The translations under genes were made by a program, and so were the position numbers. A stretch of DNA of 64,000 bases from positions 132,485-196,484 of the forward strand of contig PASN01000010.1 of NCBI GenBank assembly GCA_002711995.1, written 5' to 3'. Shown piece by piece: positions 1 through 64,000 of this stretch. The notes below the pieces were generated by a model, which was given only the letters and a program-made list of their open reading frames with translations, was not told the DNA's origin and did no database searches. Each line of letters opens with the position of its first letter. The stretch's first letter is position 1. This stretch comes from Halobacteriovoraceae bacterium. Its GTDB lineage: Bacteria; Bdellovibrionota; Bacteriovoracia; Bacteriovoracales; Bacteriovoracaceae.

Positions 1-1213
1 GATGATATAAATAACATAAGAATAGTTGGCGAAGTAACAAGCACATCTATATGGACATTCCAGAAACGTAAAGCTTTATGATAATAATTCCAAACTGCTT
101 GTCTCCACTAACAAATTTCCTAGGTGCCACTCCGGAAGACCCAACCAGTTGGAACCCAACATTCGCAAACTTTCTTGCTTCAGGGGGATCTTATGCTCGA
201 GGCATACAACAGGCAGTTACCCACGGTGCCACCACTCAGATTTATTTTTCAACCCATACTGGTTGGTTCCATGTTGAAATCGATGAAAACAATAACACCT
301 TTACGGAGCAAGCTAAAAACACAGCGCACACATACAACAATTCAAGCTTATTCTTATTGAATGACAATTTGGTCTTATCCCAAATGTACTCAAGTTCAAC
401 CGAACACTTGAATGTATAGGAGCTTGGTGACGGAAGCACCTCCGCAACATTAAATGGCGTAATCCCTAAAGCTTATGGAGGCAATAACCTTGTCTGGACC
501 ACATTCAGCTCCAGCGACGGAACAAAGCATGGTGTAATGTGGAACAACGTCGCCTTTATTGACACCTCTGGCCTCACACCTAAAGTAACATCAAGAAAGA
601 TGATTCCGTCCGACATTTATAGAGCGTCAAAATACGTCCAACATAATGGTCGTGAATATGTTTATGTTGTTACAGGCAATCACTACCTTGATGTTTACGA
701 TATAACCGACATTTCCTCCCCCCCACCCTTAAGTATAGAAATAAAATCGTGGAGCTTGGCGCGAATGAGTCCTACGGAGTGGATGTGAACATGGATCAAA
801 ACCTGGTTGTAATTGGAACCAACAAGGTAGTTGTTGTTTTAATTGATATAAGAGGGCTTAGCGCTCCCACAGTCCAAAACGCTTATATTCCTGAAATTAG
901 CGCTATTGATTCCACCAGTGGCAACAACGAAGCTGATGGTTCATTGGATGTAACAGTTTCTCTAGACAAGGCCTCAACCGCCCCAGTCTCAGTTGATTGG
1001 ACAACAGTGGATGGTACGGCCACTGCGCCTAGTGACTACACAACAAGTACTGGCAGCCTAACCTTCGCTCCGGGGGAGATATCCAAAACTATATCCATTT
1101 CAATTGTAAACGATGGGACAGGGGAAGGCCTTGAATCCTTTGACATAGCTCTTTCAAGTCCAGACCATGGAGTTATTGTGAAAGAAGTTGCGAATGTATC
1201 ATTCTCAAACTAG
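1..1213 (+). pseudogene. Decayed beta-propeller / Calx-beta protein gene
   Basis: The protein would be a large extracellular or surface protein: propeller-like repeats (NHYLDVYDITDIS, LVVIGTNKVVVVLIDI) followed by a Calx-beta domain (VDGTATAPSDY, LTFAPGEISKTI) that ends at the TAG at 1211-1213. Three lesions break the frame. An open frame from base 1 ends at TGA 79-81 and seems to continue in another frame from about 72. An in-frame TAG lies at 417-419, and the same frame continues as ELGDGSTS to about base 720. A one-base shift in a run of seven C (718-724) moves the reading to a third frame, where VELGANESYGVDV continues to the end. The 5' end lies outside the window. The first shift rests on only about 26 codons, so it is the weakest of the three. 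Sequencing error is an alternative for any single lesion. Confidence 0.75.
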
Positions 1214-2292
1214 ACATCGTCAAGATCAACACTCTTTTCAATATTTCCCTTAAGCGGCTCTACCACCGCACTTTTTAAGAGAGTCTCAAATAGAGTCCAA
1301 AATTCCCATTTAATATCATCAACTTTTCCAGAGAAAGGAATTTTTCCAGCAACCTTGTCATCGTCGTCTTTTCTGTTAAACAGCCTAAGACCTAAGTCCA
1401 TCATATTCTCTTTAAGGTTTTTAAAAAATCCTTGACCCTCCTGCCATCCCTTTATCATCTCAGCGTCTTCAGTAACAAATTTCACATAGCCTTCCACTAT
1501 ATCACCTTTGACTGCAGACTCCAGGTATACACTAAGTTTTCCGCTAGTCGCATCAACTCCTCCAAATTCTTTCAAATAAGGATTTAGTTTAACGATTGAG
1601 ACATTCTCAACTTTAAGGTCGATATCAAGCACTTTTGGAATATGAAACGGATTCACATTCCCTTTAAGAGAAACCGTGCCGCCAAAAACCTCTCCTTTTG
1701 CGCTAACGCTCGCGTATTTCTTTTCATTTCTTCCAGAAGGAAAGACTTCCAGGTTTTCAATTAGAATATCTTTGACAATCAATGGAACGGCGAGCTCATT
1801 TTCCTTTCTAAGGTCTCGCAATAGCAGTTCCACTTTGGTAACGAAAAGCTCCTTTATAATATTGTCTATTGGAGGGTGAATATTATCTATCTTAATCTTC
1901 TGCTCTGGCTCCTTTCTTTTCTCCTCTCCAGTAGTATCAATGACAGCACCTACATTTTCCACTCTTATCGAGTAATAGGCGTTGTCTTTAGAGTGGTCAA
2001 AATAAAGATAGTCAGCAATCACTTTTTGAACAGACCCTTTGATTCTTGGCCCGGCAGAGCTTTTTTCTTTGGCCTTGGGTGCGCTAATATCAATGCCATT
2101 AAAAGTGATATAGGATTTGGGATAGTTTATTGACCAGTCCTTGATCTTAAACGAAGTATTGTTATCCATTGATCTTTTAAGAAGCTTCTCAACCTCCCGC
2201 ATAGAGAACTCTTGTTTTTGAGCAATTTTTTCCAGAGGAGCCGCAAAGGAACTTATAGCAAATGCTGCAAGTAATATCAGTGGTGTCTTCAT
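1210..2292 (-). CDS. Exported AsmA/DUF748-like protein
   Basis: This 360-residue protein begins with a clear Sec signal peptide (MKTPLILLAAFAISSFAAP). The body has alternating beta-strand sequence in the style of AsmA/DUF748 periplasmic proteins, with phrases such as KDILIENLEVFPSG, VFGGTVSLKGNVNP and GGVDATSGKLSVYLES that recur in that superfamily. Such proteins act at the envelope in lipid transport or outer-membrane homeostasis, but no precise role can be assigned here. The C-terminal part (about 290-360) is charged and includes a DDDDK run. Its stop codon interlocks with the stop of the upstream pseudogene in a shared CTAG. The following minus-strand lipoprotein genes lie close upstream, so it may be the last gene of a three-gene operon. 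Confidence 0.55.
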   Translation of the reverse strand: MKTPLILLAAFAISSFAAPLEKIAQKQEFSMREVEKLLKRSMDNNTSFKIKDWSINYPKSYITFNGIDISAPKAKEKSSAGPRIKGSVQKVIADYLYFDHSKDNAYYSIRVENVGAVIDTTGEEKRKEPEQKIKIDNIHPPIDNIIKELFVTKVELLLRDLRKENELAVPLIVKDILIENLEVFPSGRNEKKYASVSAKGEVFGGTVSLKGNVNPFHIPKVLDIDLKVENVSIVKLNPYLKEFGGVDATSGKLSVYLESAVKGDIVEGYVKFVTEDAEMIKGWQEGQGFFKNLKENMMDLGLRLFNRKDDDDKVAGKIPFSGKVDDIKWEFWTLFETLLKSAVVEPLKGNIEKSVDLDDV

Positions 2293-2301
2293 AGTTCAAT
2301 C

Positions 2302-2490
2302 CTATTCATAGTAATCATAAAGCCAGTCATCATCTTCATAGTTTTGCTCACTCTCTATCTCTTTACTTCTTTTCATATACTCATAGTAATTTGGATAGTA
2401 GCCGTAGTCTCCGTAGTGATCGTCATCCTCCCTGCCTGGAAGCGCGCAGCTCCCAAGCAAGGCCAATAACAGAATTGATCTAAACAGCAT
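2302..2490 (-). CDS. Small Tyr/Asp-rich lipoprotein
   Basis: This 62-residue protein has a lipoprotein signal: a hydrophobic stretch ending in LLGSC, with Cys15 as the expected lipidated residue. The mature part is almost entirely Asp, Glu and Tyr (DDDHYGDYGYYPNYYEY and a C-terminal DDDWLYDYYE), strongly acidic and probably disordered. It is 9 bases upstream of the AsmA-like gene and 7 downstream of a larger lipoprotein gene, which suggests one transcript. I recognise no family. The lipobox makes it a believable small gene rather than a chance reading frame. Confidence 0.6.
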   Translation of the reverse strand: MLFRSILLLALLGSCALPGREDDDHYGDYGYYPNYYEYMKRSKEIESEQNYEDDDWLYDYYE

Positions 2491-2497
2491 TCATACC

Positions 2498-3181
2498 TCA
2501 CCGACTTTTAGCGCATTCTTTTTTCCTGACCACATACTTCAACAATTCCTTGCAGGAATAATCTTTTCCCATAATATTGCATTGGAGTTCAAGACTTTGT
2601 CCGCAAGAGATAATTGAAAAGGTCCTGTCTCTTCTCCCTTTAATAGACATATCGCAATCAAAATTCACAGACGCTTCATTATTCCTGGAGACCGTTCCTG
2701 CAGCTTTAATTTTATAATTTGATATACCCTCACCTGCATCCCCTAATGTGGAGAGGTCCCAACTCATTTGATGTGAGGTATACTTCAAGTTGTAGGTTTC
2801 TCCCTGGCATGAAGTTGCATACTCTTGTCCTTCACAGCTTCTAACGAACTTTTCCTCTTCACATGAATGTTCGCAATTTCCAATGCCAAAATTGTCCATA
2901 TAGGTCTGTAAAGACTCGCAAACTTCCGAGTTTACAAAGCCCATGGCCTCTCCAACCCTACTATCCGTCGTTTCTAGTCCCATCTTAAGTTCTGTCATCA
3001 AAGAGGAAATAACCAGCTGTTCTGGATCTATAACCTCCCTAGGGCCTTCCGTTTCACTTTCTGTTTCAGTTCTTTCCGTAGGGGATTCGTTACTCGGTGT
3101 TGAGTCAGTGTCTGAATCATCACTGCTGTCACCGCAAGATAGCAGGATAAAAGGTATTAAAATTAACAGTGTCTTTTTCAT
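2498..3181 (-). CDS. Cys-rich lipoprotein of unknown function
   Basis: The start is placed at the ATG at 3181 because AAGGAGGG lies just upstream; a longer frame beginning at 3205 adds eight residues ahead of the signal. The signal (MKKTLLILIPFILLSCGD) ends in a lipobox with Cys17. A Ser/Thr/Glu-rich linker follows (about residues 20-55). The globular part has many cysteines in a pattern suggesting disulfides (VCESLQTY, GNCEHSC, RSCEGQEYATSC, LQCNIMGKDYSC). It is probably a periplasmic or outer-membrane anchored protein. I do not recognise the family. It is likely the first gene of a short operon with the next two minus-strand genes. Confidence 0.7.
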   Translation of the reverse strand: MKKTLLILIPFILLSCGDSSDDSDTDSTPSNESPTERTETESETEGPREVIDPEQLVISSLMTELKMGLETTDSRVGEAMGFVNSEVCESLQTYMDNFGIGNCEHSCEEEKFVRSCEGQEYATSCQGETYNLKYTSHQMSWDLSTLGDAGEGISNYKIKAAGTVSRNNEASVNFDCDMSIKGRRDRTFSIISCGQSLELQCNIMGKDYSCKELLKYVVRKKECAKSR

Positions 3182-3305
3182 GTAAATTCCCTCCTTATGA
3201 AACAAGTCAGGTTTAATTAAATTACTTTTATCAAATGTTGCCCAATTAAGAGGCCTGAAAAGCTCTATACAAATCTAGGCACTGTTTTTGCAAAAACATG
3301 AAAGC

Positions 3306-3869
3306 ATGAAGTATAGCGTTCTTACTTGTCTTATATTTATTCTCTCCTCCAGTGCAGGTATTAGAGAGAAGCTATTCATAATGGAAAAGAGTCATAATCC
3401 AGAGAATGTGATGATCATAGAGGTAAAGTTAAATGAGAAATGTGAATTTCAAACCTATGAAGACGGATCCCTATTAAACTTTTACTGGTTAATGGATGGT
3501 GGTAAATATACAAAAGATATACACCCGTTGATAAGACATGGTATTGCCAAAAGAGTTGAATACAAAGACCAGGCAAAAACAAAGACTTCATTCAAAGTGG
3601 CCTTAAACGATTTAAAAGAAGTGCAACATGACCTTCCTGACTCCTCTTTGGATGTAAGCGCATCTCTGGATAAGGGGAAGTGCTCTGTACAATCTATTTT
3701 GGAACTAGGCCCTTCCAAAAATAATAAGAAGATAAATCTAACAAGGTCATTCTGCAAAGTGGAAACAAACGTTTTAGGAATACCTGTGGGTTGCACATTT
3801 TTAGAACTCGAAGGGAAAACACTTTCTTCAGGAAAACCACTTCACGCCAAGTTCAAAGCAGAGGATTAA
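3306..3869 (+). CDS. Exported protein of unknown function
   Basis: The predicted protein is about 187 residues from the ATG at 3306, which puts the hydrophobic signal (MKYSVLTCLIFILSSSAG) at the N terminus; a TTG at 3288 would place six polar residues in front. The mature part is basic, with a few Cys (NEKCEFQTY, KGKCSVQS, FCKVETNVLG, GCTFLELEG). No family is recognised. It is divergent from the lipoprotein gene at 2498-3181, and its TAA interlocks with the stop of the convergent exchanger gene in a shared TTAA. Confidence 0.6.
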   Translation: MKYSVLTCLIFILSSSAGIREKLFIMEKSHNPENVMIIEVKLNEKCEFQTYEDGSLLNFYWLMDGGKYTKDIHPLIRHGIAKRVEYKDQAKTKTSFKVALNDLKEVQHDLPDSSLDVSASLDKGKCSVQSILELGPSKNNKKINLTRSFCKVETNVLGIPVGCTFLELEGKTLSSGKPLHAKFKAED

Positions 3870-4894
3870 ACGAACTTAAAAACCAGTAGAGTTGCACTAA
3901 CGAAGTAAATTGCCAATATAGACACCCCCTCAAAGCCGATATCTCCAGGTCCCTGCTTCTCTCTCCTGGCCAAAGCAATGGCAATGATTGAGGTCATCAG
4001 AAGAATAACACTTGTAAGGAAAAACTCCTCGTTTTTGTAATATGAATATATTGGAGCCTCCAAAGAGAGGGCGTCGGCAATGACTAGCATTAAAACGTCA
4101 AAAGTATTGCCTCCCAGGATGTTCGCCACGGCCATGGTTAAAGCACCCTGCCTAACAGCTGACAATGACACTACAAGCTCTGGCAAAGAAGTTATGACGG
4201 CCGTAAGAAAGCCGCCGGCGATGTTTTCAGCAAGTCCAGTGGTGCTAATCAACGACTCTGCCGACTTGGTTATGACATAACCCAAAACGGCCACAACACA
4301 CGCTGAAAGAGTGAATTTGGTAACTAACATTACACTTGATTCCTTGCTGTCAGGCCTGGGTTCGTCGAGTCTTGTCTCTTTGGTCCTTTTTGGTATCCAA
4401 AGAGGATTCTTATAAGTTTCCTGAAGCCACTTGAGTCCAAAAAGATATAAGACAAGCATTACAACACTTACTGGATGAATAAACAGCCACTCTGGCACTT
4501 CTATTACGGCACCGAGGAACGATAAACCAAGAAGCGAGATTAATAGATTGCAGGAAACAAGATTTGGAAGAGAAGCCGCAGCATGTTCTAGATTAACATT
4601 TCTGTATGTCATATCAGCGATGATCAAGAAGGTTGTTTGTGCGGCAATACCACCAAGGCAGTTGTTAATGGCCAAGGAGTGATACCCATTATAGGCCGAA
4701 AGTCCGGAGACAATACTTCCAGAAAGCGAAGTAATAGCTCCTAAGAAAAGACCGCCTACCAAGGCCTCGCCCAAACGAAACCTATCAGCGATGTTGTCTG
4801 CATAGGTGACCAGCTTTATACCAATGGTAAGAAGACCCACTACACTTATGATAAATCCTAAGATACTGATATGAATTGGCCATAGATCTAGCAT
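3866..4894 (-). CDS. Sodium/calcium exchanger (CaCA) family membrane protein
   Basis: This 342-residue polytopic inner-membrane protein has about ten hydrophobic segments and the two inverted alpha-repeats of the Ca2+:cation antiporter superfamily. Repeat 2 (about residues 222-270) is classical: ITSLPELVVSLSA followed by ANILGGNTFD. Repeat 1 (about 42-95) is degenerate: the SLPE core reads SLSGS, so the acidic residue that normally helps form the ion site is absent, although NNCLGG is retained. The family exchanges Ca2+ or other cations for Na+ or H+. Loss of one acidic residue may change ion selectivity or mean that the protein is not a standard Ca2+ exchanger. It stands alone, with a divergent sulfur enzyme gene upstream. 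Confidence 0.75.
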   Translation of the reverse strand: MLDLWPIHISILGFIISVVGLLTIGIKLVTYADNIADRFRLGEALVGGLFLGAITSLSGSIVSGLSAYNGYHSLAINNCLGGIAAQTTFLIIADMTYRNVNLEHAAASLPNLVSCNLLISLLGLSFLGAVIEVPEWLFIHPVSVVMLVLYLFGLKWLQETYKNPLWIPKRTKETRLDEPRPDSKESSVMLVTKFTLSACVVAVLGYVITKSAESLISTTGLAENIAGGFLTAVITSLPELVVSLSAVRQGALTMAVANILGGNTFDVLMLVIADALSLEAPIYSYYKNEEFFLTSVILLMTSIIAIALARREKQGPGDIGFEGVSILAIYFVSATLLVFKFV

Positions 4895-5049
4895 TTATAA
4901 ATTAAATGCTAATCCCCAAAAGACTTCATCATTGTTTTGTAAAAAATTTGTAAACTTTCTCATTAATATGCATGGCCTATGTCCAACCACTGAATATGTG
5001 CGTCCAATACTTTATTTTATAAAATGTCGCTAACAGAAAAAGGATGAAG

Positions 5050-6480
5050 ATGTTTTTTAAAAGAATAAAGACTCCAGGATTAGCTCACTTATCTTACTTT
5101 ATTGCGACAAATGGAGTTGCAATTGTTGTGGATCCTAAGCGGGACATTGATGAATACTTAAAGCTGGCAATAGAAAACAATGCCCAGATCAAATATGTGT
5201 TCGAAACGCACAGGCAAGAGGACTTCGTTATTGGATCGAATGAGCTGCATGAGAAAACAGGCGCTAAAATCATAGGTGGAAGGCACCCACTCTTTAGTCA
5301 TTGCGACATCCAATTGGAAGATGGGGAGTTCTTCAAGATAGAAGATTTGACATTTTTAAGTTTAAGCACTCCAGGACACACACCTGAAAGTTTCTCCTAC
5401 GGTGTATATTTAAAAGATAGAGACACATGCTGGGGCGTTTTTACCGGGGACACCCTTTTTGTGGGCGACACAGGAAGAACGGACCTTTCAGACCCTGACA
5501 AGACTTCGGAAAATGCGAAATTAATATACAACAGTGTCAGGTCAAAAATAGCAAACCTTGGAGATCAATCTTTGATTTTCCCGGCACACGGTTCTGGCTC
5601 TGTATGCGGCGGCGCTATCGCAGACTATGACCAAACAACAATTGGCTATGAGAAAACCTACAACCCAGTATTCACAATGGGTGAAGATGAGTTTACATGC
5701 CACAAAGTTAAAGAACGAATTCCAAGGCCTCCATACTTTAGTCTGATGGAGAAAATCAATTATGAGGGAGGTTGGAGAATTGAACAGGACCTAGCTAAAA
5801 TTAAAGCTCTAAGTCCTGAGCAGTTTTTAGAAATGTCCAATAAAGGGATAATAATCGACACACGTGAGCCCGAGGCATTTGCTTCAGGACATATACCAGG
5901 CTCTTACAATATATGGTTGGATGGACTTCAAGTCTTTGGCGGGTGGTTCTGTAAAAAGGACACTCCAGTTTTCCTTGTGCTTGACAGGCATGATGACCTC
6001 AACACCGCTCGGCTCATGCTATCCAGACTTGGTGTGGGCAGAATCAAGGCCTTTCTCTCAGGAGGCATCGAGTCCGTTAGAAATTCAGGTTACAACTTAG
6101 AAAGCTTCGGCGTGATTTATCCCAAAGAGCTTTTCCACAATAAGCGTAATTTCGAAATTTTTGATGTTAGAGAGATCACAGAGTTCGAAAGTGGGCACAT
6201 TGAGAATTCAAAACATTGCTTTGTAGGCCATCTTGAGGACTATTTAATAAAACACAGGCCCCCTAACAAGTCTATCGCCACAATATGCAGTGTTGGGCAT
6301 AGAGGCGGAATTGCTGCGAGTATATTTGCCAAAATGGGACACAAGAACGTTTATAACGTGCTGGGTGGAATGAAGGCATGGAATTCGCGAGGTTTACCAA
6401 TCCAAGAAGGGAAAGAGACTAAAGGAAAACGGGAAATAAAAAATATTGAAAATGTGGCGCAATGGGGCAGCACCCATTAA
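5050..6480 (+). CDS. MBL-fold / double rhodanese protein (persulfide dioxygenase-like)
   Basis: An N-terminal metallo-beta-lactamase domain (about 1-235) is followed by two rhodanese domains (about 260-350 and 365-450). This layout belongs to ETHE1-like persulfide-oxidising enzymes. The usual THxHxDH motif reads THRQEDF, keeping the first His and the Asp but losing two His. TPGHTPES, FTGDTLFVGDTGRTDL and FPAHGSG are intact, so the His/His/Asp triad that binds iron in ETHE1 appears preserved. The first rhodanese lacks a catalytic Cys (VFLVLDRHDD). The second has TICSVGHRGG with Cys in place. I prefer ATG 5050, which follows AAAGGA at a five-base spacing; ATG 5044 overlaps that site. It is followed by an SDR gene 21 bases downstream. 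Confidence 0.85.
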   Translation: MFFKRIKTPGLAHLSYFIATNGVAIVVDPKRDIDEYLKLAIENNAQIKYVFETHRQEDFVIGSNELHEKTGAKIIGGRHPLFSHCDIQLEDGEFFKIEDLTFLSLSTPGHTPESFSYGVYLKDRDTCWGVFTGDTLFVGDTGRTDLSDPDKTSENAKLIYNSVRSKIANLGDQSLIFPAHGSGSVCGGAIADYDQTTIGYEKTYNPVFTMGEDEFTCHKVKERIPRPPYFSLMEKINYEGGWRIEQDLAKIKALSPEQFLEMSNKGIIIDTREPEAFASGHIPGSYNIWLDGLQVFGGWFCKKDTPVFLVLDRHDDLNTARLMLSRLGVGRIKAFLSGGIESVRNSGYNLESFGVIYPKELFHNKRNFEIFDVREITEFESGHIENSKHCFVGHLEDYLIKHRPPNKSIATICSVGHRGGIAASIFAKMGHKNVYNVLGGMKAWNSRGLPIQEGKETKGKREIKNIENVAQWGSTH

Positions 6481-6501
6481 TAATAAAACTACGGTGAAAA
6501 T

Positions 6502-7248
6502 ATGGAAAATTTTGAGTTGTCTTCAGTAAAGAAGTGTTTAATTCTTGGTGGGGGTAATATTGGGTTGGCCTTAGGCAGACAAATCAAAAAGAAGCTTCCA
6601 GAGGCTGCGGTAGTAGTTACCAAAAGAAGCATTGAAGATGTGCCGAAGGAGCAAAAAGAAGAACTGACCTTTTTGCCTCACGATCCTTTGAAGGAAGGCT
6701 CCTGGAGCTCTCTCGCCCAGACCTTAGAGAATGACTTCAGCGAGTTGGACCTTGTTATTTCCACATACGGCGTTTTACACAATGACACTCTTGCGCCGGA
6801 GAAAAAACTAGAGGATATAAAGTTATCAAACTTAGTTGAAGCATTTTCAGTTAACACCTTCACAGCGCCCTTGGCGGCAAAATACCTAATGAAAATTGTC
6901 TCAAAAGGGAGCCCAAGCACTTTTGTATTTTTATCCGCAAAGGTGGGAAGCATTGCAGATGACTCCACCGGTGGTTGGTATGCATACAGATCCTCAAAGG
7001 CAGCGTTGAACATGATGGTCAAAAATATGGCAATAGAGTTTAAGAACAGAAACAAGAAAACCTTTGCTGTGGCCATACATCCGGGAACTACCGAAACTCA
7101 TTTGTCGAAACCATTTCTTAGTGGATTCAGCTTAAAGGTCTGGAGTCCAGATGAAACTGCGGAGCATATTTTAAATGTAATAAGCGAGATCGGCCCAGAA
7201 AAAAGTGGAAGCTTCTTAAATTGGGACGGATCCACTATTCCTTGGTGA
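6502..7248 (+). CDS. Short-chain dehydrogenase/reductase
   Basis: This 248-residue protein has an SDR Rossmann fold. The nucleotide-binding glycine motif is LGGGNIGLALG, a variant of TGxxxGIG, and the catalytic YxxxK is present in AYRSSKAALN with Ser in VFLSAKVGS upstream. The ending (AIHPGTTETHLSKPF) resembles the C-factor (CsgA-like) SDR group. The substrate is unknown. It lies 21 bases after the MBL/rhodanese gene and is probably co-transcribed. Its 3' end overlaps the convergent exported-protein gene by 14 bases. Confidence 0.85.
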   Translation: MENFELSSVKKCLILGGGNIGLALGRQIKKKLPEAAVVVTKRSIEDVPKEQKEELTFLPHDPLKEGSWSSLAQTLENDFSELDLVISTYGVLHNDTLAPEKKLEDIKLSNLVEAFSVNTFTAPLAAKYLMKIVSKGSPSTFVFLSAKVGSIADDSTGGWYAYRSSKAALNMMVKNMAIEFKNRNKKTFAVAIHPGTTETHLSKPFLSGFSLKVWSPDETAEHILNVISEIGPEKSGSFLNWDGSTIPW

Positions 7249-7666
7249 CGGATCTCCACTTATGCTGGGGATCAAAAGAGTTTAAAAACTTCATAATCTC
7301 TTTGGACGCTAGAGATTCATTTTCTATAAGCCAGATCTCATCTTTCAGTTTTTCTTTGAGAATGACTTCTTGAGATTCGACTTTTCCAACAACTTGTCCA
7401 TAACTTCTTAAATCGGTTCTAGTTCTAAGATGTAAAAACGGACCGAAGCGAGAAAAATAAAGCTTTTCTCTAAGATCTCTAATTTGATCGGAGTCAAGCT
7501 CATCAACCTTGAAAGCGCTCTCACCTTCTTTTAGCTCCACAACGCCATTGCTTAATACTGTAAGCTCGCTTGCTGACTTTGAATTTCCATACACATATTG
7601 AAGTAAAACTTCACTTGAAAAAGAATTTAGACTTAAAAGGGCCAGCATGAATATTGTCTTAAGCAT
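7235..7666 (-). CDS. Exported protein of unknown function
   Basis: This 143-residue protein has an N-terminal signal (MLKTIFMLALLSLNSFSS). The mature part is about 125 residues with mixed alpha/beta character and no cysteines. I recognise no domain. The gene is convergent with the SDR gene and shares 14 bases with it, and is divergent from the YetF-like gene, leaving about 100 bases for two promoters. Confidence 0.6.
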   Translation of the reverse strand: MLKTIFMLALLSLNSFSSEVLLQYVYGNSKSASELTVLSNGVVELKEGESAFKVDELDSDQIRDLREKLYFSRFGPFLHLRTRTDLRSYGQVVGKVESQEVILKEKLKDEIWLIENESLASKEIMKFLNSFDPQHKWRSVTKE

Positions 7667-7767
7667 TTAAAGCTCCACCGTTTAACTTTTAGTACTCTTA
7701 AAGTTAGGTTATGAACCGCAGGGTTTGAAGTTTTAGGGCCGAACTTCTCTTTAACACAGGAGTGATA

Positions 7768-8238
7768 ATGACTATATTTTTCAGCGATTGGTCGAGCTTA
7801 CTTAGAATCGTAGTAATAAGTGTTATTGGCTATGTGGGACTAGTTGTCTTTCTTCGAATCTCGGGGCCTCGAACTCTGTCGAAAATGAACAGTTTTGACT
7901 TTGTCATCACAATCGCGCTTGGCTCCACCTTCGCTGGTGGAATCCTTCAAAAAGCAATTTCCTTGGCCGATGTCTTATTGGCATTTATAATGCTTATAGG
8001 GCTTCAATATGTAGTGACTGCAATTGCTAGCCGCAACAAGAAGTTTAACGACGCCATAAAGGCATCGCCAGTCGTTGTTTTTGAGGATGGTCGCTACATT
8101 GAGGAAAACTTAAGGGATGCCCATGTCACTAAAGATGAAGTGGATTCGGCGGTAAGGGCGGCTGGTTTTTCAGAACTGGAATTTGTAAAATTTGTTATTC
8201 TGGAGACGAATGGGAATTTAGTTGCAGTAAAAAAATAA
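7768..8238 (+). CDS. YetF/DUF421 family membrane protein
   Basis: The protein has three N-terminal membrane segments (about residues 8-85) followed by a cytoplasmic domain. Family features include RISGPRTLSKMNSFDFVITIALGS, abridged here to RISGPRTLSKMN and DFVITIALGS, then SPVVVFEDGRYIEENL and a terminal segment with FVILETNG. DUF421 (YetF-like) proteins are widespread and linked to envelope or spore stress in some species, without a defined reaction. I choose ATG 7768 because CAGGAG ends five bases upstream; a GTG at 7762 overlaps that site. A hairpin terminator follows the stop codon. Confidence 0.85.
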   Translation: MTIFFSDWSSLLRIVVISVIGYVGLVVFLRISGPRTLSKMNSFDFVITIALGSTFAGGILQKAISLADVLLAFIMLIGLQYVVTAIASRNKKFNDAIKASPVVVFEDGRYIEENLRDAHVTKDEVDSAVRAAGFSELEFVKFVILETNGNLVAVKK

Positions 8239-8240
8239 AA

Positions 8241-8270
8241 AGGGATGCTATTAGGGCATCCCTTATTGTT
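8241..8270. terminator. Bidirectional hairpin terminator
   Basis: AGGGATGC (8241-8248) and GCATCCCT (8256-8263) form a perfect 8-bp stem with a 7-base loop. T-rich sequence follows on the plus strand (TTATTGTT), and an A-rich stretch before the stem gives a U-rich tail on the minus strand. It sits in the 39-base gap between the convergent YetF-like and nrdA genes and can serve both. Confidence 0.8.
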
Positions 8271-8277
8271 AAAGATT

Positions 8278-10626
8278 TTAGCTTCCGCAGCTTATACATT
8301 CGTCTTTATTCTCCAAAGAACAAATCATCTGCTCAGTCATCTCTTCTTTACTGGCCTGATTGCTCTTGTCACGAATGGTGAACTTAATTGCATCGGCGGC
8401 AGCTTTGGTTCTAAGGTAATACATACCCGTTTTAAGGCCAAGCTTCCAAGCGTAGAAGTGCATAGAGTTAAGTTTGCCCATATTAACATCGGTCATATGG
8501 ATATTTAATGACTGAGACTGGTCAACAAACGCTCCCCTGTCCGCGGCCATTTCCAATATGGATTTCTGCTTAATCTCCCAGGAAGTCCTATAAAGATCTT
8601 TTAAGTCTTGTGGAATTTGCTCAATATTTTGGATTGATCCATTATGTTGAATGATCAAGTCCTTCATTGTCTCATTCCAAAGGTCCAGCTTTATAAGGTC
8701 TTTTACAAGATACTTATTAACCATAGTGAATTCACCGGAAAGAGTTCTTCTAGTGTAGATGTTTGAAGTAAATGGCTCAATGCATTCATTGTTTCCAAGA
8801 ATCTGGGAAGTTGATGCTGTAGGCATAGGAGCAACCAACAATGAGTTTCTCACGCCATCTTTCATGATCTTTTTTCTCAACCCTTCCCAATCCCATCTAT
8901 TGCCAGGTTTTACATTCCACATATCAAACTGAAATTCTACCTTTGATATAGGTGAGCCTTCATAGCTTTCATATGGTCCATCTTTCAAGGCAACCTCGTG
9001 AGATGCTGTAAGAGCCGCAAAGTAGATAGTTTCAAAGATGTCACGATTAAGCCTTTTTGCCTGTTCTGAATCAAATGGAACTTTTAACTTCGCAAAAGGG
9101 TCTGCAAGGCCTTGAACGCCAATACCAATCGGCCTATTTTTGAGATTTGAGTACCTCGCCTCCGGCACCGGGTAGTAGTTCAGATCAATAATTTTATTGA
9201 GGTTTTTGGTGATCGTTTTTGTGATCTCAAAAAGCTTGTCAAAATCATAACCTTCCTCAGTAACAAACTTCCCAAGGGAAATTGAAGCAAGGTTGCACAC
9301 TGCGATTTCATTTTCATCAGTGTATTGAATGATTTCAGTACAAAGGTTGCTTGATTTAATTGTTCCAAGGTTTTTTTGGTTCGACTTGGCGTTTGCAGCA
9401 TCCTTATAGAGCATAAAAGGAGATCCAGTCTCCACTTGAGACTCAAGGATTGAGAACCAAAGCTTTCTCGCACTCACTTTTTGCTTTGCTCGTCCCTCTT
9501 TTTCATATCTTGTGTAAAGCTCATTAAACTCTTTGCCGTGGCACTCATGAAGATTTGGGGCCTCATGTGGACAGAACAATGACCATTCAGCGTCTTGTTC
9601 CACTCTTTCCATGAATAAGTCATTTACCCAAAGCGCGTAAAATAGATCTCTTGCTCTTAGCTCTTCTTTACCGTGGTTCTTTTTAAGTTCCAAGAAGTCA
9701 AAGATATCCGCATGCCACGGTTCAAGATAAATGGCAAAAGCTCCCTTTCTTTTTCCACCACCCTGGTCAACATATCTTGCAGTGTCATTGAAAACTCTAA
9801 GCATTGGAACGATGCCGTTGGACTCGCCATTCGTGCCCTTAATGAATGTTCCTTTTGCGCGGATATTGTGAGCGCTCAGTCCAATACCGCCAGCTGACTG
9901 ACTAATCAACGCGCACTGCTTAAGAGTGTCGTAAATTCCTTCAATTGAGTCATTTTTCATTGTTAGAAGAAAGCATGAAGACATCTGAGGCTTAAGTGTT
10001 CCAGCGTTAAACAGTGTCGGAGAAGCGTGGGTAAACCACTTTTGACTCATAAGGTGATAGGTCTCCATAGCAGCGTCGATGTCTTGCTCATGGATGCCCA
10101 GCGCAACCCTCATAAGCATATGCTGAGGTCTTTCAACAATCTTGCCATTTACTTTTAATAGATACGACCTTTCAAGAGTTTTAAAGCCAAAGTAGTCATA
10201 TTCAAAGTCTCTTGAATAAGCTATTTCCGTCTCAATCCTTTCCTTATGTTTTTTAGCGTTTTCATAAAGGGTGTCAGATATTAAAGCTGTTTGCTCGCCG
10301 GTTTTTGGATCAACATGGTTGTAAAGAAGTCCCATAGTCTCCAAAAAAGAATCTTTTGTATTTCTATGCAAATTACTCATGGAGATTCTTGCGGCAAGAG
10401 TTGAGTAGTCTGGGTGAATGGATGTCATGTAGGCCGCAACCTCTGCTGACAAGTTGTCCAGCTCAACAGTTGAGATGCCGTCAAAGATTCCTTGAATTGT
10501 TCTTTTTGAAACTTCAACCGCGTCCACATGAGCAATATTCAAACCGTATGTTAGCTTTTGAATACGGTGGGTGATTTTATCAAACTGAACGCTTTCTTTT
10601 TTTCCTGATCTTGTAGTTACAAACAT
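8278..10626 (-). CDS. nrdA: Class Ia ribonucleoside-diphosphate reductase, alpha subunit
   Basis: NrdA reduces ribonucleoside diphosphates to deoxyribonucleotides using a thiyl radical delivered by NrdB. The 782-residue protein has an N-terminal ATP-cone (about 1-90), which allows allosteric activity control, and the catalytic barrel. Visible motifs include [17 protein letters not shown] with the first redox Cys, NLCTEIIQY with the radical Cys, [11 protein letters not shown] with the second redox Cys, and [15 protein letters not shown]. The C-terminal tail ends CISCGS, the CxxC pair that passes electrons from thioredoxin or glutaredoxin. It reads like the eukaryote-type subgroup. It follows nrdB by 15 bases in the same operon, an order opposite to that of many bacteria. 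Confidence 0.96.
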
Positions 10627-10641
10627 TGTTTACCTCTTTCC

Positions 10642-11616
10642 TTAGAAGTCAAAATTAGTATCAAACTCAAAGCTGTTGTCTTGAAGTGAACTCATGACGC
10701 CGGCCTTTTGATATTCGCTAACACGCTTTTCAAAAAAGTTTGTTTTACCTTGAAGAGAGATTAGCTCCATCCAATCAAAAGGATTGGTGGCGTTGTAGTA
10801 GGCCTCGTACCCAAGTTCTAGCAACAGTCGATCCGCAACAAACTCAATGTACTGACACATCAAGTCCGCATTTATCCCGATTAAGGATACTGGGAGCGCC
10901 TCGGATATAAATTTCTGCTCCAACGCCACCGCCTCAGTGATAAGTTCGTAAACTTTCTCTTTTGCTGGTTTGTTTTGAATATGTTTGTAAAGAAGACATG
11001 CAAAGTCTGTGTGAAGTCCTTCATCACGACTAATCAATTCATTAGAAAAGGTAAGCCCTGGCATTAGTCCACGCTTTTTAAGCCAAAAGATAGAGCAGAA
11101 GCTTCCGGAGAAGAAGATACCCTCTACGGCAGCAAATGCAAGCAGTCTTAAAGCGAAGTCATCTCCACTTTCGATCCACTTTAAGGCCCAATCAGCTTTT
11201 TCAGCAATGCATGGAACATTTTCTATCGCTCTGAAAAGATAGTCTTTCTCTTTGTTGTCTTGGATGTAAGTGTCAATCAAAAGGCCATATGTTTCAGCAT
11301 GAATGTTTTCCATAGCGATCTGGAATCCATAAAAACATCTTGCTTCAGGCACTTGTAGATCATTGTAAAATCTTAATGCAAGGTTCTCATTAACGATGCC
11401 ATCACTTGCGCTAAAGAATGCAAGAACATGCTTGATGAAGTGCTTTTCATCATCGTTTAACTTTTTCCAGTCTTCAAGGTCTTGATATAAATCGATCTCC
11501 TCAGCGGTCCAAAAGGACGCCATGGACTTTTTGTACATTTCCCAAATGTCATCGTATTGAATAGGCAATAAAACAAAACGGTCGTTGGACTCCTCCAACA
11601 AAGGCTCTTTCTTCAT
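10642..11616 (-). CDS. nrdB: Class Ia ribonucleotide reductase, beta (radical) subunit
   Basis: NrdB carries the di-iron/tyrosyl radical cofactor. Metal-ligand regions are visible: LEDWKKL (Asp), VNENLALRF (Glu), [16 protein letters not shown] (Glu, His and the radical Tyr), [13 protein letters not shown] (Glu) and RDEGLHTDF (Glu, His). These segments closely follow eukaryote-like R2 proteins. I start at ATG 11616 because AGAGAGGAGAG lies directly upstream; the ATG at 11634 precedes that site and has no good ribosome binding site of its own. It is the first gene of nrdB-nrdA and lies about 85 bases downstream of a cobalamin-riboswitch-like leader. Confidence 0.96.
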
Positions 11617-11699
11617 GAAACTCTCCTCTCTCATGGTGTGTGTGTATGATTACGGGGTTTACTTATAAAATGTGCTGATTTTTAATTTTTGCGCTGAAA

Positions 11700-11812
11700 C
11701 ATAAAAGTCACTCTCCTCGGTGTTTGTGATGACTTCGTAATCAGGATCTGACTTTACAGTTGCGGGACAGTGCTGGAATTTCACCTAGCTTCACTAACTA
11801 CGAACACTTTGT
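11700..11812 (-). promoter_or_regulatory. Candidate cobalamin riboswitch upstream of nrdBA
   Basis: Read on the minus strand, this leader contains the most conserved part of the cobalamin riboswitch core: GGTGAAATTCC at 11785-11775, then CTGTCCCGCAACTGTAA at 11770-11754, directly followed by AGTCAGATCCTG (11753-11742), which resembles a shortened B12 box. GCTAGG and CCAGC frame the first element as a helix. Outer pairing is possible between TTCGTA (11804-11799) and TACGAA (11739-11734). The arms that normally separate the core from the B12 box are missing, so this is a compact or divergent member. A competing hairpin (AAGTCATCAC with GTGACTT) follows and could be the expression platform. Cobalamin riboswitches upstream of class Ia nrd operons are known in Streptomyces. 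Confidence 0.78.
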
Positions 11813-11907
11813 ATAAGCTTTATATAATTAATCCGATAATTCAACGAAAATATTTTTAAAGGCCGTGACTGAGCGCTTCTAGAGAAATTATGCTATAAAC
11901 AAAAGTT

Positions 11908-12492
11908 ATGAATATTAAATACTTACAAGCTATTGTTTTTGATCTTGACGGAACCTTAGTCGACTCAAGATTGGACTTTGATAAAATGCGCTCCGACTTA
12001 GGCTTTCCTCCCGGTGTTCCAATATTGGAACACCTCTCACTGCAAAAAGATGAGAACTACAAAAAGGAATGTCACAAAATAATCTTTGAACATGAAGAGA
12101 GAGGGGTTGATGTGGCAACCCTTATGCCAGGTGTGCCCAAACTGCTTCAGGCCATAAAATCAAAAGGTCTTAAAACAGGGCTATTAACGAGAAACAATTC
12201 TCATGTGACCAAGCTTACTCTGGAGAAGTTTAAGCTTAGCTTTGACATGGTTTTTTCTAGAGAAGATTGCAAACCTAAGCCACACCCTGAAGGACTTTTA
12301 CTCATGGCCAAGAGTTGGAAGGTAAAAACTGAGAACATGCTCTATATTGGTGACTTTCAATTTGACTTGGAGACTGCCAAAAATGCGAATGCAAAATCAT
12401 GCTTATATCTAAACTCATATAATCATGGTTTAAAAGCTAAGGCAGACTACGTTTTGGAATCTTATGAGGCGCTCATTAGAAACCTCTCCTAA
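11908..12492 (+). CDS. HAD-superfamily hydrolase (phosphoglycolate phosphatase-like)
   Basis: This 194-residue HAD phosphatase has all four motifs: FDLDGTLVDS (nucleophile Asp and acid/base Asp), LLTRNN (Thr), CKPKPHPEGL (Lys) and YIGDFQFDLETAKN (acidic pair). The cap between motifs I and II is helical and about 60 residues long, as in phosphoglycolate phosphatase and related enzymes. The substrate cannot be read from sequence. It is divergent from nrdB; its promoter must lie within or beyond the riboswitch region on the opposite strand. Its 3' end overlaps the C-terminal remnant of glutamate dehydrogenase on the other strand. Confidence 0.85.
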   Translation: MNIKYLQAIVFDLDGTLVDSRLDFDKMRSDLGFPPGVPILEHLSLQKDENYKKECHKIIFEHEERGVDVATLMPGVPKLLQAIKSKGLKTGLLTRNNSHVTKLTLEKFKLSFDMVFSREDCKPKPHPEGLLLMAKSWKVKTENMLYIGDFQFDLETAKNANAKSCLYLNSYNHGLKAKADYVLESYEALIRNLS

Positions 12493-12616
12493 TAAGAGTT
12501 TCTCTCACTCTATTCACAGCAATTGTGTAGGCCGCTTCCCTATAGCCATGTGTTAGCTTCTTATTCTCTTTAACTTGGCATACTTCATTCCAAGCATCTT
12601 TCAGCACTCTTTCAAA
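12476..12616 (-). other. In-frame continuation of glutamate dehydrogenase beyond the TAG
   Basis: Directly after the TAG at 12619-12617 the same frame reads FERVLKDAWNEV, then VKENKKLTHGYREAAY and IAVNRVRETL, ending at TAA 12478-12476. The spacing and pattern match the C-terminal helices of glutamate dehydrogenases, including the conserved AAY-x-x-AV-x-RV motif. The extension would overlap the end of the convergent HAD gene by 17 bases, as other convergent neighbours in this window do. Confidence 0.85.
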
Positions 12617-13717
12617 CTATCTTTCCACTTTTTCATCTTTCCAAGGATACCTTTGAGCGTTTTGTGACCACTCAAAAAATGACACTGTCACACCGCCAGC
12701 GTTGGCCAACAAGTCAGGGATAAGTTTTACCTTCTTATCAAGAAGTATGTCTTCACCATCTTTTGTTACAGGAAGGTTCGCGCCTTCGACAACGAGTTTG
12801 GCCTGCACCTTGGCAGCATTCTTGGAATTAATCCCTCCTTCAATGGCCGCTGGTATAAGTATGTCGCATGGTGCTTCAAGCAACTCCTTATTCGTAATAT
12901 ATTCACCATCGATGTCCAGATCTTCGAGTGATATCTTTTTAGAAACAGAAAGATCTTCGGCAATTGTTTTCACATCTAGGCCTTTCTCATTGTAGACAGC
13001 TCCTTTCCTATCGCTTATCCCAACAATGTTTGCGCCCATCTTTGAAAGATTAATGGCAGCGCTTTGGCCAACATTTCCAAACCCCTGAATAATTACCCTT
13101 GCCCTTTCTAAATCAATATTTTCTCTAGAGCATGCAAGTCTTGTGAAATAAGCAACCCCCTTGCCAGTTGCTTCTCTTCTTCCAGAAACACCGCCAAGCT
13201 GCTTATTTTTTCCAGTAACCACACCAGGGTGATGGCCATGGTTTTTAGCGTAGGCCTGAAGAATCCACGCCATTTCTTGCTCACCTGTGCCCATGTCTGG
13301 AGCTGGGATGTCAATATTAGGCCCAAGCAACATTCCCACTTTTTCAACGTATCTTTTAGTCAGAGTTTCGAGCTCATGCGTTGAAAGCTCATTTGGATCA
13401 CAGTCAATTCCACCCTTTGCTCCACCAAAGGGTATATTTACGAGTGATGTCTTCCAGGTCATCACAGAGGCAAGGCTCACAAAGTGTTCAAGATCCACAT
13501 CTGGATGAAACCTTAGTCCTCCCTTAAACGGCCCGAGTGCGTCGCTATGTTGAACCCGATACCCTTTGAAGACTTTGATATCGCCATTATCTCTTTTAAG
13601 TGGTATTTCAACTATAACTTCTCTTTGGGATGAGTCTAAAAGCTTGGACATCTCCTCCGAGCAGCCAAGTTTATTCATCACCAATTTAAGAGCTCTTTCG
13701 TGGGTTGATTTTTCCAA
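12617..13717 (-). CDS. Glu/Leu/Phe/Val dehydrogenase, C-terminus cut by in-frame TAG
   Basis: The enzyme interconverts glutamate and 2-oxoglutarate with NAD(P). Conserved elements are present: GPFKGGLRFHP, the catalytic Lys in FGGAKGGID, PAPDMGTGEQEM, the nucleotide-binding IIQGFGNVGQ, and VEGANLPVT. The start is probably TTG 13717, six bases after GGAGG; an upstream extension lacks family similarity. The frame stops at TAG 12619-12617 just after QNAQRYPWKDEKVER, yet the next codons continue the family's C-terminal helix in the same frame to a TAA at 12478-12476. About 46 residues are therefore lost unless the TAG is read through or is a sequence error. The core catalytic and cofactor domains are complete. 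Confidence 0.88.
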   Translation of the reverse strand: MEKSTHERALKLVMNKLGCSEEMSKLLDSSQREVIVEIPLKRDNGDIKVFKGYRVQHSDALGPFKGGLRFHPDVDLEHFVSLASVMTWKTSLVNIPFGGAKGGIDCDPNELSTHELETLTKRYVEKVGMLLGPNIDIPAPDMGTGEQEMAWILQAYAKNHGHHPGVVTGKNKQLGGVSGRREATGKGVAYFTRLACSRENIDLERARVIIQGFGNVGQSAAINLSKMGANIVGISDRKGAVYNEKGLDVKTIAEDLSVSKKISLEDLDIDGEYITNKELLEAPCDILIPAAIEGGINSKNAAKVQAKLVVEGANLPVTKDGEDILLDKKVKLIPDLLANAGGVTVSFFEWSQNAQRYPWKDEKVER

Positions 13718-13850
13718 AAGGATCCTCCATTTAACGTTATAATCATAGCTTAGCAGCATTTTGGCGGCTTTTGAGAGCCGTCTAGGCCAAATCAAACTAA
13801 TTTAGGCCTCTACTTTTAAGTATAGTGTTTAAGTAGCCGAAAAGATTAAG

Positions 13851-15368
13851 GTGAAACTACTCATTGTATTAACGCTAACTCTTTCTTTATGCGCGCACGC
13901 CGACTTTTTTGACGGCATTACAAGCATGTTCACAAAAGACGAAAACGTTTTCACGACCCATGAGGAATACTCTTCAAATTTTTGTTCAAAATACGAGGGT
14001 GATGAAGAGCTCGATTACTATGTTGGCTGTCATGAAAACAAAACCAAACTAACTTTCGACCTAGACAGCGATCTAGATAAAATTAACAGAAGATTGCTTG
14101 AAGAGGAGTTTCAGAGAAATTTAAAGGAAGTAGTCGTGGCCGATCTAAGTCTGGCAAAGTACCGAATGGAAAGATTGAAATACTGCTTAAAGAACCCTGG
14201 CCGAGGAAGCTGTTCCAGCACTCTACAAAAAACCATTGAATCCATTAGAGACAATGTTCCAGCTATGAGAATCGCTATGGCACAGATGGATATGCCCGGG
14301 AAGATCTTTTCACCAACTAAGCCGGAAAGGTTTGATAGAGAACCCGCTCACCCGATCACTGGTCAAAAGATTAAACCTCTCATGGAAGATGAAGCGCTTT
14401 ACCTGCAAGAACACACGGATTATCTAGAAAACAAATTTAGGAATGAGGTAATAGAAGAGAATCCAAAGTTTAAAGATTGCAAGGACAGCAATCCATGTGA
14501 CAAAGAGATGATCATCAACTCCTACATTGTTAAAAAATTTGAACGGGAAAATAAAAAACAAAGAAAGAACTATAACAAGATTCTGGATGGCAACCCACTA
14601 TTAAGTTTCTTGAGTTTTACTGGAGAGGAAAACGACAATGAAATTATTGATGGTTTGATTCCCATTATAGATAGACTCCATGGAAGTCTTCAAAAAAGCT
14701 ACCAAGAAGCCAAGTCAGCACAAGGCGATGATATCAAAAAGCTTTTACTGTACACAAACTCAAGCGAGAAAATCCTAAAGGCCAAGGACTCAAGATTTTA
14801 CTGTGACATCCATCAAGAGTTTATGAATGACTTGGATTTTGATGAGCTTAAAACTGATATTGGTTTGGTGTCAGCTTCAGTAATTGGTGGCGGTCTATGC
14901 GCCCTTACGGCGGGGACTGGTTGTGTTTTGGCCACAGCTGTTGGCACAGAGGGTCTTTCTTACTACGTAGACGCCAAACGCACACAGGCACTGGAGAGGT
15001 CTTTTTATTCAGGACTTGGAGATAGCGAACCATACGCGGAAAAAAAAGAGTCTTTGGATAGAGCTGGAAAGTTGGCCTTATTGAGCTTTGCAACAGAGGG
15101 ACTGACCACAACTAATTTGGTTAAGAGGTCTATGACAAAGAGTACCCTCCGCAGGATTCCCTCAAAGCTTAAAAAATCGAATAAAATCTTCAACCCTGAA
15201 AACGTATATAATTTAGACTTAAGAGATCAGCAAAACCTCGCTGACATATCAGAGATTTTAGTTAAAAGGGAAAAAGCAAGCAATCCAAACACATCAACAG
15301 AGACGATCACTAACAGAGTTAAAGAGAAAATTGATAAGCTCATAAAAGAGTGTCGAGGATCCAAATGA
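13851..15368 (+). CDS. Large exported protein of unknown function
   Basis: This 505-residue protein starts at GTG 13851 with a signal peptide (MKLLIVLTLTLSLCAHA). The N-terminal region is helical and charged with scattered Cys. A Gly/Ala-rich hydrophobic stretch lies near residues 343-370 (SVIGGGLCALTAGTGC), long enough for a membrane-inserting hairpin. The C-terminal third is basic. Its TGA overlaps the ATG of the next exported gene by four bases (ATGA), so the two are translationally coupled. I recognise no domain; a membrane-active or enzyme role in the envelope or outside the cell is only a guess. Confidence 0.65.
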   Translation: MKLLIVLTLTLSLCAHADFFDGITSMFTKDENVFTTHEEYSSNFCSKYEGDEELDYYVGCHENKTKLTFDLDSDLDKINRRLLEEEFQRNLKEVVVADLSLAKYRMERLKYCLKNPGRGSCSSTLQKTIESIRDNVPAMRIAMAQMDMPGKIFSPTKPERFDREPAHPITGQKIKPLMEDEALYLQEHTDYLENKFRNEVIEENPKFKDCKDSNPCDKEMIINSYIVKKFERENKKQRKNYNKILDGNPLLSFLSFTGEENDNEIIDGLIPIIDRLHGSLQKSYQEAKSAQGDDIKKLLLYTNSSEKILKAKDSRFYCDIHQEFMNDLDFDELKTDIGLVSASVIGGGLCALTAGTGCVLATAVGTEGLSYYVDAKRTQALERSFYSGLGDSEPYAEKKESLDRAGKLALLSFATEGLTTTNLVKRSMTKSTLRRIPSKLKKSNKIFNPENVYNLDLRDQQNLADISEILVKREKASNPNTSTETITNRVKEKIDKLIKECRGSK

Positions 15369-16627
15369 AGTTCTTAATTATTAGCTTATTCTTTTCAATG
15401 GCGCATGGAATTGAGTTGGAAAACCTAACCGGTGACGCTCAACAGGAAGCAAGGGCCTCTTACATCTCTCGACAAGATCCAGGAATTCGAATAGCTGTCT
15501 TGGGCATAAAGGAATCAAACTCAGAGTATGGCCCGGGCGAAGTAAACTCTATGATTTCCGACTATGAAAAAAGCATGACTAAGGCCTTGGAGGCGATGGA
15601 TGCAAAGGTCGTGAAAACAGACTTCAAGGGTTACTACTTAACTTGCAACCCTTCACCCAAATGTTTGGAAAAAGCGATGCAAAAACTTAACAGTATATCC
15701 CCTCCCCACCAAGAGAGGGACGTAAAACTTGGAACTTCCCAAGTAATTAGCAATAATTATCGAGAAGGCTATATGAATGCGAGAATACATTCTCACTTTC
15801 CCGATCAAAAGGAAGATATGCACAAGTTCATATCTAAAAAGCTTAAAAGCTCTTTGGTAAAGGCTACAGGACAACAGACTCCAAGCAAAGACCTTCTACA
15901 ATCCGGCGACTTCACCAAGACTTTAGGCGATGAAATAGATAAATTTAGAGCAAATGGGCCTAAAGCTGTTTCTCCACGTTTTAGAGATCTTGTGCTCATG
16001 CTTGATCTTCTGGAAATACCCTACTCCGCATCATCAGATATTGATAAAGAATTAAGCAGCGCCCTTAATGCCAAAGGCCAAAAGAAGTCACTGCACACCG
16101 TAAGCGCTCAGACTGGCGACGACTTGTTTGTGGTGATTAAAAAGGGGGACGAAAACCTTAGGTTAGTCGGAGCTGACGCCAGAGGCCTGGGAAGAGTAAA
16201 TATGCTTACTCGCTTTCAGGAATTTGCAAGTCACATGTTGGATGGCGATGACATCGACAGCATGGATGAGGTCTTTAAACTTTCAGAATCTGCAATTAAA
16301 ATAGCAGACGCCATGATGGAGACCAGCATGAAGAAGTACGAGGAGATTCTCAATAAAGAGCTTAGATTTGCAAGACCTGAGAACCTGGATGAGGCCTTGG
16401 AGAAGGCACACGCCAAATACAATCTCGCACAGAGTGACGACATCAATCTCATGCAAATAAGAGCGGGAGCTCTGGATAAATGCAATAAAAACCAAGCTCA
16501 ACTCATGAACAGAATAGGCGCTCTTCACAAGAGGCTAAAGATGTTGGAGGGAGCAGGAATTGAGAATGCTTATGGCAGCAGCTGCTTAGGTCTTGAATTG
16601 CAACTGCTGCGAAAAGGTTTGAAATAG
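15365..16627 (+). CDS. Exported protein coupled to the preceding gene
   Basis: The start is ATG 15365, overlapping the previous stop codon as ATGA and preceded by GAGGA; a TTG/GTG-type extension from 15350 is unnecessary. The protein has a short signal (MKFLIISLFFSMAHG) and about 405 mature residues. One segment (IRIAVLGIKES) looks like a beta strand followed by a loop; the C-terminal 150 residues are mainly helical with four Cys. No known family is evident. Coupling with the 505-residue neighbour suggests that they act together. It ends two bases before the convergent chemoreceptor gene. Confidence 0.65.
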   Translation: MKFLIISLFFSMAHGIELENLTGDAQQEARASYISRQDPGIRIAVLGIKESNSEYGPGEVNSMISDYEKSMTKALEAMDAKVVKTDFKGYYLTCNPSPKCLEKAMQKLNSISPPHQERDVKLGTSQVISNNYREGYMNARIHSHFPDQKEDMHKFISKKLKSSLVKATGQQTPSKDLLQSGDFTKTLGDEIDKFRANGPKAVSPRFRDLVLMLDLLEIPYSASSDIDKELSSALNAKGQKKSLHTVSAQTGDDLFVVIKKGDENLRLVGADARGLGRVNMLTRFQEFASHMLDGDDIDSMDEVFKLSESAIKIADAMMETSMKKYEEILNKELRFARPENLDEALEKAHAKYNLAQSDDINLMQIRAGALDKCNKNQAQLMNRIGALHKRLKMLEGAGIENAYGSSCLGLELQLLRKGLK

Positions 16628-16629
16628 TC

Positions 16630-18111
16630 CTAGGCCGCTATACTTCCACTTCTGAAATAATCTTCAGCATATTTTGTGTCCACGCCCATAATGTGGGTAA
16701 ATAGCCAGTTTTTAAGAAAGCTTGCAAACCTTGCTCTATCAAGGGATCCTCTATCTAAATCTGCGCCAAAGCTTTCAACAGCTCCAATAAGATTCTCATG
16801 CACCTTTTTGTGGGATGTAAAGGAGCTGTAGTTAAAAGTTTGCATAAACTCTTCTTCATGACGGAAGTGATCCACCGTCACTTGCTTCAAACTGTTATAC
16901 GCTTTTTTCATCTGTTTTGGATCATTAGTGTTCATAGATCTTATTAGACCATTGATACAATCAAGGATGTCCTTATGCTCCCTATCGATATGGTCTATAT
17001 TGATGGCGTACTTATTGTCCCAAGGGATTTCGTCAATATATAGATTATGGCCTGATTTGGTTGTTTCTTTTATCATCTGCACCGATTTGCCTAAATTTTT
17101 AAGCTCTTTAGATAGTTCGCTGGCAAGCCTTGCAGTTTGGCTTACTACCAGCGTGTTTCTTTGCACACCTTCACCAGCATTTGATGTGGCATCAGCAATC
17201 TCCTCCATTGAATTGACCTGTTCCGCAAAGGCCACAGAGACTTCGTGTATCTCTTGATTTATTTTTGAAGTTTCACTGGTCACTCCAAGATAGCTCTCTT
17301 TAAATCGACCTAAGGAACTCTCAGTTTGTTGAACCTGTCTTTCCAAGTTTCTCTCAAGGGCCTTTGCGCCATCCTCCATCTCTTTTATAAGGTTGGATAC
17401 ACTTGTTTTAGTTGTTTCCAAGGTCGATTGAATGGAGTCCGCACTTTTACCACTTAAGTCTGCGAGGTTTCCAATTTCTTCGGCCACAACTGCGAAACCT
17501 CTTCCATGCTCACCCGCCCTTGCGGCCTCAACCGATGCATTGAAAGATAATAGCTTTGTCTGGAAAACAATATCGTTAATGACTTCTGTGCTTTCCACAA
17601 CTTTTTCAAATTGCTCACCCAAAGACAGCAACTGCTTTTTGTTTTCATCAAGAGTGGATACAACTTCTTTATTTGTGCTGAAGCCACTTTTAAGAGAGCT
17701 TTCGAGGCCCTCAACCATTGAAGAGCTCTGCTCAATACTTTTATTAATGGACGCCACGAGATCTTTTATTGAATTGAAGCTTTCATGATTCTGTTGACTT
17801 AGGGTTTTAACTTCATGACAGGATGCCCCTGTTTGGGTCATAGCTGCAGCTTGGGCCGAGCCGGACTCGTCTAATTGGGTGCAGGAGCTGTTGATTTGCT
17901 CTACCGTTCCTTCCAAGTGATCTTTAACTTTTGAAACGTCTTTGTGTAGCTGAAGCAATAGTTTTCTCTGCCTCAATCCTTTTATTCCCAAAGTAACTAA
18001 AATCAGCATAGAGCAGCCGAAGGCCACTCTCATATCATAAAACCCGGCCATACATGGGATGGCCACAGCTAAAGCAAATAAAACACTCTCTGGCCTAAAA
18101 AGTTTTTTCAT
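16630..18111 (-). CDS. Methyl-accepting chemotaxis protein with C-terminal hemerythrin domain
   Basis: The start is placed at ATG 18111, seven bases after AAAGGA; the open frame extends 25 residues upstream without family likeness. Two membrane segments near the N terminus ([13 protein letters not shown] and [14 protein letters not shown]) have almost no periplasmic loop, so sensing is cytoplasmic. The coiled-coil signalling domain contains the hairpin tip region ([20 protein letters not shown]). The last 120 residues are a bacteriohemerythrin: [24 protein letters not shown] and HIMGVDTKY supply His and acidic ligands for a di-iron O2-binding site. The domain order suggests an oxygen- or redox-sensing chemoreceptor. 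Confidence 0.92.
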
Positions 18112-18317
18112 ATATTTAGTTCCTTTCTCATAAGTAGTTCTATTCCCTCTTCGAATAAGCTTAAGTAACCTTAAGATAAAAAACACTGATCTAAGTCAGT
18201 TTATTCTGGGAATTTGCACTCCGCTTGCCCTAAGCTACTGATTTTTCTTCACCAAAAAATAATAAAATTTTTAACAAATACCTTTCAAATCAAGTAATTT
18301 GCGCTAGTTTTTGCCGC

Positions 18318-18776
18318 ATGAATTTAATTAATCGACTAACATTATTGGCTACTTTGACTCTTTCTCAAGCATTTGGCGCGACATTGACCATCATTGGCCC
18401 TTGTGATGAAAAACCTTTGTTCACTGGAAACTTACCTATAGGGTCCACGATGAGTGTGGGTGCTTTCAGCATTAAAGCATTCGAACAAAATAACATTGAG
18501 TACAAAGGTACCGTTGCCGGAGTCAATTCAATCTTCAACACACCTATGGGTTTAGACGCAATGGAAGTCCTAAGTGATACAGAAATGCGAGCTCACGGTT
18601 GGTGTTATTCAGTTAATGGAAAATCGCCTGAAGTATTTCCCGATAAGTTTTATATTGAAGATGACGCTGATGTTGTTTGGTGGTTTGGCTACGCTCTTTA
18701 CTTGGATGGCGAGTGGATCACTCAGTGCTCCCCAACCCACCTGATTGCACCTGAGCAATTTTGTTCAGCGAACTAA
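18318..18776 (+). CDS. Exported DUF4430-like protein
   Basis: This 152-residue exported protein has a signal peptide (MNLINRLTLLATLTLSQAFG). The second half has the DUF4430 / transcobalamin-C-terminal-like pattern: HGWCYSVNGKSPEVFPDKF followed by DADVVWWFGYALY. In this fold the domain is often an accessory module on surface or secreted proteins. Four Cys in the mature part could form disulfides. No cobalamin binding is implied. It is convergent with the next gene, the stops interlocking in CTAA. Confidence 0.6.
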   Translation: MNLINRLTLLATLTLSQAFGATLTIIGPCDEKPLFTGNLPIGSTMSVGAFSIKAFEQNNIEYKGTVAGVNSIFNTPMGLDAMEVLSDTEMRAHGWCYSVNGKSPEVFPDKFYIEDDADVVWWFGYALYLDGEWITQCSPTHLIAPEQFCSAN

Positions 18777-19207
18777 GATATCGGAAGAAGATACTTTATG
18801 ATGGCGGCCGGATCATTTGGTTTGTAGTTTTCAGGATATAGAAAAAGCTCCAGACTTTTTGTAACAGACTTAAATTGATCTGGTCCAATTTTCTGCAAAG
18901 TTTTACCCAGATCCTTCGGCAAACCTTGATGTTCAATGCACAAAAACTCTCCAGCTTCTAGCTTATACTCTTCCAGTTCATTGCACTCATAATCACACAG
19001 GGCTAAATACCTGGCCGTCCCAGTGGAGTTCGGAAGATCATTTTCAATTATCGCCGATTGTGAATAAGAGTCGATCCCTTGTTTAGACAAGATGCTCTTT
19101 ACTTCACTCCAGATGTTCCTTATGGATTCAATCCGATCTTTTGGGGAATTGGGCAGTTCACATGATAGTCCATAGAACTGCCTTTGTTCGATATTCAATT
19201 TTTGCAC
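18773..19207 (-). CDS. GyrI-like / AraC effector-binding-domain protein
   Basis: This 144-residue protein appears to be a stand-alone GyrI-like small-molecule binding domain: a first strand with FYGLSCELPNS, a central helix with IWSEVK, then strands ARYLALCDYEC and FLCIEHQGLPKDLGKTL, an arrangement seen in AraC-type effector-binding domains. It has no DNA-binding part. Its role cannot be given. It lies five bases after yebC and is likely co-transcribed with it. Family assignment is by pattern only and could be wrong. Confidence 0.45.
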   Translation of the reverse strand: MQKLNIEQRQFYGLSCELPNSPKDRIESIRNIWSEVKSILSKQGIDSYSQSAIIENDLPNSTGTARYLALCDYECNELEEYKLEAGEFLCIEHQGLPKDLGKTLQKIGPDQFKSVTKSLELFLYPENYKPNDPAAIIKYLLPIS

Positions 19208-19212
19208 AGAAT

Positions 19213-19935
19213 TTATGACTCTTCACCCTCAAGGTTGTGGTAAACACCAACAACATCCTCATCGTCCTCTAGAAGGCCAATAAGTTTTTCAATTTGGGTA
19301 TAGGTTTCCTCATCAACGGACTTAAAGTTGTTTGGGATTCTTTGAAGGTTTGCTTCTTCAGGAGTGATGTTCATTTCTTGAAGTTTGGCCTGAATATCCC
19401 CAAAAGACTCCATAGGTCCCATCACTTCAAAGTTGCCTTCTTCTGTGGTGTCTATGTCTTCGGCGCCAATGTCAATCATTTCAAGAGTGAACTCTTCTTC
19501 ATCAAGCTCTCCCTTAGGAACAATAAACACGGCCTTTCTATCAAAGATGAATTGAAGACAGCCGTCTTTTCCAAGAGAGCCGTTGCATTTGTTAAAATAA
19601 CTTCTAACATTCGCCGCAGTTCTAGTGACATTGTTTGTGGATGCTTCAACAAAAACTCCAACACCACCAGCTCCATAGCCTTCATATGTTATATCTGAAT
19701 ATCCTTCACCGTCGCCTCCAAGCCCACGCTTAATGGCGCGATCGATATTGTCTTTTGGAACGTTGAACTTCTTGCATCTTTCAAGAGCGATTTTAAGTAA
19801 GAAGTTTGTGTCCGGGTCACCGCCTCCGCTTTTAACCGCGGTCGCAACATCATGAAGCGCCTTGGTATAAATTTGACTCTTGGCCCTGTCCGCAGCGCCT
19901 TTCTTAGCAGCAATTTTCGCTGATTTTCTTCCCAT
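19213..19935 (-). CDS. yebC: YebC/PmpR family regulator
   Basis: This 240-residue protein is a clear YebC/PmpR member: MGRKSAKIAAKKGAADRAK at the start, then NVPKDNIDRAIKRGLGG and ITYEGYGAGGVGVFVE, and the acidic C-terminal domain ending in DDEDVVGVYHNLE. The family includes DNA-binding regulators and, by recent work, factors that rescue ribosomes stalled at proline stretches. In many bacteria yebC is next to ruvC; here it instead precedes a small unknown gene. Confidence 0.95.
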   Translation of the reverse strand: MGRKSAKIAAKKGAADRAKSQIYTKALHDVATAVKSGGGDPDTNFLLKIALERCKKFNVPKDNIDRAIKRGLGGDGEGYSDITYEGYGAGGVGVFVEASTNNVTRTAANVRSYFNKCNGSLGKDGCLQFIFDRKAVFIVPKGELDEEEFTLEMIDIGAEDIDTTEEGNFEVMGPMESFGDIQAKLQEMNITPEEANLQRIPNNFKSVDEETYTQIEKLIGLLEDDEDVVGVYHNLEGEES

Positions 19936-19988
19936 TTTTCCGTCCAGTTAGATAAAAATTTATATTTTAAGCTAATTTAACAGAATTT

Positions 19989-20357
19989 TTAATGCTTGGG
20001 CAATGCCAAGACCTTAAAAACAGCTGCCTTAAATGCCAAAACAATAAATATTCCCAAAAACGCACCGAGTCCCAGCACTCCACCAAGACCACCAAGAAGC
20101 ATTGCAACATTCTCATAAAAAACTAAAAAGACGATTGATGCTAGAATAACTTCAATCTTGGAAGCGTTGCTCATACCGATAAAAGAGCCGGCAAAGAATA
20201 GTGAACTATATAATTTGAGCTCTAAAGGATTTGTAACTGGCAACAGGATTAAGTAAAAAACCAAAGTTGCTAAAGCGCTCGCCCTTACAGCACCAAGCTT
20301 TTTGGAAAGAGCGAGGGTCGACAATGCTCCTACTATAACCACCATGGCCTCAAACAT
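19989..20357 (-). CDS. Small polytopic membrane protein
   Basis: This 122-residue protein is almost entirely hydrophobic, with about four membrane segments and Gly-rich stretches (LLGGLGGVLGLGAFLG). It overlaps the upstream membrane-protein gene by eight bases, and both are uncharacterised. The adjoining genes suggest a two-component membrane complex, but no family is recognised. Confidence 0.5.
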   Translation of the reverse strand: MFEAMVVIVGALSTLALSKKLGAVRASALATLVFYLILLPVTNPLELKLYSSLFFAGSFIGMSNASKIEVILASIVFLVFYENVAMLLGGLGGVLGLGAFLGIFIVLAFKAAVFKVLALPKH

Positions 20358-20757
20358 AGAGCTGCCTCATCAGAACAAATAAAGCACATGAGAGGAAGGC
20401 CATTGTTCCCAGTTTTCCTCCCAATCCTATGAATTGATTTTTCAAAAGTAAAAACAGGCAGCTTCCAATAAAGCTAATTCCAACAAATCCTAAAGGTCCT
20501 AAGTCTAAACTGGGAGAACACATTCCCGCAAAGCTTGCGCAATACACCAATGCCTCAAGTTTAGCTTTCTTAATCCAGGGTGCTGAGCACACCAGAAGCG
20601 TTACAAGACAGGCACTAAGGATTGATGACATCGCAAAGCTCTCGGCCAATTGAAAAGTGAGAAAGCTTGCGAGATAGAAAGTTACAAAGTAGGTCGCGAG
20701 AGTCTTATTTAACTGAGAATTCACGAGCTTGTGTTTCAACAATTTGCTTAACCTCAT
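20350..20757 (-). CDS. Small polytopic membrane protein
   Basis: The hydrophobic body, about four segments (VTFYLASFLTFQLAES, AFAGM-type segments, LGFVGISFIGSCLFLL and LGTMAFLSCALFVL), is convincing; the start is not. The open frame reaches 20844, but that overlaps deeply with the small gene upstream. ATG 20757 or GTG 20724 are candidates, and neither has a strong ribosome binding site, so translation may be coupled to the upstream gene. It overlaps the following membrane protein gene by eight bases. Function unknown. Confidence 0.45.
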   Translation of the reverse strand: MRLSKLLKHKLVNSQLNKTLATYFVTFYLASFLTFQLAESFAMSSILSACLVTLLVCSAPWIKKAKLEALVYCASFAGMCSPSLDLGPLGFVGISFIGSCLFLLLKNQFIGLGGKLGTMAFLSCALFVLMRQLYV

Positions 20758-20914
20758 TGTTGGCACACTCAGCTCCCTTGTGACCAGGCTTGCCAAATTC
20801 ATTGCCATTGCTAATAAAAACGGCCTCTTCATCGAGCTCTTCAAGTCTGCCAGTCCACTTTTTCCCGTCTACTAGTTCAACTTCAACCCACTTTCCAACC
20901 AATGACTGATCCAT
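20705..20914 (-). CDS. Small cytoplasmic protein of unknown function
   Basis: This 69-residue protein has no signal or membrane segment. The N-terminal half (GKWVEVELVDGKKWTGRLE, then EAVFISNGNEF) has the alternating pattern of a small SH3-like or Sm-like barrel. It is the first gene of a three-gene minus-strand group with the two membrane proteins that follow, overlapping the next by some tens of bases. I do not recognise the family. Confidence 0.45.
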   Translation of the reverse strand: MDQSLVGKWVEVELVDGKKWTGRLEELDEEAVFISNGNEFGKPGHKGAECANNEVKQIVETQAREFSVK

Positions 20915-21067
20915 ATAATGCCTTTTTGTTTAGTTAATAGTTAAAGGTGGCATTGTACCATTTTCACGCGTTTTTGCACCCTTTTCCCAAGTGTTAGGAA
21001 TTTAGACATGCACGTAAATATTGCAATAACCAATGAAAATCACGTCCTCATTTGAAATACTTAATTT

Positions 21068-22183
21068 ATGAAATACTTACTTCTGTCCGCTATTTTTTTT
21101 GGAAAGGCCTTCGCCGTATACTGCAATGGGGAAAGTCATGAAATAAACTACTCTCAAACTAACTCGCTACAGCACCAAATTTATAAGCTTTACTCAACTG
21201 AATGCAATTCATTGGATGAGAAAGAGCAGCTTAAAATAAACTTGCAGAAATGGTCCTTAAATGAAGTTACGCCCGAAAGTTCAGAAATTATAGAAAACTT
21301 TTTGTCCACCAATTATGGATACGCGGCTTCACAAGAGTTTAAAACAAGGCTTAAATATGCCAATCAAAAAGAATTTGGAACTCAAGAGTTCAAAGAGGTT
21401 TTGCGATGGGCGCCAGAACTGGTCTTCTCTCGCCTCTATTCTTATACTGATAAAGAATTAATCGACATTATCACCCTAGTTGACCTTTATCATTCGGGAA
21501 CAAAGAGAGACCTGCTTCTTTCTCAATTTATTTACTACTCTCCATCAGAGCAGGTGTTGAGCTCTATAAAACTTTTAGGCCTTGACTACACCAGAAAAGA
21601 GACCCAAGACTACATATGTGAGTATACTTATGGAATTTTGGAGTATTTCTATGAGGATATTGCAGAGACAAATTTCGGTAAGGATGCTGATAGTATCAAA
21701 ACTGAGATCAAGGAAAATATAAAAGATCATAAGAGGAGTATTCAGGCCTTCACTGGAAGTGAAGATATTGATTGTGGAGGTGAGACAGTATTAGAAATTC
21801 TTGACGACTTGGAAAAGGATTCCTTAATTTGGGCACATGAATATTTTCAGGAAGAGTTTGAACAGGCCGCTCTAGACTACCAGGAACCTAAACTCACTCC
21901 AACATACAATGATAACTCAGTGTTTGTTTCATTTAGAGGAAAGGTTTTTGCTTATGAGATATCCATTGACTCCAAATGTAGTAAATCTCAAGAATTTAGA
22001 ACTAGTCTGGAAACGAATATTCACAATTCTTTATTAAGAATTATAGGGTCAAACAAAGCAATCCCAGGGCTTATTCATCAGCAAGGTGCAAATATAAAAG
22101 GTTGCGAGGTGATAAGTGAGTTTACTGTGGCTGAAGAAAGTGAAAACGCTCAGGATTTATCAGAGTTTATTATTAATATATAA
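21068..22183 (+). CDS. Exported protein of unknown function
   Basis: This 371-residue protein has an N-terminal signal (MKYLLLSAIFFGKAFAVYC). The mature chain is acidic and mostly helical in the first half (QEFKTRLKYANQKEFG, LRWAPELVFSRLY), with a more strand-like segment later (NSVFVSFRGKVFAYEI). I recognise no family. It stands alone, with a hairpin terminator immediately after the stop codon. Confidence 0.6.
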   Translation: MKYLLLSAIFFGKAFAVYCNGESHEINYSQTNSLQHQIYKLYSTECNSLDEKEQLKINLQKWSLNEVTPESSEIIENFLSTNYGYAASQEFKTRLKYANQKEFGTQEFKEVLRWAPELVFSRLYSYTDKELIDIITLVDLYHSGTKRDLLLSQFIYYSPSEQVLSSIKLLGLDYTRKETQDYICEYTYGILEYFYEDIAETNFGKDADSIKTEIKENIKDHKRSIQAFTGSEDIDCGGETVLEILDDLEKDSLIWAHEYFQEEFEQAALDYQEPKLTPTYNDNSVFVSFRGKVFAYEISIDSKCSKSQEFRTSLETNIHNSLLRIIGSNKAIPGLIHQQGANIKGCEVISEFTVAEESENAQDLSEFIINI

Positions 22184-22187
22184 AGGT

Positions 22188-22216
22188 AGGCCCTCCCTTG
22201 AAGGGCCTTATGCTTT
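22188..22216. terminator. Hairpin terminator between convergent genes
   Basis: AGGCCCT (22188-22194) pairs with AGGGCCT (22202-22208) across a 7-base loop; TTATGCTTTT follows on the plus strand. It lies in the 39-base gap between two convergent genes, one of only three convergent junctions here with such a gap. Confidence 0.7.
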
Positions 22217-22222
22217 TAGTCT

Positions 22223-22645
22223 TTAGAAGTTATTCCAATAATGGCTGATGCACTCAAATTTTTCACCCAAGAAGTACTTTTCTCCTTCAATAACTAAGGT
22301 TCCTTCTAGGTATCCACCTTCATGTTCAAAAGTGAAGTCTGCAACTTGCTCTAAAAGAGAGTGGAACCCTCCGGCCTTGTAAACTTGAACCAAGTCGTTT
22401 CCAAAACCATCAGTGGCAATCCCAACCCATTTTTTGTAGGTGTAGCTCTTATCGCCTTTTGTGATCTTTACAACATTTCCATTTTGAAAGATATCGCTTT
22501 CAAGTTCACCTACTTCAGGAATTTCTCCCTGGTAAGTGTATTCAACTTTCACGGTTCCATCAGTGCATTCAAAGTCAAAATCTGATTCAGAAGTAAAACC
22601 GATGTTCCAAGTTAAAAGTGCCGTTAAACAAATTAGTTTTTTCAT
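22223..22645 (-). CDS. Small exported protein
   Basis: The start is ATG 22645, with GGGGGAG a few bases upstream; the longer frame from 22666 would hide the signal peptide (MKKLICLTALLTWNIGFTS). The mature part of about 120 residues is strand-rich (TVKVEYTYQGEIPEVG, GYLEGTLVIEGEKYFLG) with a Cys near each end (FECTDG, KFECISH), probably disulfide-bonded. It is probably a periplasmic beta-sandwich protein; the family is unknown. Confidence 0.6.
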   Translation of the reverse strand: MKKLICLTALLTWNIGFTSESDFDFECTDGTVKVEYTYQGEIPEVGELESDIFQNGNVVKITKGDKSYTYKKWVGIATDGFGNDLVQVYKAGGFHSLLEQVADFTFEHEGGYLEGTLVIEGEKYFLGEKFECISHYWNNF

Positions 22646-22800
22646 ATGCGCTCCCCCATTATCCAATTTAATAGCACTGGGAATTTAGAAGAGTTCACTT
22701 CAATTAGTCTCACTTTGTGAAAATATTACATAACAACATCAATTAATTTCTCTAAAGAAAAGGCCCAGATTCGCGATATGATAGTCAAAAGGTCGTCACT

Positions 22801-23682
22801 ATGAACATAGGTATTTACTACGCTTTAGGCTGCTATGGCCTGTGGGGCATTCTGCCAATATACTGGAAACTCCTAAAGCAAGTGCCCGCAGATCAGATAC
22901 TTTCCCACCGCATCGTTTGGTCTCTAGTATTCATGTTGATGGTGCTGCTCTTTAAAAGAGACTGGTCTTGGATACTTCGTTTAAAGGAGAACCCCAAATT
23001 AATATTCTGGTTTCTTGCTCTGTCATCGCTCATCTCCATTAACTGGTACCTTTATATCTGGGCGGTTAATGATGGCCAAATAGTAGAGACAAGCCTTGGC
23101 TATTTCATGAATCCTTTGGTTAATGTCCTTCTTGGTGTTGTATTGCTAAAAGAAAGACCTAGAAGACTTCAATGGGCAGCGATTCTAATAGCTTTCTCAG
23201 GGGTGGCTTTTTTAACCTTTGCTTATGGCAAGCTTCCATGGATTGCTTTAACCTTGGCCTTTTCTTTTGGAATCTACGGCCTTTTAAAAAAGCTTGTGGC
23301 CATAGGACCTTTAAGGGGGCTGACTATTGAAACCGCCTTTCTTTTTATACCGGCAATTATCTTTCTTGCGACAACCCCCTCGCCGGCCTTTACAAACACA
23401 ACACTTGGAACGGATGTACTGCTTGTTTTTGGTGGAATAGTAACAGGGACACCTCTTTTGTTGTTTGCTGGGGCCGCAAGAAACCTAAGTATGACGACTT
23501 TGGGACTTATGCAGTATATGGCGCCAACAATTCAGTTTCTTATTGGAATTTGGATTTACAAAGAGCCTTTCTCCCAAGACCAGCTAATTGGTTTTTCAAT
23601 TATTTGGTTTGCATTGTCCTTATTTGCCATGGACTTGCTAAGTCTTAAGCGGGCAACTTATAATGCAAAGAAAGCTTCTTAG
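22801..23682 (+). CDS. rarD: EamA-family transporter RarD
   Basis: This 293-residue protein has about ten membrane segments in two EamA halves. The N terminus (YYALGCYGLWGILPIYWKLL, ILSHRIVWSL) and ETSLGYFMNPLVNVLLG, LTIETAFLFIPA and QYMAPTIQFLIGIW are characteristic of RarD, annotated in E. coli as chloramphenicol-sensitive protein. The transported substrate is not settled. It is followed 15 bases later by the glycosylase gene tag and is probably co-transcribed. Confidence 0.93.
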   Translation: MNIGIYYALGCYGLWGILPIYWKLLKQVPADQILSHRIVWSLVFMLMVLLFKRDWSWILRLKENPKLIFWFLALSSLISINWYLYIWAVNDGQIVETSLGYFMNPLVNVLLGVVLLKERPRRLQWAAILIAFSGVAFLTFAYGKLPWIALTLAFSFGIYGLLKKLVAIGPLRGLTIETAFLFIPAIIFLATTPSPAFTNTTLGTDVLLVFGGIVTGTPLLLFAGAARNLSMTTLGLMQYMAPTIQFLIGIWIYKEPFSQDQLIGFSIIWFALSLFAMDLLSLKRATYNAKKAS

Positions 23683-23697
23683 AAAAAGTGCGCGCTT

Positions 23698-24276
23698 ATG
23701 ACTAAAAAAAGATGTCCTTGGTTAAATTTAAAGAATCCTCAATACGTCGAGTATCATGACAGAGAATGGGGAAGGCCTGTTCACGATGACCATAAGCACT
23801 TCGAAATGATTACTTTAGAGGGGGCCCAGGCGGGACTTAGCTGGGAGACAGTTCTAAAGAAAAGGGAGCGTTACCGAGAGGTGTTTAAGAACTTTGACCC
23901 GGTTAAAGTGTCCAAGTTTTCCAGTGCTAAGGTTGAAAAACTGATGCTTGATCCTGGTATCATTAGAAACAGACTAAAGATTGAGTCCACCATTACAAAT
24001 GCCAAGGCATTCATAAAGATACAAAAAGAGTTCGGAACCTTCGACAAATACATCTGGAACCTTGTAGGCGCTAAAACAATCAATAGCTTTGAGACTTTAG
24101 AAGACTACCCCACCAAGACTCCAACGAGCGACAAGATTTCAAAAGACCTTAAGAAAAGAGGCTTTCGCTTTGTTGGAAGCACTATCATATACGCCTATAT
24201 GCAAGCATGCGGCATGGTTCAGGACCATTCAAAAGACTGCTATTTAGGTGGAAAGAAACTTAGAAACCTTTCTTAA
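23698..24276 (+). CDS. tag: DNA-3-methyladenine glycosylase I
   Basis: Tag removes 3-methyladenine from alkylated DNA to start base-excision repair. The 192-residue protein carries the zinc-ligand pattern: RCPW near the start (Cys), EYHDREWG (His) and DHSKDCYLG (His, Cys) near the end. The catalytic-pocket segment LEGAQAGLSWETVLKKR includes the conserved Glu. The length matches the family. It overlaps the convergent flavoprotein gene by 17 bases at the 3' end. Confidence 0.95.
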   Translation: MTKKRCPWLNLKNPQYVEYHDREWGRPVHDDHKHFEMITLEGAQAGLSWETVLKKRERYREVFKNFDPVKVSKFSSAKVEKLMLDPGIIRNRLKIESTITNAKAFIKIQKEFGTFDKYIWNLVGAKTINSFETLEDYPTKTPTSDKISKDLKKRGFRFVGSTIIYAYMQACGMVQDHSKDCYLGGKKLRNLS

Positions 24277-25459
24277 AAGACCCTAGAGCGCGCCATGCAG
24301 TGGAGAAGCTGGCCTGGAGAAGATACCCCCCGGTAGGCGCTTCAAAATCAAGCATCTCCCCTATTACATAAACACCAGGCAGCTTCTTTAATTGAAAATT
24401 TGCATTCACTTCGCTGAGGGCGACCCCACCCGATGTTGAAATGGCCTCTTCTATAGGACGAGTGGTTTGCAAAACGACTTTGAGAGACTTAATGTTCAGA
24501 GCGAGTTGTTCTGGATTGTTGTAATCCTCTTTGGCAACGAGCTCCTTTAGAAGGATGTTGTGGTTTTTAGAAATCCCTAAACTCTTTCTTAGGTGATTGG
24601 ACATACTTGTCTTTTTGCCACGCTTTATTAGGCGTTTTTTAACCTCATCTAAGTCAAGGTCAGGTTTAAGGTCAAGGTGTATTTCAGCGCTTCCATTGAG
24701 CAGTATTTCTTCTCTTATGAAATTTGAGATAGCGTATATCCCTCCTCCCTCTAGTCCAAATGGAGTGAGCATTAATTCACCCCGCAGACGATGGTTTTGA
24801 AAGGAAATCCCGACGTTTTTAAGCGGAGCTCTATCTACCGATTCAATAAAAAATGTAGACCACTTGGTTTCAAAACCACAGTTCATAGGCAAGAACTCTT
24901 TAATTTCCACTCCTAATTTCTCAAGGAGTTGTTTCCACTTTCCATCAGAGCCTGTTCTTTTCCAGCTGGCCCCTCCTAATCCAAGAATCGCTTTTTCAAA
25001 TGGAACTTCAATCAGCTCACCCTTACTTTTGAATATGAGCTGTTCCTCCCGGATCTCTATTAGGGAGTGCCTTGCAAACAGTTTAAAATTCTTATCTGCC
25101 TTTAGCTTATCAACCCATCGCTTTAAAATCTCTGATGCTTTGATATTCTTTGGAAAAACTCTTCCTGATGTGCCAACAAAGGTTTCAACCCCAAGCTCTG
25201 AAAAGAAACTTCTTAAGTCTTTAGGCCCAAATTCTTGAAGAAGCTCATAAAAAAGCCTAGAGCATTGTCCATAGCGTTTTGAAAAAGGTTCAAGATCTTC
25301 ACTGTGAGTGAGGTTTAGTCCACCATTGCCCGCAACTAAAAACTTTTTGCCAACAGCGGTGGTTTGCTCATAAAGCTCAACGGAGTAACCTCTCTCCAAC
25401 AACTTAAAAGCGCAGAAAAGGCCTGCGGGTCCGCCGCCAACAATAATGACTTTTTCCAT
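24260..25459 (-). CDS. HI0933-like FAD-dependent flavoprotein (TIGR03862 type)
   Basis: This 399-residue flavoprotein starts with a Rossmann FAD motif (VIIVGGGPAGLFCAFKLLE) and AVGKKFLVAGNGGLNLTHSE, a signature of the HI0933-like group. The C terminus has ISTSGGVALSEV and PGVYVIGEMLDFEAPTGGY. Members are presumed oxidoreductases, some with roles in tRNA or RNA modification, but no reaction is settled. It is convergent with tag and divergent from the DUF968-type gene. Confidence 0.9.
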   Translation of the reverse strand: MEKVIIVGGGPAGLFCAFKLLERGYSVELYEQTTAVGKKFLVAGNGGLNLTHSEDLEPFSKRYGQCSRLFYELLQEFGPKDLRSFFSELGVETFVGTSGRVFPKNIKASEILKRWVDKLKADKNFKLFARHSLIEIREEQLIFKSKGELIEVPFEKAILGLGGASWKRTGSDGKWKQLLEKLGVEIKEFLPMNCGFETKWSTFFIESVDRAPLKNVGISFQNHRLRGELMLTPFGLEGGGIYAISNFIREEILLNGSAEIHLDLKPDLDLDEVKKRLIKRGKKTSMSNHLRKSLGISKNHNILLKELVAKEDYNNPEQLALNIKSLKVVLQTTRPIEEAISTSGGVALSEVNANFQLKKLPGVYVIGEMLDFEAPTGGYLLQASFSTAWRALGSFKKGF

Positions 25460-25531
25460 AATGGCACCTGGAACCCCTTTTCAAAGATTGGCAGGGGTCT
25501 TATAATCAAAATACTTAAAAAAGGATAACAT

Positions 25532-26401
25532 CTGGAGCTTTCAAAACACAAACCTCACCGCAATCAGCGATACCTTAATTGGCTAAGGCAGCAAAAATGT
25601 GTTGTTGCCTCAGTAAAGGCCCAGTGTGCTCACCATATAAGACTAGGCACCAACGGTGGCGCAGGCCTTAAACCTTCAGACTACTTCTGTATCCCTTTAT
25701 TAAATGAATATCATACCACCGGTTCTCAAGCTTTGCATATTATTGGAGAAGAAACTTTTTTAACCTCATTTAAACTGGAGCCAGTTGATTTGTTCTTCAA
25801 TTTTCTGCGCAATTACCTCAAAGAAGAATATGAAGTGTGCCTACTGAAAAATGCCAGCCCCTCACTGCAAGGGATAGCCACCCTAATAGAAAAGATTGAG
25901 AGCTTAAGGCCAACAAAAGAACCAATTAAGACTAGAACAAAAAAGAAGAGATCTGTTGCGGACACTGATTTTTACCAAGAGACCAAAGAGTTAAAAAGGC
26001 AAAAAGATAAAGAGCTCAGAGAAAAGCTAAAAGAAAAGTCCCCTCTCAAAGAGAGTGAGGCCTACCAAAAAGCAAAAGAGCAAAAGAGAGTAAGAGACAA
26101 GCTCCTTAGAGAAAAATTAAAAGAGAGTGATTCAAGGCCAACTCAAGCGAAAAGAAAAACCAGCACAGTAAAAGTTGTCAAAAACAAAGAATTATATGAA
26201 AAGGCCAAAGAGGCAAAACGACTTCGAGACAAGGAGCTTCGACAAAAACTAAAAAAAGAAAGAGCTCCAAAGAGGTCCCTGACAAATAATGATTTCTACC
26301 AAAAGGCCAAAGAAGCAAGAAAAGAGCGGGAAAAAGAGCTCAGAAAAAAGCAAAAAGAGCGTATAAAAGAAATGCGCAGAAGTTCAAAAGATATTGATTA
26401 A
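25532..26401 (+). CDS. DUF968/HNH-like nuclease with repetitive basic tail; CTG start
   Basis: The frame from the TTG at 25733 loses the conserved domain. The same frame is open upstream to CTG 25532, which follows AAGGA with normal spacing; there is no in-frame ATG, GTG or TTG before 25733. The resulting 289-residue protein has an N-terminal DUF968-type HNH-like domain: RNQRYLNWLRQQKCVV, AQCAHHIRLGTNGGAG, KPSDYFCIPLL, NEYHTTGSQALH, giving His pairs typical of a metal-binding nuclease finger. From about residue 143 to the end four charged repeats follow, each about YxKAKExKRxRDKELREKLKE, a likely nucleic-acid-binding coiled segment. DUF968 proteins are mostly phage-associated; no phage genes lie nearby. 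Confidence 0.75.
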   Translation: MELSKHKPHRNQRYLNWLRQQKCVVASVKAQCAHHIRLGTNGGAGLKPSDYFCIPLLNEYHTTGSQALHIIGEETFLTSFKLEPVDLFFNFLRNYLKEEYEVCLLKNASPSLQGIATLIEKIESLRPTKEPIKTRTKKKRSVADTDFYQETKELKRQKDKELREKLKEKSPLKESEAYQKAKEQKRVRDKLLREKLKESDSRPTQAKRKTSTVKVVKNKELYEKAKEAKRLRDKELRQKLKKERAPKRSLTNNDFYQKAKEARKEREKELRKKQKERIKEMRRSSKDID

Positions 26402-26434
26402 AAAATTAGACCCTTTTGTGATACAATTCCTCCC

Positions 26435-26863
26435 ATGAATGACTACATCCTTACCTACAGAAAATTAGTAATGCCCGATGACCTAAACCACGCCAAGACT
26501 CTTTTTGGCGGAAGACTTCTCCAATGGGCGGATGAAGCTGCAGTAATATATGCAATGTGCCAGATTGGGAGCAAGTCCATAGTTACCTTAAAAATGTCAG
26601 AGGTGCTGTTTAAGAATCCTGCTCGCAGCGGAGACGTCCTCGAATTCTGGACCAGAAAAGGCAGGGTTGGTAAAAGCTCTCTTGTAGTAGAGTGTGTTGT
26701 CATAAGAAAGACCGTCCAGGCGCCTCAAGAGTTGCCTACTCCTCCTGCAGTAAAAGAGGATAAGTTCAAAAACCCTGAAAATATTATTCTTTCGTGTGAC
26801 TTTAGCTTCGTTCATGTGGATGAAGATGGGCGTCCGGCCCCTCACAAACTGGCGAAGGGCTAG
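26435..26863 (+). CDS. Hotdog-fold acyl-CoA thioesterase
   Basis: This 142-residue protein fits the YciA/BACH-type acyl-CoA hydrolase group: VMPDDLNHAKTLFGGRLLQWADEA, abridged to NHAKTLFGGRLLQWADEAA, contains the catalytic Asn/His/Asp region, followed by LKMSEVLFKNPARSGDVLEF. It would hydrolyse acyl-CoA to acid and CoA. It lies 33 bases after the DUF968-type gene and may share its transcript. Its TAG interlocks with that of the convergent histidine kinase in CTAG. Confidence 0.88.
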   Translation: MNDYILTYRKLVMPDDLNHAKTLFGGRLLQWADEAAVIYAMCQIGSKSIVTLKMSEVLFKNPARSGDVLEFWTRKGRVGKSSLVVECVVIRKTVQAPQELPTPPAVKEDKFKNPENIILSCDFSFVHVDEDGRPAPHKLAKG

Positions 26864-28056
26864 GCCTTCTCAAGAAGCGCATTTAAGCACTGAATTAGAG
26901 TATCTTTCTTTAAAGGTTTAGTGAGATATTCGTCACAGCCACACTCTAGAGACTTTTCTCTCTCCTCCTGTAGTGCACAGGCCGTAAGGGCGACGATCTT
27001 TATACTTTTATCTCTATTTTCCAGTTCCCATTTACGAAACTCCCTTGTTGCAGTGTAGCCATCCATTTGCGGCATTTGCATGTCCATAAAAACGAAGTCA
27101 AAGTCGTTGTTCTTCATCTTCTCAAGAGCGTCAAGTCCATCAACGGCCTCTGAAATCTCAAAAGGAAACTTTTTGAGATATGCCTTGACCAGGCTTCGGT
27201 TATTGATAGCGTCATCCACTATTAAAACTTTCAAGGATTTTTCTTTAAGCTTGGAGTCATCGCTCTTCTCAGTTTTAGGAGAAGCTTTTTTGATGGAGCT
27301 GGCCGAAGCTTCCTTAAGGTTAAGACCTGCGATAAATTTAGAGCCTTTCCCCACTTCACTCTCCACGTAAATGGATGAGCCCATAAGGTTGATGAGCTCA
27401 GAAGTTATAGACAGCCCCAAGCCTGTGCCACCAAAAGTTCTATTTGACTTGCCCTCGACTTGAGAAAATTTTTTAAAGATTTTCTTTTGTTGGTTCTCAG
27501 CAATTCCAATCCCTGTATCTTCAACAACAATAAGGAGATTGCCCTTAACTTTGTTATCCTTGTTCTTGCTTAAAGTGAATTTAACATGTCCTTCAGATGT
27601 GAACTTTAATGCATTTCCAACAAGATTAATTAAAACCTGACTAATCCTGGACATGTCTCCTAAATAGACACCTTCAACATCATCTTCAATATTGGATGTC
27701 AGTTTCACATTCTTTTGTTTTGCTTGCCAGGAGAAGATATCGAATATTTTTTCAAACAGTGAGTGGAAGTCCACTTCTTCTTCATCAAGAACCAGCTCAC
27801 CGGCCTCTATTTTAGAAAAGTCTAGAATGTCGTTAACTAAATTCAGAAGAATCTCACTGGAGTTTTTTAAAACACCGACATGCTGCTTCTGTTCAGGATT
27901 AAGTTCTGAATCCTGCAGGAGATCTGAAAGCCCCACAATTGAATTCAATGGAGTTCTGATCTCATGACTTATATTTGCCAGGAACTCACCTTTTATCTTC
28001 GCATGCTTTTGAGCATCCAGTTCGGCCTGCCGTCTTTGTTCTATTTCTTTTTGCAA
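26860..28056 (-). CDS. Hybrid histidine kinase, catalytic half (HisKA-HATPase-REC) downstream of an in-frame TAG
   Basis: This is the cytoplasmic half of a hybrid sensor kinase. It has a HisKA domain with the phosphorylated His (ANISHEIRTPLNSIVGL), an ATPase domain (LVGNALKFTSEGHVKF, VEDTGIGIAE, FGGTGLGLSI) and a C-terminal receiver (VLIVDDAINNRSLV, VFMDMQMPQMDGYTA, Lys in YLTKPL). The only way to start here is TTG 28056, which has no good ribosome binding site. It follows the sensor half in the same frame after a single TAG, so the two are one broken or read-through gene. Confidence 0.9.
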   Translation of the reverse strand: MQKEIEQRRQAELDAQKHAKIKGEFLANISHEIRTPLNSIVGLSDLLQDSELNPEQKQHVGVLKNSSEILLNLVNDILDFSKIEAGELVLDEEEVDFHSLFEKIFDIFSWQAKQKNVKLTSNIEDDVEGVYLGDMSRISQVLINLVGNALKFTSEGHVKFTLSKNKDNKVKGNLLIVVEDTGIGIAENQQKKIFKKFSQVEGKSNRTFGGTGLGLSITSELINLMGSSIYVESEVGKGSKFIAGLNLKEASASSIKKASPKTEKSDDSKLKEKSLKVLIVDDAINNRSLVKAYLKKFPFEISEAVDGLDALEKMKNNDFDFVFMDMQMPQMDGYTATREFRKWELENRDKSIKIVALTACALQEEREKSLECGCDEYLTKPLKKDTLIQCLNALLEKA

Positions 28057-28059
28057 ATC

Positions 28060-28062
28060 CTA
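28060..28062 (-). other. In-frame TAG inside the hybrid histidine kinase gene
   Basis: TAG on the minus strand separates KVVTKRT from DLQKEIEQRR with no frame change. Sensor kinases commonly read RTEDLQKEIE at this linker, so a single G-to-T change of a GAG Glu codon explains the sequence. Without read-through the kinase would have no sensor. Confidence 0.85.
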
Positions 28063-28890
28063 GGTTCTTTTTGTTACCACTTTGGTGATTCTATCTTTTT
28101 GTCTAAGAATAAAATATGTGTAAACAGAGATCCCAAAGAATGGAAGAAAGAGAATAAAGCTTACAAGAACAACTTTTTCGAAAAGTGCCCTATTTTGAAT
28201 TTCTTTATTCATTTGGGCCACATAAAAGAAGTCCACCCCATTGAAGCTTGCTACCTTTTTAGTCTGAGTGAGTGATTTATCAAAGTTCAACGCCTCAGTG
28301 ACAACTTTTAAGCTTCTAGAGTTTAGATCATACTCAAAAAAGCTATTCGCGCTCCTTCTATTAAAAATTAAGCGTTCAAACTTAATTAGCTTGCTATCGG
28401 AGAGATGCACTTCATTTAGATCAAAGGCAACGCTTAAAAAGCCTTTTTGTCCGCCGACAGAACTCACGAATTTTGTAAATATTAGCTTTGGATCGCTCTT
28501 GCCCTCGATCTGTGACTCTTCCAAAATATTTATGCTATCACAGACATTGGACTCATTATTAATAGTTGAAACTACTTGGTCATTATTGTCTCTCCAACAC
28601 AGAGTAAGCTGTTTGTCCCCTAAAACTCTTCTTACATAGGTGTTAAATTCTTTAACACTAACATCATTGGACGCCGCAAAGAGGTTTGAGACAGTATCAA
28701 GGCTAGCTCTTCTACTTTTTATTTGAGTGAGAATAGATAAAAAGTTTTTATCAACTGAGGCCTGAAAGCTTTCTGATTGAAGATTTTCGACAACTTCGAC
28801 CCTTGAGTTATAATAATAAAATGATAAGGCAAAACCGGCCAATATAAATAAAGGTATTGCAGTGTAGTCTTTGCCGATTTTAAAGTTCAT
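28060..28890 (-). CDS. Hybrid histidine kinase, membrane sensor half, ending at in-frame TAG
   Basis: This is the sensor half of the same kinase. It has two membrane segments (IPLFILAGFALSFYYY near residue 15 and VVLVSFILFLPFFGISVYTYF near residue 245) flanking a periplasmic domain of about 215 residues. After the second segment the chain reads RQKDRITKVVTKRT then TAG (28062-28060), then DLQKEIEQRRQAELD and the HisKA domain in the same frame. The usual sequence of such linkers would have Glu at the TAG position. It starts one base after the Tat-exported binding protein gene, a plausible ligand-presenting partner. Confidence 0.85.
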   Translation of the reverse strand: MNFKIGKDYTAIPLFILAGFALSFYYYNSRVEVVENLQSESFQASVDKNFLSILTQIKSRRASLDTVSNLFAASNDVSVKEFNTYVRRVLGDKQLTLCWRDNNDQVVSTINNESNVCDSINILEESQIEGKSDPKLIFTKFVSSVGGQKGFLSVAFDLNEVHLSDSKLIKFERLIFNRRSANSFFEYDLNSRSLKVVTEALNFDKSLTQTKKVASFNGVDFFYVAQMNKEIQNRALFEKVVLVSFILFLPFFGISVYTYFILRQKDRITKVVTKRT

Positions 28891-28891
28891 T

Positions 28892-30346
28892 TTATTTGAG
28901 CACCCTTGCTAACCCGGAAGGATAAGAACTCTTTATAAAGCTCCATTGCTTTACCTGTTCCTTTCTGCCAAGTTCATCCGTAATCCTCTCCCACTTCTGA
29001 GAAACTTTCTTAAGAGCAAGCTTAGGAGAAACCTGCGACTTTAAAGCGGCCTGAAGAGCATCTCGAAGGGTTGAGAAGTATCTTCCATGACCTTTAACAT
29101 AGAAGTCTGGCATGCTGGTTATAAGACTTTTCTTATGAGCGTAAAGAAAGTCTTTAGTGTAGATTTCCTGTATAACCTTGTCATTGTAATGCTCGCTTCT
29201 AAAAGGATCAAAAAATCCGTCTTTTTCACGAACCGATGTTGTGGAAACAACAGGCGTGCTTGCAAACAAACAGAAAAGATAAGCAAGCTCACTCATCGTT
29301 GAACGTGAAGAAACAACATAGTTCCAACCCCAATTGAAATATGACATCGGGAATACTTTACCATCAAACTCTCCACCGGGCAAAGAAGAGTAGCCCAATT
29401 TCTTTGCATAGCTTGGGTTGCTGCGCACCATGGCCTTCTGAGTTCCTCCCCACCCAAAATTGCAAAATTTATTGCCTTGCAAGTAGGAGTCAAAATTTTC
29501 AAAAAGACCATCTTCAAAAACGCTTTCGCTCAGGTGTTTGGTCGCTTCAACCATTTCTGCTAACGCTTCAACTCCCGCCTCATTGTTAAATTGAGGAACA
29601 AAGTTATCGTCGACAGGAAATAGGCCTTTTGCATGAAACCTAAGCCAAAACTCCCAGGCCGAGTAGATCTTGGTTCTGAATATGCTGCCCCCAAACCTAT
29701 TATTTTTAGGATCGTGGAACAGTTTCATTTGGCGATCCAACTGCTTCCATGTCTTTGGCGCTCCCAACTCCTCCCCATAGAGATCAAAGTAGTTTGACTT
29801 AGCTTTGGAATCTTCTAGCCATTCCTTGTTGTAGAACATCATATATGTGTCGCCATCGCTTTGATAGCCGTACAAGTTCCCTTTATATCGATCTCCTAGA
29901 TCATATAGCGAAGACTCCCACAGACCTATGGGCTCGTGCTCCCTTGCAAATGGCGTAAGATCCTTAACAGCTCCCGCCTCCACAAGATCAGGAAGAGACA
30001 TGGTTGCAGGCAGTGCGATATCAATGGGATCACCATTTCCAGGCTTTAAGAGACCATCAACCAACAACTCGGAAGCAACATTATCCAGCGCGGCCTCTCT
30101 AAGCTCCACTAGAACTCCTGTAAGTTTAGTAAACGAAGATGCAACAGGTTTAAGGTTGGCCAAAGAACCTTTAGGATATAGCAGTGTTAGTTTTTTGTTT
30201 TTGTTTCCCCAAACATCTCTGACTTTCTTTGCAATTTTTAAATGCAACTCATCCGGTGATTGAGAAAAAGCAAGGTGCGGAAAGCTTGATGCCGCCAACA
30301 CCATCTTCCCTCCATCCATTAAAAATTTTCTTCTTGTCAGTTTCAT
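28892..30346 (-). CDS. Tat-exported extracellular solute-binding protein
   Basis: This 484-residue periplasmic binding protein has a twin-arginine signal (LTRRKFLMDGG followed by a hydrophobic core and AFS). Export folded by Tat suggests folding or cofactor needs before transport. Its mature part resembles sugar/polyamine-type binding proteins (SBP_bac_1 style: LFHDPKNNRFGGSIFRTK, LQGNKFCNFGWGGTQKA). No permease or ATPase gene is nearby. It is the first gene of an operon whose next gene, one base away, is the membrane histidine kinase; the pair looks like a binding-protein-dependent sensor. Confidence 0.85.
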   Translation of the reverse strand: MKLTRRKFLMDGGKMVLAASSFPHLAFSQSPDELHLKIAKKVRDVWGNKNKKLTLLYPKGSLANLKPVASSFTKLTGVLVELREAALDNVASELLVDGLLKPGNGDPIDIALPATMSLPDLVEAGAVKDLTPFAREHEPIGLWESSLYDLGDRYKGNLYGYQSDGDTYMMFYNKEWLEDSKAKSNYFDLYGEELGAPKTWKQLDRQMKLFHDPKNNRFGGSIFRTKIYSAWEFWLRFHAKGLFPVDDNFVPQFNNEAGVEALAEMVEATKHLSESVFEDGLFENFDSYLQGNKFCNFGWGGTQKAMVRSNPSYAKKLGYSSLPGGEFDGKVFPMSYFNWGWNYVVSSRSTMSELAYLFCLFASTPVVSTTSVREKDGFFDPFRSEHYNDKVIQEIYTKDFLYAHKKSLITSMPDFYVKGHGRYFSTLRDALQAALKSQVSPKLALKKVSQKWERITDELGRKEQVKQWSFIKSSYPSGLARVLK

Positions 30347-30526
30347 ATGATCCGAGTGTCAATTTTAGTTTTCTTCATATTTACTCATAGTTTGGCGTTT
30401 ATTGCATGTGATTAAAAAGTTCCTTATTTGTATAGATTTGTTCAAAAATCAAAGATTAAGGCTACTTCCGTGGTTTGTTTTTTGTTCAAAGAATCGTAGA
30501 ATAAAATAAAAAACTCAGGAGATAAT

Positions 30527-31018
30527 ATGCCTTCATTTGATTTAGTTTCTTCACTAGACATGGGTGAGCTTAAAAACGTAATTAATATGGCCAACAGACA
30601 GATTACCGGGCGTTATGATTTTAAAGGCTCAAAATGTAACGTGGAGCTTAAAGGCGATCAGGAGCTTGAAATTCTTGCTGAAACTGAAAGTCGAATCGAA
30701 GCTGCAATGCAAATATTGTTTTCAAACATGACAAAGAGAGGCCTAGGGCTTAAATGCTTGGATGTGCAAAAGGTTGAGCCAACTGGGCACCAAATGTATA
30801 AGTTAAAAATCATTCTTAATTCAGGTATCAATAAAGAGAAGGCCAAGATTATTAACAAGGCCATAAAAGACTCAAAAGCTAAAGTGTCTACACAGTACTT
30901 GGATGAAAAAATACGTATAAGCGGTAAAAAAATTGATGACCTTCAAAAGACTTTCCAGATGGTTCGCTCGCTTAAGGATTTAGATATCGATGTAAAAATG
31001 GAGAACATGAAGTCATAG
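30527..31018 (+). CDS. yajQ: YajQ-family cyclic-di-GMP-binding/nucleic-acid-binding protein
   Basis: This 163-residue protein matches YajQ throughout: MPSFDLVSSLDMGELKNVI, ITGRYDFKGSKCNVELKG, and KAKIINKAIKDSKAK. YajQ proteins have two ferredoxin-like folds, bind nucleic acids, and in Xanthomonas act as cyclic-di-GMP receptors. CAGGAG precedes the ATG. It stands alone and ends three bases before the convergent EamA gene. Confidence 0.95.
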   Translation: MPSFDLVSSLDMGELKNVINMANRQITGRYDFKGSKCNVELKGDQELEILAETESRIEAAMQILFSNMTKRGLGLKCLDVQKVEPTGHQMYKLKIILNSGINKEKAKIINKAIKDSKAKVSTQYLDEKIRISGKKIDDLQKTFQMVRSLKDLDIDVKMENMKS

Positions 31019-31021
31019 ACT

Positions 31022-31918
31022 TCAGTTCTTTTTTGCTTCTTTATAGTGGATCCAGCTCATTAATCCCACAGAGCTAAGTACCAGGCCAATCCCTAGTAAA
31101 TGAGTTAGGTAAAACCTCTCCCCCAGTAAAAAGTAAGACAACAGCAATGCGCTTATTGGCATGACTGACATCATTCCGGCCGCGGTGGTCCCTTCCGCCT
31201 TGGACACGCCTCTGTACCAGAGAACTGAACCAGCTCCAAGTGTGGCAATCCCCCACCATGAAAGTGCCAACCACCTATCTAGTGGAGCTTGAATAAATTT
31301 ATCATACTCGAAGTCAATCCAAGCAATCCCCACAAATAGTGGCAAAGACAGAGCACACCCTAAAAAACTGGCAAATACGGGGTCAATATCTTTCATAACT
31401 CGTTTTCCAAGAAGGGTGTAACTTGCCTCACAACAAATTGCTAAAAACACCATTGCAATACCATATAGGAAGTTCTCACTATCTCCCATTGCAAATTTTC
31501 CCTTAAACACATTAACCACTACGACGCCAGCAACGCCCAAAGCGACGGCCATAAGTCGCTTCTTTCCTAAGGGTGAATTCATAAAGAAATAGGCCCCAAT
31601 AGCTGTAACTGCGGGAGTTAAACTCATCACAAGACTTCCGGCCACACCAGAGACAAACTTCATTCCATAGATAAGAAGCACTGTGAAACCAACCATGCCA
31701 AATAAAGCAATACCTGCAACTGTAAGCCAGTCTCTTTGGGACATTTTTTTAAAGTTCTTTTTAAAGTCTTTTAATACAAAAGGAAGCAGCACCAGTGTGG
31801 CAAGAAGCACTCTAAATAGAGAAGCGCTAAGGATTGGAAACTCCTCACCCACAAGCTTGCTAATTGGCGTCGCACTCCCAAAAAAAATCATGCCAAGAAT
31901 TAATAATAGAATTGTGAT
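31022..31918 (-). CDS. EamA/DMT family transporter, probable ATC start
   Basis: This is a ten-segment drug/metabolite transporter with two EamA halves (FGSATPISKLVGEEFPIL; TPAVTAIGAYFFMNSPLG; MMSVMPISALLLSYFLLGE). ATG 31891 would start in the middle of membrane segment 1. In the same frame eight residues earlier lie VITILLLILG, completing it; no ATG, GTG or TTG is available there before a stop at 31948-31946. ATC 31918 lies six bases after GGGAG and gives MITILLLILGMIFFG. I therefore suggest an ATC start; if wrong, ATG 31891 is the fallback. Confidence 0.8.
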   Translation of the reverse strand: MTILLLILGMIFFGSATPISKLVGEEFPILSASLFRVLLATLVLLPFVLKDFKKNFKKMSQRDWLTVAGIALFGMVGFTVLLIYGMKFVSGVAGSLVMSLTPAVTAIGAYFFMNSPLGKKRLMAVALGVAGVVVVNVFKGKFAMGDSENFLYGIAMVFLAICCEASYTLLGKRVMKDIDPVFASFLGCALSLPLFVGIAWIDFEYDKFIQAPLDRWLALSWWGIATLGAGSVLWYRGVSKAEGTTAAGMMSVMPISALLLSYFLLGERFYLTHLLGIGLVLSSVGLMSWIHYKEAKKN

Positions 31919-32077
31919 AACACACTCCCTTCTTTGGTGATCAGACTAAATTCTATAAAACCACAAGTTCAAATACTAACTTAGAGGCCAACCAAATATT
32001 TGGCACAATCTCCGACAGCGACACTCAAGAAAATAAAAATCCTTAGTTTCTTAAACGTCCAGTCCGATAAGTGGATA

Positions 32078-32416
32078 ATGTTTAAGTATACTTTGGCACT
32101 TTTCACTATTCTCACAAATTGCTACTCAGAAACCTTCACCATGCTCGGTGATAAAGACTCTATCGTGGAGGTAAAGTCTGTAGATGGGATAAAATACACA
32201 AACTTCCATCAGAGCGCTCTGGCCTTAAAGGCATTGAAGAGTAAAAAACCTAATCTGGATTCCAAAAAGCTTATTGGCAATCCGGCGAGCAGGAATTGTA
32301 CTCTTCTAGGTGGAAAAAGCATTATTCTTAGAGATTCTAAAAATAGGCAATATGACTTTTGCAGATTTCAGGATGAATCAATGATTGATTCTTGGAGCTT
32401 GTATGAAAAGCATTAG
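32078..32416 (+). CDS. Exported DUF333-like protein
   Basis: The start is ATG 32078, which puts the signal (MFKYTLALFTILTNCYS) at the N terminus; the open frame reaches 32000 without support. The C terminus has the DUF333 pattern NPASRNCTLLGG, then Cys in YDFCRFQDESMIDSW. DUF333 modules are small secreted Cys-containing domains. It overlaps the following papain-like protease gene by 14 bases, so the two are translationally linked. The regulation or inhibition of that protease by this protein is a possibility, without direct evidence. Confidence 0.6.
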   Translation: MFKYTLALFTILTNCYSETFTMLGDKDSIVEVKSVDGIKYTNFHQSALALKALKSKKPNLDSKKLIGNPASRNCTLLGGKSIILRDSKNRQYDFCRFQDESMIDSWSLYEKH

Positions 32417-33602
32417 CCTACTTATTGCTCTCACGTTCTGCAACTCAGCTATGGCGACTGCTTACAAGAAACTAAGTAAAGATTACGTTGACGCCCAAGT
32501 TCATGAGATTGAAAACTTCCCTTTAGTAAGAACCCAGGATGGTGTGGGTATTTGCTATGCTGCAACGGCCACACAGCTTTTAAATTACCAGTACTGCAAA
32601 CAAAATGAACTCGATTGTTCTGTATTAGAGAATCAGTTATCAATGCTTGATGTGGCGGCCCATTCAGAATGGTACACAAAGTCCATCCCTATTGGTGGCA
32701 TCCCTTACACTCTTTTAAGAGTTTTGAAGGATCAGGCGCGCACACTGTATAAAGAAAGCTGTTTGCCTTTTGAGCTGCTTGCTCACAAAGAGGGAGATTT
32801 TGACAAAGCTCAGGGCAAGGCCTACAGAGGGCTAGAAGAAATATTTAATAAACGTCCGAAGTACCTTTCTATGGAGCAGCAGATGTGTCATGCAAAGACC
32901 ATAAAATCATTCATGCCTATAGAAAAAGACTTGCAGGCGATTATAAATGCTTTTCAGGCCAATAGTGTGGCCCAATTTGTATATGAAGTGGCCGTCAGAG
33001 ATGAGTGCCTTGATGAGCAACAAAAGGTGGAGGTGCCAAAGTTTAAACCCGGAACTTATCCTCCTTATACAAACAATAAAGAGGTGGACCCCAAATCCTT
33101 ATTGGGCAAAGTCGAAAAACTAGTTTTAAATGACATTCCCGTTGGGCTTTCATTTTGCACTCACAAGAGAGGTGGTTTTTCAGATTATTGTGGCGCCCAC
33201 GCAGCAACAATCGTTGGGGTGAAAGAAAGCTGCAATAAAAATGATTGCCGTATTTTGGTTAAGGTTCATAATAGTTATGGACAAAGTTGGCAAGACTTCA
33301 ACAACGATGGATGGGTCGATGGGATCACCCTCATGGAAAGGGCAATAGACTATAATGACAAAGGACTTCTTACCTGGATTAGTCAATATGCCAATGAAGG
33401 AGAAATACCTAAAAAGCGATTAAAGCGCAGTAGAAAAGAAATAAAGTTGAATAATGAAAACTTCGCATTGGAAAACAAGGAAACCGAGACCTATCCCGAA
33501 AACTTAGACCCCTCCAAACGTCCAATGTTTAGATGCGACGGAAATTACTTCGGCCAATGGAAACCGGACAGTAATTGCAAATTCATGATGTACACAAAAT
33601 AG
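32403..33602 (+). CDS. Exported papain-like cysteine protease (C1 family)
   Basis: Starting at ATG 32403, the 399-residue protein has a signal peptide (SLLIALTFCNSAMA). Papain catalytic elements are in order: oxyanion Gln and nucleophile Cys in QDGVGICYAATATQLL (Gln six residues before Cys as in papain), the catalytic His in CGAHAATIVGV and the Asn in VHNSYGQSWQDF. About 150 residues between Cys and His include a Cys-rich insertion. C-terminal basic tail KKRLKRSRKE is followed by a further Cys pair. It is a secreted or periplasmic protease, fitting a predatory or scavenging lifestyle. It ends two bases before the convergent operon. Confidence 0.85.
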   Translation: MKSISLLIALTFCNSAMATAYKKLSKDYVDAQVHEIENFPLVRTQDGVGICYAATATQLLNYQYCKQNELDCSVLENQLSMLDVAAHSEWYTKSIPIGGIPYTLLRVLKDQARTLYKESCLPFELLAHKEGDFDKAQGKAYRGLEEIFNKRPKYLSMEQQMCHAKTIKSFMPIEKDLQAIINAFQANSVAQFVYEVAVRDECLDEQQKVEVPKFKPGTYPPYTNNKEVDPKSLLGKVEKLVLNDIPVGLSFCTHKRGGFSDYCGAHAATIVGVKESCNKNDCRILVKVHNSYGQSWQDFNNDGWVDGITLMERAIDYNDKGLLTWISQYANEGEIPKKRLKRSRKEIKLNNENFALENKETETYPENLDPSKRPMFRCDGNYFGQWKPDSNCKFMMYTK

Positions 33603-33604
33603 GA

Positions 33605-35014
33605 TTAATTAAGTTTCAGGGCCACCAGCTCCTTAACTTTTCCCACTAATTTTTCTCTTTGTTCTTTCGATGGATTGTACTTACTCGAGATATACGGACT
33701 AACTGTCGAACGATCGAAGTAAAATTTGCCATCTTCCAACTCTTTATTAGTAGATAAAAGCCATGCCACGGTGTCTGCACCCTGCATTGCAGATCTAAGT
33801 CGGTTCCCAATTAACTTGTAAAATTTAGGCAAGGCCTCTTTAAGACCTCCAGTATCAACCCAACCTGGGTGCATAGAGACCATGGAGTATTCGCTCCACT
33901 CACTGGCCTTTGCCAACTCTTCAACAAGTGTGACTTGAGCTCTTTTAACATTGGCATAGGTATCAACCTTGTCATAGTCCTTTCCTGAAAATAGCTTTTG
34001 AAGATCCAGCTCTTTAAGATACATGCCGCCAGAGCTAACCCAAACGATTCTTGCACCCTGCTTTAGCTTGCCCTTTCTTCTAAGTCTCTCAATTAAAAGG
34101 TAATGACCCACAAGTTGGGAGGCGCACTGGAATTCCACTCCCTCATCATTGAACTTTACATCTTCAGGCATTCCACCAGCGTTCAATGCAATAAGATCAA
34201 GGGCGTCAACCTTATCGCAGAAATTTGAAATCTCAGACCAGTCGGCCATGTCCAAAGAAATGAACGCTGTATTATCATGTTCATTGGCAAAGCGTTTACC
34301 TTTGTCTTTGCTCCTCCCGGTAACAGTCACAGAGGCTCCCAGGTTGGCCAAAGTTCCGGCGACCTCTGCGCCTATTCCTGAGGTTCCACCGGTGACTAAG
34401 GCACTCTTATTTTGAAGGTTTAGATTATCAAGATTTTCATCAAAGTATTTCTTATGGCGATTAAAGCCAATCTTATCAAACGAGAATAAAATTGTTTTAT
34501 CTAAAAATCTATCCCAAAGCTTTGTGCCATGATACATATGTATACTCCCAGGAAAAAAGAGAAACCAATAAGCAAATGTGGCACCCAATAAAGGAGCGGC
34601 ACCAGCTTCACCTAATGAAAGCGCATTTAATTTAACACAAGACCAATATGCTATGGCCCCGCCAAATCCACCCAGAAGTCCTAGGTAGACACTTCTAACA
34701 TTTAAAAATTTCTTAAAGATATCATCGTAATAGCAAACAAATATCGGCCACAGACCTAAATAAGTTATTGAATATGAGTTGGAATCAATTACATTAAAGC
34801 TTATCAAAAGCCCATCCAACACCAGACCTGCAAGGGTAAAAAGAATGCTAAACAGCCAATATTTTCTCTTAGAGGCGTCTGGACTAAAGACCACGTAATT
34901 TCCGGCCAACACCAGTAGACAAAGCGCCAGAGTAACAAGCGAGTTGTACTGAGCCGATTTTAACACAATTAAAAACCATGCGACCTGAAGAAAAACAACC
35001 TTGAAAAGGATCAC
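33605..35014 (-). CDS. DUF2878 membrane domain fused to short-chain dehydrogenase
   Basis: The N-terminal 170 residues are a five- to six-segment membrane domain with DUF2878 features (FLQVAWFLIVLKSAQYN, LDGLLISFNVI, LGLWPIFVCYYDD, FPGSIHMYHGTKLWD). From about residue 200 an SDR follows with TGGTSGIGAEVAG, LIALNAGGMPEDV, and YANVK as the YxxxK site. DUF2878 and SDR proteins are usually encoded by separate neighbouring genes in clusters with DUF3833 and CHI-like proteins; the fusion supports joint action at the membrane. It is the last gene of a four-gene operon with overlapping starts and stops. The substrate is unknown. Confidence 0.85.
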   Translation of the reverse strand: MILFKVVFLQVAWFLIVLKSAQYNSLVTLALCLLVLAGNYVVFSPDASKRKYWLFSILFTLAGLVLDGLLISFNVIDSNSYSITYLGLWPIFVCYYDDIFKKFLNVRSVYLGLLGGFGGAIAYWSCVKLNALSLGEAGAAPLLGATFAYWFLFFPGSIHMYHGTKLWDRFLDKTILFSFDKIGFNRHKKYFDENLDNLNLQNKSALVTGGTSGIGAEVAGTLANLGASVTVTGRSKDKGKRFANEHDNTAFISLDMADWSEISNFCDKVDALDLIALNAGGMPEDVKFNDEGVEFQCASQLVGHYLLIERLRRKGKLKQGARIVWVSSGGMYLKELDLQKLFSGKDYDKVDTYANVKRAQVTLVEELAKASEWSEYSMVSMHPGWVDTGGLKEALPKFYKLIGNRLRSAMQGADTVAWLLSTNKELEDGKFYFDRSTVSPYISSKYNPSKEQREKLVGKVKELVALKLN

Positions 35015-35427
35015 TACTCTACCGCCAACGACTTTCTAAGCTTTCCGTATAAAAAGGCTAGTCCCGGAATTTTTAGAATCAGCTCCTCCCCAACATCCCA
35101 ATAGTCTCGGTGGTATTCAATCTTTGAATTCTCATCAAATTTAAGGTGGCTACTTCCATGAATCTTGTACTCTTTTCCTTTCATGGAAAACAAAAAGTTC
35201 CATGTTAAAAAGGCCTGCCCATCACTTTTAACTTCATCAATAAAAACGAAGTGAGGATTATCAAGTTTCTCAAACATGTGGTCAAAGAGCTTTGTGAGTT
35301 TTTCAATCCCAGAAAATTCATTGAATGGATCCTTAAAGAAAACATCAGAAGAATAGAACTTATCAATATCAGACAGCGTCTCTTTAGATAGCCCCTCGTA
35401 CCAAACCCTCAATTGCTCTAGGTTCAT
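35014..35427 (-). CDS. NTF2/SnoaL-like protein
   Basis: This 137-residue protein has a SnoaL/NTF2-like cone fold pattern: YEGLSKETLSDIDKFYSSDV followed by FFKDPFNEFSGIEKL and FLTWNFLFSMKG near the middle. Family members are catalytic or binding partners in small-molecule pathways. It overlaps DUF3833 (upstream) by four bases and shares one base with DUF2878-SDR (downstream). The same set of genes recurs in gamma-proteobacterial clusters, so it probably handles the same unknown lipid or small molecule. Confidence 0.8.
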   Translation of the reverse strand: MNLEQLRVWYEGLSKETLSDIDKFYSSDVFFKDPFNEFSGIEKLTKLFDHMFEKLDNPHFVFIDEVKSDGQAFLTWNFLFSMKGKEYKIHGSSHLKFDENSKIEYHRDYWDVGEELILKIPGLAFLYGKLRKSLAVE

Positions 35428-35948
35428 GGCATCTCCTTCATCATAACAATTGTAATTTCCCCTACATCAAAGCCAAGCTTGCTCATATAGCTTCTTGCGA
35501 GCAGTGTCTTATTATCTAGCAGGTACATCCAGTCATCCACTTTAATTTTATATTCAGAGTCTCCAACTGGAACCATGAGCTCATAATTAAATTTAAAGGC
35601 GTTGCCCGAAACTTTTCCCTTAGCTTCGCCGACAACATCGTGTGCGGTGCCAACGTACTCTTTATTCTTAATCTCTTTTAGCGTCCACACTCGGGTATCT
35701 GTGGAGCCATCAGCGAAGACAAACTTCTCATCAAGAGTTGCAACATCTCCCTCCCAAGAGGCGTCAATATCAACTCTAAACCTTTGGGTAACTAGACCTG
35801 AGCGACTCTGAACAATGCCAAGTGCATAGAGTTTGCCTGAAAAGAAATTCTTTAAGTCTAATTGAGGCTTTTGTCCTTCATAAGATGAGAGCCGCTGACC
35901 AGAGCAAGAGGCCAATACAAGCAGTCCCAGTATCAATAATTGTTTCAT
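35424..35948 (-). CDS. DUF3833 lipoprotein
   Basis: This 174-residue lipoprotein (signal ending VLASC, lipidated Cys15) matches DUF3833 over its length: PQLDLKNFFSGKLYALGIVQ, ATLDEKFVFADGSTDTRVW, GTAHDVVGEAKGK, KVDDWMYLLDNKTLLARS. The fold is probably a lipocalin-like barrel. The molecular function is unknown. It overlaps the CHI-like gene (upstream) and NTF2 gene (downstream) by four bases each. Confidence 0.88.
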   Translation of the reverse strand: MKQLLILGLLVLASCSGQRLSSYEGQKPQLDLKNFFSGKLYALGIVQSRSGLVTQRFRVDIDASWEGDVATLDEKFVFADGSTDTRVWTLKEIKNKEYVGTAHDVVGEAKGKVSGNAFKFNYELMVPVGDSEYKIKVDDWMYLLDNKTLLARSYMSKLGFDVGEITIVMMKEMP

Positions 35949-36439
35949 TGCTTATCTCCCAATAGTTTATCTCTAAGCTCGGGATCGCTTGTGTTTTCCC
36001 CCAGCCAAATATTTAAAAAGTGCCTTGAAAAGTCCAAATCCTTAAAGACCCCAAGTTTCGTCTTAGAGTTGAGGTAAAAAACTACCCCTTCTCCTGGCGT
36101 ATAATCAGCTACAATTTTGTCGCCATCTTTTACATTGGGAAAGATTTCATACATTTTGCCAGAGAACTTCTTGATGATCTTAGGATCAACTTTGGCCTTA
36201 TTCATTTCTTTAACACTTTGCTTTGCTATATCCTCTCCATCAAAGTCTCGTTGATATTCGAGCTCCAAACGCAAAGGAGCTGAATATAGCTCGCTCCCCT
36301 TAACTCCCCATAAAGTCGCTTTATAAATGTCCATAAATAAGAAGGTGTATTTTCCACTTCCCAATTTGGGAAGTTCTTTAAATTTGACTTCACCCTGAGT
36401 GGCAAAGCTAAGAAGCATTATTAAAAGGCAGATTCTCAA
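35945..36439 (-). CDS. Exported chalcone-isomerase-like protein
   Basis: The start is TTG 36439, six bases after AAGGAG, giving a signal peptide (RICLLIMLLSFATQG). Open sequence upstream to 36466 lacks similarity. The mature part matches bacterial CHI-like proteins (LGSGKYTFLFMDIYKATLWG, YEIFPNVKDGDKIVADYTPG, FLNIWLGENTSDPELRDKLLG). True isomerase activity is unlikely; fatty-acid binding is known for plant relatives. It is the first gene of the CHI-like/DUF3833/NTF2/DUF2878-SDR operon. A palindrome TTTGTATACAAA lies just upstream. Confidence 0.85.
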   Translation of the reverse strand: MRICLLIMLLSFATQGEVKFKELPKLGSGKYTFLFMDIYKATLWGVKGSELYSAPLRLELEYQRDFDGEDIAKQSVKEMNKAKVDPKIIKKFSGKMYEIFPNVKDGDKIVADYTPGEGVVFYLNSKTKLGVFKDLDFSRHFLNIWLGENTSDPELRDKLLGDKQ

Positions 36440-36455
36440 GACAGACTCCTTTTGT

Positions 36456-36467
36456 TTTGTATACAAA
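36456..36467. promoter_or_regulatory. Perfect palindrome between divergent CHI-like operon and GST gene
   Basis: TTTGTATACAAA is a 12-base perfect palindrome 16 bases upstream of the CHI-like start and 79 upstream of the GST start. Its position between two divergent genes suggests an operator for a dimeric repressor; no regulator gene is adjacent. Confidence 0.4.
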
Positions 36468-36545
36468 CATTGTGCACATCATTTGCAGATTTAGCAACTT
36501 CAAGTATTTGCCTTTAGCGTGGCGCAACTTAGAATAGGAGATGGA

Positions 36546-37232
36546 ATGGATTACAAGCTATACTACTGGGATATCCCATTCAGAGGGAATTTCGCTTTAC
36601 TTCCCATGGTTGAAAAGGGATTAAAATTTGAAATAATTGACGCATCAGAGATCTATCCAGAATCCGGCCTGTCTATCGTTTGTCCAGGCATCGCTCCCCC
36701 ATATCTGTACGATTGCCAAACAGAAAACTACCTCAACCAAATGCCCGCGATCATGATGTATCTTGGTTCAAAGCATAAACTTCTACCAAAGGAGTCCAAA
36801 AGCAAGTGGGAAGCATTAAAAATCATATTGGACTGCAACGACATCTTGTATGAGATTACTCGTTATCATGGATCAAAAATGTGGAGCAAAGAAGATTGTG
36901 AAAAGTTTAAAACCGAGCGCTTTCCCCTTTGGCTAAAGCAGTTTGAAAAACTAGGGTCAGTGGGACTTGATAGAACAAGTGGCTGTTTTTTTGAAGGAAA
37001 AATAAGTGTCGCTGATTTAGCGGTTACGGCCTTACTTGGAGCCATCAAGTGGAGCTTTCCCGAGCTTGCAACTTACATGAAAGAACACGCTCCCAATGTT
37101 CTACGCCTAGTGGACCGGGTTGAGAAACGAGATAGAATTAAACAGTTTTTAAAAGCGCAGAGAAAAGAGCTTGGAAAAGCTTATTGCTCAGGAGAAATAG
37201 AAGATTCTTTGCGGACAGTTATTGGGGCTTAA
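36546..37232 (+). CDS. Glutathione S-transferase-like protein
   Basis: The start is ATG 36546, five bases after AGGAG. The thioredoxin-like N domain is visible (YKLYYWDIPFRGNFALLPMV, then QMPAIMMYLGSKHKLLP with the cis-Pro region), followed by a helical C domain with FFEGKISVADLAVTALLGAI (N-capping box with Asp). GSTs conjugate glutathione to electrophiles or act as peroxidases; the substrate is unknown. It is divergent from the CHI-like operon and its stop interlocks with that of rlmN in TTAA. Confidence 0.82.
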   Translation: MDYKLYYWDIPFRGNFALLPMVEKGLKFEIIDASEIYPESGLSIVCPGIAPPYLYDCQTENYLNQMPAIMMYLGSKHKLLPKESKSKWEALKIILDCNDILYEITRYHGSKMWSKEDCEKFKTERFPLWLKQFEKLGSVGLDRTSGCFFEGKISVADLAVTALLGAIKWSFPELATYMKEHAPNVLRLVDRVEKRDRIKQFLKAQRKELGKAYCSGEIEDSLRTVIGA

Positions 37233-38269
37233 GAAATCTCGCTGGAATTAAGCTGACCGCACGCCGCCATAACCTCATCGCCTTTGGTCTCTCTTATTAG
37301 CGTTGGGATTTTATATGTGTCCAGAACCTCTTTAAAAGCTGCAACTCTTTCATTGCCTGGCCTTTTGTAGGTGGAATCCGGAATGGGATTAAAAGGGATA
37401 AGATTGATATAGGCCCTTTTGTCCTTGAGCATTTTGCCTGTGGCATGTGCATCTTCAATATTATCATTGAAGTTTTCAATTAATAGATACTCATAGGTTA
37501 CAAACTGCTTTTTTGCCAAAGGAATGCTATCGATGGTCTTCATAACTTCTTCCAAAGGGTATGCTTTATTTATTGGAATAAGCTCGTCTCTCTTAACATC
37601 AAATGGTGAGTGAAGAGACAAAGCGAGATTCACTCCAGGAATTTCGTCTGCCCAGCGTTTAAGGCCTGGGATATAGCCAGAGGTGGAAATCGTTATTTTT
37701 TGATAACCAATACTTGTTCCATGTTTTGATAGAAAAATCTCACAAGCTTTCTTTACAGAGTCAAAGTTATGAAGCGGCTCCCCCTGACCCATAAAAACGA
37801 TGTTTAAAATTCTTTCCTCTCCAGGCCTATTCTCTGCAAGCCAGTTCCAGGCCATCAAGAACTGTCCAACAATCTCAGACGGCCTCAAGGATCTTTTCAG
37901 GCCTTGCTTTCCAGTAAAGCAGAAAGAGCACTTCATTGCACAACCAACCTGAGAGGACAAACAAATTGAGTATTTGTTATGAAAAGGAATAAGGACACTT
38001 TCTACCTTGCTTCCATCTTGAAGTTTAAATAGAAACTTAACCGTTTTATCAGCAGATTCATGAACAAGATCAACTTCAGGCAGTTCAAAGTCAAACTTGT
38101 CATCAATTAAGGCAAGTGCGGTTTTAGATATGTCTTTGGTACACTTTGTAAGATTTTTCTTTTTGTAATGCCAATTAAAAAGATTGGACGCAACAGACTC
38201 ATTGAGAGCATTTTTCTGAACAAACTCGCACAGGTCGTTAAAATTTAGATCGTAAAAAGATGTTTTCAT
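37229..38269 (-). CDS. rlmN: Dual-specificity 23S rRNA A2503 / tRNA A37 methyltransferase
   Basis: RlmN is a radical SAM enzyme that methylates C2 of A2503 in 23S rRNA. The radical SAM motif is in VGCAMKCSFCFTGKQGLKR (CxxxCxxC). Other family segments are NIVFMGQGEPLHN, ITISTSGYIPG, ALSLHSP and, near the C terminus, GDEVMAACGQL, which holds the methyl-carrying Cys. Its length of 346 residues is normal. Confidence 0.96.
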   Translation of the reverse strand: MKTSFYDLNFNDLCEFVQKNALNESVASNLFNWHYKKKNLTKCTKDISKTALALIDDKFDFELPEVDLVHESADKTVKFLFKLQDGSKVESVLIPFHNKYSICLSSQVGCAMKCSFCFTGKQGLKRSLRPSEIVGQFLMAWNWLAENRPGEERILNIVFMGQGEPLHNFDSVKKACEIFLSKHGTSIGYQKITISTSGYIPGLKRWADEIPGVNLALSLHSPFDVKRDELIPINKAYPLEEVMKTIDSIPLAKKQFVTYEYLLIENFNDNIEDAHATGKMLKDKRAYINLIPFNPIPDSTYKRPGNERVAAFKEVLDTYKIPTLIRETKGDEVMAACGQLNSSEIS

Positions 38270-38310
38270 TCAGAACTTTTACTAGAGTACCCGCAATTAG
38301 GCAAACATAG

Positions 38311-39516
38311 TCAGCTTCCATTACGTGTGGCCATTACCATTAGATTTCGGGGGCTTAACTGTCTTTCAAAGACCTCGATGACCTCAACTTCATTTCCATG
38401 CTCGGCCAGATAAAGCGCTCTATCTGTAACAATGTAGCACTCCACCACCCTTCCTAGGAGTTCTCTGATCAGGTCTGCAACGATTGTTTGTTGAGTAAAG
38501 ACTTGAGTGGATTCACTCATAAAGAATTTATTTAGCTCGTCTTTTAGATCACTCCCTAAATCTGCGTACTTTATTGCATAGTCAGAAAACTCCACCTCAT
38601 AATCGGCAAGAGAAGTGTTTCCAATGGATTTGAATTCTGTCTTTCCAAGCACGTCATGAAGGTACAAATGCAGGGCGTATCTAAATCTGCGCACACTAAA
38701 CTTTTTTTCCAGGTCGCTTATTGAATAAAGTGTATGGCACCTCGCCGCTAGATGAAGCGCATTTTTGGAGAATACAACCCCGCTCTTTTTGGCGTAGCTT
38801 GAAATATTATACTGCCCGTTAAGGTTTTGATAACAGCACCCAACAGATAAGAGCCAACTTGATCCGCTGTTTTGAAAAAACTTTACGGTGTTTGTCGTAA
38901 GTTCTCCACACCCGTGAAGTCCTACAACCAGGTTGTCTTCGTATGTGTTTAAGCACGTAAGTGTGGTGTTTTCAGAAAAGTCACAGTTAACAAATTTTAT
39001 TTTTTCGAAATTATTAGGCGTCCATTTAGAGAGGCGATCCTCACCTTGTTTTTGAAACTTTTCATTTCGGTCCAGGCAGTAGGCGAACCTCGCCTTTTCA
39101 TCGACAAGAGTTGAGCTTAAGTGCCCTGCTCCTCCACCAATATCTACAATAGTTTTAACGGCATTAAGCTCATCACATAAGGAGCGAATTTGTTCTAGTT
39201 CATGCTTTTTCTTTAAATCAACTCTTCGATTTAGATGTTGTGGAAGCTTGTAGCGTCCCTTGGAAGCACTCTCAAAGCTTGTGAGCTTAGATACTTTGGA
39301 GAGAAACTCCTGAAGGCCTTTATTGGGAATTGAACTTTTTTTGTGGTTGATAAAGTTAAGAAGCTCTTCCATTGAAACGTTTTGAAGCTCCTCAACCCAT
39401 TCCTGCACATTAATAGGCAACGGTCTTGGATACTGTTTTAGAACCTCTACCTCCAATAGGCCTAGCCAAGGTTCTATAAACTCTTTTATGGACTGGAGAC
39501 GCTCTTCTAAATTCAT
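38311..39516 (-). CDS. METTL25/RRNAD1-like SAM methyltransferase
   Basis: The motifs match the PF13679-type methyltransferases best known from eukaryotic METTL25 and RRNAD1: KKKHELEQI, then IVDIGGGAGHLSSTL (SAM motif I), GLHGCGELTTNTVKFF and VGCCYQNLNGQY, in the expected order (about residues 105-235). The N-terminal 100 residues are helical. The target is unknown; a rRNA, tRNA or protein substrate are all possible. Its ATG overlaps the stop of the preceding radical SAM gene by four bases, so the two proteins are probably made together. Confidence 0.8.
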   Translation of the reverse strand: MNLEERLQSIKEFIEPWLGLLEVEVLKQYPRPLPINVQEWVEELQNVSMEELLNFINHKKSSIPNKGLQEFLSKVSKLTSFESASKGRYKLPQHLNRRVDLKKKHELEQIRSLCDELNAVKTIVDIGGGAGHLSSTLVDEKARFAYCLDRNEKFQKQGEDRLSKWTPNNFEKIKFVNCDFSENTTLTCLNTYEDNLVVGLHGCGELTTNTVKFFQNSGSSWLLSVGCCYQNLNGQYNISSYAKKSGVVFSKNALHLAARCHTLYSISDLEKKFSVRRFRYALHLYLHDVLGKTEFKSIGNTSLADYEVEFSDYAIKYADLGSDLKDELNKFFMSESTQVFTQQTIVADLIRELLGRVVECYIVTDRALYLAEHGNEVEVIEVFERQLSPRNLMVMATRNGS

Positions 39517-40382
39517 TTTTTGAACCTGTTAATATATGAACATCTCTTACAAAGATCTTCCACTAAAACTCCCTTAGAAAATCCTTCTTTGATTCTAACG
39601 GACCTGTCACTTTCAATGACTTCTTCCAGAGAAGTTTCTAGACAGTTTCCAAGATTACTAATCTTTTGATCATCCAAGCAACATGGAACCACTGTTCCGT
39701 CAGCATGAATTGCCAAATGGTCCTTCAGTCCATTGCATCTGCCTTTTTCTCCTTGGACGGGAAGCTCCATTCTTGGCCACTCAAAGCGAGAGTCAAAATG
39801 AAGGTAAAGTTTCTCAGCGATCTTTTTAGACTTTACCGCTCCAACTTCCACTTTTCTATTGATTTGAGTATTGAGTTTGTTTTCAAGGTATTCAAAGACC
39901 GCGTCGTTTTTCTCATCACCTGAGTCTCCAAAGTTCCATAGTCTTAAGTTAAGATAGAGGTCTGGTCTAATGGCCCTGGCATCTTCAATAAAAGCATAAA
40001 CCTTGTCCAGGTATTCCATGAAATTCTTATGGGGAAAATTGTCCATATAGCTCTGGAGAGAAACGTTAATTTGTCTAACCGCATTGCTAGAGAGGAGCGT
40101 TTCTTTGTGTCGTTTAAGAAGAATACCATTGGTGGTAATTTGGGCCTTGGAGTCATAATTCTCACAAGTCGACAGGATTTCTTTAAATTGCGGATGAGCA
40201 AGAGGTTCACCCATTAAGTGCAGGCAAACCTGTTCGGCCAAAGGGGCGGCCTGAGATATGATTTTTTCGAACTCTTTGAGCTCCATTACATCTTTTGCTC
40301 TTTGATCTATTGGACAAAAGGAACAGCTTAAATTGCAGACATTGGTGATCTCAATGTAGATTCGACGGTACTTTTTATTCAT
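39513..40382 (-). CDS. Radical SAM/SPASM-type protein
   Basis: This 289-residue radical SAM enzyme has the 4Fe-4S motif CNLSCSFCPID (CxxxCxxC) after EITNV, a GEPLAHPQF segment, and a SPASM-like C-terminal Cys cluster (ADGTVVPCCLDDQ, then DLCKRCSYINRF), which commonly carries auxiliary Fe-S. Such proteins modify peptides, sugars or nucleosides. Its 3' end overlaps the methyltransferase gene by four bases, which suggests a two-step modification of one substrate. Confidence 0.85.
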   Translation of the reverse strand: MNKKYRRIYIEITNVCNLSCSFCPIDQRAKDVMELKEFEKIISQAAPLAEQVCLHLMGEPLAHPQFKEILSTCENYDSKAQITTNGILLKRHKETLLSSNAVRQINVSLQSYMDNFPHKNFMEYLDKVYAFIEDARAIRPDLYLNLRLWNFGDSGDEKNDAVFEYLENKLNTQINRKVEVGAVKSKKIAEKLYLHFDSRFEWPRMELPVQGEKGRCNGLKDHLAIHADGTVVPCCLDDQKISNLGNCLETSLEEVIESDRSVRIKEGFSKGVLVEDLCKRCSYINRFKK

Positions 40383-40393
40383 GGCCTATGCTA

Positions 40394-40429
40394 CTCGATC
40401 CTTTACTCTCACTCAAGCATGGGATCGAG
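40394..40429. repeat. Inverted repeat between redoxin and radical SAM genes
   Basis: CTCGATCC (40394-40401) and GGATCGAG (40422-40429) form an 8-bp perfect inverted repeat with a 20-base spacer, in the 62-base gap between the peroxiredoxin stop and the radical SAM start. No T-run follows, so a terminator is not certain; it could be an operator or an mRNA hairpin. Confidence 0.4.
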
Positions 40430-40444
40430 CAACATGAAGAATTT

Positions 40445-40978
40445 CTACTCTTTGGTGCCCCTGATTGGGTAGTTGTTCTCAGGATTCTTGATAAATTTCA
40501 ATCCATCCAACAATAGGTCCAGATCTGGCCTTACAAAGGGATTGTTTGCCAAGTCAATAACATGGAGATTGCCGTCTCCATTAACAACTAAGACTCCTGG
40601 CTCAGTGAATGGACGGTCAGTCTCCTTAGGGGATCTAGGCTCTGAAATATAAAGTCCTAGGGTTCTAGCGTCCTCAAGGCCTAGGCCATAACCAACATCA
40701 AAGCTTATTCCCATATCCTCCACATGCTCTTTTGCCTTCTCCTCGGGATCACAGGAAATAGCGAGAATATCCACTCCGATCTTATAAAATTCCTCTTTTT
40801 TCTTTTCCACTTGTTTCAGGTACTTCGTGCAGATTGGACAGTGTTTACCTCTGTAGACGAGAACCATTTGCCACTGGGTATCATCCTTATGTGGGACACC
40901 AAGGTTGACGGTGCCATTGCCTAGTTTTGAAATTTGAATGTCGGGAAATTTATGTCCTGGTTTTAACTTTTGACTCAT
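40445..40978 (-). CDS. AhpC/TSA-type peroxiredoxin
   Basis: This thioredoxin-fold protein (177 residues) has VYRGKHCPICTKYLKQ, the CxxC-type site of the AhpC/TSA/PRX-like family, and LAISCDPEEKAKEHVEDMGI, and PGVLVVNGDGNLHVID. It would reduce peroxides. It lies in a minus-strand run with msrA and selO, forming a redox-defence group; spacing to msrA is 54 bases. Confidence 0.85.
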   Translation of the reverse strand: MSQKLKPGHKFPDIQISKLGNGTVNLGVPHKDDTQWQMVLVYRGKHCPICTKYLKQVEKKKEEFYKIGVDILAISCDPEEKAKEHVEDMGISFDVGYGLGLEDARTLGLYISEPRSPKETDRPFTEPGVLVVNGDGNLHVIDLANNPFVRPDLDLLLDGLKFIKNPENNYPIRGTKE

Positions 40979-41032
40979 AAGTACTCTCCTCTTTCGCCCA
41001 TATTACCATTAAGCGTTAGAGTTGGGCGAAAG

Positions 41033-41503
41033 CTAGCCTTTGACATCCTTTGGATACATATCCTTCACTTTTGATAGTTTATTTTCAATGTGGCGCAAAC
41101 TAAACGGTGATAACTTATGCTTTTGATAGTAATTGAGATATTTTTGCTCGTTAGGCTTGAAGGCCTTAAAGGCCATCACTTCTGTCACACAACTTTGACC
41201 AAATTGTATAAGGAAGTCTTTCGCCCTTATCTCTTGCTCTTTATCAAACACATAAATGGCCGAGCGATATTTTTCTCTCATTCTATGGTTTGATTTCGAG
41301 CTATGGGTATTAAGATGGATATTTATTAATTTCTCCATAGAGACAATTTCTGAATCAAAGTGAACAATAACGCCTTCGGAATAAGAAGAATGATCGCCAA
41401 ACGAGCTTACCCAACCCTGCTCAACTTTAACCACACCTTTAATTGACTGAAAAACGGCCTCAGTGCACCAGTGGCATCCGCCACCAAAACCAATTCTTTC
41501 CAT
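41033..41503 (-). CDS. msrA: Peptide-methionine (S)-S-oxide reductase
   Basis: MsrA repairs oxidised methionine in proteins. The catalytic Cys is in FGGGCHWCTEAVFQSIKGV, where the more usual GCFWC has His in place of Phe. Later family segments include HLNTHSSKSNHRMREKYRSAIY and LNYYQKH. The length of 156 residues is on the short side, but both ends of the family are present. It lies 46 bases after selO. Confidence 0.9.
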   Translation of the reverse strand: MERIGFGGGCHWCTEAVFQSIKGVVKVEQGWVSSFGDHSSYSEGVIVHFDSEIVSMEKLINIHLNTHSSKSNHRMREKYRSAIYVFDKEQEIRAKDFLIQFGQSCVTEVMAFKAFKPNEQKYLNYYQKHKLSPFSLRHIENKLSKVKDMYPKDVKG

Positions 41504-41548
41504 ACGGAAATTTTGCCACTAATCAAGGCCTGAGACAATTAGACAATG

Positions 41549-42970
41549 CTAGGTGCCGCAAAAAGTCTGATGGACCAACTCTGAAGGTGCTGGTTCAAGA
41601 GTTAAATGCTTAAGTTTTTCATCTTCAACAAACGGATTCTTATAGGCCTTCACAAGACTCAGAAAATAGTCGTCATTTCCTTCAAGGCTTTCTTCAATCG
41701 CTTTTGCCACTTGGTGGTTTCTTGGAATGAGATAAGGGTTTGAGTTGTTCATTCGTTTAACAACATCTTCATCACTGTGTCCCTGTTCATCAAGTCTCTC
41801 TCGCCACAACCTTTTGAACTCTTCATTTTGATGATCAAGTGTGTTTAGGCCTCTAAAAGAGTTTGTGAAGTCCAACTGATCTGACTCAAGTACATCCAAA
41901 AACATATTTATTATTTTTAAATCACTTTCCACGGGGCTTGAAATACCAAACTTTGAGGCCATAGCTTTTAAGTACTCATTTTGGTAAAATTTTTCGTAAA
42001 GCTTAAAATCATCTTGAAGCCTCAATGCCGCTTTTTCCGTGCCTTCCCTACTCTCCTTTAACAATAGTGGGAAAAGAGCATTTGCCAAAACAGACATGTT
42101 CCAAAGAGCGATTGCTCCTTGATTTGAATAGCTATATCTTCCATGACGATCAATGGAACTGAACACTTTATTGCGGTTAAACTTATCCATGAAGGCACAC
42201 GGGCCATAATCGATGGTGATCCCAGCGATGGATGTGTTGTCGGTATTCATCACACCGTGAATAAAACCTAACCCCATCCACTTTGCCACTAGGGAGAGCT
42301 TTCGTTTAACCACTCGCTCAAAGAACTTATGGTACTTATGATCTTGCCCATTTAAATCTGGATCATGCCTATTGATAGCATAGTCGGCCAAAGTCTTGAG
42401 GTCCTCTTCGCTTCGAGCACTGAAGTATTCAAAAGTGCCCACTCTCAGGTGGCCCTTTGCGACTCTAGTAAAAATAGCTCCAGGAAGCTCATCTTCTCTA
42501 AAAACAGGCGCTCCAGTTCTCACTGCACACAAAGCTCTTGTGGTGGGAACACCTAAGTGATGCATGGCCTCGCTCACGATATATTCTCTCACAACAGGGC
42601 CAAGCCAGGATAGTCCATCACCACCTCTACTGAACTTTGTTCTTCCAGAGCCTTTTAATTGAATGTCATAACGTTCATTGCTTTTGGAGACTACTTCTCC
42701 TAAAAGGTGGGCCCTCCCATCTCCAAGTGAAGGATTGAAATGACCAAACTGGTGTCCACAATAGGCCATGGCCAAGGGTTCAGAGCCATCTAAGATTTCT
42801 TCTCCACTAAATACCTTCGCGAGTTTACCGGCGGGAGCATGCTCAATGCCTAACTCTTCAGCGAGCTCTTCATTGAAGGCCATTAGAGTTGGTGCAACAG
42901 CGGCCGTTGGCAGGACTCTTTCAAAAAATCTATCAGGAAGCTTTGAATAGGTATTTTCAAAATTAATCAT
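41549..42970 (-). CDS. selO: Protein adenylyltransferase SelO (YdiU)
   Basis: SelO is a pseudokinase-fold enzyme that transfers AMP to Ser, Thr or Tyr of proteins and supports redox homeostasis. The 473-residue protein carries family hallmarks: AYCGHQFGHFNPSLGDGRA, YDIQLKGSGRTKFSRGGDG, and GVMNTDNTSIAGITIDYGP (active-site Asp and Asn). The C terminus ends TFCGT with a conserved Cys where other members have selenocysteine. Its start overlaps the M14 peptidase stop by four bases. Confidence 0.95.
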   Translation of the reverse strand: MINFENTYSKLPDRFFERVLPTAAVAPTLMAFNEELAEELGIEHAPAGKLAKVFSGEEILDGSEPLAMAYCGHQFGHFNPSLGDGRAHLLGEVVSKSNERYDIQLKGSGRTKFSRGGDGLSWLGPVVREYIVSEAMHHLGVPTTRALCAVRTGAPVFREDELPGAIFTRVAKGHLRVGTFEYFSARSEEDLKTLADYAINRHDPDLNGQDHKYHKFFERVVKRKLSLVAKWMGLGFIHGVMNTDNTSIAGITIDYGPCAFMDKFNRNKVFSSIDRHGRYSYSNQGAIALWNMSVLANALFPLLLKESREGTEKAALRLQDDFKLYEKFYQNEYLKAMASKFGISSPVESDLKIINMFLDVLESDQLDFTNSFRGLNTLDHQNEEFKRLWRERLDEQGHSDEDVVKRMNNSNPYLIPRNHQVAKAIEESLEGNDDYFLSLVKAYKNPFVEDEKLKHLTLEPAPSELVHQTFCGT

Positions 42971-43851
42971 AGGCCTTTTAAAAACTCCAATCCGCCTTTA
43001 ACAGCAGCAACCTGAGCATCGATGCAAACTTCATCAGTCGCCTTTGGACTGTCCGGATAAACTTCTGTGGTCGTTGTGTACTCAGCATTGGAAAAACCTG
43101 CGCACAGGTTTAGTGACTTTATATCATAATTAATCACTCCTTCTTGAGAGAGTGGCTCACCAATAATCTTGCCATTTTCATCAGACGGAGCAATGTGAGT
43201 AACTTCTTTCACTGACTCAATAATTGCTTTTTGAAATTCGTGTTTTGGGGATTCGGTGTTTCCAACCAAATAGAATCCATCGGGAATGTCCCATACGGCC
43301 TGAGGCACACCATCTCTTTTCTCTAGGGCAGGCCTAAAAACAGTATTGTCGGTGTCAGTTGTTTCATGAAGATCGAAATGTGCGTAAATTTCAACACCCA
43401 AATCATCTATTGCTTTTAGAAAGCTTTCACACTCTTCAGCTGGAGAATTTTTATTAAATGATCTATTTGGATCTACGGTTAAAGGGTTCCAACGGTTTAT
43501 AGTTTCATAGCCCCAAGGGCTTATGCAGGGAACGCAAACGATGTTAAAGTGTTTGGAATATTCTTCTCCCTCCCTCTCTAAAAAGGCCAAAGCGCCTTGA
43601 ACCCCACTTGTCTCGTATCCATGAACTCCACCGGTTATTAAAACTGTTTTTTTATCTGGATCCAAGCTCTTATTCTTTACTAAAAACAATGGGTATCTTT
43701 CAGGGTCATAGCTAAGTGCTCCGTATCTTTGAACTTCATATTTGCTTTCAAGATCTTGAAGCTTGCTAAGGACCTCATCTTTATAAGATCTTTTGATTTT
43801 CTGTTTTTCAAGCCACTGAAACTTTTCTTCCTCACCCCACGGTTTACTCAC
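42967..43851 (-). CDS. M14-type metallocarboxypeptidase
   Basis: This 294-residue zinc peptidase has GGVHGYETSGV (HxxE zinc ligands), DPNRSFNK, the second His in AHFDLHETTD, and catalytic Glu in TTTTEVYPD. No signal peptide is visible, so it is cytoplasmic. It may trim C-terminal residues from peptides or act on acylated amino acids. It is the first gene of a four-gene group with selO, msrA and the peroxiredoxin; its link to redox defence is unclear. Confidence 0.85.
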   Translation of the reverse strand: MSKPWGEEEKFQWLEKQKIKRSYKDEVLSKLQDLESKYEVQRYGALSYDPERYPLFLVKNKSLDPDKKTVLITGGVHGYETSGVQGALAFLEREGEEYSKHFNIVCVPCISPWGYETINRWNPLTVDPNRSFNKNSPAEECESFLKAIDDLGVEIYAHFDLHETTDTDNTVFRPALEKRDGVPQAVWDIPDGFYLVGNTESPKHEFQKAIIESVKEVTHIAPSDENGKIIGEPLSQEGVINYDIKSLNLCAGFSNAEYTTTTEVYPDSPKATDEVCIDAQVAAVKGGLEFLKGL

Positions 43852-44001
43852 TGAACTCCCCTTTTGATTTAAGTTTTGGGCATCCTAAACCCAAATACCA
43901 GTTTAATCAAATTGTAACGGTGCCCAAAGCTTATGCAAGCTTAATGTGGCAGGCCGAATGCATATATGTTTGAGAGAAAATCATTAAAAAAGGAGCGGTT
44001 T

Positions 44002-44496
44002 ATGGCACCTGAAGCTATTACTAATGAACATAAAGAATATCTGGAGCGTTCAATAGACATTAAGGCCACTGCAGAGCATGTATGGAAGGCATTGTTTAAA
44101 AAACGCCACTTCGAGAGGTGGTCCAAAGCATTCAGTGACAACGCCACAGTGGAAAGTGAATGGAAGCTTGGTGGAAGTATCAAGTTTGTGGACTCCAACG
44201 GTTCAGGAATTGTAGGCACAATCAAGGCCTGTGAGCCTTTTGAAGAACTCTCAATTAGATTTGAGTGCTTATTAAAGAATGGAAAAGAAGACAAAGAGAG
44301 CGACAAGGCCAAAAAATGGATAGGTTGCCACGAAAACTTCTTTTTGGTGGAAGGTCAAACCGAGACAATTCTCACAGTGGAAGAAGATGTTCCGCAAGAG
44401 CGACTGGAGGGCCTGACTTCAAAATGGGACGCGGCACTGAGAGAAATCAAGAGCATTGCGGAAGAAATGCGGGACTCTGCAGGAACCTGGGCCTAA
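44002..44496 (+). CDS. SRPBCC/AHSA1-type protein
   Basis: The start is ATG 44002, seven bases after AAGGAG. The 164-residue protein has the START-like fold of AHSA1/SRPBCC proteins (ERSIDIKATAEHVWKALFKK, EWKLGGSIKFVDSNG, IVGTIKACEPFEELSIRF). These bind hydrophobic ligands or act as Hsp90 co-chaperone-like domains. The gene stands between the divergent M14 peptidase and hrpB. Confidence 0.75.
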   Translation: MAPEAITNEHKEYLERSIDIKATAEHVWKALFKKRHFERWSKAFSDNATVESEWKLGGSIKFVDSNGSGIVGTIKACEPFEELSIRFECLLKNGKEDKESDKAKKWIGCHENFFLVEGQTETILTVEEDVPQERLEGLTSKWDAALREIKSIAEEMRDSAGTWA

Positions 44497-44556
44497 TATC
44501 TGATTTTAATTTAAACCTTACTCGGGTACTATAGGCTAAAAACTAAAAGTTAAATT

Positions 44557-47121
44557 TTGAAGTTAGAGCCTAATAAGTACCCTATTGACCAAGTTCTTGT
44601 TGAGATCGGAAATGATTTCGAGGAAAGAGAGTGTTTGCTCATCAAGGCGCAGACCGGGGCCGGAAAAACCACAAGACTTCCTCCATACCTTCTTGAGAGG
44701 ACAAAAGGCAAGATTCTTGTTTTAGAGCCTAGACGATTGGCCGCGAAGCTTTCTGCGGCAAGGTGTGCTCAAATCCTTGAAGAGAAAGTTGGACAGACTG
44801 TAGGCCATCACATCCGAATGGACAAAGTCACCAGTGATGAGACGAGGCTTCTCTTTATTACAGAAGGCCTGTTCTTATCTTATTTAAAAGAAAGTTCTTC
44901 ATTGGAAGAATACTCAACCATAATTATTGACGAATTTCATGAGCGAAACATTCAAACTGATCTTGCTCTTGCTCTTGCGAGAAAGGTTCAGCAAACCAGT
45001 CGTCCAGATTTAAAAATTGTGGTCATGTCTGCAACCCTTGATACTGAGAGACTTGAGACCTATTTAGACGGCCCCAAGGTTTATGATGTTCCTGGTAGAG
45101 TTTTTCCTATTGAAATTGAATACCATCCCCCACAAGAGTTTGGTGGCAGAAGGGGTAAAGAGCATTGGGAGGCCAACGCGGCAAGAGCAATTTCCAATTT
45201 GGCACAAGATCAGCGCTGCCCGAAAAACATTCTCGTTTTCCTTTCAGGGATGGGTGCCATCAGATCTTTAGAACAGTCACTTTCAGGGAAGCTTCCCGCC
45301 AATATCGAAGTTTTGCCTCTACACTCAACACTGCCAAAAAGTGAGCAGGACAAAGTGTTTAAGGGAGATAAAAGAAAGATCATTCTATCCACAAATATCG
45401 CAGAGACCTCCCTCACAATTCCAAACATAACAGGGGTTGTGGATTTAGGAAACGAGCGAAGAGCAAGCTTTGCACCGTGGAGTGGAATGCCACTTTTACA
45501 ACTTAAGAGCATTTCAAAAGCGAGTGCAACTCAAAGGGCCGGCCGGGCGGGAAGAGTTCAAGAGAGTGTGGTTTATCGACTATACACTGAAGGTGAGCAC
45601 TTTCACTTTGAGGACTTCACACCTCCTGAAATCAAAAGAGTTGAGCTCTCACACAGTGTTCTAGACTTATTGGAACTTGGCCATCACCCGGACAATATTG
45701 ATTGGTTTGAAGCTCCCGAAGAGAAAAACTTGCAGTCTGCGCTAAAGCTTCTTGAAACTCTTAATGCAGTTAAAAACGGCAAGATGACAGAACTTGGGCG
45801 CTTCATCGCAAAACTTCCCCTTCACCCTAGACATGCGGCCATGTTGTTTAAGTGTCCAAATGAGCTTCTTCCAGACACATTGTTGGCAGCATGTATCCTG
45901 TCAGAAGGTGGTATACTTGGTAGAGCCGCACACTTTGCAGAAGATGACAATGAGTCTTGTGATCTTCTCATTCAATTGGATTTGGCCAAAGCGTTTTTTC
46001 ATAATGAGAAAAAACTCAGCGATTATTCCCTAAGCTATTTAGACAATAAAAAAGCAAAAAGAGTCACTGAGCTGTACAAGATGATAGCTCCAAAGCTCAA
46101 GGCCGGACAAATTCCAAAAGTGAAGACAAGGATTGATTTCTCTTTTGCGCTTCTAAAAGGTTTTCCAGACAGGGTCGCCGCAAAAAGAAAGGCAACTAAA
46201 GGCAGAAAAAGCTTTCAAAGCTACAACTTCTGCTTGGGCAGAGGCGGCAAATTAGGCAGAGCTACCGCGCTCACAAGCAGCTCTCCTGATTATATAATCG
46301 TTCTAGACGCCTTGGAGGATCCAAAGGCCAATGCTGCTATTGGTACAACAATTCAAATGGCCAGCAAAATAACTAAAGAAGACTTGATTTCGAGCGCCAA
46401 TCAATTTGTTAACGTTGTGAAAGAGAACAATTTTAACGAGAAAAAAGGCACAATCTCTATTGGCACAATTACGAAATATGGAAAACTTTCTATAAAAGAA
46501 GATTCGGCCCCCCCTGTGATTCCGCAAGGGGAAACTTTAATATCTCTAATCAAAGAGAATTGGCCATGGCCTTTTGAAAACGAAGAAGAACTTACAATCT
46601 ACAATCGAAGAGTGACCATTTTGGATGAAGCAAAAGTGGAGCACAACTGCCCTCTTTTTTCAGGAGAGATGTTTGAATTATTTTTAGAATCTTGCATTGA
46701 TAGCGACACTACAATGGAAGAGGTTAAGTCAAAAGGCCTTAGAAAGCTCATCTACGGACAACTATCAGCGCCAGATATTTACACATTGGACAATGATGCT
46801 CCAGAGGTGATCAAGCTCTCTAATCAGAAGCAGTTTAAGGTGCACTACGAAGAACATAGGCCTTGTATATATGCAAGAGTTCAAGATCTATACTCCGTGG
46901 CGAACCACCCAACCATTGCGCAAAACAACCTTGCTTTAACTATAAAGCTACTATCTCCTGCAGATCGAGTAACCCAAGTTGTGAACGAGCTGCCAAGCTT
47001 TTGGAAAGCTTCATGGGAGATGGTTAGAAAGGAGCTGAAATCCAGGTACCCAAAACATCATTGGCCAATTGATCCTGTTTCAGCTCCACCGATTAGAATT
47101 CTAAAGAAAACCAAAAGCTAG
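44557..47121 (+). CDS. hrpB: ATP-dependent RNA helicase HrpB
   Basis: HrpB is a DEAH-box RNA helicase of the HrpA/HrpB group. The 854-residue protein starts at TTG 44557, immediately before the family's N terminus. Motif I is AQTGAGKTTRLP, motif II is IIIDEFHERN, motif III is MSATLDTERL, motifs V-VI are NIAETSLTIPN and TQRAGRAGRVQ. The HrpB-specific C-terminal region is present (FWKASWEMVRKELKSRYPKH). It convergently interlocks with the nitroreductase stop in CTAG. Confidence 0.95.
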   Translation: MKLEPNKYPIDQVLVEIGNDFEERECLLIKAQTGAGKTTRLPPYLLERTKGKILVLEPRRLAAKLSAARCAQILEEKVGQTVGHHIRMDKVTSDETRLLFITEGLFLSYLKESSSLEEYSTIIIDEFHERNIQTDLALALARKVQQTSRPDLKIVVMSATLDTERLETYLDGPKVYDVPGRVFPIEIEYHPPQEFGGRRGKEHWEANAARAISNLAQDQRCPKNILVFLSGMGAIRSLEQSLSGKLPANIEVLPLHSTLPKSEQDKVFKGDKRKIILSTNIAETSLTIPNITGVVDLGNERRASFAPWSGMPLLQLKSISKASATQRAGRAGRVQESVVYRLYTEGEHFHFEDFTPPEIKRVELSHSVLDLLELGHHPDNIDWFEAPEEKNLQSALKLLETLNAVKNGKMTELGRFIAKLPLHPRHAAMLFKCPNELLPDTLLAACILSEGGILGRAAHFAEDDNESCDLLIQLDLAKAFFHNEKKLSDYSLSYLDNKKAKRVTELYKMIAPKLKAGQIPKVKTRIDFSFALLKGFPDRVAAKRKATKGRKSFQSYNFCLGRGGKLGRATALTSSSPDYIIVLDALEDPKANAAIGTTIQMASKITKEDLISSANQFVNVVKENNFNEKKGTISIGTITKYGKLSIKEDSAPPVIPQGETLISLIKENWPWPFENEEELTIYNRRVTILDEAKVEHNCPLFSGEMFELFLESCIDSDTTMEEVKSKGLRKLIYGQLSAPDIYTLDNDAPEVIKLSNQKQFKVHYEEHRPCIYARVQDLYSVANHPTIAQNNLALTIKLLSPADRVTQVVNELPSFWKASWEMVRKELKSRYPKHHWPIDPVSAPPIRILKKTKS

Positions 47122-47750
47122 TCTATTACCGTTACAAGTTCATCTTTTGGCTTTCTAACTTTTTTAAGATTTACAAGCCAATCATTATCAGCATCTCTGT
47201 ATCCTAAAGTTAGCATTACACAACTTCTAAGTCCTTTCTCTTTAAGATCAAGAATTTCATCCAAAGCTTTAGGGTCGAACCCTTCAAGAGGCGTGCTATC
47301 CACTTTTTCAAAAGCTGCAGCTACCATCGCGTTGGCAAAAGCAATATAGGCCTGCTTTGCCGCATGATTAAAGTTGTTCTCCGGATCCTGTTTTGGATAA
47401 AACGCAAGAAGCTTTTGTCTATACGCTTCCCAACCTTCATTCTTAAAACCTCTAACTTCATTAACAAGATCAAACATCCTGTTAATTCGATCTTCTGTAT
47501 ATGTGTCCCAAGCAGCAAACACCAATAAATGCGAGCAGTCGCTGACAACAGATTGATTCCAGGAAATCTCTCGAATTCTATCTTTTAATTCTTGATTTTT
47601 AATCACCAAGACTTCAAATGGCTGTAAACCGCTAGACGTTGGCGCAAGCGATATGGACTCCAAAATATTGTTAACTTTATCTTCTGGCACCACGTTTTTG
47701 TTCATTGCTTTGGCGGCGTAGCGCCATTTTAGATTCTCTAATAGTTCCAT
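47118..47750 (-). CDS. NAD(P)H-dependent nitroreductase
   Basis: This 210-residue FMN-dependent enzyme of the NfsB-like group has WRYAAKAMNKNVVP, LAPTSSGLQPFEVLVI and FEKVDSTPLEGFDPKALDEIL. It reduces nitro or quinone compounds with NAD(P)H. It lies 10 bases after the glutathione peroxidase gene and is likely transcribed with it, under the divergent MarR-family regulator. Confidence 0.88.
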   Translation of the reverse strand: MELLENLKWRYAAKAMNKNVVPEDKVNNILESISLAPTSSGLQPFEVLVIKNQELKDRIREISWNQSVVSDCSHLLVFAAWDTYTEDRINRMFDLVNEVRGFKNEGWEAYRQKLLAFYPKQDPENNFNHAAKQAYIAFANAMVAAAFEKVDSTPLEGFDPKALDEILDLKEKGLRSCVMLTLGYRDADNDWLVNLKKVRKPKDELVTVID

Positions 47751-47760
47751 TTTTTATCCT

Positions 47761-48243
47761 TTAGTTTTTAATTATTTTTACTATTTCGCTTTTAATTTTT
47801 TCAGGACTGTCCTTAGGAGAAAATCTCTTAACAACTTTGCCATTTCGATCTACAATAAATTTGGTGAAGTTCCATTTTATTGACTTGGTACCAAAGACAC
47901 CTGGTGCCTCGGCCTTCAAATATTGATATAGAGGATGCGCGTTTTCGCCGTTCACCTCAACCTTTGAAAAGACAGGAAACTTCACTCCAAAGCTTAGTTT
48001 GCAAAACTCTTGAATTTCACTATCAGAACCAGGCTCTTGCCCGCCAAACTGATTGCAAGGAAAGCCAAACACTTCAAGTCCATCACCTTTGAGATCTTCA
48101 TACATCCTCTCAGGGCCTTCGTATTGTTTCGTGAAGCCACATTTAGAAGCGGTATTCACTATTAAAAGGACTTTGCCTTTATAGTCCGACAGGTTCACAT
48201 CCTCACCTGCTGCCGACTTTACGCTGAAATCATATATGCTCAT
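47761..48243 (-). CDS. Glutathione peroxidase
   Basis: The start is ATG 48243, five bases after GGAGG; the longer frame from 48255 has no function. The 160-residue protein has the catalytic Cys in ASKCGFTKQYEG, Gln in FPCNQFGGQEPG and Trp in IKWNFTKFIVD, the usual triad for reduction of H2O2 or lipid peroxides by thioredoxin or glutathione. It is divergent from the MarR gene. Confidence 0.92.
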   Translation of the reverse strand: MSIYDFSVKSAAGEDVNLSDYKGKVLLIVNTASKCGFTKQYEGPERMYEDLKGDGLEVFGFPCNQFGGQEPGSDSEIQEFCKLSFGVKFPVFSKVEVNGENAHPLYQYLKAEAPGVFGTKSIKWNFTKFIVDRNGKVVKRFSPKDSPEKIKSEIVKIIKN

Positions 48244-48266
48244 TAAAACCTCCACAAATACTTTGT

Positions 48267-48284
48267 ATGCAAAACATATTGCAT
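48267..48284. promoter_or_regulatory. Candidate MarR operator in the divergent promoter region
   Basis: ATGCAA (48267-48272) and TTGCAT (48279-48284) form an inverted repeat with a six-base spacer, between the glutathione peroxidase start and the MarR start. Its symmetry and length suit MarR-family dimers, and the position fits a shared operator. Confidence 0.5.
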
Positions 48285-48341
48285 TTTTATTACCGTTGCA
48301 ATAGGTTTGAGCACAAATTATAATAATCTCACAGGAGAATT

Positions 48342-48773
48342 ATGAATATTGAACAACTTAAGCTAGACAACCAGATATGCCATAGGCTTTATATCGCCTC
48401 AAACGGCATAACTCGTCTATATAGGCCAATGCTTGAAAAACTTGACCTTACCTATCCGCAATACATAGTAATGATGGGCCTTTGGGAAAAAAAGGAAGCA
48501 ACTGTTCAGCAAATCCACAATTGTACAAAAATTGATGGAGGCAGTTTAACCCAAATTTTAAAAAAGCTCTCAACAAAGGGTTACATAACTCTCACTCCCA
48601 CCAAAGAAGATAAAAGAGTCAAAGTCGTTTCACTCTCCCCTGAAGGTGAAAAGCTTCAAACTGTAGCTGCGTCTGTGCCAGAGCAAATGGTATGCAAGTT
48701 CAAAGGTCTTGATCCCCAAGACTTCGAAGATCTGAAGAAAATTCTAGATAAAATTAATGCAGAGTTGGAATAG
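48342..48773 (+). CDS. MarR-family transcriptional regulator
   Basis: This 143-residue winged-helix regulator has LTYPQYIVMMGLWEKKEATVQQI, here abridged to LTYPQYIVMMGLWEKK, the recognition region DGGSLTQILKKLSTKGYI and the wing PTKEDKRVKVVSL, typical of OhrR/MarR proteins. No conserved N-terminal redox Cys of OhrR is at the usual place, although CHRLYIAS places one near residue 13. It is divergent from glutathione peroxidase and nitroreductase, which it probably regulates. Confidence 0.88.
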   Translation: MNIEQLKLDNQICHRLYIASNGITRLYRPMLEKLDLTYPQYIVMMGLWEKKEATVQQIHNCTKIDGGSLTQILKKLSTKGYITLTPTKEDKRVKVVSLSPEGEKLQTVAASVPEQMVCKFKGLDPQDFEDLKKILDKINAELE

Positions 48774-48796
48774 GCCAGAGACCTATTCCATTTTTT
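48766..48796 (+). terminator. Rho-independent terminator after marR
   Basis: TGGAATAGG (48766-48774) and CCTATTCCA (48782-48790) form a 9-bp stem with a 7-base loop, followed by TTTTTT. The stem overlaps the marR stop codon (48771-48773). On the minus strand there is no T-run, so it acts on the plus-strand transcript. Confidence 0.85.
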
Positions 48797-48801
48797 ATGT
48801 C

Positions 48802-49272
48802 CTAGTATCCTGTAGCACAGTAAAAGATGTCACCATCAAAGTTTTCGTAGACTTTTTTAAATTCCACGCCAGTTTCTGTTTCCACCTTTTTATAGTACAT
48901 GTAGGCCCCATTGCCTCCACCCACAGCAAGGTCAATAAGATAAAGTTTTTCAGCGCCAGTAGATATTTGGTATTCAACTTCGGAAATGCTAATGTAATCC
49001 ACATCTGAAACGAGGTCTCGGATAGTCTTATCCTCACCCAAGTAGATGCTCTCAGACTCAAATCTGGCCTTTCTCACTAATTCTTGAACAAGCTTGGATT
49101 GGGAATTATAAAGCTCCACATACTCACTAACTTCTTCCTCAGTCATTGCGAGTTGAAAGCCAAAGAAAAGACTTTTCTCTTCAGTGATTTTCTCATTTTC
49201 ATAAGGGGATTCAAGTTCACACGCCATTGCAGGAATTAAAGATGCGATAAAGAAAATTAATGCTGCTTTCAT
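48802..49272 (-). CDS. Small exported protein
   Basis: This 156-residue exported protein has signal MKAALIFFIASLIPAMA. A helical N-terminal half (ITEEKSLFFGFQLAMTEEEV) precedes a strand-rich C-terminal half (AEKLYLIDLAVGGGNGAYMYYKKV), with a C-terminal Cys. No family is recognised. It is 19 bases after the U32 gene and might share its transcript. Confidence 0.6.
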   Translation of the reverse strand: MKAALIFFIASLIPAMACELESPYENEKITEEKSLFFGFQLAMTEEEVSEYVELYNSQSKLVQELVRKARFESESIYLGEDKTIRDLVSDVDYISISEVEYQISTGAEKLYLIDLAVGGGNGAYMYYKKVETETGVEFKKVYENFDGDIFYCATGY

Positions 49273-49291
49273 ATATATCTCCTATAAAGTT

Positions 49292-51691
49292 TTAGAGTTG
49301 TCCTTCGAACACTCCATATTTTTCACTTGCTCCAAGTTTTTTCTTAGTGGATTCGTATGTTTGTTTTCCCTCTAAGAGGTCAAAGTAAAGGTTTATTTTT
49401 TTTGCCAATTGCTCAGGACTTTCATACAAGGCCTCAAGTCTTAAGGCCCCCACACCAGCCTCGTTAAGTTCATTGAGCATAAAGCCGGCAGACTGGGGAG
49501 TTGCCCTAAAAAAGGTGTTTCTGCATTCTTGGTCCGCTTTTAGGTAGTGATACTGTCCATAGACATCCTTAAGCTCAACCTTGTGTTTCTCGCAAGGTTT
49601 GCCACAATCCTTGAAGCTTGATCCGTTGCTTAAAAAAGCGGCAAAAACACAGTGTTCCATATGAAACTCTGGCATGTATTGGTGCATAACCACCTCGAGT
49701 TTTGAAGTATCCACTCTGCCCATCAGGTCTTTAAGTTGGGACTGGTTAAGGTCAAAACTTGCCGCGATTGAAGAGATGTTTTTTCCAAGAAGATAATTAA
49801 AACTTAGGTGGTTTGTAACATTTAGGGAAAAATCAGCTTTGAGCTCTATCCCCTTGTCCTGAAGGTACGCAAGCGCGCCAAGGTTTCTAACCATGATGAA
49901 GTCAGGAGCTTGTCTGACGATCATGTTGAGGTTGTAGTATTCTTTTGGTTTGTGAATCCGAGTAGTCGCAATTCCAGCTTTAATACCCTTTTCTTTCAAA
50001 AACTTGATAGACTCTTTATAGTCCTTACCAAACTCATAATCTAGGACAACAGACTGAAGTTTTCCAGTGTGGACTTCATTCAAAGCTTCAAGTTGCTCCT
50101 TGCTTCGAACCAAGATCACAAGCTTATTTTCAACGCTTGAGTTTTCTATGCACGTCTTTTGCTCAAGAAGGGTCTGGGCCTCAGACAAGTTTACTTTGCG
50201 CTCTTTTCGACTCACACGCTCTGAGATCATTGCCTCAGTCATAGACCTTCTTAGGGCCTTCATTTCTTTTTGAGAAAAGTAAAATGGGACTTCAGAATCA
50301 AACTCATATCCCTCTAAAACAAAACAGCTTCTGCCAAGTTTTCCGAGTTCTTCTCTGAAATGCTCTCCTGTAGTTTCCCTTTTAATAGGCTCTTCAACCT
50401 TATCCGATTTTAGAATGACAGTGTTTTCACCGTCCTCTGCCTCAAGAACCACCTCACCTTTTTTTACAGTAAGCTTTAAGTTTAGTGGGATCTTTTTAAA
50501 TTGGGCCTGGTCTCTAAATGATTTGGAAAGCTTTTCTTCAACCTTTGGGTCGCTGTTAAGGCTAGCTTTCATGCCTTTTCTAATCTTGGAAAGCTCAGGA
50601 GCTTTCACCATAGACACTTCCACAGTGCCCTTTTTATTGGATAGTACCTTAAATATTCTCCCACCCGCGGATTCGCCATTGCCTATAAACAACAGACCCT
50701 GTCCCGCACTCAACTCGATGTCAGTTTTGATGGTAATGATATTTGCTTTTATTTCTAAAACTTCTCCAAGGTCAATGCCTCTGTGGGAGGAAAAGTCAGC
50801 AGGAACAAGCTTTTGGTGCTCAACACCATGAAGCCAGCCAGAATAAAAACCTCTAGAATATGTCAGTGACAACTCTTGCGGGTCATAGTCTTTGCCTGCA
50901 AGCTTCATTGAATAGCTTTTAGCTGCAGCGGCAACGTATTCTGGGGCCTTTAATCTCCCCTCAATTTTTAGGGAGTCAACGCCCATGTCAGCGAGCTCTT
51001 TTGCCTCTTCTATTCCACAGAGATCTTGGGGTGAAACTAGATATTTTTTGTCTCCAAGATCCTTTCTTTCCCCATCAACATACATTTCATAACCCAGTCG
51101 ACAGGACTGAGCGCATTGCCCGCGATTAGCGCTTCTGCCCCCAATGCTTTCAGAGGTAAAGCATTGTCCAGAGTAGGCCACACATAAGGCCCCATGGACA
51201 AACACTTCCAGTTCTTTATCAGTGTTTTCACGAATAAGCTTAATTTCTGACAGTGAGTTTTCTCTTCCAAGAACAAATCGCTTAATCCCAAGATCATCCA
51301 ACAGTCTGATCCCTTCATAACTAGTCATTGTCATCTGAGTGGATGCGTGGACAGGCTGCTCTGGAGCAAGTGTTCTTATAAGTCTTGCTAAACCGAGGTC
51401 TTGAACTATAAAGGCGTCAGGTTTAAGAGGAAGGTATTCCAGAAGTTTTTGAAGGGCCTTTTCAAGTTCATTCTCAAAAATAACCACATTGAAAGCAAGG
51501 TTTACTCTAACCCCATAAAGGTGGCATAGATCTATTATTTCTTTGGCGGTATCAATGCCAAGCATCTCACTTCGCCCACGGGCATTGAACCCGCTCACGC
51601 CCATATAAATAGCATCCGCTCCATTATGAATGGCGGCAAGACACATTTCGATATTTCCCACGGGCAACAATAATTCTGTTTTATTTTTCAT
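49292..51691 (-). CDS. U32 family protein, RlhA-like
   Basis: The N-terminal 300 residues are a U32 domain: LLPVGNIEMCLAAIHNGADA, NARGRSEMLG, and the family signature VFVHGALCVAYSGQC, then RGQCAQSCRLGYEM, which supplies Fe-S cluster cysteines. A DUF3656-like segment follows (VSPQDLCGIEEAKELADMGVDS) and a second U32-like region is present to residue 799 (HCVFAAFLSNGSSF, DCGKPCEKH). The architecture resembles RlhA, which makes 5-hydroxycytidine in 23S rRNA, but at 799 residues it is larger. RNA hydroxylation is likely; which base is unknown. Confidence 0.85.
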   Translation of the reverse strand: MKNKTELLLPVGNIEMCLAAIHNGADAIYMGVSGFNARGRSEMLGIDTAKEIIDLCHLYGVRVNLAFNVVIFENELEKALQKLLEYLPLKPDAFIVQDLGLARLIRTLAPEQPVHASTQMTMTSYEGIRLLDDLGIKRFVLGRENSLSEIKLIRENTDKELEVFVHGALCVAYSGQCFTSESIGGRSANRGQCAQSCRLGYEMYVDGERKDLGDKKYLVSPQDLCGIEEAKELADMGVDSLKIEGRLKAPEYVAAAAKSYSMKLAGKDYDPQELSLTYSRGFYSGWLHGVEHQKLVPADFSSHRGIDLGEVLEIKANIITIKTDIELSAGQGLLFIGNGESAGGRIFKVLSNKKGTVEVSMVKAPELSKIRKGMKASLNSDPKVEEKLSKSFRDQAQFKKIPLNLKLTVKKGEVVLEAEDGENTVILKSDKVEEPIKRETTGEHFREELGKLGRSCFVLEGYEFDSEVPFYFSQKEMKALRRSMTEAMISERVSRKERKVNLSEAQTLLEQKTCIENSSVENKLVILVRSKEQLEALNEVHTGKLQSVVLDYEFGKDYKESIKFLKEKGIKAGIATTRIHKPKEYYNLNMIVRQAPDFIMVRNLGALAYLQDKGIELKADFSLNVTNHLSFNYLLGKNISSIAASFDLNQSQLKDLMGRVDTSKLEVVMHQYMPEFHMEHCVFAAFLSNGSSFKDCGKPCEKHKVELKDVYGQYHYLKADQECRNTFFRATPQSAGFMLNELNEAGVGALRLEALYESPEQLAKKINLYFDLLEGKQTYESTKKKLGASEKYGVFEGQL

Positions 51692-51834
51692 CCATTGCTA
51701 GTTACCAGAAATGGATTTTTTTGGGTATAAACTATTAATTAAAGGTCAAAAGCTTATAAAATATACACACTCTCCCCCCAAATATTAACAACCTTGAGGG
51801 TTACCTAAAGGCGTAAAAAGGCCTATATTTAAGT

Positions 51835-53601
51835 ATGTACAAATTAAGACCCTATCAACAGGAAGCTGTAGACCTTACAATAAGTCACTTTAAGAGAACA
51901 AAAGATCCAGCAGTCATTACTTTGCCCACAGGCGCAGGCAAGAGCTTGGTAATAGCAGAACTAGCCAAAATTGCCCAAGGCAGAGTGCTGGCATTGGCGC
52001 ACGTCAAAGAGCTTGTGGAACAGAACCACCAAAAGTACACATCTTACGGGCTTTCAGCTGGGATCTATTCTGCAGGACTTGGTAGAAAAGATTTTGAAGA
52101 AAAGGCAATATTTGGAAGCGTCCAGTCTGTTGCCAATGCTGAGGACAGCTTTTTTGAGGGGTTCAGCCTCCTCGTTATAGATGAATGCCACAGAGTTGCC
52201 CAGGAAACAGATGGGGATACCCAGTACCTTCAGGTCATAAACAAGTTAAAAGCAAAAAATAAGGACCTTTGTGTCCTAGGCCTTACCGCCACCCCCTACA
52301 GACTTGGTTTAGGCTGGATTTATGAGTATTCTCACTCAGGAGAGCTTAGAAGTGATAAACCCAGATTTTTCAAACACTGTGTTTATGAGTTGCCACTAAC
52401 TTACATGATTGAGAATAACTACCTTACCACCCCAGTTAAAGTTGACACTCCGGTCACCTCATATGATTTCTCTGAACTGACTGAAAAAAATAGAATGTAC
52501 ACGATGGCCGAGGTGGAGGAACTCTTAAAAGAGCAAAAGAGACTCACACCTCTAATAATAAAAAACATTGTGGACATTACAGAGCGCTACGAACGAAAAG
52601 GTGTCATGATTTTCAGCTCCACCATCCGCCACGCCAAGGAAATACTATCTTACCTGCCTGAGGATGATGCAAGACTTGTTATCGGAGACACCGACGCAAA
52701 AGATAGAGATTCAATTATTCAAGATTTTAAAGACAGAAAGTTCAAATACCTTGTGAACGTTTCAGTTCTTACCACTGGATTTGACGCTCCTCATGTCGAC
52801 GTGGTCGCAATTCTTAGGCCAACGGAGTCTGTTAGTCTTTACCAGCAGATCATTGGCAGAGGTCTAAGACTTGATCCAGAAAAGAAGGACTGCATAATTC
52901 TGGACTACACCGGCATGGGCCACAATATTTACGCTCCTCAAATAAGGGAGAGACGCCCAACCAAAGAAAGCGTGGAAGTTAAGATCCCCTGTCCCCAATG
53001 CGGCCATGAAAATGTGTTCTGGGGAAAGGTAAATGTGGAAGGAGAAGTCCTGGAGCACTTTGGAAGAAAATGCAAAGGTGCCGCCTTGGATTTGGATACA
53101 ATGAAACCTGTGCCCTGTGGCTATAGGTTTCGTTTCAAAATTTGCCATCAATGCGGAGAGCAAAATGACCTTACCGCAACTGAATGCGAAAGCTGCAATT
53201 CGGAACTAATTGATGGGGACTCAAAAGTTAAACAGGCCAAGCTATCCAAGAAGATGCACATTCTAAGGCCTGAACACATTGAGTTTTTAGAAAGACAGGA
53301 TAAAAACGGCAGACCTTTTTTAGAGATAAAATACTATGACTGCGATGCTGAAAGTGTAAGCGAATTTCATTTTTTAAACAACCCTTCAGACTTTAAGAGA
53401 TTCAACATCAACTTTTTGCGCTTCCACATGAAAAGACCTGAGCTAGAAGTTGAAGTTTCCAAAGTTGAAGAGGTTTTAAGGCTTAGACCTCTACTTAGAA
53501 ACCCAAGCTTTGTAATAGCCAGAAAGCAGGACAAGTTTTGGAAGGTTACAGAAAAAATTTTCTCGGAAGAGCTTTCTTCAAGATACATAAAACCTTTTTA
53601 A
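51835..53601 (+). CDS. radD: DNA repair helicase RadD
   Basis: RadD (YejH) is a superfamily II helicase-like protein acting with RecA and SSB in double-strand break repair. The 588-residue protein has the family N-terminus (LRPYQQEAVD), Walker A LPTGAGKSLVIAELA, DECH in VIDECHRVAQ, LGLTATPYRLGLGWIYEY and ILRPTESVSLYQQIIGRGLR. Zinc-finger cysteines follow (CPQCGHENVFWGK, ICHQCGEQN, CESCN). It has no neighbours suggesting an operon, other than binding-protein genes 110 bases downstream. Confidence 0.93.
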   Translation: MYKLRPYQQEAVDLTISHFKRTKDPAVITLPTGAGKSLVIAELAKIAQGRVLALAHVKELVEQNHQKYTSYGLSAGIYSAGLGRKDFEEKAIFGSVQSVANAEDSFFEGFSLLVIDECHRVAQETDGDTQYLQVINKLKAKNKDLCVLGLTATPYRLGLGWIYEYSHSGELRSDKPRFFKHCVYELPLTYMIENNYLTTPVKVDTPVTSYDFSELTEKNRMYTMAEVEELLKEQKRLTPLIIKNIVDITERYERKGVMIFSSTIRHAKEILSYLPEDDARLVIGDTDAKDRDSIIQDFKDRKFKYLVNVSVLTTGFDAPHVDVVAILRPTESVSLYQQIIGRGLRLDPEKKDCIILDYTGMGHNIYAPQIRERRPTKESVEVKIPCPQCGHENVFWGKVNVEGEVLEHFGRKCKGAALDLDTMKPVPCGYRFRFKICHQCGEQNDLTATECESCNSELIDGDSKVKQAKLSKKMHILRPEHIEFLERQDKNGRPFLEIKYYDCDAESVSEFHFLNNPSDFKRFNINFLRFHMKRPELEVEVSKVEEVLRLRPLLRNPSFVIARKQDKFWKVTEKIFSEELSSRYIKPF

Positions 53602-53710
53602 CGCTCCATCAGACCGAGTAAAAAAGTACAGTAACAAATTAAAATACTAGTAAAAAGTGCAACCGCCTTAATTAGTTGCTTACCTTTAGATAAGCCCCTA
53701 ACATATAGCT

Positions 53711-54736
53711 ATGAAGCTTTTGTTGCTAACTTTCTTATTTACTCAAGTTGTTCTCTCCTCTCAAAGCTTTGATGTGGGCGTACTTTATTGGTCGATGAAT
53801 ATCGAGGGCCAAGTGGCGATGAGGCAAGGTCTTGAGTCCCAGGCCAAAGAGATAAATGCAAAAGCTAAAAAAACAGGCACCCCCACTATAAACTTAATCC
53901 ATCACATCGCGGGAGATGGAGCTGATGGTGTTAAGAATCAAATATCCCAATTCAATTCATTAATAAAACAAAAAGTAGATTTGATTGTAGTCCAACCCAC
54001 TGATAACGCCGCCCTTTCAGGCTCTTTAAAAAAAGCAAACCAGGCCAATATTCCAGTAATAGCTTATGACCAATATATTATTGGAGGAGAACTCAAGAGC
54101 TTCATTACCTCAAACAACTACCAGGCCGGTTTTCTTGCAGGTGAATACCTGGCATCCAAATTTAAGGATAAGAAAAAGGTAAAATTGATTGTCGTTCAGT
54201 ACCCTAAAGTTTCTTCGGCGATTGACAGAGTTGACGGTTTTTTTGACGCCTTTAAAGAAAGCTCTAAAACTTACGAAGTGGTGGGAACCTATGAAGCGGT
54301 GGAGCCAAGCGGCGGGAAAGCCGTTGGAAAAGAAATACTGAAGTCCTTTCCCAAAAAAGGCTCTTTTGATGCAATATTCACCATAAATGATGGTGGCGGG
54401 ATCTCTGTTGTAAAAGAGCTAAAAAAGGCGGGGAGAGACGAAATTTTACACGCTACAGTAGATGGAGATCCTAAATCAATTGCGAATCTTAAAGAGGCCA
54501 ACCTTACCGTAATAAACAGCGCTCAATTTTGCGCAGAAATTGGTCGCCAGTCTATTAGACAGGGATACAAATTCTTGTTGGGACAGAAGATTTCTAAGAA
54601 AATTCTCATCCCCACTTTTCCAATAACAAAAGAAACGATCGACAGATACACAGGGTGGAATGGTAAAATACCAGCTCCTTTCAAAAAGCCATGGAAAAGA
54701 AACTCAGAGTGGAGCGCAAAGATTGAAAGTTTTTAA
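53711..54736 (+). CDS. Ribose/LuxP-type periplasmic binding protein
   Basis: This 341-residue binding protein has a signal (LLLLTFLFTQVVLSS) and a Peripla_BP_4 fold: SFDVGVLYWSM, DLIVVQPTDNAALSGSLKKA, IPVIAYDQYIIGG, SFDAIFTINDGGG. Such proteins bind ribose, autoinducer-2 or similar. There is no permease or ATPase gene nearby. It overlaps a second binding-protein gene by 14 bases. Its ligand cannot be determined. Confidence 0.85.
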   Translation: MKLLLLTFLFTQVVLSSQSFDVGVLYWSMNIEGQVAMRQGLESQAKEINAKAKKTGTPTINLIHHIAGDGADGVKNQISQFNSLIKQKVDLIVVQPTDNAALSGSLKKANQANIPVIAYDQYIIGGELKSFITSNNYQAGFLAGEYLASKFKDKKKVKLIVVQYPKVSSAIDRVDGFFDAFKESSKTYEVVGTYEAVEPSGGKAVGKEILKSFPKKGSFDAIFTINDGGGISVVKELKKAGRDEILHATVDGDPKSIANLKEANLTVINSAQFCAEIGRQSIRQGYKFLLGQKISKKILIPTFPITKETIDRYTGWNGKIPAPFKKPWKRNSEWSAKIESF

Positions 54737-55517
54737 TCCAGGAATTCTCCTTAGTTTTCTTTTGGCCCTTGCCCCCGCAACAGCTGCAACAAATTCAAAC
54801 TTTATAAAAGTGGGAATCACAAATAAGTGCCCCTATTTTTGTGAAGGCCAAGAAAACTCAGGATACATTTCCGAAATTTTACAGAAAGCGGCCAAGATTA
54901 GCGGACAAAAAATAAAGTTTGTCATGGTTCCAGAACTTAGAGTGGTCGACCTCTTAAAAAAGGGAGTGTTTGACGTCACGATTCTTCCCTCTGGAGTACT
55001 CAGAAAGAATCCCAAAATTTTCAACTTAAAAGCCCAGGTTGGCGTTCACTTTTTAGCACTTGCAAGCTTTGGCAATAAAGAGCTCTTAGAAAGCTTTGAT
55101 AATTTAAAAGGTAAAACAGTAGTTTTTTCTGGCGGAAATCATCATAAAGAATTGTTAGATAAAAAATTGGAGAACCTAAATAAGGGTAACAAAAACCTTT
55201 TAACCCACCTTACGGGCAAAAACAGCACCATTAGACAACAGAAGATGATTGAACAAGAGAGGGCCGATGTTATAATTAGCGACTTCAACATCCTGTCTTT
55301 TTATAATTTAAGAAGGCATCGAAGGTCAAAGATGACTATAGTCCCTAGTTCTATTGGCGGCTTCACACCGCTTTTACTCACCAGCAGCAAAAAAGATGAA
55401 GCCATTGTAACTTTTGGTGAGGCCGTTTCAACATATTTGCAAAAATCAAGGCAAAGTGGAGAGCTTGACTCAATACTTAAAAAATACAATATTTCAGACT
55501 GGGATCAATACTATTAG
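54723..55517 (+). CDS. SBP_bac_3-type periplasmic binding protein
   Basis: The start is TTG 54723, eight bases after TGGAG and within the end of the previous gene; this puts a signal (FNPGILLSFLLALAPATAA) at the N terminus. The mature part resembles amino-acid-type binding proteins (FIKVGITNKCPYFCEGQ, GYISEILQKAAKISGQKI, LLKKGVFDVTILPSGVLR). An unusual Cys pair near the N terminus may form a disulfide. No transporter is nearby. It ends by interlocking with the convergent cusA stop in TTAG. Confidence 0.8.
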   Translation: MKVFNPGILLSFLLALAPATAATNSNFIKVGITNKCPYFCEGQENSGYISEILQKAAKISGQKIKFVMVPELRVVDLLKKGVFDVTILPSGVLRKNPKIFNLKAQVGVHFLALASFGNKELLESFDNLKGKTVVFSGGNHHKELLDKKLENLNKGNKNLLTHLTGKNSTIRQQKMIEQERADVIISDFNILSFYNLRRHRRSKMTIVPSSIGGFTPLLLTSSKKDEAIVTFGEAVSTYLQKSRQSGELDSILKKYNISDWDQYY

Positions 55518-58500
55518 CTCAACTTTCTCTTCTCAAAGTAAGCGAAAGTAAGCGGCACCATAAACAATGTTATAAACTCAAAGACCATTCCTCCTACTAC
55601 GGGTAATGCCATAGGTTTTATAATCTCAGAGCCAGTAGTCGTGGTCCACATAATGGGGACCAAAGCAACTATTGTGGTAATTGTAGTCATCACTAACGGT
55701 CGAATTCTTCTAGCACCTGCTTCTATCACGGCCTCTTTTATTGATGCCCAGTCATTTGGCGCATTCTTTTTAAGCGACTCTTGCAGGTAGCTCATCATGA
55801 CCACCCCGTCATCAACGGCAATGCCAAACAACGCAATAAATCCAACCCATACAGCAACGGATGTGTTGAATCCCCCTAGGAATAGAAAAATCATCCCCCC
55901 AGACAGTGCAAGTGGTATGGCACTAAATATGATTGCCGCGTTTCTTAAATTTCCAAGCCCTAAGTATATGATTAGCAGATTGATGAGAAGAGATAGCGGC
56001 ACAAGAATCATTAGTCTATTATTTGCCCTAACCTGGTTTTCAAACTGTCCGGCCCATTCAATAGAGTATCCTGCGGGAACTGCAACCTCTTGCGAAACAA
56101 CGTTTTTTGCTTCCTCAACAAAGTCCATAAGGTCTCTATTTTTAACATTTAACATTACGAGTGAGCGAAGCATTCCATTTTCAGACTGAATGGCGGCAGG
56201 CCCTGTTACAACTTTTATGTCTGCAAGCTGCTCTATTGGAATATGATAACCCAAAGGACTTGGTACAAGCACCCTTTTTAACTCATCGATTCTGTCTCTC
56301 AGCTCTTTTTTATATCTTATCCTTATAGGGTATCTTTCCCTGCCATCGTAAAACTGACCTATACTCATCCCCCCTACAGCTGTCTGTAAGATCTTATTGA
56401 CTGTGCCGGAGTTAATTCCGTATCTGGAGGCAGCAACCCTATCAATATCGAACTCGATGTAAGGCTTTCCAGTAATTTGTTCGGCGTATATCCCATATGC
56501 GCCTTCCACATTTTCGAGTGCCTTGCCAATCTTGGAAGCGAGCTCCTCAGTTTTTTTAAGATCGTCACCAAAGATTTTCACGCCAATCTGAGTTTTTATC
56601 CCCGTTGAAATCATTCCAACTCTTACTTGAATAGGAAAGTCCCATGAATTAACGAGTCCTGGCACTTGAAGGGATTCATCAAGCTCGTTCATGATATCGT
56701 ATATGCTTGTTCCTGAAGGCCACTTCTCCTTTGGCACGAGTTTAATAATTGTCTCAAACATTGCAACTGGGGCCGGATCAAGTGCAGTGTCAGCTCTACC
56801 CAACTTTCCGACAGCATACTCGACTAAAGGATGATCATTAATTACCTTGTCGGTATAACTTAAAAGCCTCACCGCCTCAGTCATACTGATATCTGGCGTT
56901 GTTGTCGGCATATACATGATATCACCTTCGTTTAGAGAAGGCATAAATTCCTCACCAAGTTGACTGTAAGAATATGCTCCAGCTGCTAGAATAAGTCCGG
57001 ACAACATAAAAAAGTATTTTTTATGATCAAGCAACCAGCTGAGTGTTGGCCTGTAGGCGTTGACAATTAAAAGGCCTACCTTGTTGTCCTTAATGTTCCT
57101 AAGCTTTCCTCCAAGAAAGTAATAGCTTAGCGCCGGTATTAAAATAATAGCGACAACTACCGCTCCAAACATCGCCAATGTTTTAGACCAGGCCAGAGGT
57201 TCAAAGAGCTTGCCCTCAGCTCCAATTAGCCAAAACACTGGCAAAAAAGTAATGATCGTAGTCAGCACAGCTGTAAGAATTGCAGGCCCGACTTCTTTGG
57301 CTGCTTTGACTATAATGCCAACTTTCTCTTTTCCAGATGCGTTGGGGTGCTCGGATAAGTGAGAATAGATATTTTCAGTCATGATGATTCCCATGTCGAC
57401 CATGGTTCCAATGGCAATAACAAGGCCTGCAAGACTCATGACATTTGACTCGACACCAAACACCCTCATAAGTAGGAAACTGACTCCAACTCCAAATGGA
57501 AGCGTCAAGGACACCAATATTGAAGATTTAAAATGCAGGAGAAAGGCAAACACAACTACGATTGTGATGAGAATCTCTTCAGTCAGGGCGTTGTAAACAG
57601 TGCTTATAGTTCTTTCAACCAGCTCTGATCTATCATAGAATGGCACAAGCCTAACGCCCTCAGGCAGTCCTTTCCTCACTATCTCAAGCTTTTTCTTGAG
57701 ATGATCGATTACATTCTTTGGATTTTCACCAAAGCGCATGGTTACGACGCCACCAACTACAGCTTGCCCATTCTTGTCCAATGCACCTCTTCTAAAACTT
57801 GGCCCGGTGCCGACTCTGGCGATGTCTTTGACTCTAATTGGTGTTTTATTTTTTACCGCTACCACTACATTCTCAATATCCTCTAGAGAATTAAAAAAGC
57901 CTTTGCCTCTGACAACAAACTCTCTCTCCCCCTCTTCAATAACCTCAGCTCCCACATCCACGTTGCTGTTTTGAATTGCGCTAATTAAGTGACTTAAATG
58001 GACATCAAAAGCAAAAAGCTTCTTTGGGTCCACATCAATTTGATACTCTTTTACAAAGCCACCCACGCTTGCAACTTCACTCACGCCTTCAGTGCCTTGC
58101 AAGAGGTACTTCACATAGAAGTCTTGGATGGTTCTTAGCTCTCCCAATGATTTTGGTTCTGGGTTGTCAGGCCTATTTTCAAGTGTGTACCAGTAGACTT
58201 GGCCAAGCCCTGTGGCATCAGGGCCCATTTTTGGACGAACACCTTCTGGCAAAACAGTTGAGGCCGTGGAGATTCTTTCTAGAACTCTTGAGCGACTCCA
58301 GTAGAAATCGACATCCTCTTCAAAGATCATATAGATTATAGAGAAGCCAAAAGCTGACACTCCCCTAATCTTTTTTACACCTGGTGTGCCTTGCATTTGA
58401 ACGCTAAGGGGGTAGGTAACTTGTTCTTCAATATCCTTTGGAGATCTACCAGGCCATTCAGTAAAAATAATCTGTTGGTTTTCTCCTATGTCAGGAATAG

Positions 58501-58612
58501 CATCAACATGGGCGCTTAAAAGGCTGTAAACTGACAGGCCTCCCAATAAAGAAAATATCAGAATAATAAAGATTCTTTTTTTTACAGAAAACTCAATTAA
58601 ATTCTTTATCAT
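55514..58612 (-). CDS. cusA: CusA/CzcA-family heavy-metal RND efflux pump
   Basis: This 1032-residue inner-membrane RND transporter is of the heavy-metal efflux family: PDIGENQQIIFTEWPGRSP, the membrane acidic region IGTMVDMGIIMTEN, and VWVGFIALFGIAVDDGVV. The three methionines of CusA's copper/silver site are preserved: IMYMPTT, VAMFETI and VGMISTGIKTQIG. It should export Cu(I) or Ag(I). It is the third gene of cusC-cusB-cusA, with nine bases to cusB. Confidence 0.95.
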   Translation of the reverse strand: MIKNLIEFSVKKRIFIILIFSLLGGLSVYSLLSAHVDAIPDIGENQQIIFTEWPGRSPKDIEEQVTYPLSVQMQGTPGVKKIRGVSAFGFSIIYMIFEEDVDFYWSRSRVLERISTASTVLPEGVRPKMGPDATGLGQVYWYTLENRPDNPEPKSLGELRTIQDFYVKYLLQGTEGVSEVASVGGFVKEYQIDVDPKKLFAFDVHLSHLISAIQNSNVDVGAEVIEEGEREFVVRGKGFFNSLEDIENVVVAVKNKTPIRVKDIARVGTGPSFRRGALDKNGQAVVGGVVTMRFGENPKNVIDHLKKKLEIVRKGLPEGVRLVPFYDRSELVERTISTVYNALTEEILITIVVVFAFLLHFKSSILVSLTLPFGVGVSFLLMRVFGVESNVMSLAGLVIAIGTMVDMGIIMTENIYSHLSEHPNASGKEKVGIIVKAAKEVGPAILTAVLTTIITFLPVFWLIGAEGKLFEPLAWSKTLAMFGAVVVAIILIPALSYYFLGGKLRNIKDNKVGLLIVNAYRPTLSWLLDHKKYFFMLSGLILAAGAYSYSQLGEEFMPSLNEGDIMYMPTTTPDISMTEAVRLLSYTDKVINDHPLVEYAVGKLGRADTALDPAPVAMFETIIKLVPKEKWPSGTSIYDIMNELDESLQVPGLVNSWDFPIQVRVGMISTGIKTQIGVKIFGDDLKKTEELASKIGKALENVEGAYGIYAEQITGKPYIEFDIDRVAASRYGINSGTVNKILQTAVGGMSIGQFYDGRERYPIRIRYKKELRDRIDELKRVLVPSPLGYHIPIEQLADIKVVTGPAAIQSENGMLRSLVMLNVKNRDLMDFVEEAKNVVSQEVAVPAGYSIEWAGQFENQVRANNRLMILVPLSLLINLLIIYLGLGNLRNAAIIFSAIPLALSGGMIFLFLGGFNTSVAVWVGFIALFGIAVDDGVVMMSYLQESLKKNAPNDWASIKEAVIEAGARRIRPLVMTTITTIVALVPIMWTTTTGSEIIKPMALPVVGGMVFEFITLFMVPLTFAYFEKRKLS

Positions 58613-58621
58613 TGAAGGGTC

Positions 58622-59971
58622 CTAATGCTGATGTGTCGATGAGCGCTCAAAGTCTTCGTACCCACCAAAAAGCTGAGCTTGCGCATCTAATAAAAAGTTT
58701 GCTTCTATAACAACTTCGTCTCCTTCCTTTAGTCCCTCCACTACTTCAACATAACCTTGCGACTCATGGCCTGTGAGAACTTTTCTCGCTTGGAAGGTTT
58801 TTTCATCGACCTTGGTCCACACTACTTTTCGCTTGCCGGTGTCAATTATGGCACTTCTAGGAACTACGAGGGGTGTGCCATCAAATTCGACTTTCAATGC
58901 TGCGTCCGCGACCATTCCAGGCCTTAACTCTCCATCTGGGTTTCCTACTGTGGTTCTAACTTTCAAGGTTCTAGACTTAGGGTTAAGAACAGGACTTATG
59001 AAGTCAATGTTTCCAGATATCCTTTTTCCAGGTAGAGCGGTGAACTCCAAATCAACGCTTTGTCCAAGCTCCACTAAAGCTGAGTCATGCTCGTAGACAT
59101 CCATCTCCACCCATAGAGAAGACAGTTCACTTAGCTCAAAAAAGTTTTCACCCTCTTTAAAGTACTTTCCTACAACAGCGTTCAGTTTCTGCACAACGCC
59201 GGTCGTTGGAGAATAAAGAGTAATAGATCTTGGAACCTTTCCAGACTTGTACCATTTCTCCATTTGCCACTTTTTTATCCCCCACAAACGAAGTCTTTCC
59301 TCACTTTGTTTTAATAGATCTTTAAAAGCGGCATTCGGTCTTTTCTGGTCGTTTTTTCTGGCCAAGAGGTACTCCTCGCCACCGGTAATAAGCTCAGGAC
59401 TATAAAGGTCAATAACTGGGGCTCCTTCCTTTATATGGGAGCCAGTGGACTCGACATAAACTTTTTCAACCCGCCCAGGAACTCTTGCTGGAATGTTGCT
59501 TTCTTTCTTTTCGGAAGGCAGTGCTGTTCCAAGGAGGCGCACAACTTTGCTCATCTTCATAGGCGTGACAGTAAAATATGCTGGTTTGAAGTGCTTTTTT
59601 TGTGCCTCACGGATTCTTACCTCCCCTATAACTTCTCCAGGCCTATTGGTCATTGGGACCATTGGAGTCCCATCTAAAGGGCACACCTCTTTAACTTCAC
59701 TAGTTACATCGGGAAATTTTTCACACTGCCACATTTTCTTTTGAGCTTTAGTTGAAATTGCTTGGCCTTGGTCTATTTCCACCTTCACAAGATTCATGTG
59801 ACAGATGGGACACTTTCCAGACTTATTCTCCCTCACCTGTGGATGCATTGGACATGTGTAGAAGACTTCATGTTTCTCGTGAGTCTCTTTTTTTTCAGCA
59901 TGTCCGTCCTGAGTATTTAGGCAGGATTGAAAGACTGGTGCGAGAAGAAATAACAATAAAAAGACCTTCAT
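58622..59971 (-). CDS. cusB: Efflux RND periplasmic adaptor with heavy-metal-binding N-terminal domains
   Basis: This 449-residue membrane-fusion protein is a lipoprotein (signal ending FQSC, Cys17). Ahead of the adaptor fold are metal-binding modules: YTCPMHPQVRENKSGKCPICH, abridged to YTCPMHPQVRENKSGKC and a second Cys pair (WQCEKFPDV, VCPLDGTPM). The adaptor body has RVPGRVEKVYVESTGSHIKEG and beta-barrel segments ending SRTLKVRTTVGNPDGEL. It links CusA to the outer-membrane channel and may deliver metal to the pump. It overlaps cusC by four bases. Confidence 0.92.
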   Translation of the reverse strand: MKVFLLLFLLAPVFQSCLNTQDGHAEKKETHEKHEVFYTCPMHPQVRENKSGKCPICHMNLVKVEIDQGQAISTKAQKKMWQCEKFPDVTSEVKEVCPLDGTPMVPMTNRPGEVIGEVRIREAQKKHFKPAYFTVTPMKMSKVVRLLGTALPSEKKESNIPARVPGRVEKVYVESTGSHIKEGAPVIDLYSPELITGGEEYLLARKNDQKRPNAAFKDLLKQSEERLRLWGIKKWQMEKWYKSGKVPRSITLYSPTTGVVQKLNAVVGKYFKEGENFFELSELSSLWVEMDVYEHDSALVELGQSVDLEFTALPGKRISGNIDFISPVLNPKSRTLKVRTTVGNPDGELRPGMVADAALKVEFDGTPLVVPRSAIIDTGKRKVVWTKVDEKTFQARKVLTGHESQGYVEVVEGLKEGDEVVIEANFLLDAQAQLFGGYEDFERSSTHQH

Positions 59972-61173
59972 ATTAGTTTGTCTCCGCTTAAAAAAAGATA
60001 TTTCACTTGAAGGCCTGCAAGCTCTGCTTCAAGTTTGTTTTTTCTGATTGCCAAGTTTTGATACTTCAATTCGGCCTGTAACAACTCAATGTAGCTAGTG
60101 CCCCCAAGTCCATAACTTTTGGATGTGATGTCTCTAGCGCTTTTAGCAAAGACTAAGGATTTGTTTTCTATTATGGAAAGTTCTGATCTGCTTTTTCTTA
60201 TTTCAAGCGCAAGCTTTTTTAAAAGGCTGGACTTGCGAAGCCGATAGTCTTTAAGTTTGTTCAAAACTTTAATTTGATTTGCCTGAGCGCTGTCGGCGAT
60301 GGCATAGCGCTTTGATGAAAGTGGCAGGCTAAAACCAATCCCCGCGCTTACAAAGTTTCCAACATCATCCACTTCGTCGCTTCTCTTAGTGTACCCAACA
60401 CTAAGAGTCACATCTGGAATGTAATTTAATTGCCTGGCCCTAACTATGGATTTCGTAGACTTCAGTTCTTTTTCCAGGGCCTTCTCCACCTCATCCTGTT
60501 CTGGATTTTTTTTAAGATCAACTTTAAGGCTAGACCAAGGCACACTTGAAAGGTTCAAGTTCCCTTTAGACTTTTGAGCGATATAGTTCAAGTTTTTATG
60601 GATTTCCTTAAGAGAGTATTTTGTATTGCTCAGATCTGCTTCAACTTCGGCTAATCTAATTTGAAGTTCAAGCAATGCCTGTTGTGAAAGCTTTCCGTTT
60701 GAATATAGTCTCTTTGAAACTTTAATCATATTCTTAAGCCAGCCGTAGTTTTGCTTAAGAATATTTTGATCCTTAGAGAGCTTCCTAATGGCAAATGAGT
60801 AATCCCACAACAGTTTTAATAGTTGTCTTTTTTGATCCAAGGCCATATGTTTTTTTGCTTCTCCCATCAGCTCATAAGAATTTTCTATGTGAGAATACTT
60901 AGTTGTTAGAGGAAAATTTTGTTCCAGTATAATTTGTGTACCAGTCATAGGGGTTTTATTATCCGCAAGACTGTCTTCAGGAAAGTTATTGGCCCTAACT
61001 CTCAACTTTGGATCTCCCCAGGAGCTTTGTGCCACAGACTCAAACTTAAGCCGCTGGGCCTGCTGAGTTAAGGCTTCCACAGCAGGGTGGGTCTCAATAG
61101 TCTGGACGACTTCTTTGAAGCTATATCCATATGCTGGACTTAATATAGAAGAAAGCAGTAAAAAAATAATCAT
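59968..61173 (-). CDS. TolC-family outer-membrane efflux protein
   Basis: The start is ATG 61173, seven bases after AAGG; two extra codons precede it in the same frame. The 401-residue protein has signal IIFLLLSSILSPAYG and long amphipathic helices typical of TolC/CusC (KLRVRANNFPED, GTQIILEQNFPLTTKYS, VSAGIGFSLPLSSKRYAI, YGLGGTSYIELLQAEL). It is the outer-membrane exit duct of the metal efflux operon and its first gene. Confidence 0.9.
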   Translation of the reverse strand: MIIFLLLSSILSPAYGYSFKEVVQTIETHPAVEALTQQAQRLKFESVAQSSWGDPKLRVRANNFPEDSLADNKTPMTGTQIILEQNFPLTTKYSHIENSYELMGEAKKHMALDQKRQLLKLLWDYSFAIRKLSKDQNILKQNYGWLKNMIKVSKRLYSNGKLSQQALLELQIRLAEVEADLSNTKYSLKEIHKNLNYIAQKSKGNLNLSSVPWSSLKVDLKKNPEQDEVEKALEKELKSTKSIVRARQLNYIPDVTLSVGYTKRSDEVDDVGNFVSAGIGFSLPLSSKRYAIADSAQANQIKVLNKLKDYRLRKSSLLKKLALEIRKSRSELSIIENKSLVFAKSARDITSKSYGLGGTSYIELLQAELKYQNLAIRKNKLEAELAGLQVKYLFLSGDKLI

Positions 61174-61328
61174 ACGCATACCTTATAATCCTAATACGAT
61201 TTAAGATGGCAATTTGTGACACAGACTTATTTTGTTGCCTATTCAAGCTATATAAATTCAAGCCCTTAGGCCAATCCATTTTGGAGATTTCATCAAAACT
61301 CTCTTCCCCTATTCAATTTGAATGAGTT

Positions 61329-61351
61329 TATTCCGAATATTATTAGGAATA
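61329..61351. repeat. Inverted repeat upstream of the Tat binding-protein gene
   Basis: TATTCC (61329-61334) and GGAATA (61346-61351) form an inverted repeat with an 11-base spacer, 20 bases upstream of the start codon of the Tat-exported binding protein. It may be an operator. Little else is visible in the 197-base gap, which also must hold the divergent cus promoter. Confidence 0.3.
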
Positions 61352-61370
61352 TTTTAGTCTAAGGGTAAAA

Positions 61371-62642
61371 ATGAAAAAAAAGAACTATACACGTCGAGAA
61401 ATAATTAGAAATGGAGCTAAATCGGCAGCCCTGGGGTACACGGCGATTCATGCTCCTTATGTGCTTTCTAAAAAAACAACAACTGTTCGCGTTCTGGGCA
61501 CCCATGTAACCTTGCAGGAAGAGCTTAGAAAAAAAGCGATGCAAGACCTGGGAATTAATCTTATTTTTGAGCCAAAAGGAAGTGCGGCAGTACTTCAAAA
61601 GGCAGCATCTGAACCTGGCTCCTTTGATCTTTATGAACAGTGGTCGGACAGTATTAATATACTCTGGCAGGCCAAGGCCATTCAACCACTTGAAGTGGAT
61701 CGACTAAAGTATTGGAAAGAAATTAATCCCCTCTCGAAAACAGGTAAACTTACGCCTGATGCTAAGATGGGGGCCGGAGACGCGCCAAACAAGATTTTAT
61801 ATGTACAGAAGGACGGCACTCTGGGAACCAACCCAACAAATAGAGTTAGTTTTATGCCTTATGTCCACAATGTTGACTCGTTCGCATACAACACAAACAT
61901 GATCGAAAAAGGCACACCTTATGAAACGGAAAGCTGGGGATGGCTATTAGATCCCAAAAACAAAGTAAAGGTTTCTTTAATAAACGCACCCACCATCGGA
62001 ATTTTTGACGCAGCCCTTGCCGCTCAGGCCCAAGGCCTTATGTATTTCAAAGATTTGGGAAACATGACAACCGATGAGTTGGATAAGCTCTTTTCAATTT
62101 TGGCGGATAAGAAAAAACAAGGGCACTTTTGCGGCTTTTGGACCTCTGTTCCCCAATCCATAGACTTCATGACTTCCGAAAGAATGGCCATTGGAAGTAT
62201 GTTTTCTCCTGGCGTGTCAGGTGCAAGAGGAAATGGCATACCTGTAACATATGCCGCGCCTAAAGAAGGTTATAGAGCGTGGCATGGTGTAATGTGCATG
62301 TCCAAAGAGACAAAGGGTAAAGTTAAGGATGCCGCCTATGAATACATGAATTGGTGGCTTTCCGGCCATGCGGGGGCCTTCATTGCAAAGCAAGGCTACT
62401 ATATTTCCAATCCAGAAAGATCAAGAGAGCTTCTTCCAAAAGGTGAATGGGATTTTTGGTACGAAGGAAAACCGGCAAATGCAAACTTCACCGGAACTGA
62501 CGGTAAAATTTCAGTAAAGAAGGGCACTATCCGAGATGGTGGATCTTACACAAAGAGGTTTTCAAACATCGCTGTTTGGAACACAGTTATGGACAATTAT
62601 GATTATAGTTTGGACAAGTGGTACGAGTTTCTAAACTCTTAA
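61371..62642 (+). CDS. Tat-exported PotD-like solute-binding protein
   Basis: This 423-residue protein has a twin-arginine signal (NYTRREIIRNGAKSAALGY). The mature part resembles PotD/SBP_bac_8-type proteins (TVRVLGTHVTLQEELRKKA, DLYEQWSDSINILWQAKAI, SFAYNTNMIEKGTP). No transporter genes are near. The histidine kinase gene begins nine bases downstream, giving a second binding-protein/kinase pair like that at 28060-30346. Confidence 0.88.
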   Translation: MKKKNYTRREIIRNGAKSAALGYTAIHAPYVLSKKTTTVRVLGTHVTLQEELRKKAMQDLGINLIFEPKGSAAVLQKAASEPGSFDLYEQWSDSINILWQAKAIQPLEVDRLKYWKEINPLSKTGKLTPDAKMGAGDAPNKILYVQKDGTLGTNPTNRVSFMPYVHNVDSFAYNTNMIEKGTPYETESWGWLLDPKNKVKVSLINAPTIGIFDAALAAQAQGLMYFKDLGNMTTDELDKLFSILADKKKQGHFCGFWTSVPQSIDFMTSERMAIGSMFSPGVSGARGNGIPVTYAAPKEGYRAWHGVMCMSKETKGKVKDAAYEYMNWWLSGHAGAFIAKQGYYISNPERSRELLPKGEWDFWYEGKPANANFTGTDGKISVKKGTIRDGGSYTKRFSNIAVWNTVMDNYDYSLDKWYEFLNS

Positions 62643-62651
62643 GGTGAGCAG

Positions 62652-64000
62652 TTGTTAAGTCTAAGTGTTCGATTTAAAATTTTTCTTGGCCTTGCGCTTA
62701 TTCTCCTGATCTTTGGAGTCCAATCCGCTTTTGTGCTTGTGTCCATTGATGACATTTCACATTCGTTCGAAGATATCAGCCGGTATAGGATGAGTTCACG
62801 AAGAGTTGCGGAAATTAAAAATAATATTGTTGAAATTCAGCGAGAGGCCTTGGTTTACAGTCAGTCTGGAAAAGACTCTGTCATAGATAAAATGAAAAAG
62901 TTAAACAAGGAAGTTGAGACCAATCTAAAGACGTTAGAGGAAACAACCACAGACAAAGACGACATAGATCTCATCCAGTCCATGCTAAAGGTTGTAAAAA
63001 GCTACGGAGACGGGATTATAGACCTTAAAAAGCGATACAAGCTCCGGGAACAATTGTTGGAAAAGAGCTTGCCAAATGTTGTAATTGAAGTTTCAGACTA
63101 TCTAAAAGCAAAGGTTTCCAGACTCCAAAACGATGGTAAAAGACCAGAACTTCCAGAATATCAATCTCTGCTGCAAAATTGGCTCGAAGTTACCCTCATG
63201 GCCAACTCCTACATTCAAAAAAGGGACTACAAACTAAAAAAAGAACTGCTTGAGGTGATTAAAGAGAATGAGAAGATTAGGGAAAAACTACTAAAAAGGA
63301 ATCAAATATCAAAAAATGAATTTGAATACCTTAACAATCTATCCAATAAGTATCTTCAAAAGTTCGAACAGACAGTGCAGGCCAATAGAGTGTACCTATC
63401 TCTAATTAACGTGGTCATGGCAGGAGACGCTCTTGAGTTCACCTTTCTTTCAAGAAAGCTAAGCAAGCAAGTGGAAGAAAAGCTTAACGACATTGAAATT
63501 AAAAGCGCCAAGATTATAAGCGACAATACCTTTTGGATTCTTGTGTCATTATGCATATCTATTCCGCTAATCATAGGCATTGCCTACTTCTACAACATTG
63601 ACATATCCAGGGCGATTAACGACATATCCCAAACTTTTAACAGCTTTATAAACAAAGACTTTAGTCAAAAGATCCCAGGGCTAAAAAGAAGAGATGAAAT
63701 TGGTCAACTTGCAAGGGCCGCTGACAAATTCAAAGAGCTTAATATTAGTTTAAAAGAGGCCAAGGTAATGGCCGAAACGGCAAATGACATCAAGTCCCAG
63801 TTTTTGGCCAATATGAGTCATGAAATTAGAACTCAAATGAATGGCATCTTGGGAATGGTTGGACTTTTGGAAGAAACAACCAAACTTACTGAAGATCAAA
63901 AAGAGATGGTTGAGACGATTTCATCTTCAGGGGACAGTCTTTTGACAATCCTCAATGATATTCTGGACATTAGCAAGGCCGACGCAGGCAAGGTGGAACT
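62652..64000 (+). CDS. Hybrid-type sensor histidine kinase (runs off the window)
   Basis: The gene starts at TTG 62652 just after AAGGTGAG and continues past the window edge. Membrane segments at about residues 8-32 ([20 protein letters not shown]) and 293-317 ([20 protein letters not shown]) flank a helical periplasmic domain of about 260 residues. A HAMP-like linker follows ([10 protein letters not shown] to [15 protein letters not shown]), then HisKA. The phosphorylated His is in [17 protein letters not shown]: the Pro of the usual HEIRTP is Gln (codon 63834-63836). The ATPase domain would lie beyond the window. Confidence 0.85.

Follow-up and report, generated by a model that had tools for sequence, protein, structure and literature searches.

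A cobalamin riboswitch aptamer of the class II (RF01689) type can be assigned to positions 11734-11804 on the minus strand of the window, the whole stretch of 64,000 nucleotides that was analysed, where it precedes the class Ia ribonucleotide reductase genes nrdBA. Comparison with related leaders indicates that the riboswitch acts on the ribosome site that belongs to a short upstream open reading frame (ORF), a point that the initial annotation of this DNA had not recognised. The riboswitch probably turns off nrdBA when vitamin B12 is sufficient for the class II reductase NrdJ, and it would do so by way of the hidden ribosome site of the upstream ORF.

The assignment of the compact, 71-nt aptamer draws on RF01689, on an independent covariance model and on covariation. 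A cmscan search with all of Rfam matched RF01689 to 11734-11804 (-) at 35.1 bits (E 2.4e-6), 1.4 bits below the gathering score of 36.5, and returned no other Rfam family with E < 1 in the aptamer's 1-kb stretch; a genome-wide RF01689 search ranked the window copy first. RF00174 overlaps the aptamer at 23.2 bits, below its own cut-off of 31.5. To avoid circularity, a further model, R2, was trained on ten riboswitches of relatives, with those of nrdB leaders left out; in the 64 kb its sole match is the window copy, at 71.1 bits (E 2.4e-22). The match is not due to chance. The initial annotation had proposed a cobalamin-riboswitch-like leader at 11700-11812. Its coordinates are correct and happen to extend as far as the upstream ORF's start codon. 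The riboswitch identity is upheld by the E-values of RF01689 and of the independent model; as for the Rfam run that it suggested, RF01689 gave a significant E-value, but both RF01689 (35.1 against 36.5) and RF00174 (23.2 against 31.5) scored under their cut-offs.

The aptamer junction is closed by an 11-bp P1 helix, in which 11804-11794, the 5' strand, pairs with 11744-11734. The P4 hairpin (11772-11789) carries the conserved core GGTGAAATTCC at 11785-11775; CTGTCCCGCAACTGTAA (11770-11754) lies between this core and the B12 box AGTCAGATCC (11753-11744), which follows directly. All three motifs are on the minus strand, in the order and place that had been claimed for them. The L5 loop UCCCG (11763-11767, minus strand) fits the L5 consensus UCCCG (PMC10653944) and is the predicted half of a kissing loop. 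In P6, CAG of the B12 box (11750-11748) pairs with CUG (11759-11757), and across 71 riboswitches the middle pair occurs as G-C (52 cases) or U-A (19 cases), with no mismatches. The arms between core and B12 box, whose loss had been taken as the mark of a compact variant, are indeed absent in the window; however, this is usual for a class II cobalamin riboswitch (RF01689). The arm before the B12 box is missing from two of the nine nrdB leaders described below (G000, the window's genome, and G001), and the other seven have a single short arm. The core, the reduced arm before the B12 box and the L5-L13 kissing loop are features of the RF01689 AdoCbl-II or env8-type riboswitches, from which the window copy differs by a score slightly below the Rfam cut-off.

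The same aptamer is found in front of nrdB in relatives. nrdB is present in 88 of 143 related genomes, and exactly nine of the 57 nrdB leaders examined contain the aptamer core, the window's own genome among the nine. A covariance model picks the identical nine of the 57 leaders and, with E allowed up to 1, nothing further. For at least five of these leaders the score lies above the gathering cut-off of RF01689 or RF00174. Among the nine genomes, four genera of the window's family are represented (g1, g36, g43 and g48). The earlier proposal that the leader targets nrdBA is supported. Covariance models were used for the alignments because MAFFT by itself misaligned P1 and the variable arm. Standard pairs occupy 92.4% of cells in the nine leaders, compared with at most 45% in slid controls, and the covariation score is 0.59 against 0.22 after shuffling, with two-sided changes in 14 of 21 pairs. 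The sequence of P1 is rewritten in nearly every species while its pairing is kept (two-sided changes in 10 of 11 pairs); three of the five P4 pairs covary, and 98% of P4 cells are paired. For 70 riboswitches of the phylum, 89.4% of cells are paired and the covariation is 0.60, compared with 0.17 when shuffled. On a NrdB tree calculated without G077 (a fragment), the nine leaders fit one gain followed by losses, the alternative being several gains. G016, from a lineage without the leader, is also without NrdJ.

A P13/L13 hairpin, CAC-CGAGGAGA-GTG (11709-11722, minus strand), was recognised by the complementarity of its flanks across riboswitches. Its L13 sequence CGAGGA (11719-11714) is predicted to form the kissing loop with L5, leaving one A bulged out of the duplex UCCCG/CG(A)GGA; a kissing loop with a bulge has also been reported for env8HyCbl (PMC10653944). 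CGAGGA is invariant in all nine nrdB leaders, about 25 nt past the B12 box. The P13 flanks vary yet stay complementary (CAC/GTG, TCC/GGA, TTC/GAA, CCA/TGG and ACC/GGT), being 89% paired compared with 76% when shuffled, and none of 5000 shuffles was as good. Among 67 riboswitches, the mean L5-L13 duplex energy is -5.08 for cognate and -4.34 for permuted combinations (0 of 20000 permutations), and variants of L5 are matched by variants of L13, e.g. UCGCG with CCCGCG and UGCCG with CCCGAGC. These patterns identify L5 and L13, with P13, as a putative cobalamin-riboswitch kissing loop. The same arrangement is known in the btuB, env8 and metE riboswitches, and L5-L13 stabilises P13 at the ribosome site (PMC10653944). 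Within L13 lies the Shine-Dalgarno-like GAGGAG (11713-11718, minus strand), and the same CCCGAGGAGG module is the direct Shine-Dalgarno sequence of btuB. Across the phylum, the module of most riboswitches, that of btuB included, stands 4-10 nt upstream of the controlled gene's start codon. In the window, L13 overlaps a Shine-Dalgarno sequence that is assigned to the upstream ORF and not to nrdB.

The upstream ORF (11682-11702, minus strand) comprises six codons, ATG TTT CAG CGC AAA AAT TAA (MFQRKN*), and an A/C-rich spacer of 65 nt (11617-11681) separates its stop from the start of nrdB. This spacer contains nrdB's own Shine-Dalgarno sequence GAGAGGAG (11630-11621). The gene nrdB (10642-11616, minus strand; PF00268, 396 bits) encodes the class Ia small subunit, and its orthologues align from 11616; this start is preferred over 11634 because the Shine-Dalgarno sequence falls between the two. 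On the same strand, nrdA (8278-10626; TIGR02506, 731 bits; PF02867 and PF03477) encodes the class I large subunit with an ATP-cone. An upstream ORF follows the CCCGAGGAGG module in all nine nrdB leaders, two of which offer TTG starts alone. In seven of the nine, an ATG is found 2-12 nt past the module, where composition alone would give about 1.4 (P 5e-5, a statistic that ignores shared ancestry), and G067 and G084 are without a well-placed ATG. The encoded peptides, MFQRKN in the window and MPLKN, MNTHN, MVGNTLN, MREIS and MLVEFE elsewhere, with longer frames in G044, G067 and G084, are not conserved in sequence among the nine leaders. From the upstream-ORF stop to the nrdB start, the distance runs from overlap to about 100 nt and is usually 29-98 nt. 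The nrdB start itself is 74-122 nt past the module and has a separate Shine-Dalgarno sequence, outside the aptamer-L13 unit, in each of the nine.

Other candidates for the expression platform were considered. A window scan found no terminator-like site between the aptamer and nrdB; the lone terminator-like site (11601-11582) falls within the nrdB coding region, and an intrinsic terminator was rejected as the platform. A Rho site in the spacer was rejected as a conserved feature, C exceeding G in six leaders and not in G037, G067 and G049. Minimum-energy folds, which cannot represent the kissing loop, gave no consistent picture of sequestration of the nrdB Shine-Dalgarno sequence in the nine leaders.

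The genome of the window (3.70 Mb, 96% complete) was examined by family searches. The initial annotation had predicted a class II reductase elsewhere in the genome, and a B12-dependent NrdJ of 1168 residues was found at G000:C19 (PRK07562, 1936 bits, cut-off 1737; PF08471). NrdJ or a fragment of it occurs in all nine riboswitch-bearing genomes and is absent from six of the 12 examined relatives without the leader (hypergeometric chance about 0.017, uncorrected for relatedness). In G067 it is known from a C-terminal fragment (31 residues, 94% identity). In G049, nrdJ (C172:6057-9615) is split into two overlapping frames by a frameshift or an assembly error. The window's genome also encodes a PduO-type cobalamin adenosyltransferase and Rho, and the family searches gave no match to NrdD. 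A second riboswitch in this genome (RF00174, 38.3 bits) precedes the gene of a BtuB-like receptor (TIGR01779, 204 bits, cut-off 600), and there the CCCGAGGAGG module is btuB's own direct Shine-Dalgarno sequence.

No riboswitch was found at nrdJ (locus L038). Two NrdR-box-like sites, ATACTATATGTAGTGC and CAACCAGATATTGTGT, lie 41 bp apart upstream of nrdJ (L038 at about 5730-5800, G000:C19), and NrdR is encoded at G000:C6. Similar sites occur upstream of the riboswitch in the nrdB leaders of genus g43. At two loci of sister lineages, L083 (G019) and L086 (G060), NrdJ is present and the nrdB riboswitch absent, and NrdR boxes close to the consensus (1-2 mismatches) stand in the nrdB leaders, about 55-60 nt upstream of nrdB; these boxes are perhaps a replacement of riboswitch control.

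In the proposed mechanism, binding of coenzyme B12 would lock UCCCG of L5 onto CGAGGA of L13, and this lock would stabilise P13 and hide the GAGGAG ribosome site. B12 would thereby stop ribosome loading on the six-codon upstream ORF, which is presumed to be translated, and expression of nrdB would then drop if it depends on translation of that ORF. Such coupling could operate through reinitiation, through ribosome loading, or through lost ribosome protection against Rho or RNase, tight reinitiation being less certain because the gap from the stop to nrdB is longer and more variable than in ppe2. The expected direction is OFF, i.e. in a B12-rich cell class Ia nrdBA would be off and class II NrdJ would be used. 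The closest tested precedent appears to be the ppe2 riboswitch of M. tuberculosis, in which an L13-bearing hairpin masks the Shine-Dalgarno sequence of uPPE2 and PPE2 expression needs uPPE2 translation (PMC11260477). Coupling there is mainly by termination-reinitiation, and uPPE2 overlaps ppe2 (AUGA) (PMC11260477). Both systems have a compact class II-type aptamer and an L13 region over the Shine-Dalgarno sequence of an upstream ORF, with the main start not directly masked; unlike the AUGA overlap of ppe2, most of the ORFs here are 5-7 codons long, the usual gap from their end to nrdB is 29-98 nt, and the target is another. We consider it an even call that a btuB-type riboswitch with its full ribosome-site module has been placed before nrdBA, with a dedicated short ORF serving as the ribosome landing pad and the start of the essential reductase left untouched, and that this design has been kept in at least four genera.

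Several observations weigh against this explanation. nrdB has its own Shine-Dalgarno sequence and may be translated independently of the upstream ORF; the stop-to-start distance is variable, the peptides are unconserved and two leaders have TTG starts only; and the genomes of genera g5 (four) and g18 (two) carry NrdJ with no riboswitch detected before nrdB. An alternative that we hold to be unlikely, though it keeps some weight, is a real cobalamin riboswitch with an incidental upstream ORF, in which GAGGAG would be kept for pairing with L5 and nrdBA would be controlled by Rho-dependent termination, RNA decay or an undetected terminator. It accords with the unconserved peptides, with the nrdB Shine-Dalgarno sequence, which falls beyond the aptamer-L13 unit in every one of the nine leaders, with the lack of a well-placed ATG in G067 and G084, and with the presence of Rho in the genome. 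Pairing with L5, however, requires CGAGGA and not a start codon, yet an ATG stands at 2-12 nt in seven of nine leaders, and the CCCGAGGAGG module initiates real genes elsewhere. A decayed relic that has lost its regulatory role is highly improbable: in its favour are the 1.4 bits by which the window copy falls short of the Rfam cut-off and the loss of the riboswitch from sister lineages, but the core, L5 and L13 are intact, and P1, though rewritten per species, remains paired (92% of cells compared with at most 45% in slid controls). Slightly less credible still are control of the divergent HAD-hydrolase gene (11908-12492, plus strand), which is on the opposite strand, and a B12-sensing ON switch, for which the activating corrinoid riboswitch of cobT in A. 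halodurans is a known example (PMC10653944) but against which stand the OFF-switch anatomy of a kissing loop with a hidden ribosome site and the contradiction, under the NrdJ logic, of B12 activating a B12-independent isozyme.

Repression of nrdBA by B12 through the upstream ORF, the preferred reading, can be set beside other B12-controlled reductases. Streptomyces nrdABS has a coenzyme B12 riboswitch (Borovok et al., 2006, cited in PMC5962746); to the extent that the citing paper describes it, there too a class Ia reductase operon is under a B12 riboswitch and the cell also has a class II enzyme. The Streptomyces system differs in being actinobacterial and, by the title of the paper, transcriptional, whereas the system here has a class II-type aptamer and an upstream-ORF platform and belongs to Bdellovibrionota. 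B12 elements precede nrdDG in Desulfovibrio vulgaris and Desulfuromonas (PMC545781), where a B12-independent reductase is likewise under a B12 element with NrdJ present, but that reductase is class III, not class Ia. In Chitinophagaceae bacterium DXS (L213, Bacteroidota), a cobalamin riboswitch is also directly upstream of a homologous nrdB; it differs in having a class I aptamer (RF00174, 65 bits) and in lacking the CGAGGA module. Outside Bdellovibrionota, the NrdB sequences nearest to that of the window's nrdBA (8278-11634) come from Bacteroidota, as do most of the best matches; they share about 69-74% identity, a pattern suggestive of horizontal transfer of nrdBA.

Further cobalamin riboswitches were met in front of other genes. 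In about ten genomes of the family, one precedes a gene for a hotdog-fold (PF03061) acyl-CoA thioesterase-like protein. In two of these leaders, L040:783-1418 (G001) and L057:1816-2402 (G078), the CCCGAGGAGG module starts a seven-codon ORF (MNFIITS and MNISSDL, respectively), and the thioesterase-like gene is 82-116 nt downstream. At L028 (G054) and L065 (G009), the gene directly behind a cobalamin riboswitch encodes a small protein that matches a helix-turn-helix domain weakly, at scores under the Pfam cut-offs, and that may be a regulator controlled by B12. At L047:1724 (G029), the gene behind a cobalamin riboswitch encodes a DUF6580 membrane protein, which may be a transporter related to cobalamin.

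Control of B12-independent reductases by B12 riboswitches is already known, and class II riboswitches usually have this compact form; what is new, as far as the literature found shows, is the place before nrdBA in this family together with the conserved upstream-ORF platform. In the literature found, a riboswitch targeting an upstream ORF has so far been described for M. tuberculosis (PMC11260477), and the nine species provide a comparative series for a little-studied mechanism in which a riboswitch would directly target a tiny upstream ORF. One genome has the module directly at btuB and at the upstream ORF before nrdB, which allows direct control to be compared with indirect control. The riboswitch would extend the B12-dependent choice between reductase classes to a family related to predatory bacteria, and the dNTP supply in this family may hinge on B12 from outside.

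Follow-up and report, generated by a model that had tools for sequence, protein, structure and literature searches.

The closest solved fold to the protein considered here belongs to the Ref nuclease of phage P1, an enzyme described as requiring RecA (PMC3973344; PMC4330346). The tail of Ref is basic and unstructured, and binding of the protein to DNA depends on it; 25 of the first 76 residues are positively charged, and this is the region needed for DNA binding (PMC4330346). Gp16 of phage phiNM1 is described as a RecA-stimulated nickase that cuts plasmid DNA without RecA as well, and its inhibition of growth requires its zinc ligands (PMC12817073). A third point of reference is provided by the YdfU-type DUF968 proteins of E. 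coli, in which an Orf-like N-domain is fused to an HNH domain. Our search of the open-licence literature on DUF968/PF06147 and RecA-dependent nucleases found no report of the bacterial clade described below.

The gene in question lies in a 64,000-nucleotide stretch, referred to here as the window, of a contig from a Halobacteriovoraceae bacterium, a marine predator. Its product has an HNH core like that of P1 Ref (3plw; 86 residues aligned, 16% identity) and, like Ref, a long arm that is basic and contains imperfect repeats. The arm is, however, C-terminal, helical in the model and composed of 23-residue units, whereas that of P1 Ref is N-terminal, and the gene is chromosomal, whereas Ref belongs to a phage. 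Compared with a full DUF968 protein such as YdfU, only the HNH half is kept: the Orf-like half is absent, the zinc knuckle is lost and the repeat arm is added. Gp16 differs in having a NinB-like N-domain and in needing zinc ligands that are missing from the window protein. The HNH half of DUF968 without the Orf half or the zinc knuckle, joined to a repeat arm and found in the chromosome of a predator, is a new variation on known enzymes.

The plus-strand frame at 25532-26401 is open, with the preceding stop at 25526-25528, and gives a product of 289 residues from CTG 25532; it is near certain that the frame read from 25532 is the real gene. An earlier note on this DNA had placed the conserved nuclease motifs 5' of the first canonical start and had proposed CTG 25532, close to a Shine-Dalgarno sequence, as the start codon. 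Both proposals are borne out. The named motifs are present, the only near-cognate start that precedes the conserved region is CTG 25532 and the first in-frame ATG, GTG or TTG is TTG 25733. The elements around the start are as follows.

25478..25506, + strand: promoter-like element TTTTCA-17-TATAAT (consensus scan, 10/12 matches; TATAAT at 25501-25506)
25520..25525, + strand: Shine-Dalgarno sequence AAAGGA (from sequence; six bases 5' of the CTG; duplex energy -5.6)
25532..26401, + strand: gene for a putative Ref-like/DUF968 HNH nuclease (289 amino acids plus stop; PF06147, E 9.4e-10)
25532..25534, + strand: CTG start codon (start column in 16/16 alignable orthologs)
25733..25735, + strand: TTG picked by the mechanical caller (ORF list; Shine-Dalgarno energy -2.9)

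Duplex energies were calculated against what we take to be the anti-Shine-Dalgarno sequence, and the energy alone is weak evidence: -5.6 is reached by 11.6% of random 18-mers, and TTG 25790 has the same value as CTG 25532. The promoter-like element is likewise weak when taken alone, as a scan of the region gave three sites against a mean of 1.5 after shuffling. On comparative evidence, CTG 25532 is the start codon. Nineteen relatives are available, of which 16 align through the N-terminus (the other three are L027-L029). Within the Halobacteriovoraceae/Bacteriovoracaceae, these alignable orthologs and the window gene form a natural start-codon series at one column (9 ATG, 6 TTG, 1 GTG and, in the window, 1 CTG), and ATG, TTG or GTG is found at any other aligned column in at most 3 of the 17 sequences. 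The start in L027-L029 is an ATG that falls a few codons later than the CTG column. The closest relative carries TTG at the CTG column, and the same-genus relative L014 has a TTG start behind the leader AAAGGATAACAT, which is identical to the leader in the window.

The mode of initiation appears to vary within this series. The Shine-Dalgarno energy is -3.3 or lower in all seven genes that start with TTG or CTG (the six TTG relatives and the window gene) and in one of the ten ATG/GTG relatives. Seven of those ten (L011, L012, L019, L020, L021, L024 and L026) have a -10-like hexamer, matching at five or more of six positions, that ends 6-8 bases 5' of the start codon, which suggests leaderless mRNAs. 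Start codon and initiation mode thus seem to change together among the orthologs. The initiator tRNA of the window's own genome has the standard GGG...CCC anticodon stem, and a variant initiator tRNA was rejected on this ground. Presumed initiation at CUG in the cell would make the locus a clean comparative case of such a start where the anticodon stem of the initiator tRNA is ordinary. Since the wild-type initiator tRNA is inefficient at CUG in vitro (PMC11497404), low expression of the window gene is to be expected. The rare start, though sound and useful as a curiosity, does not amount to a new mechanism.

Two other accounts of the start have been considered. It is extremely unlikely that the true product begins at TTG 25733 or TTG 25790 and is a basic repeat protein only, with the upstream part untranslated. 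Such a product would begin at the first canonical start or, at 25790, behind a Shine-Dalgarno match equal to that of the CTG, but the ortholog starts lie upstream of TTG 25733, neither TTG is conserved as a start codon (the 25733 column holds one in 1 of 17 sequences, the window gene itself) and the best-conserved codons lie 5' of both. Conservation within the gene is strongest over codons 2-67, which evolve as protein-coding sequence under purifying selection: against the same-genus relative, 37 of the changes fall at third positions, 8 at first and 6 at second, with pN 0.10 and pS 0.81. These counts and pN/pS were used in place of dN/dS because dS is saturated in most pairs. There is little likelihood, too, that the true codon is TTG or ATG, misread as CTG through an error of sequencing or assembly, or that the CTG marks the onset of gene decay. 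The TTG at this column in the closest relative would fit such an error, and in the tree the window branch (0.56) is longer than the sister branch (0.18), so the gene may be at an early stage of decay. Against this, the whole frame is intact, all key residues are kept, and a single ordinary transition turns TTG into CTG, here with a good Shine-Dalgarno sequence upstream; a pseudogene was rejected in view of the intact frame and the strong third-position bias. The choice of start matters for annotation. Beginning at TTG 25733 would remove 67 residues (1-67), H34, H35 and H61 among them, and, to judge from the mechanical caller, standard annotation would probably lose the enzyme part; the gene is an example of an enzyme domain that start-codon rules can hide.

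The earlier note had also called the protein a DUF968-type nuclease, and had proposed that a lack of DUF968 homology within residues 1-70 would refute this. Residues 5-62 match PF06147 (DUF968) with an E-value of 9.4e-10 and 39.2 bits, against a Pfam cut-off of 27.8. The assignment is nevertheless partial, in that the match covers positions 83-140 of the 171-position profile only, i.e. the C-terminal HNH half; the Orf-like half of a full-length DUF968 protein is missing, and the HNH half stands at the very start of the frame. The YdfU phage protein, by comparison, covers profile positions 1-169, and hhalign relates it to the window protein with a probability of 96.2 (E 2.7e-9). There is also a match to PHROG 96, 'HNH endonuclease' (E 2.4e-8). 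Gp16 (PF16784, HNHc_6) also passes the DUF968 cut-off; its hhalign alignment with the window protein spans 69 columns with an E-value of 4e-4 and a probability of only 34.5, and it places H157, H185 and H189 of Gp16 opposite H34, H61 and H69. The parts of the core are listed here.

25544..25825, + strand: HNH core, residues 5-98 (core model; alignment with P1 Ref 3plw)
25631..25636, + strand: H34-H35 of AHHI, first catalytic-type histidines (invariant, 23/23)
25712..25714, + strand: H61, aligned with H185 of phage Gp16 (invariant, 23/23; hhalign)
25736..25738, + strand: H69, aligned with H189 of phage Gp16 (invariant, 23/23; hhalign)

The core model (pLDDT 86.5, pTM 0.81) has strands at 32-35 and 53-56 and a helix at 58-63, the beta-hairpin plus helix (beta-beta-alpha) of the HNH superfamily; the mean pLDDT of the full-length model is 82.8. 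When either model was compared by VIA-align, P1 Ref (3plw) ranked first, with Z 6.5 for the full model (87 residues, over 5-98) and Z 6.7 for the core (rmsd 3.6, 86 residues, over 6-98; the runner-up was IscB, Z 4.8). The likeness is of moderate strength, as Z values below 8 can reflect a common arrangement. Foldseek, given the full and core models, found no solved structure in the PDB at E <= 0.001, and a sequence search of solved structures gave chance or low-complexity matches only. Among viral models, Foldseek found 12 at E <= 1e-3, some of them named 'RecA-dependent nuclease' or DUF968. With the Ref profile PF16786 (RecA_dep_nuc), the gene gave no match up to an E-value of 10 in the 20 genomes that carry it. 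The window protein is, then, Ref-like in fold and is not assigned as a member of PF16786. We are confident in placing it among the HNH enzymes, with a Ref-like fold and putative nuclease activity. H34, H35, H61 and H69, the catalytic-type histidines, are invariant in all 23 aligned sequences (20 bacterial and three viral).

The zinc ligands (CxxC, CxxH) of the HNHc_6/Gp16 type are not found in the window protein. The second and third cysteines are lost in 20/20 bacterial members and the final ligand histidine is absent in 19/20, L012 retaining a histidine at that position. Three viral proteins from IMG/VR (L067, L068 and L070) have the same zinc-less core, so loss of the zinc knuckle is not peculiar to bacteria. 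L067 and L068 pass the DUF968 cut-off, and the products of all three stop soon after the core, without the repeat arm of the window protein. A long MALA-type repeat frame 5' of the viral core at L068:3647-3970 is probably a low-complexity tract and not a protein. A further phage locus, in Pseudanabaena phage Pan3 (L072:1438-1815), contains a DUF968/HNH frame that lacks annotation and is flanked by ssb and ninB, beside an ERF gene.

Beyond the core, residues 133-289 (157 residues) include 60 K/R and 30 D/E, and contain the four repeats that the earlier note had described.

25967..26035, + strand: basic helical repeat unit 1, residues 146-168 (40.3 bits; modelled helix 146-169)
26057..26125, + strand: basic helical repeat unit 2, residues 176-198 (36.4 bits; modelled helix 176-201)
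26189..26257, + strand: basic helical repeat unit 3, residues 220-242 (39.1 bits; modelled helix 212-248)
26291..26359, + strand: basic helical repeat unit 4, residues 254-276 (32.9 bits; modelled helix 252-286)

These repeats, starting at residues 146, 176, 220 and 254, are real. The mean pairwise identity of the four 23-residue units is 0.60, and their best four-copy self-match, with a score of 44, exceeds what 300 shuffled versions of the tail gave (mean 22.5, maximum 29). With a matrix built from the relatives only, the units score 33-40 bits, whereas the highest value among 1000 shuffles was 7.9. K/R exceed D/E in the tails of 20/20 members. Units are clear, in one to four copies, in the 17 members of the main clade and weak in L028; L027 and L029 have basic tails with no unit above threshold. 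The threshold is loose, giving a few false matches in the core (L020, L023, L024 and L025), and 'one to four units' is a reading of the tails. The view of the earlier note that the tail is unusual for the family holds against the phage DUF968 proteins examined (the arm is absent from L067, L068 and L070, and tblastn with the low-complexity filter on found no match to the tail in phages), but the tail is common to the whole main bacterial clade. Pfam matches of the tail to AcrIC5 and TMEM252 were rejected as low-complexity matches below the cut-off. The arm is predicted to bind DNA.

Of the 129 family genomes, 20 have a DUF968 match, and the same 20 are the only ones found among 368 genomes of the phylum; the window's own genome has one such gene. 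The 16 named loci of the contig scan are mostly from Halobacteriovorax, Bacteriovorax and related MAGs, with two labelled Deltaproteobacteria and Epsilonproteobacteria. The gene is patchy within the family, and gene order around it is common to close relatives only. Beyond these, no recurring partner gene was found beside the nuclease, except lexA in one clade. The tree leaves many forks open and does not recover all genera as monophyletic, and strict vertical descent is therefore not claimed.

The lexA linkage is seen in three of the 20 genomes (L046, L047 and L048, a sister clade), in which the nuclease gene starts 1 or 10 bases after the lexA stop; Pfam confirms LexA for the upstream gene. 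Since these genomes have two LexA-type (S24) genes each, the nuclease-linked lexA has a paralog. Upstream of the linked lexA are LexA-box-like TAYGG-N6-TAYGG direct repeats. The window's own genome has the form TACGG-N6-TACGG (period 11) at lexA (two sites, L065:1164-1179 and 1200-1215), at recA (L066:2403-2418) and at a gene for an ImuB-type polymerase followed by a PHP domain (L092:1501-1516). TACGG-N6-TACGG is accordingly put forward, on the basis of these sites, as a candidate LexA box of this family. Only this strict form looks specific, because the looser TAYGG form has 21 matches genome-wide against 10 for the reversed control. No TAYGG-N6-TAYGG site, allowing up to one mismatch, occurs within 300 bases upstream of the window gene, and SOS control of the gene was rejected for this reason.

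The account that we consider rather probable is that of a chromosomal, CUG-started, zinc-less Ref-like nuclease that acts in recombination or repair and whose arm anchors it to DNA or to RecA filaments. An intact gene would be translated from CUG 25532 behind a good Shine-Dalgarno sequence to give a small HNH/Ref-fold nuclease, comprising a core (about residues 5-98) without a structural zinc knuckle and with its active-site histidines retained, then a helical linker and, at the C-terminus, a long arm made up of four basic helical repeats. The enzyme would most likely nick or cut DNA in recombination or repair intermediates, and the arm would hold it on DNA or RecA-coated DNA, as the basic N-terminal tail does for P1 Ref. 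We are moderately confident of a RecA-linked function; dependence on RecA itself is presumed. Several results speak against this account: PF16786 is unmatched, the Foldseek search of the PDB is empty, Z is below 8, the zinc ligands are lost, the lexA linkage is confined to 3/20 genomes, the window gene has no LexA box, and the tail is C-terminal. To these are added the low hhalign probability with Gp16, the longer branch of the window gene, and the poor performance of CUG as a start in vitro together with the standard anticodon stem of the initiator tRNA.

Another account is that of a general chromosomal HNH nickase for recombination intermediates that binds DNA by its arm and has no need of RecA. 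The HNH core and invariant histidines are as such an enzyme would have them, the phage relative beside the ERF gene lies between ssb and ninB, and Gp16 offers a precedent in cutting plasmid DNA without RecA (PMC12817073). We nevertheless regard a general nickase as rather unlikely, given that Ref, which depends on RecA, gives the best match in fold and that lexA is tied to the nuclease in three of 20 relatives. Less likely still is a weapon or defence nuclease, be it an anti-phage effector or a nuclease of the predator directed at the DNA of its prey. The Halobacteriovoraceae/Bacteriovoracaceae are predatory, HNH nucleases are common effectors, and presence in 20 of 129 genomes is patchy. This idea is opposed by the lack of a recurring partner gene beyond close relatives, save lexA in one clade, and by a conserved core that opens the frame and leaves no room for a signal peptide. 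A defence system was rejected, as the PADLOC models contain no family matching the nuclease at E <= 1.

To return to the Ref-like nuclease of recombination or repair, a more elaborate version of it is possible, although we hold it only tentatively and think it doubtful as a whole. The protein could be a cellular counterpart of Ref, a RecA-directed nuclease of the predator that is coupled to the SOS response in one lineage by a LexA paralog of its own and freed from it in others, tuned by the length of its arm (one to four anchoring units), and kept at low dose by the CUG start in the present species. If the link with RecA is true, the family would provide a cellular Ref-like nuclease with a naturally varying number of repeats, in which the role of the arm is directly testable.

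Finally, the surroundings of the gene may be described. Its neighbours encode a methyladenine glycosylase, an HI0933-like flavoprotein and a thioesterase, and with such neighbours the possibility of a prophage gene was rejected. A search of plasmids gave one weak DUF968 match among 72,556 records, and there was no Rfam match at 24000-27500. The gene for the HI0933-like flavoprotein (24260-25459, - strand) is divergent from the nuclease gene; its ATG and the CTG are about 70 bases apart, and the two genes share one short intergenic region.
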